From an uncultured Oscillibacter sp. (lineage in GTDB: Bacteria; Bacillota; Clostridia; Oscillospirales; Oscillospiraceae), in assembly GCA_948435975.1 (NCBI GenBank), contig CAOJHG010000039.1:1-10228 (forward strand): 10,228 bases of DNA, in the 5' to 3' direction. This document shows positions 1 through 10,228 of the stretch, piece after piece (the stretch's first letter is position 1; every line of letters starts with the position of its first letter). The notes below the pieces were generated by a model that was not told where the DNA came from, ran no database searches, and saw only the letters and a program-made list of their open reading frames with translations. A program made the translations under genes and the position numbers.

Positions 1-49
1 ACGAGATCCTTACGAGTGACTGGAGTTCAGACGTGTGCTCTTCCGATCT
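1..49 (+). other. Unremoved Illumina adapter and index (artefact)
   Basis: Bases 1-7 (ACGAGAT) match the end of the Illumina P7 flow-cell sequence. Bases 8-15 (CCTTACGA) sit where the 8-base sample index belongs. Bases 16-49 match the 34-base TruSeq index-read adapter, beginning GTGACTGGAGTTCAG and ending CTTCCGATCT. Genomic sequence therefore starts at base 50. This stretch is not biological and should be trimmed; any reading frame crossing it is spurious. Confidence 0.97.
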
Positions 50-293
50 GTCTCATTTATTTGACCGGGGGAAGCGCGTCCCGCCGGTAAAATACGTTTT
101 TACCCACCGGTACGCCGGCAGGATTCTCATAAACTGCCCGGTCTTGTTCAGGCCGGGAAAGGGGAAAACGGCGCGCACATCGGCCGCGTCCCTGGCAGGT
201 GTCCGCCATTCAGAAACAGCGGAGGCCGCCCTCAAACCCACCGCACCGCAGCGGCGGAAACAGCAGAAGAGTCCAGCTCTTCTACGCTCAACT

Positions 294-332
294 TGCTATA
301 GTATAGCACAGGAAGCCAAGTTTGTATACAAA
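294..332 (-). promoter_or_regulatory. Leftward promoter with two operator-like palindromes
   Basis: Read on the minus strand, a -10 box TATACT (300-305) lies exactly 17 bases from a weaker -35 box TATACA (323-328). Two palindromes sit on these boxes. TGCTATA-G-TATAGCA (294-308) is centred over the -10, and TTTGTATACAAA (321-332) covers the -35. Such placement is typical of repressor sites, and inverted repeats of the GTATAC/CTATAG kind are common for GntR-family regulators; the family assignment is inference. No gene is identifiable downstream to the left. Confidence 0.45.
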
Positions 333-550
333 AATTTTTCCATCCAGCGCATTTCGGGGCAAATCACCCAGAAGAATTCCCGTTTTGGCCCAGAGGATTG
401 GAAGCATTTCCCGAAAAAACAGCCGGGAACTGTCGAAAGCGCAGGTCCGTTCCGCTTCCCGCAGTCCAGCGCGGCGTACAGGCTTTTCAAGGAGCCGTCC
501 TGCATAAGCTGGAAAGAGCAGCCTCGCCGTCCCATTCCATATTGTGCTTC

Positions 551-579
551 ATCTTAACACAACGTTTTTCTTTTGTAAA
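551..579 (-). promoter_or_regulatory. Leftward sigma-A-like promoter
   Basis: On the minus strand, TTTACA (574-579) and TAAGAT (551-556) are separated by exactly 17 bases, a good match to the sigma-A consensus. Predicted transcription runs leftward from about base 544 into the region that lacks a gene. Either a short RNA or leader is made, or the target gene is off the contig. Confidence 0.4.
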
Positions 580-616
580 CCCCGAAAAAGAAGCCCCTGC
601 CGCCTGGACCTCAGGC

Positions 617-645
617 TTGCTTTCAGAGAACGGCTGTATTATGAT
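617..645 (+). promoter_or_regulatory. Promoter of the NTF2-like gene
   Basis: TTGCTT (617-622) and TATGAT (640-645) are separated by 17 bases. The predicted start is near 652, giving a leader of about 30 bases that includes the purine-rich ribosome site before the ATG at 682. Confidence 0.55.
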
Positions 646-681
646 AGAGGCGCTGAGCTTTTATAAGGAAAGAGGGGTTTG

Positions 682-1101
682 ATGAAGGAACGGGAGAAGA
701 TTATCCGTCTGTGGTTTGATATGTGGCTCCAAAAGAAGGATCTGGGCCTGGCGGATATTTTTACAGAAGACGCGGTCTACATCGAAAGCTGGGGGCCGGA
801 ATACCATGGTTCCGCCAAGATCAAGCTGTGGTTCGACGAGTGGAACGCCCGGGGGACCGTGCACGCCTGGACCATTCAGCAGTTTTTCCACCAAGACGGG
901 CAGACAGTGGCGGAGTGGTATTTCAAGAACCAGATGCGCGATGGGACTGTGGAAGAATTTGACGGTATGTCTCTGGTGAAATGGGCGGAAGATGGCAGGA
1001 TTCGCTTTTTGCAGGAATTCGGCTGCAACCTGAACCGCTATGACCCTTACCAAAGCGGCCCCGTCCCCCAGTTTCAAGGCGGAGGGACGCTGTGGTTCTG
1101 A
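682..1101 (+). CDS. NTF2/SnoaL-like fold protein, function unknown
   Basis: A 139-residue soluble protein that looks like the NTF2-like (SnoaL) superfamily. It has an N-terminal helix (residues 1-25), the hallmark FTEDAVYIES segment (27-36) followed by GPEYHG (38-43), then alternating hydrophobic strands (AWTIQQFFHQDGQTVAEWYFKN) and a final strand around IRFLQEFG (107-114). Family members form a cone-shaped pocket and range from small-molecule isomerases and hydratases to non-catalytic ligand binders, so the reaction cannot be named. I chose ATG 682 because AAGGAAAGAGGGG lies just upstream; an in-frame TTG at 679 is less well placed. It has its own promoter, and the next gene has another, so it is probably monocistronic. 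No signal peptide or membrane segment is seen. Confidence 0.8.
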   Translation: MKEREKIIRLWFDMWLQKKDLGLADIFTEDAVYIESWGPEYHGSAKIKLWFDEWNARGTVHAWTIQQFFHQDGQTVAEWYFKNQMRDGTVEEFDGMSLVKWAEDGRIRFLQEFGCNLNRYDPYQSGPVPQFQGGGTLWF

Positions 1102-1120
1102 GCCGCTGTTTCTCTGCGCG

Positions 1121-1149
1121 TTGACTTTTTGCCGCCGGAGGGATACAAT
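1121..1149 (+). promoter_or_regulatory. Strong sigma-A promoter of the symporter gene
   Basis: TTGACT (1121-1126) and TACAAT (1144-1149) are separated by exactly 17 bases, close to consensus. The predicted start is about 1156, the first base of a perfect hairpin. Confidence 0.75.
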
Positions 1150-1155
1150 AGAATA

Positions 1156-1188
1156 TCGTTCCGCCGCTGCCTGGAAATGGCGGAACGA
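1156..1188 (+). promoter_or_regulatory. Hairpin at the 5' end of the symporter mRNA
   Basis: TCGTTCCGCC (1156-1165) pairs perfectly with GGCGGAACGA (1179-1188) around a 13-base loop. It begins at the predicted transcription start and ends about 15 bases before the AGGAGGT ribosome site (1203-1209). No U-tract follows, so it is not a classical attenuator. It could stabilise the mRNA 5' end or bind a regulator. Confidence 0.5.
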
Positions 1189-1221
1189 ACTGTGTTTTAT
1201 ATAGGAGGTTTTCTCGCCGTC

Positions 1222-2415
1222 ATGAAAAAACTATTTGACAGTCTCCCCTTCCGGCTGCTGCTGGGCATCTTTTTGGGCGTCCTCTGCGGGCTGGTCTTTC
1301 CGGAAAGCGTGATGAAGGTCGTCGTCACCCTGCAATATATCATGGGCCAGCTCATCACCTTCTGCGTTCCCCTCATCATCATCGGCTTCATCGCCCCGTC
1401 CATCACCCGCTTGGGGGCCAATGCTTCCCGGCTGCTGCTGGTGGCTGTGAGCATTGCCTACGTCTCTTCCATCGCCGCGGCCCTGCTGTCTGCCGGCGCG
1501 GGATACGCCTTGATTCCCCACCTCTCCATTGACACCAGCGTTACCGGCTTGCGGGAACTGCCGGAGGTCGTCTTTGAGCTGGGCATCCCGCAAATCATGA
1601 GCGTTATGAGCGCCCTGGTCCTTTCAGTGCTCCTGGGCCTCGCCGCCGCCTGGACCAAGTCGGAGACCACCATCCGTCTTCTGGAGGAGTTCCAAAACAT
1701 CGTGCTGAACATCGTGGGCAAGGTGGTCATTCCCCTGCTGCCCTTTTACATCGCCTCCACCTTCTGCGGTCTCAGCTACCAGGGCATGATTACCCGGCAG
1801 CTTCCCGCGTTCCTCCAAATCATCCTCATCGTTATGGCGGGGCACTATCTTTGGCTGGCAGCGCTGTATCTCCTGGCGGGGGCCTATTCCGGGAAGAATC
1901 CCTGGGAGGTCCTGCGGCACTATGGCCCCGCTTACCTCACCGCCGTGGGCACCATGTCCAGCGCCGCTACTCTGGCCGTGGCCCTCCGCTGTGCTCAGAA
2001 AAGCCGGGTCCTGAGAGATGATATGGTCAGCTTCGGCATTCCTCTCTTTGCCAACATCCACCTGTGCGGCTCTGTGCTGACGGAAGTCTTCTTTGTGATG
2101 ACCATTTCAAAAATACTGTACGGCTCCATCCCCAGCGCGGGGACCATGGTGCTTTTCTGCCTGCTGCTGGGAATCTTTGCAATCGGCGCACCCGGCGTTC
2201 CCGGCGGTACTGTGGTGGCTTCCCTGGGGCTGATTACCGGCGTGCTGCTGTTCAAGGACAACGGTACCGCCCTAATGCTGGCGATCTTTGCCCTACAGGA
2301 CAGCTTCGGGACCGCCTGCAACGTCACCGGAGACGGTGCGCTGACGCTGATGCTCACCGGCTATGCGGAGAAACACGGCATCCGCAACGAGAAGCAGCAG
2401 GCCCCCGCCCTGTGA
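1222..2415 (+). CDS. Dicarboxylate/amino acid:cation symporter (DAACS family)
   Basis: A 397-residue, strongly hydrophobic membrane protein of the GltP/GltPh-like family, which imports organic or amino acids with Na+ or H+ by an elevator mechanism. Motifs in order: the serine-rich HP1 tip GTMSSAATL (243-251), the TM7 signature position NIHLCGS (278-284), the HP2 tip GAPGVPGG (322-329) and TM8 NVTGDGA (367-373). ATG 1222 was chosen because AGGAGGT (1203-1209) precedes it, though the 12-base spacing is slightly long; the frame is open to 1129 without a better start. The canonical NMDGT of TM7 is absent. The TM8 arginine that binds acidic side chains in GltPh is replaced by glycine (residue 363), while D360, T364, N367 and D371 are kept. 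The substrate is therefore probably not glutamate/aspartate, but it cannot be named. Confidence 0.9.
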   Translation: MKKLFDSLPFRLLLGIFLGVLCGLVFPESVMKVVVTLQYIMGQLITFCVPLIIIGFIAPSITRLGANASRLLLVAVSIAYVSSIAAALLSAGAGYALIPHLSIDTSVTGLRELPEVVFELGIPQIMSVMSALVLSVLLGLAAAWTKSETTIRLLEEFQNIVLNIVGKVVIPLLPFYIASTFCGLSYQGMITRQLPAFLQIILIVMAGHYLWLAALYLLAGAYSGKNPWEVLRHYGPAYLTAVGTMSSAATLAVALRCAQKSRVLRDDMVSFGIPLFANIHLCGSVLTEVFFVMTISKILYGSIPSAGTMVLFCLLLGIFAIGAPGVPGGTVVASLGLITGVLLFKDNGTALMLAIFALQDSFGTACNVTGDGALTLMLTGYAEKHGIRNEKQQAPAL

Positions 2416-2456
2416 ACGGCGCTTATCAGTAAGGTTCAACCATCCCCAGAAGCTCT

Positions 2457-2494
2457 GCCCGAGGTCTTGATGGCTTCGGGCTTTTCTTTTCTTT
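2457..2494 (+). terminator. Rho-independent terminator of the symporter gene
   Basis: GCCCGAGGTC (2457-2466) pairs with GGCTTCGGGC (2472-2481) with two G-U pairs and a 5-base loop, followed by TTTTCTTTTCTTT. It separates the symporter transcript from the phosphate operon. Confidence 0.85.
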
Positions 2495-2524
2495 CAAATG
2501 CGGAATGTTTTGACCGGAACTGTT

Positions 2525-2530
2525 TATACT
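2525..2530 (+). promoter_or_regulatory. Candidate -10 box of the pst operon
   Basis: TATACT lies 40 bases before the pstS start. No good -35 hexamer sits 16-18 bases upstream (TTGACC at 2510-2515 is only 9 bases away). A good -10 with a poor -35 suits an activator-dependent promoter, as expected for PhoP/PhoB-controlled pst operons. I could not make out a clean Pho box. Confidence 0.4.
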
Positions 2531-2570
2531 ATCCCTGTTATCTCCAGCATCCAGAAAAGGGGGACTGGCC

Positions 2571-3389
2571 ATGAAAAGACTCTGGGCGCTTTTGCTGCTG
2601 CTGGCTCTGGCGGGCTGCGGCGGCAAGGGAAACGCGCCTGACCAGGAGGACGCCGCTGTTTCCGTCAGCGGTTCCACCTCCTTGGAACGGGTCATTCTCA
2701 CGCTGGCGGAACAGTTCATGCTGGACCACCCCGGCGTCAAAATCTCCTATGACCCCACCGGGACCGGCGCGGGACTGGAAGCGGTCCGAAACGGCGTGTG
2801 TCATATTGGTCTGGCCTCCCGGACCCTGACGGCGGAAGAGGCGGCGGATTTACAGCCCGTTGTGGCGGCTCTGGACGGCATCGCGGTCCTGGTCAACAGC
2901 AAAAATCCTGTGGAAGACCTGACGCACGAGGAGCTGGCCGGACTGTTCTCCGGAGAGCTTACAGACTGGGGACAGGCAGGCGGCGTTCCGGGTCCAGTGG
3001 CCTGCATTGGGCGGGAATCCGGCTCCGGCACGCGGGACGGCTTTGAGTCTGCCGCCGGAGTGGAGGACCGCTGCGTTCTGGCCCAGGAGCTCACTGCTAC
3101 CGGGGCCGTAATGGAAGCCGTGCGCCGGAATCCCCAGGCCATCGGCTACGCTTCTCTTTCCTCTGTTGTGGGGAGGGAGGGCGTCCGTACGGTCTCCATC
3201 GACGGCGTCCCCTGCACGGAAGCATCCGTACTGGCGGGAGACTATCCCCTTCAGCGTCCCTTTGTCTTCGTCACCAAGGGCGCGCTTTCCGGCATTGCCC
3301 AGGTCTTTTATGATTGGGCCCTCTCCCCCGCCGCCGCAGACTTGATCCGGCAGGCTGGCGCAATCCCCACCGCCGCTCCCCTGCTATAA
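2571..3389 (+). CDS. pstS: Phosphate-binding lipoprotein PstS
   Basis: A 272-residue extracytoplasmic phosphate receptor for the PstSCAB ABC importer. Residues 1-16 form a lipoprotein signal ending in the lipobox LAGC, so C16 is the predicted lipidated cysteine that tethers it to the outer face of the membrane. The mature protein starts with a flexible GGKGNAPDQED stretch, then SGSTS (33-37), and carries RESGSGTR (148-155); these two segments match the phosphate-cradling loops of the PstS family. Other family-like stretches are YDPTGTGAGLEAV (60-72) and NPQAIGYASL (187-196). An AAAAGGGGGAC purine tract precedes the ATG. It is first in a tightly spaced operon, 24 bases before pstC. It is somewhat short for the family but has no visible truncation. 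Confidence 0.93.
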   Translation: MKRLWALLLLLALAGCGGKGNAPDQEDAAVSVSGSTSLERVILTLAEQFMLDHPGVKISYDPTGTGAGLEAVRNGVCHIGLASRTLTAEEAADLQPVVAALDGIAVLVNSKNPVEDLTHEELAGLFSGELTDWGQAGGVPGPVACIGRESGSGTRDGFESAAGVEDRCVLAQELTATGAVMEAVRRNPQAIGYASLSSVVGREGVRTVSIDGVPCTEASVLAGDYPLQRPFVFVTKGALSGIAQVFYDWALSPAAADLIRQAGAIPTAAPLL

Positions 3390-3413
3390 CGCTTTACCGC
3401 AAGGAGGCTCTTT

Positions 3414-4331
3414 ATGGAACCGGCTGCTTCATCCCCTTCCCGCCGCACCCGGGAGGCCGCAGAGAAAACCATGGCGCTGCTCTTTTTCCTCTGCGGTATG
3501 GCGGCGGTGGCCTTTGTCCTGGGCATCTGCATTTATTTAATTGTATCCGGCCTGCCCGCGATCCGGAAAATCGGCTTATTTCCCTTCCTCTTCGGAAAAA
3601 CCTGGTCTCCAAAAAAAGAGCTCTTCGGCATCCTTCCATTTCTGCTGGCCTCCATCGCAGGGGCCTCTGGAGCCGTGCTGCTGGGGGTGCCGGTGGGACT
3701 GCTGACCGCTGTATTCCTCTCCAAGTCCGCCCCCAGGAGACTGGCCTCTGTTATCCGCACGGCGGTCGAGCTACTGGCGGGCATTCCTTCCATCGTCTAT
3801 GGTCTGGTTGGCATGATCGTCCTGGTCCCCGGCATCCAGAGGACTTTTGGGCTGGCCTCCGGCGCGGGCCTGCTGGCGGCAGTCGTGGTCCTGGCTGTGA
3901 TGATCCTGCCCGCCGTGGTCAGCGTGGCGGAAACAGCTCTGGCGGCGGTCCCAAGGGAGTACGAGGAAGCGTCCCTTGCTTTGGGGGCCACCTGGACAGA
4001 GACCGTGTTCCGGGTGTCTCTTCCCGCCGCACGCAGCGGTGTGGCAACGGCGGTGGTCCTGGGTGTGGGGCGGGCGGTTGGTGAGGCAATGGCCGTCATT
4101 CTGGTTTCCGGCAATGTGCCCAACCTTCCCGGCAGTCTCTTCACCCCGGTGCGGTTCCTCACCACCGCGATTGCCTCTGAGATGTCCTACGCCTCTGTCG
4201 GCAGTCTTCACCGCATGGCTCTGTATTCTATCGGACTGGTGCTGTTCCTTTTTATCATGGGCATTAACGTCCTTCTGCGGGCCTTCCTCCGGACGGACCG
4301 GACCAGCCGCCGGAGGCCCGGAAAATCATAG
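3414..4331 (+). CDS. pstC: Phosphate ABC transporter permease PstC
   Basis: A 305-residue inner-membrane permease that forms half of the phosphate channel with PstA. An N-terminal cytoplasmic stretch (1-20) precedes the first membrane helix (about 21-46). [14 protein letters not shown] (120-133) is the conserved PstC/PstA motif. The ABC-coupling EAA-type loop is at about 183-212 (YEEASLALGATWTETVFRVS and onward), where PstB docks, followed by GRAVGEAMAV (219-228). The C-terminus is basic and cytoplasmic (RTDRTSRRRPGKS). AAGGAGG at 3401-3407 gives a good ribosome site. It begins 24 bases after pstS and ends 15 bases before pstA, so translation is likely coordinated. Confidence 0.94.
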   Translation: MEPAASSPSRRTREAAEKTMALLFFLCGMAAVAFVLGICIYLIVSGLPAIRKIGLFPFLFGKTWSPKKELFGILPFLLASIAGASGAVLLGVPVGLLTAVFLSKSAPRRLASVIRTAVELLAGIPSIVYGLVGMIVLVPGIQRTFGLASGAGLLAAVVVLAVMILPAVVSVAETALAAVPREYEEASLALGATWTETVFRVSLPAARSGVATAVVLGVGRAVGEAMAVILVSGNVPNLPGSLFTPVRFLTTAIASEMSYASVGSLHRMALYSIGLVLFLFIMGINVLLRAFLRTDRTSRRRPGKS

Positions 4332-4346
4332 AAAGGATGGACCTTT

Positions 4347-5189
4347 ATGGATAAACGCCTCTCCCCTGCCCGGCGGCGCTTGGACCTGGCTCTGCGGGGC
4401 CTTCTCCTCCTCTGCGGCGGACTGGTATGCGCTCTGCTGGCCTTTCTGCTGGGCTATCTCCTCTGGCGGGGACTGCCCTTTGTTTCCTGGACGCTGCTTT
4501 CCACGCAGTCCAGTATGCTCCAGGGCGCTGTCGGCATCCTTCCTCACATTGCCAGCACGCTTTACGTCGTCTTCACCTCCCTGGTTCTGGCGCTGCCTCT
4601 GGGGGTGGGCGCGGCGGTCTATCTGACAGAGTATGCCTCCAGCCGCCGCCTGGCCCATCTGATGGAATTTGCCGCTGAGACGCTGGCGGGCATTCCTTCC
4701 ATCGTCTTCGGTCTGGTGGGGATGCTGTTCTTTGCGCAGAGACTGGGGGCAGGTGTGCTGGCGGGAAGTCTTACTCTGGCGGTGATGATCCTCCCCATCC
4801 TCATCCGCACCACGCAGGAGAGCCTGAAGACCGTTCCCCAGACTTACCGGGAGGGCGCCATGGGACTGGGGGCGGGGAAATGGCGGACCATCCGGACGGT
4901 GGTTCTGCCCAGCGCCGCCGACGGTATCCTGACCGGCTGTATTCTGGCGGTGGGCCGGGTGGCGGGCGAGAGCGCGGCCCTTCTCTTCACGGCGGGCTTT
5001 GGCACGGTGCTCCTGAGCTACTGGGAAGCCCTGCGAAACTCTTCCGCCACGCTGACGGTCGCACTTTACCTCTATGCCAACGAGCGGGGAGACATGGACA
5101 CCGCCTTTGCCATCGCCACCATCCTGGCAATTCTGACCCTGCTGCTGAATCTGCTGGCAAAGCTGGCGGGGCGGCGGCTGAAACGATAA
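4347..5189 (+). CDS. pstA: Phosphate ABC transporter permease PstA
   Basis: A 280-residue permease partner of PstC. The first membrane helix is at about 15-42. [15 protein letters not shown] (111-125) is the shared permease motif. The EAA-type coupling loop lies at about 168-197 ([20 protein letters not shown] and onward), followed by [15 protein letters not shown] (203-217), typical of PstA. The C-terminus is a last hydrophobic helix plus a basic tail (GRRLKR). The ribosome site AAGGA (4333-4337) comes just after the pstC stop. Only 11 bases separate it from pstB, whose ribosome site overlaps the pstA stop codon. Confidence 0.94.
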
Positions 5190-5200
5190 GGAGCGGGACT

Positions 5201-5956
5201 ATGGACGCAATATTGGAAGCGAGGGACCTGAACCTGTGGTATGGGCAGAACCAGGCGCTGCGGGGCATTTCCATGGACCTGCCGGAGCATGAGATCACGG
5301 CCTTCATCGGGCCCTCCGGCTGCGGCAAGTCCACCTTCCTCCGGACGCTGAACCGCATGAACGACCTGATCCCTATCGTCCGGGTCTCCGGGGAAATCCG
5401 CTACCGGGGCGGGAACATCTACGGAGAGGATGTGGACCCCACCTGGCTGCGCAAGCGAATCGGCATGGTGTTCCAAAAAGCAAACCCCTTTCCTATGAGC
5501 ATCTATGACAACGTTGCTTACGGACCCAGGACCCACGGCGTTCGGAACAAGGGGCGGCTGGATGAAATCGTGGAACAGTCCCTGCGGGCGGCGGCCATCT
5601 GGGATGAGGTAAAGGACCGCTTGAAGAAAAGTGCGCTGGGGCTTTCCGGCGGACAGCAGCAGCGGCTCTGCATCGCCCGGGCGCTGGCGGTGGAACCGGA
5701 GGTACTCCTCATGGACGAAGCCACCAGCGCTTTGGACCCCATTTCCGCCTCCCGCATCGAGGACCTGGCCTTGGACCTGAAGGCGCGGTACACGGTGGTA
5801 ATGGTGACGCACAACATGCAGCAGGCCGCACGGATTTCGGACAACACGGCCTTTTTCCTACTGGGAGAGCTGGTGGAGTTCGGGAAGACAGAGCAGGTCT
5901 TTTCCAACCCCGCAGACCGGCGGACGGAGGAATATATCACCGGGCGGTTTGGATAA
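5201..5956 (+). CDS. pstB: Phosphate ABC transporter ATP-binding protein PstB
   Basis: A 251-residue cytoplasmic ATPase that powers phosphate import through PstCA. All ABC motifs are intact: Walker [10 protein letters not shown] (37-45), Q-loop glutamine (92), signature LSGGQ (148-152), Walker B VLLMDE (168-173), D-loop SALD (176-179) and switch histidine (204). RTLNRMNDL (48-56) and [20 protein letters not shown] (91-110) are typical of PstB among ABC ATPases. ATG 5201 is preferred because AAGGAG (5188-5193) precedes it at good spacing; the frame stays open upstream only as an overlap with pstA. A 55-base gap then leads to phoU. Confidence 0.96.
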
Positions 5957-6011
5957 ACGGGGGACTCTGCAAAGGCTCCAAGACCATTTCCACAAACAGG
6001 AGAAATCATTC

Positions 6012-6653
6012 ATGCGGAACTATTTTCGTGAACAGTTGACGGAACTCCATAAAGAGCTGACCAACATGGGCCGGGCCTGCGAGGAAGCCATCTCCGCCGC
6101 CTCCCAAGCCCTGCTGAAAAACGACGACGCCCTTGCCTCTGTAGCTGAGGCGGCAGAAGAGGAGCTGGACCGTCTGGAAAGGGAGGTGGAGGACCTGTGC
6201 TTAAAGCTCCTTCTCCGGCAGCAGCCCGTAGCGGGGGATTTGCGGAAGATTTCGGCGGCTTTGAAGCTCATTTCCGACCTGGAGCGCATCGGGGACCAGG
6301 CGGCGGATATTGCAGAGCTTGCCCGTCTGGTCCGGGTGCCGGTGGAAAACCTTCACATTGCCGATATGACCCAGGCTGTCATCCAGATGGTTACGGACAG
6401 CGTGAGCGCCTTCGTCCAGCATGATCTCTCTTTGGCGCGGTCTGTCTGTGCCGCTGACGACCGGGTAGACGAGCTCTTCCGCCAGGTCCGCGGGGAGCTG
6501 ATTGGACTGATTGCAGCGGACGCCTCCTATGGGGAACAGGGCTTGGACCTTCTGATGGTCGCCAAGTATCTGGAGCGCATTGGAGACCATGCAACCAACG
6601 TGGCGGAGTGGGTGGAGTATTCCCTCACCGGCGTCCACCCTCCCAGTAACTGA
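6012..6653 (+). CDS. phoU: Phosphate signalling regulator PhoU
   Basis: A 213-residue, all-helical cytoplasmic protein made of two PhoU repeats. Each repeat carries the metal-cluster signature: ERIGDQAADIAE (91-102) and ERIGDHATNVAE (188-199). In studied bacteria PhoU connects the Pst transporter to the PhoR sensor kinase and dampens Pho signalling and phosphate uptake when phosphate is plentiful. I chose ATG 6012 because ACAGGAG (about 5996-6002) precedes it and the family normally starts with a segment like MRNYFREQLTELHKEL. A TTG further upstream overlaps pstB and would add an unrelated N-terminal extension. It is the last gene of the operon and is followed by a strong terminator. Confidence 0.94.
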   Translation: MRNYFREQLTELHKELTNMGRACEEAISAASQALLKNDDALASVAEAAEEELDRLEREVEDLCLKLLLRQQPVAGDLRKISAALKLISDLERIGDQAADIAELARLVRVPVENLHIADMTQAVIQMVTDSVSAFVQHDLSLARSVCAADDRVDELFRQVRGELIGLIAADASYGEQGLDLLMVAKYLERIGDHATNVAEWVEYSLTGVHPPSN

Positions 6654-6654
6654 A

Positions 6655-6697
6655 AAAGCAGGGGGTGCGGAATCTTCTCCGCGCCTCCTGCTTTCTT
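6655..6697. terminator. Bidirectional terminator between phoU and the CDF gene
   Basis: An almost fully paired stem of about 17 bp: AAAGCAGGGGGTGCGGA (6655-6671) against TCCGCGCCTCCTGCTTT (6678-6694), with two G-U pairs and a 6-base loop. On the plus strand it is followed by TTTCTT. On the minus strand the tail is TTTTT (complement of 6653-6657). It therefore suits both the rightward pst-phoU operon and the leftward transporter gene. Confidence 0.88.
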
Positions 6698-6704
6698 GCG
6701 GTGG

Positions 6705-7868
6705 TCACGTATAAGAGCGCTCCACCCGGACGACTACCCGAAAGCCGCCATCCAGCACTTGGACGGCCTCTTTCAGCTTTTCTTCTACTTCCTGGTCCGT
6801 CAGCCGGAAGCGGAATGGGACTGCCGCATCAAAAATCACAGTATCACAGCCCGCCCCCCGGACAATGCGGAAATCATGGACGCTGATTTCTCTGTCGATG
6901 CACTTTGCCAGGGCTTCCACCTGCCTGCGGGTTTCCTCCGTACCGGGGTCGCCGGAGTCCACCGGGTCCATATGAATCACCGCTTCACAGTCCAGGCGTT
7001 CCCGCAGCTCCTGCTCCACGCGGTCGATTTCCTCATGAAGGGCCAGCACATCCTGTTCCGCCGGGACCTCCGCATGAAGAGAGAGCATCCGCCGCCCAGG
7101 GCCGTAGTCGTGGACAATCAAATCATGGACCCCTGTTACCACTGGATTTGCCAGCACCAGCGCCCGCACCTGCTCCACGAACTCCGGGGGCGGCGGCGTG
7201 CCTAAGAGCGGGTTCACAGTGGCCTTCACCGCTTTCACGCCGGACCAGAAGATCAGCGCCGCAACCGCCAGCCCCGCCCAACCGTCCACCGCCAAGCTGG
7301 TATGCCGTCCTGCCAGGGCCGAGAGCAGCACGACTCCCGTAGCCGCGCAGTCCCCCAGGGAGTCGATGAAAGCGGCCTCCATAGCGGCGGAATGGAAGCG
7401 CCGTCCGAAAGCCCGGTTGTACGCCGCCATATACAGCTTCACGACAGCAGAACCGCACAGGACCGCCGTCAGCGCCCCGCCGGTCTCCACTGCAACAGGG
7501 TGGAATATCCGCTCCAGGGAAGAACGGGCCAGCTCGAAGCCCATCAGCAAAATCAGCACCGACACCGCCAGTCCGGAAAGGTACTCCATCCGCCCGTGGC
7601 CGAAGGGGTGCTGCCGGTCCGGCTTCTGTCCCGCCAGGAGGAACCCCGCCAGCGTCACCACTGAAGACCCCGCGTCTGACAGATTATTCACCGCGTCGGC
7701 GATTACGGCGATGGACCCGGCTGCAAGGCCCATCAGCAGCTTGCCCAGGAACAGAAGCAGGTTCAGCGCCACTCCCACACAGCCGCAGAGGACGCCATAC
7801 CCCCGGCGCAGTTCCGCTTCCGGTCTTCCATCCGGTTTCAGCAGCAGCTTCGCCAGAATTGTTATCAT
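6705..7868 (-). CDS. Cation diffusion facilitator family transporter (Mn/Zn-type efflux)
   Basis: A 387-residue membrane protein of the CDF family, which exports divalent metal ions in exchange for protons. The membrane domain covers about residues 25-215, with DAVNNLSDAGSS (58-69) in TM2, HPFGHGRMEYLSG (87-99) in the loop to TM3 and FIDSLGDCAATG (167-178) in TM5. A cytoplasmic metal-binding/dimerisation domain follows (about 225-300: VHDLIVHDYG, LSLHAEVP, EAVIHMDP), plus a C-terminal extension of about 85 residues. The inferred transport-site residues are N61, D65, D169 and D173; this N-D/D-D set resembles manganese exporters of the MntE type rather than the H/D sets of zinc exporters. The start at 7868 is supported by AAGGGAG (complement of 7877-7883). 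A TATACT box at 7903-7908 on the minus strand is a weak promoter candidate without a clear -35. Confidence 0.92.
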   Translation of the reverse strand: MITILAKLLLKPDGRPEAELRRGYGVLCGCVGVALNLLLFLGKLLMGLAAGSIAVIADAVNNLSDAGSSVVTLAGFLLAGQKPDRQHPFGHGRMEYLSGLAVSVLILLMGFELARSSLERIFHPVAVETGGALTAVLCGSAVVKLYMAAYNRAFGRRFHSAAMEAAFIDSLGDCAATGVVLLSALAGRHTSLAVDGWAGLAVAALIFWSGVKAVKATVNPLLGTPPPPEFVEQVRALVLANPVVTGVHDLIVHDYGPGRRMLSLHAEVPAEQDVLALHEEIDRVEQELRERLDCEAVIHMDPVDSGDPGTEETRRQVEALAKCIDREISVHDFRIVRGAGCDTVIFDAAVPFRFRLTDQEVEEKLKEAVQVLDGGFRVVVRVERSYT

Positions 7869-8049
7869 GCACTCAGCTCCCTTCCAAAAAGGGGATACAA
7901 GCAGTATATGCCCGGCGGTGGTCCGCTATGCCTGGCCGCAGGCGTATTAGGGCTTAGCTTAACACAGTGGCGGGGAGAAATCAAGCAAAAGGAATGATGG
8001 TTTTCCCAAAAGGCCGCAACTTTTTTTCCGTGATTCTTCTGGAAGCATC

Positions 8050-8058
8050 TGCTAAGAT
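8050..8058 (+). promoter_or_regulatory. Extended -10 promoter upstream of the structured RNA
   Basis: TGCTAAGAT is an extended -10 element (TGn followed by TAAGAT at 8053-8058); the -35 region (near GTGATT) is poor, as is usual for this promoter type. The predicted start is about 8065. The transcript would run through the structured RNA and, with no terminator seen before 8500, possibly into the slipin gene as a leader of about 435 bases. Bases 7869-8049, between the CDF start and this element, show no gene or strong structure. Confidence 0.45.
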
Positions 8059-8159
8059 AGCCATACAGTCCGACGGGGCAGAGCGGATGACAGCCGCTGC
8101 GGTGCGCGAGGAGGTTCCAAAGCGTATGCCGGTCCGGGATTGTGGATGGCAATCGCGCA

Positions 8160-8302
8160 GGCGATGGGGTTCAACTCCCCTCCAATCGCAGGTTCGAATC
8201 CTGCCGTACGGTGTTCCCGTGCGCCAAGTGGTTTTGGTAACCGCCGGAAACGGCACTCTATTAGGGATAGAGCGATATGATTGGAAAAAGCAATGCCCCG
8301 CC
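8160..8302 (+). ncRNA. Candidate YrlA-like Y RNA with permuted tRNA-mimic module
   Basis: A compact RNA fold. TCCAATC (8181-8187) pairs perfectly with GATTGGA (8279-8285) as a closing stem. Directly inside is a textbook T-arm, GCAGG-TTCGAAT-CCTGC (8188-8204). Immediately next is a 7-bp hairpin, CGTACGG (8205-8211)/CCGTGCG (8217-8223), with one G-U pair and a TGTTC loop; this is an acceptor stem closed by a loop. Then comes a D-arm-like CCAA-GTGGTT-TTGG (8224-8237) with a GG in its loop that could dock with the T-loop. Two small hairpins follow: GCCG-GAAA-CGGC (8243-8254) and CTCTAT/ATAGAG (8256-8272). The stem may continue through GGGG (8166-8169)/CCCC (8296-8299) and GGC (8160-8162)/GCC (8300-8302). 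The order T-arm, acceptor, D-arm is a circularly permuted tRNA, as I recall for the YrlA class of Ro60-binding Y RNAs. The class name is inference; true ends are unknown. Confidence 0.6.
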
Positions 8303-8500
8303 GAAGGAGAACGCGCAGGACCCAGGACGCGCCGCCTCCCCAGGCAATGGGCGGGCGGCCCTGTCCGGCAGGGATTCCGCAGGACGCGCACCCGGGCCAG
8401 AGGTTCCCCCTTCCGTCCGGCAAGCGTCCCGCTTAACGCGCCGGCCGCCGCCCGCTCATGGGCATACGCTGTCATTACAGCCTTAAAGGAGGTTTTCGAT
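8303..8500 (+). other. GC-rich leader between the RNA and the slipin gene
   Basis: No gene is seen. The stretch contains a 10-base direct repeat CAGGACGCGC (8323-8332 and 8380-8389) and a perfect hairpin CCCTG-TCCGG-CAGGG (8359-8373). There is no U-tract terminator, so the upstream RNA may be cotranscribed with the slipin gene and processed. The stretch ends with the slipin ribosome site AAAGGAGG (8485-8492). Confidence 0.4.
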
Positions 8501-9598
8501 ATGAAGCAAGTGGTTATCAACGAGAATCAGCGGGGCTTTCTCTTCCGAAGCGGCAAGTTTTCCGGACTGCTGGAGCCGGGGAAATACCGGTTCTTCCGTT
8601 CCGATGCCGCAGTAGAGTCGGTGCTCCTAGACCAGCCCCTCTGTTCGAACCGCTGCGGCCTGGACACGCTGCTGAGCTGCTCGGAGGTCTCGAAGCAGAC
8701 GGTTGCGGCGGACGTACCGGACCAGCATCTGGCGCTTCACTTTGTTAATGGAAAGTTCTTTCAGGTCCTGCGGCACGGGCGGTACGCCTTTTGGTCCGTG
8801 TACGACAAGCACACGTTTCAGATGGTGGATATTACCAGCCCCACAATTGACGAGAGCATTCCCAAGTACATCTTTTCTTATATTCCGGCCTCGTTTTTTA
8901 CACGGGTGGAGGTAGCCCAGTACCAGCGAGCGCGGCTCTACTTTGATAAAAAGCTCCAAGGCATTTTAGAGCCGGGGACCTACTTTTTCTGGAAGAACGG
9001 CGTAAAGGTAGACGTAAGCTATGTGGATGTCCGGCTGACGCAGATGAACATTACGGGCCAGGAAATCTTGACCCAGGACAAGGTTTCTCTGCGCATCAAC
9101 TACGTATGCAACTACCGGATAACGGACTATGTAAAGGTACTGACGGAGATTGACGACTATGAGGAGCAGATTCACGTAACGGCGCAGTTGGCTCTTCGGG
9201 ACTATGTGGGCAAGCACAAGCTGGATGAAATTCTGGAGGAAAAGGAGCAGATTTCCCAGTATGTGCTTCAACGGCTTCAAGCCCGGGAAAAGGAATTGTA
9301 TGTACAGGTCACAGACGGCGGGGTAAAGGATATGATTCTTCCCGGCGAAATTCGGGACATTATGAATACGGTCCTTGTGGCTGAGAAGCGGGCGCAGGCC
9401 AGTGTGATTACCCGGCGGGAGGAGGTTGCATCCACCCGCTCCCTGCTGAACACCGCCAAGCTGATGGATGAGAACGAGACGCTTTTCCGCCTGAAAGAAC
9501 TGGAGTATATGGAGCGTATCTGCCAGAATGTAGGAAGCATTCAAGTCAACGGCTCCGGCGACCTCCTCGCTCAGCTTGCGGCGCTTTTGAAGGGATAG
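8501..9598 (+). CDS. Slipin family protein (SPFH/band-7 domain)
   Basis: A 365-residue protein of the stomatin/slipin branch of the SPFH superfamily, which forms membrane-associated oligomeric scaffolds. ATG 8501 was chosen because AAAGGAGG lies 8 bases upstream; the frame is open further upstream but crosses the structured RNA. The SPFH core covers about 134-310, with the TYFFWKNGVKVDVSYVDVRL stretch (160-179), TQDKVSLRINYVCNYRITD (191-209) and the helical KHKLDEILEEKEQIS (238-252). A charged helix with coiled-coil character follows (about 290-345), ending in a hydrophobic oligomerisation-like tail (DLLAQLAALL). Unlike many stomatins there is no N-terminal membrane helix. Residues 1-130 instead hold two extra copies of the motif that opens the SPFH core. 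The biochemical role is unknown; slipin genes have, as I recall, been noted near RNA-repair genes. Confidence 0.88.
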   Translation: MKQVVINENQRGFLFRSGKFSGLLEPGKYRFFRSDAAVESVLLDQPLCSNRCGLDTLLSCSEVSKQTVAADVPDQHLALHFVNGKFFQVLRHGRYAFWSVYDKHTFQMVDITSPTIDESIPKYIFSYIPASFFTRVEVAQYQRARLYFDKKLQGILEPGTYFFWKNGVKVDVSYVDVRLTQMNITGQEILTQDKVSLRINYVCNYRITDYVKVLTEIDDYEEQIHVTAQLALRDYVGKHKLDEILEEKEQISQYVLQRLQAREKELYVQVTDGGVKDMILPGEIRDIMNTVLVAEKRAQASVITRREEVASTRSLLNTAKLMDENETLFRLKELEYMERICQNVGSIQVNGSGDLLAQLAALLKG

Positions 9599-9610
9599 GC
9601 GCATCCCTTT
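9589..9610 (+). terminator. Weak terminator-like hairpin over the slipin stop codon
   Basis: AAGGGAT (9590-9596) pairs with ATCCCTT (9603-9609) around a 6-base loop that includes the end of the TAG stop, with one more G-U pair outside. Only a broken T-rich tail follows (TTTCTTT at 9616-9622), so termination would be weak. Confidence 0.4.
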
Positions 9611-9682
9611 GCCGCTTTCTTTGACAGGTCAATTTGGCCCTCACTGCCGTGGGAGGGGTGGATTCTGCCATGATGATGGCTG

Positions 9683-9878
9683 GTCCCATTCCACCCCCAT
9701 TTTCTCTCTTTCAGGCGTGGGAAAGAGAGAAAACGGGCCGTGGACGGTCCAAAAGAGAGAAACCACGACGCGGGCACAGCCTGGAGCAAAATTGGAATCG
9801 CCTCAGTCCCGCGCCGGAACTGCAACGGGGGCGGGCGCTCGAAGAAAGGACTTACTTCCGGCCCCGCTTGCACGCTGC
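9683..9878 (+). repeat. Copy 1 of a ~195-bp inverted repeat
   Basis: Bases 9683 to about 9770 are nearly identical to the reverse complement of the window's last ~90 bases. Both start GTCCCATTCCACCCCC and share ACGGGCCGTGGACGGTCC. The middle has diverged. The inner end is again near-identical, finishing with an 18-base perfect match GCCCCGCTTGCACGCTGC (9861-9878). The copy opens with its own hairpin, TTTTCTCTCTTTC (9700-9712) against GAAAGAGAGAAAA (9721-9733). No transposase is seen. It may be a non-autonomous or extragenic repeat family. Confidence 0.85.
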
Positions 9879-9934
9879 CTGGGTGGTAATTGAGGAACCG
9901 TTCTTCTTTCGAGTGTCTCCTGGAAGTGCATATG

Positions 9935-9982
9935 AAAAGAGAAGATGCCCTAGGACAAACTTCCCAGGGTATCTTCTCTTTT
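9935..9982. terminator. Long central hairpin, possible bidirectional terminator
   Basis: AAAAGAGAAGAT (9935-9946) pairs perfectly with ATCTTCTCTTTT (9971-9982), continuing as GCCCTAGG against CCCAGGGT with one mismatch and one G-U, for about 19 pairs and an 8-base loop. The A-rich 5' side and T-rich 3' side would act as a terminator in both directions. It lies at the exact centre of the flanking inverted repeats. Between it and the arms (9879-9934 and 9983-10033) I see no gene. Confidence 0.6.
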
Positions 9983-10033
9983 GCAATCCCACCATAGGAC
10001 CAAATAAATGAAGCTCTGTCTCTGACCGCCGCA

Positions 10034-10228
10034 GCAGCGTGCAAGCGGGGCTGGAAGCAGAGGCATTTCAATGACCACCCACCCCCGTTGAGCCCGTCGC
10101 GGGGAAGGGCCTGCGATTTTCTGCCCAAACCGGGACCGCGCAGCGTGTTTTTCTCTTTTGGACCGTCCACGGCCCGTTTTCTCTTTTTCCACGCCCTGAA
10201 AAAGAGAAAATGGGGGGTGGAATGGGAC
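10034..10228 (-). repeat. Copy 2 of the ~195-bp inverted repeat, at the contig end
   Basis: Reverse-complement partner of the copy at 9683-9878, almost the same length. It carries the equivalent hairpin, TTTTCTCTTTTTC (10177-10189) against GAAAAAGAGAAAA (10198-10210), and the 18-base inner match (10034-10051). The sequence stops at its outer end, as expected if a short-read assembly broke at a repeat, so the true outer boundary is unknown. Confidence 0.85.

Follow-up and report, generated by a model that had tools for sequence, protein, structure and literature searches.

Which RNA, if any, is encoded upstream of the slipin gene of an uncultured Oscillibacter sp., and which protein could be its partner? 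The window analyzed here, the whole stretch of 10,228 nucleotides of contig CAOJHG010000039.1, had been described in an earlier note as carrying a permuted tRNA mimic that resembles a YrlA-type Y RNA, the RNA partner of the ring protein Ro60. The structure of this region, its conservation, its gene neighborhood and its likeness to YrlA were analyzed.

A permuted tRNA mimic in the window

Direct reading of the sequence located a T-arm, an abutting 7-bp hairpin and a D-like hairpin at the positions claimed for them. The following elements can be drawn in this region:

8152-8165, plus strand: hairpin ATCGC-GCAG-GCGAT, from the sequence and a fold of the window sequence alone
8166-8180, plus strand: second T-arm-like hairpin GGGG-TTCAACT-CCCC (4-bp stem, loop TTCAACT), from the sequence
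8181-8285, plus strand: closing stem TCCAATC/GATTGGA (8181-8187 with 8279-8285), perfect over 7 bp in the window, unconserved in relatives
8188-8204, plus strand: T-arm GCAGG-TTCGAAT-CCTGC; five pairs in a 34-sequence alignment, three of them with changes on both sides
8205-8223, plus strand: acceptor-like hairpin CGTACGG-TGTTC-CCGTGCG in permuted order, with a five-base loop and no gap to the T-arm; a counterpart follows 37 of 44 T-arms (5.2 expected)
8224-8237, plus strand: D-arm-like hairpin CCAA-GTGGTT-TTGG with GG in its loop, also recognized by eye in alignment A1

The second T-arm-like hairpin is located directly upstream of the T-arm region and the 5' strand of the outer stem, and similar hairpins are visible by eye in loci L002, L031-L033, L048, L051, L052, L060 and L132. 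Folding of the single sequence gave structures moderately more stable than those of shuffled sequences (z -2.37 for 8120-8300 and z -2.45 for 8066-8480). The claim that no ordinary tRNA can be drawn here was upheld. ARAGORN detected no tRNA in the window, Rfam gave zero matches in the window at its gathering thresholds, and an upstream partner for the acceptor strand is found at chance level across the loci described below. A conventional tRNA or tmRNA was rejected on these grounds. Matches to mascRNA, tymovirus, PCA3, PhotoRC and fluoride families, obtained in the window with relaxed Rfam limits, were far under the respective thresholds and were also discarded.

The permuted order is conserved at slipin loci

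The search for slipin homologs covered 60 near genomes (51 with a match at 0.001, only five loci being close), a genome contig collection (13 loci) and, at a threshold of 1e-30, 394 genomes of the order (matches in 23) and 391 of the class (matches in 10). Two of 46 oriented slipin loci were dropped, L040 for lack of upstream sequence and L067 as a repeat of L036, which left 44 loci. A perfect 5-bp T-arm is present within 1.1 kb upstream of slipin in 39 of them, the exceptions being L039, L041, L057, L061 and L062. These 39 loci contain 44 T-arms, and 37 T-arms are followed after 0-1 nt by a hairpin of at least 5 bp, compared with 5.2 expected from shuffled sequences. In one of the 37, the upstream T-arm of L051, the pairing extends into the following T-arm; this case is probably spurious. 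Some of the loci are closely related and hence not independent; the 44 loci form 36 clusters at 80% identity, and the T-arm with its abutting hairpin occurs in 29 clusters. The 37 hairpins have 32 distinct 5' strands, and among the cross-combinations of 31 distinct acceptor stems only 57 of 930 would pair over 5 bp.

The acceptor strands were misaligned by RNAalifold on alignment A1 and also in alignment A5, and the hairpin was therefore scored sequence by sequence. As this procedure takes the best hairpin each time, the scores were judged only against equally treated shuffles. Of the 39 loci, 29 have a 6-bp partner of the acceptor strand on the downstream side (5.9 expected). The corresponding figures are 13 loci for the upstream side, as in conventional order (10.5 expected), and 8 loci for a control stretch (9.3 expected). 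Because the partner is enriched downstream and at chance both upstream and in the control, the permuted order is the conserved one, and the succession of T-arm, acceptor and D-arm proposed from one sequence recurs upstream of slipin genes.

Covariation had been suggested as a check for two stems, and they fared differently: the stem 8205-8211/8217-8223 passed with its many distinct strands, whereas the outer stem, taken to bound the module, proved to be a feature of the window that is near chance in the family (10 of 39 loci, 6.7 expected) and has a changed form in L002. It was dropped as a family feature. The D-like hairpin has a short CCR..YGG form in most Clostridia and is a canonical D-arm in L042, L043, L065, L068 and L070-L072 (alignment A1, by eye). 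The conserved and covarying structure across slipin loci bears out the proposal of a real structured RNA.

The module is embedded in a larger RNA

Conserved elements were also found on both sides of the module:

8015-8032, plus strand: conserved operator-like element CGCAACTTTTTTTCCGTG; 30 of 44 slipin loci have a similar element before the RNA
8050-8058, plus strand: extended -10-like sequence TGCTAAGAT, from the sequence
8066-8475, plus strand: predicted whole RNA, ends approximate, from the sum of the element evidence
8101-8130, plus strand: 5' hairpin P1 (8101-8107 with 8122-8130); seven pairs in a 29-sequence alignment, three with changes on both sides
8333-8475, plus strand: 3' arm of five helices, on which covariance model R1 is built; both sides change in 29 of its 31 pairs
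8501-9598, plus strand: slipin (SPFH/Band_7), 365 amino acids, no membrane segment; from Pfam Band_7 (8.8e-30), hydropathy and an AlphaFold model

The element CGCAACTTTTTTTCCGTG occurs once in the window, with 0 mismatches, while 0.01 occurrences are expected even when up to 3 mismatches are allowed. To judge from the -10-like sequence TGCTAAGAT, transcription would start at about 8065; a consensus promoter scan gave no promoter. Conserved structure extends from about 8101 to 8475, and the RNA has a length of approximately 375-410 nt.

In the 3' arm, 86.1% of cells were paired in 22 sequences, compared with 61.9% after shuffling (reached in 0 of 500) and 34-45% with the partner slid, figures that are somewhat favored by the derivation of the structure from the same alignment. 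The model R1 of this arm, built with a short calibration, was scanned over the window and 25 loci. It gave 90.4 bits on the window, whose sequence is part of the training set. Matches in untrained loci had E values of 2e-20 to 1e-12 (L050, L058, L059, L055, L064, L037) and 2e-10 to 7e-7 (L041, L039, L051, L061, L073, L068, L038, L070, L062), followed by the Bacteroidetes-labeled L043 (8e-6), L063 (7e-4) and L042 (2e-3); no convincing match was obtained in L057, L065, L071 and L072. In the loci scanned with Rfam, no family except tRNA reached its threshold on the RNA (in L035, L043 and L136), so that this RNA is either missed by Rfam or misread as a tRNA.

The gene that follows the RNA is slipin, as had been proposed. 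An open frame of 543 amino acids (7967-9598) runs through the RNA in frame with slipin, and the warning that gene finders could misread the RNA as an N-terminal extension is thus justified. The slipin start is placed at the methionine at 8501, because the family alignment, and with it the homology, begins there.

Linkage to slipin and to RNA-repair genes

The order samples used for the R1 and slipin searches have the same size and tallies and were taken as one sample. R1 matched 20 of the 394 order genomes (12 loci of the training set and 8 outside it), in all 20 on the same contig as slipin and at most 0.8 kb from it, and none of the 371 genomes without slipin at 1e-30. Three of the 23 slipin genomes of the order (G074, G333 and G374) were missed. 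Six of 391 genomes matched in the class sample. Five of these matches lie beside slipin and are all training loci or equal to one; the match in G739, which is untrained, is followed 320 bases later by the contig end, inside a slipin-like start with 32% identity to the slipin of L043. The whole-genome search missed five of the ten class slipin genomes (G489, G615, G656, G724 and G758), three of which do match R1 in the locus scans.

Gene neighborhoods were counted in 45 loci, contig ends included and the duplicate L099 dropped. WYL regulators are present within 3 kb upstream in 30 loci, the RNA ligase RtcB within 1 kb downstream in 26 (19 have no RtcB in that range) and RlaP in 3, while 10 loci have none of the three, some for lack of sequence. 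The slipin/WYL/RtcB unit is not contiguous in the genome of the window (61% complete), in which contigs C255 and C313 contain pieces of RtcB, and C47 a WYL pair. The element CGCAACTTTTTTTCCGTG is exact in the window although the WYL pair and RtcB lie on other contigs. Downstream of slipin, the window ends in a repetitive-looking stretch (9609-10228) without RtcB. A phage origin was rejected, as phage records contained zero slipin relatives at 1e-10 and viral contigs, in which close relatives were looked for, contained none.

The distance between RNA and gene is variable. In L033, L055, L058 and L059, RNA and slipin are about 0.9-1 kb apart with an ORF between them, and a separate RNA therefore fits better than a switch of slipin translation. 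An ORF of approximately 200 amino acids is seen between RNA or leader and slipin in L033, L055 and L057-L059, and after slipin in L035; Pfam gave no match for the L033 copy. One apparent example of a locus without the RNA is G374 (L057/L089), which has slipin, WYL and RtcB and no T-arm. L057 is 95.6% identical to L058 over slipin and 450 bases upstream, and the upstream element is separated from slipin by 1035 bases in L058 and by 687 in L057. L057 is thus shorter than L058 by about 350 bases, which corresponds to the size of the RNA, and the RNA seems to be cleanly gone; either it is dispensable there or the assembly is faulty.

Resemblance to YrlA and the rarity of Ro60

YrlA is described in the available excerpt of PMC8394870 as an RNA of 90-150 nt that combines a tRNA-like domain with a basal stem for Rsr and is modified by tRNA enzymes. 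The YrlA model RF02553, searched with relaxed limits, gave 15.8 bits on the window (E 2.4) over the T-arm and the acceptor hairpin, which is insignificant alone. It matched seven of seven relatives that had been selected for their canonical D-arms with 32-43 bits (E 2e-6 to 2e-3, best 42.7 bits in L070), below the gathering cut-off of 69 bits, a score that neither the window nor any of 27 further loci attained; these scans covered about half of the loci. The suggested covariance-model search thus gave sub-threshold matches in selected relatives and an insignificant one in the window itself. In L043 and L065 the match covers model positions 23-85, the tRNA module, and in the alignments of L070 and L072 part of the basal stem is deleted. 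A stem immediately beside the T-arm is again the one near chance, but YrlA itself has a spacer there.

A Ro60 partner, as implied by the YrlA reading of the earlier note, found no support. No TROVE (Ro60, PF05731) gene was detected in the window's own genome, at its 61% completeness, and TROVE was found in 3 of 45 genome entries, namely G070 (17 searched) and G656 and G758 (33 searched), five entries being common to both searches and G065 and G669 probably being one genome. Megabases or hundreds of kilobases separate TROVE from slipin in G656 and G758; in G070 the TROVE gene is on another contig than L042. R1 had no convincing match in three stretches around TROVE genes. Membership in the YrlA family was rejected on account of the sub-threshold scores, the lack of Ro60 in most carriers and the length of the RNA. 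What stands of the proposed unannotated Y RNA is a structured RNA with a permuted, Y-RNA-like module, found in a slipin/WYL/RtcB setting and too long for a YrlA RNA.

Related leaders beyond Clostridia

Matches in a plasmid collection led to slipin genes of E. coli and Citrobacter that stand beside an annotated nucleotidyltransferase, with rtcR adjoining in Citrobacter. The E. coli leader (L133, 4680-5000) contains a T-arm with 4 of 5 pairs followed by ATTCATT-CCTGA-AATGAAT, and the Citrobacter leader (L134) a T-arm with 4 of 5 pairs followed by TTTCAT-CCCCGA-ATGAAA. Both leaders have a TGGCACG site, which we take to be sigma54-like. Neither Rfam nor R1 matched the E. coli leader, and its 3' arm is therefore different or too diverged. 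The E. coli leader sequence is present in 1624 of 5426 complete genomes, always on the chromosome, with no RNA annotated in the two regions examined, and its function is thus testable in an ordinary laboratory organism. A plasmid-labeled Subdoligranulum record has the clostridial form (R1, 88.5 bits). In Burkholderia (L135, 4666-4738) and Photobacterium (L136, 4665-4806), tRNA-like sequences of apparently conventional order lie upstream of slipin; they are labeled tRNA-??? and tRNA-Met by ARAGORN and are a source of false tRNA annotation. According to the available excerpt of a study on Anabaena (PMC10272220), a trcR mutant shows strongly increased expression of a slipin gene and of rtcB.

A proposed role in RNA repair and its alternatives

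The reading that we favor, with about as much confidence as doubt, is that a Y-RNA-like RNA at the head of the slipin operon acts in RNA repair, with slipin in the place of Ro60. An RNA of about 400 nt would be transcribed at the operon head, its core being the permuted tRNA mimic (T-arm, short-loop acceptor hairpin and D-arm) held between the 5' hairpin and the long 3' arm. Slipin, a soluble and probably ring- or cage-forming SPFH protein, would bind this RNA, and the mimic may recruit a tRNA-handling partner or compete with broken tRNAs. The system would function in repair together with RtcB and RlaP under the control of WYL regulators. This mechanism is supported by the covarying permuted module, the occurrence of R1 beside slipin, the frequent WYL and RtcB neighbors together with RlaP, and the similar leaders of the slipin and nucleotidyltransferase pairs in E. 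coli and Citrobacter. It is weakened by G374, which keeps slipin and RtcB yet has no T-arm, by the three order and five class slipin genomes that R1 misses, by the location of RtcB and WYL on other contigs here and the 10 of 45 loci without WYL, RtcB or RlaP, and by the apparently conventional order of the Photobacterium and Burkholderia tRNA-likes.

The main rival to such a scaffold is a cis-acting leader: as part of the 5' untranslated region of the slipin mRNA, the RNA would regulate this message and use the mimic to sense either damaged tRNA or the enzymes that cleave tRNA. We regard this as rather unlikely, though it deserves to be taken seriously. In most R1 loci the RNA is on the same strand as slipin and only a short way ahead of its ribosome-binding site, the genes around it suggest RNA damage, and a simple scan gave no terminator-like site between RNA and slipin (its single match, at 8210-8225, is inside the RNA and at chance level). 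However, the ribosome-binding site is free here, as it lies beyond the end of the 3' arm model at 8475, the RNA can stand about 1 kb upstream with an ORF between, and the alternative upstream pairing of the acceptor strand is at chance.

It is improbable that the RNA is instead a decoy or substrate, its permuted region being cut and sealed, possibly circularized, by RtcB, or soaking up tRNA nucleases or modification enzymes. Permuted tRNA genes elsewhere are circularized in splicing, and RtcB is a neighbor in more than half of the loci (26 of 45). The modification of YrlA by tRNA enzymes (PMC8394870) and the decoy role proposed for it (PMC7790460), each as given in an excerpt, point in the same direction. 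Against this stand the acceptor strands, which are connected through a loop of few bases and have no CCA end, and the 19 loci without RtcB within 1 kb. That the RNA is a true YrlA, with Ro60 and PNPase as its binding partners, is mostly refuted and very improbable: RF02553 does match over the tRNA module below threshold, but TROVE is confined to three of 45 carrier entries and lies there on another contig or hundreds of kilobases from slipin, and no conserved stem lies beside the T-arm. That the stretch merely encodes an N-terminal extension of slipin, or folds by chance, can be dismissed despite the open frame, since the slipin alignment starts at the 8501 methionine and the base pairs covary.

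Comparison with known systems

In two-piece, permuted tmRNA, the T-arm and acceptor precede the D-arm in the gene, and this order is shared by the slipin-linked RNA. The latter differs in its closed short loop and the lack of a CCA end, and no tmRNA match reached threshold.

The eukaryotic vault consists of major vault protein and vault RNA, and major vault protein has tandem beta repeats, an SPFH-like shoulder and a long cap helix. Slipin (8501-9598) contains three tandem N-terminal units, and its predicted overall arrangement is like that of major vault protein. It differs in having three repeats only and in the lack of a Pfam vault family (none in a scan up to E 10); when the N-terminal part alone was used for a fold search, no match was strong. 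Slipin, as a soluble SPFH protein whose repeats, shoulder and cap helix would be vault-like (with three such repeats), could assemble with the permuted tRNA-mimic RNA into a ribonucleoprotein cage of bacteria, related to the vault but smaller and active in the repair of cleaved tRNAs, but as a joint reading this has a small chance of being correct.

The excerpts of the literature matches listed contain no description of a slipin-leader RNA. Burroughs and Aravind reportedly described, in NAR in 2016, SPFH/Band-7 modules of RtcB systems whose cognate RNA is a new kind of tRNA-like molecule. The RNA described here shares the location of a tRNA-like RNA beside a Band-7 gene (R1 beside slipin in 20 of 20 order genomes, a T-arm in 39 of 44 loci) and the RtcB repair setting (RtcB in 26 and WYL in 30 of 45 loci). 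It is very probably a permuted, YrlA-like form of that RNA.

With YrlA (RF02553) the slipin-linked RNA shares the permuted T-arm, acceptor hairpin and D-arm as well as the location in RNA-repair operons. It differs in that most carriers have no Ro60, in its linkage to slipin, and in that the module is part of a longer RNA (about 400 nt) that adds a 5' hairpin and a 3' arm. A conserved Ro-binding stem was not recognized beside the T-arm, where YrlA has a spacer. According to the excerpt of PMC7790460, Hughes et al. suggested a decoy role for YrlA and a possible inhibition of an anticodon nuclease by its domain; by analogy, the slipin-linked RNA could inhibit such a nuclease too. One permuted tRNA module thus appears with two protein partners. 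Both of them, Ro60 and slipin, occur in settings of RNA repair, and this suggests a shared logic of a scaffold protein combined with a tRNA mimic.
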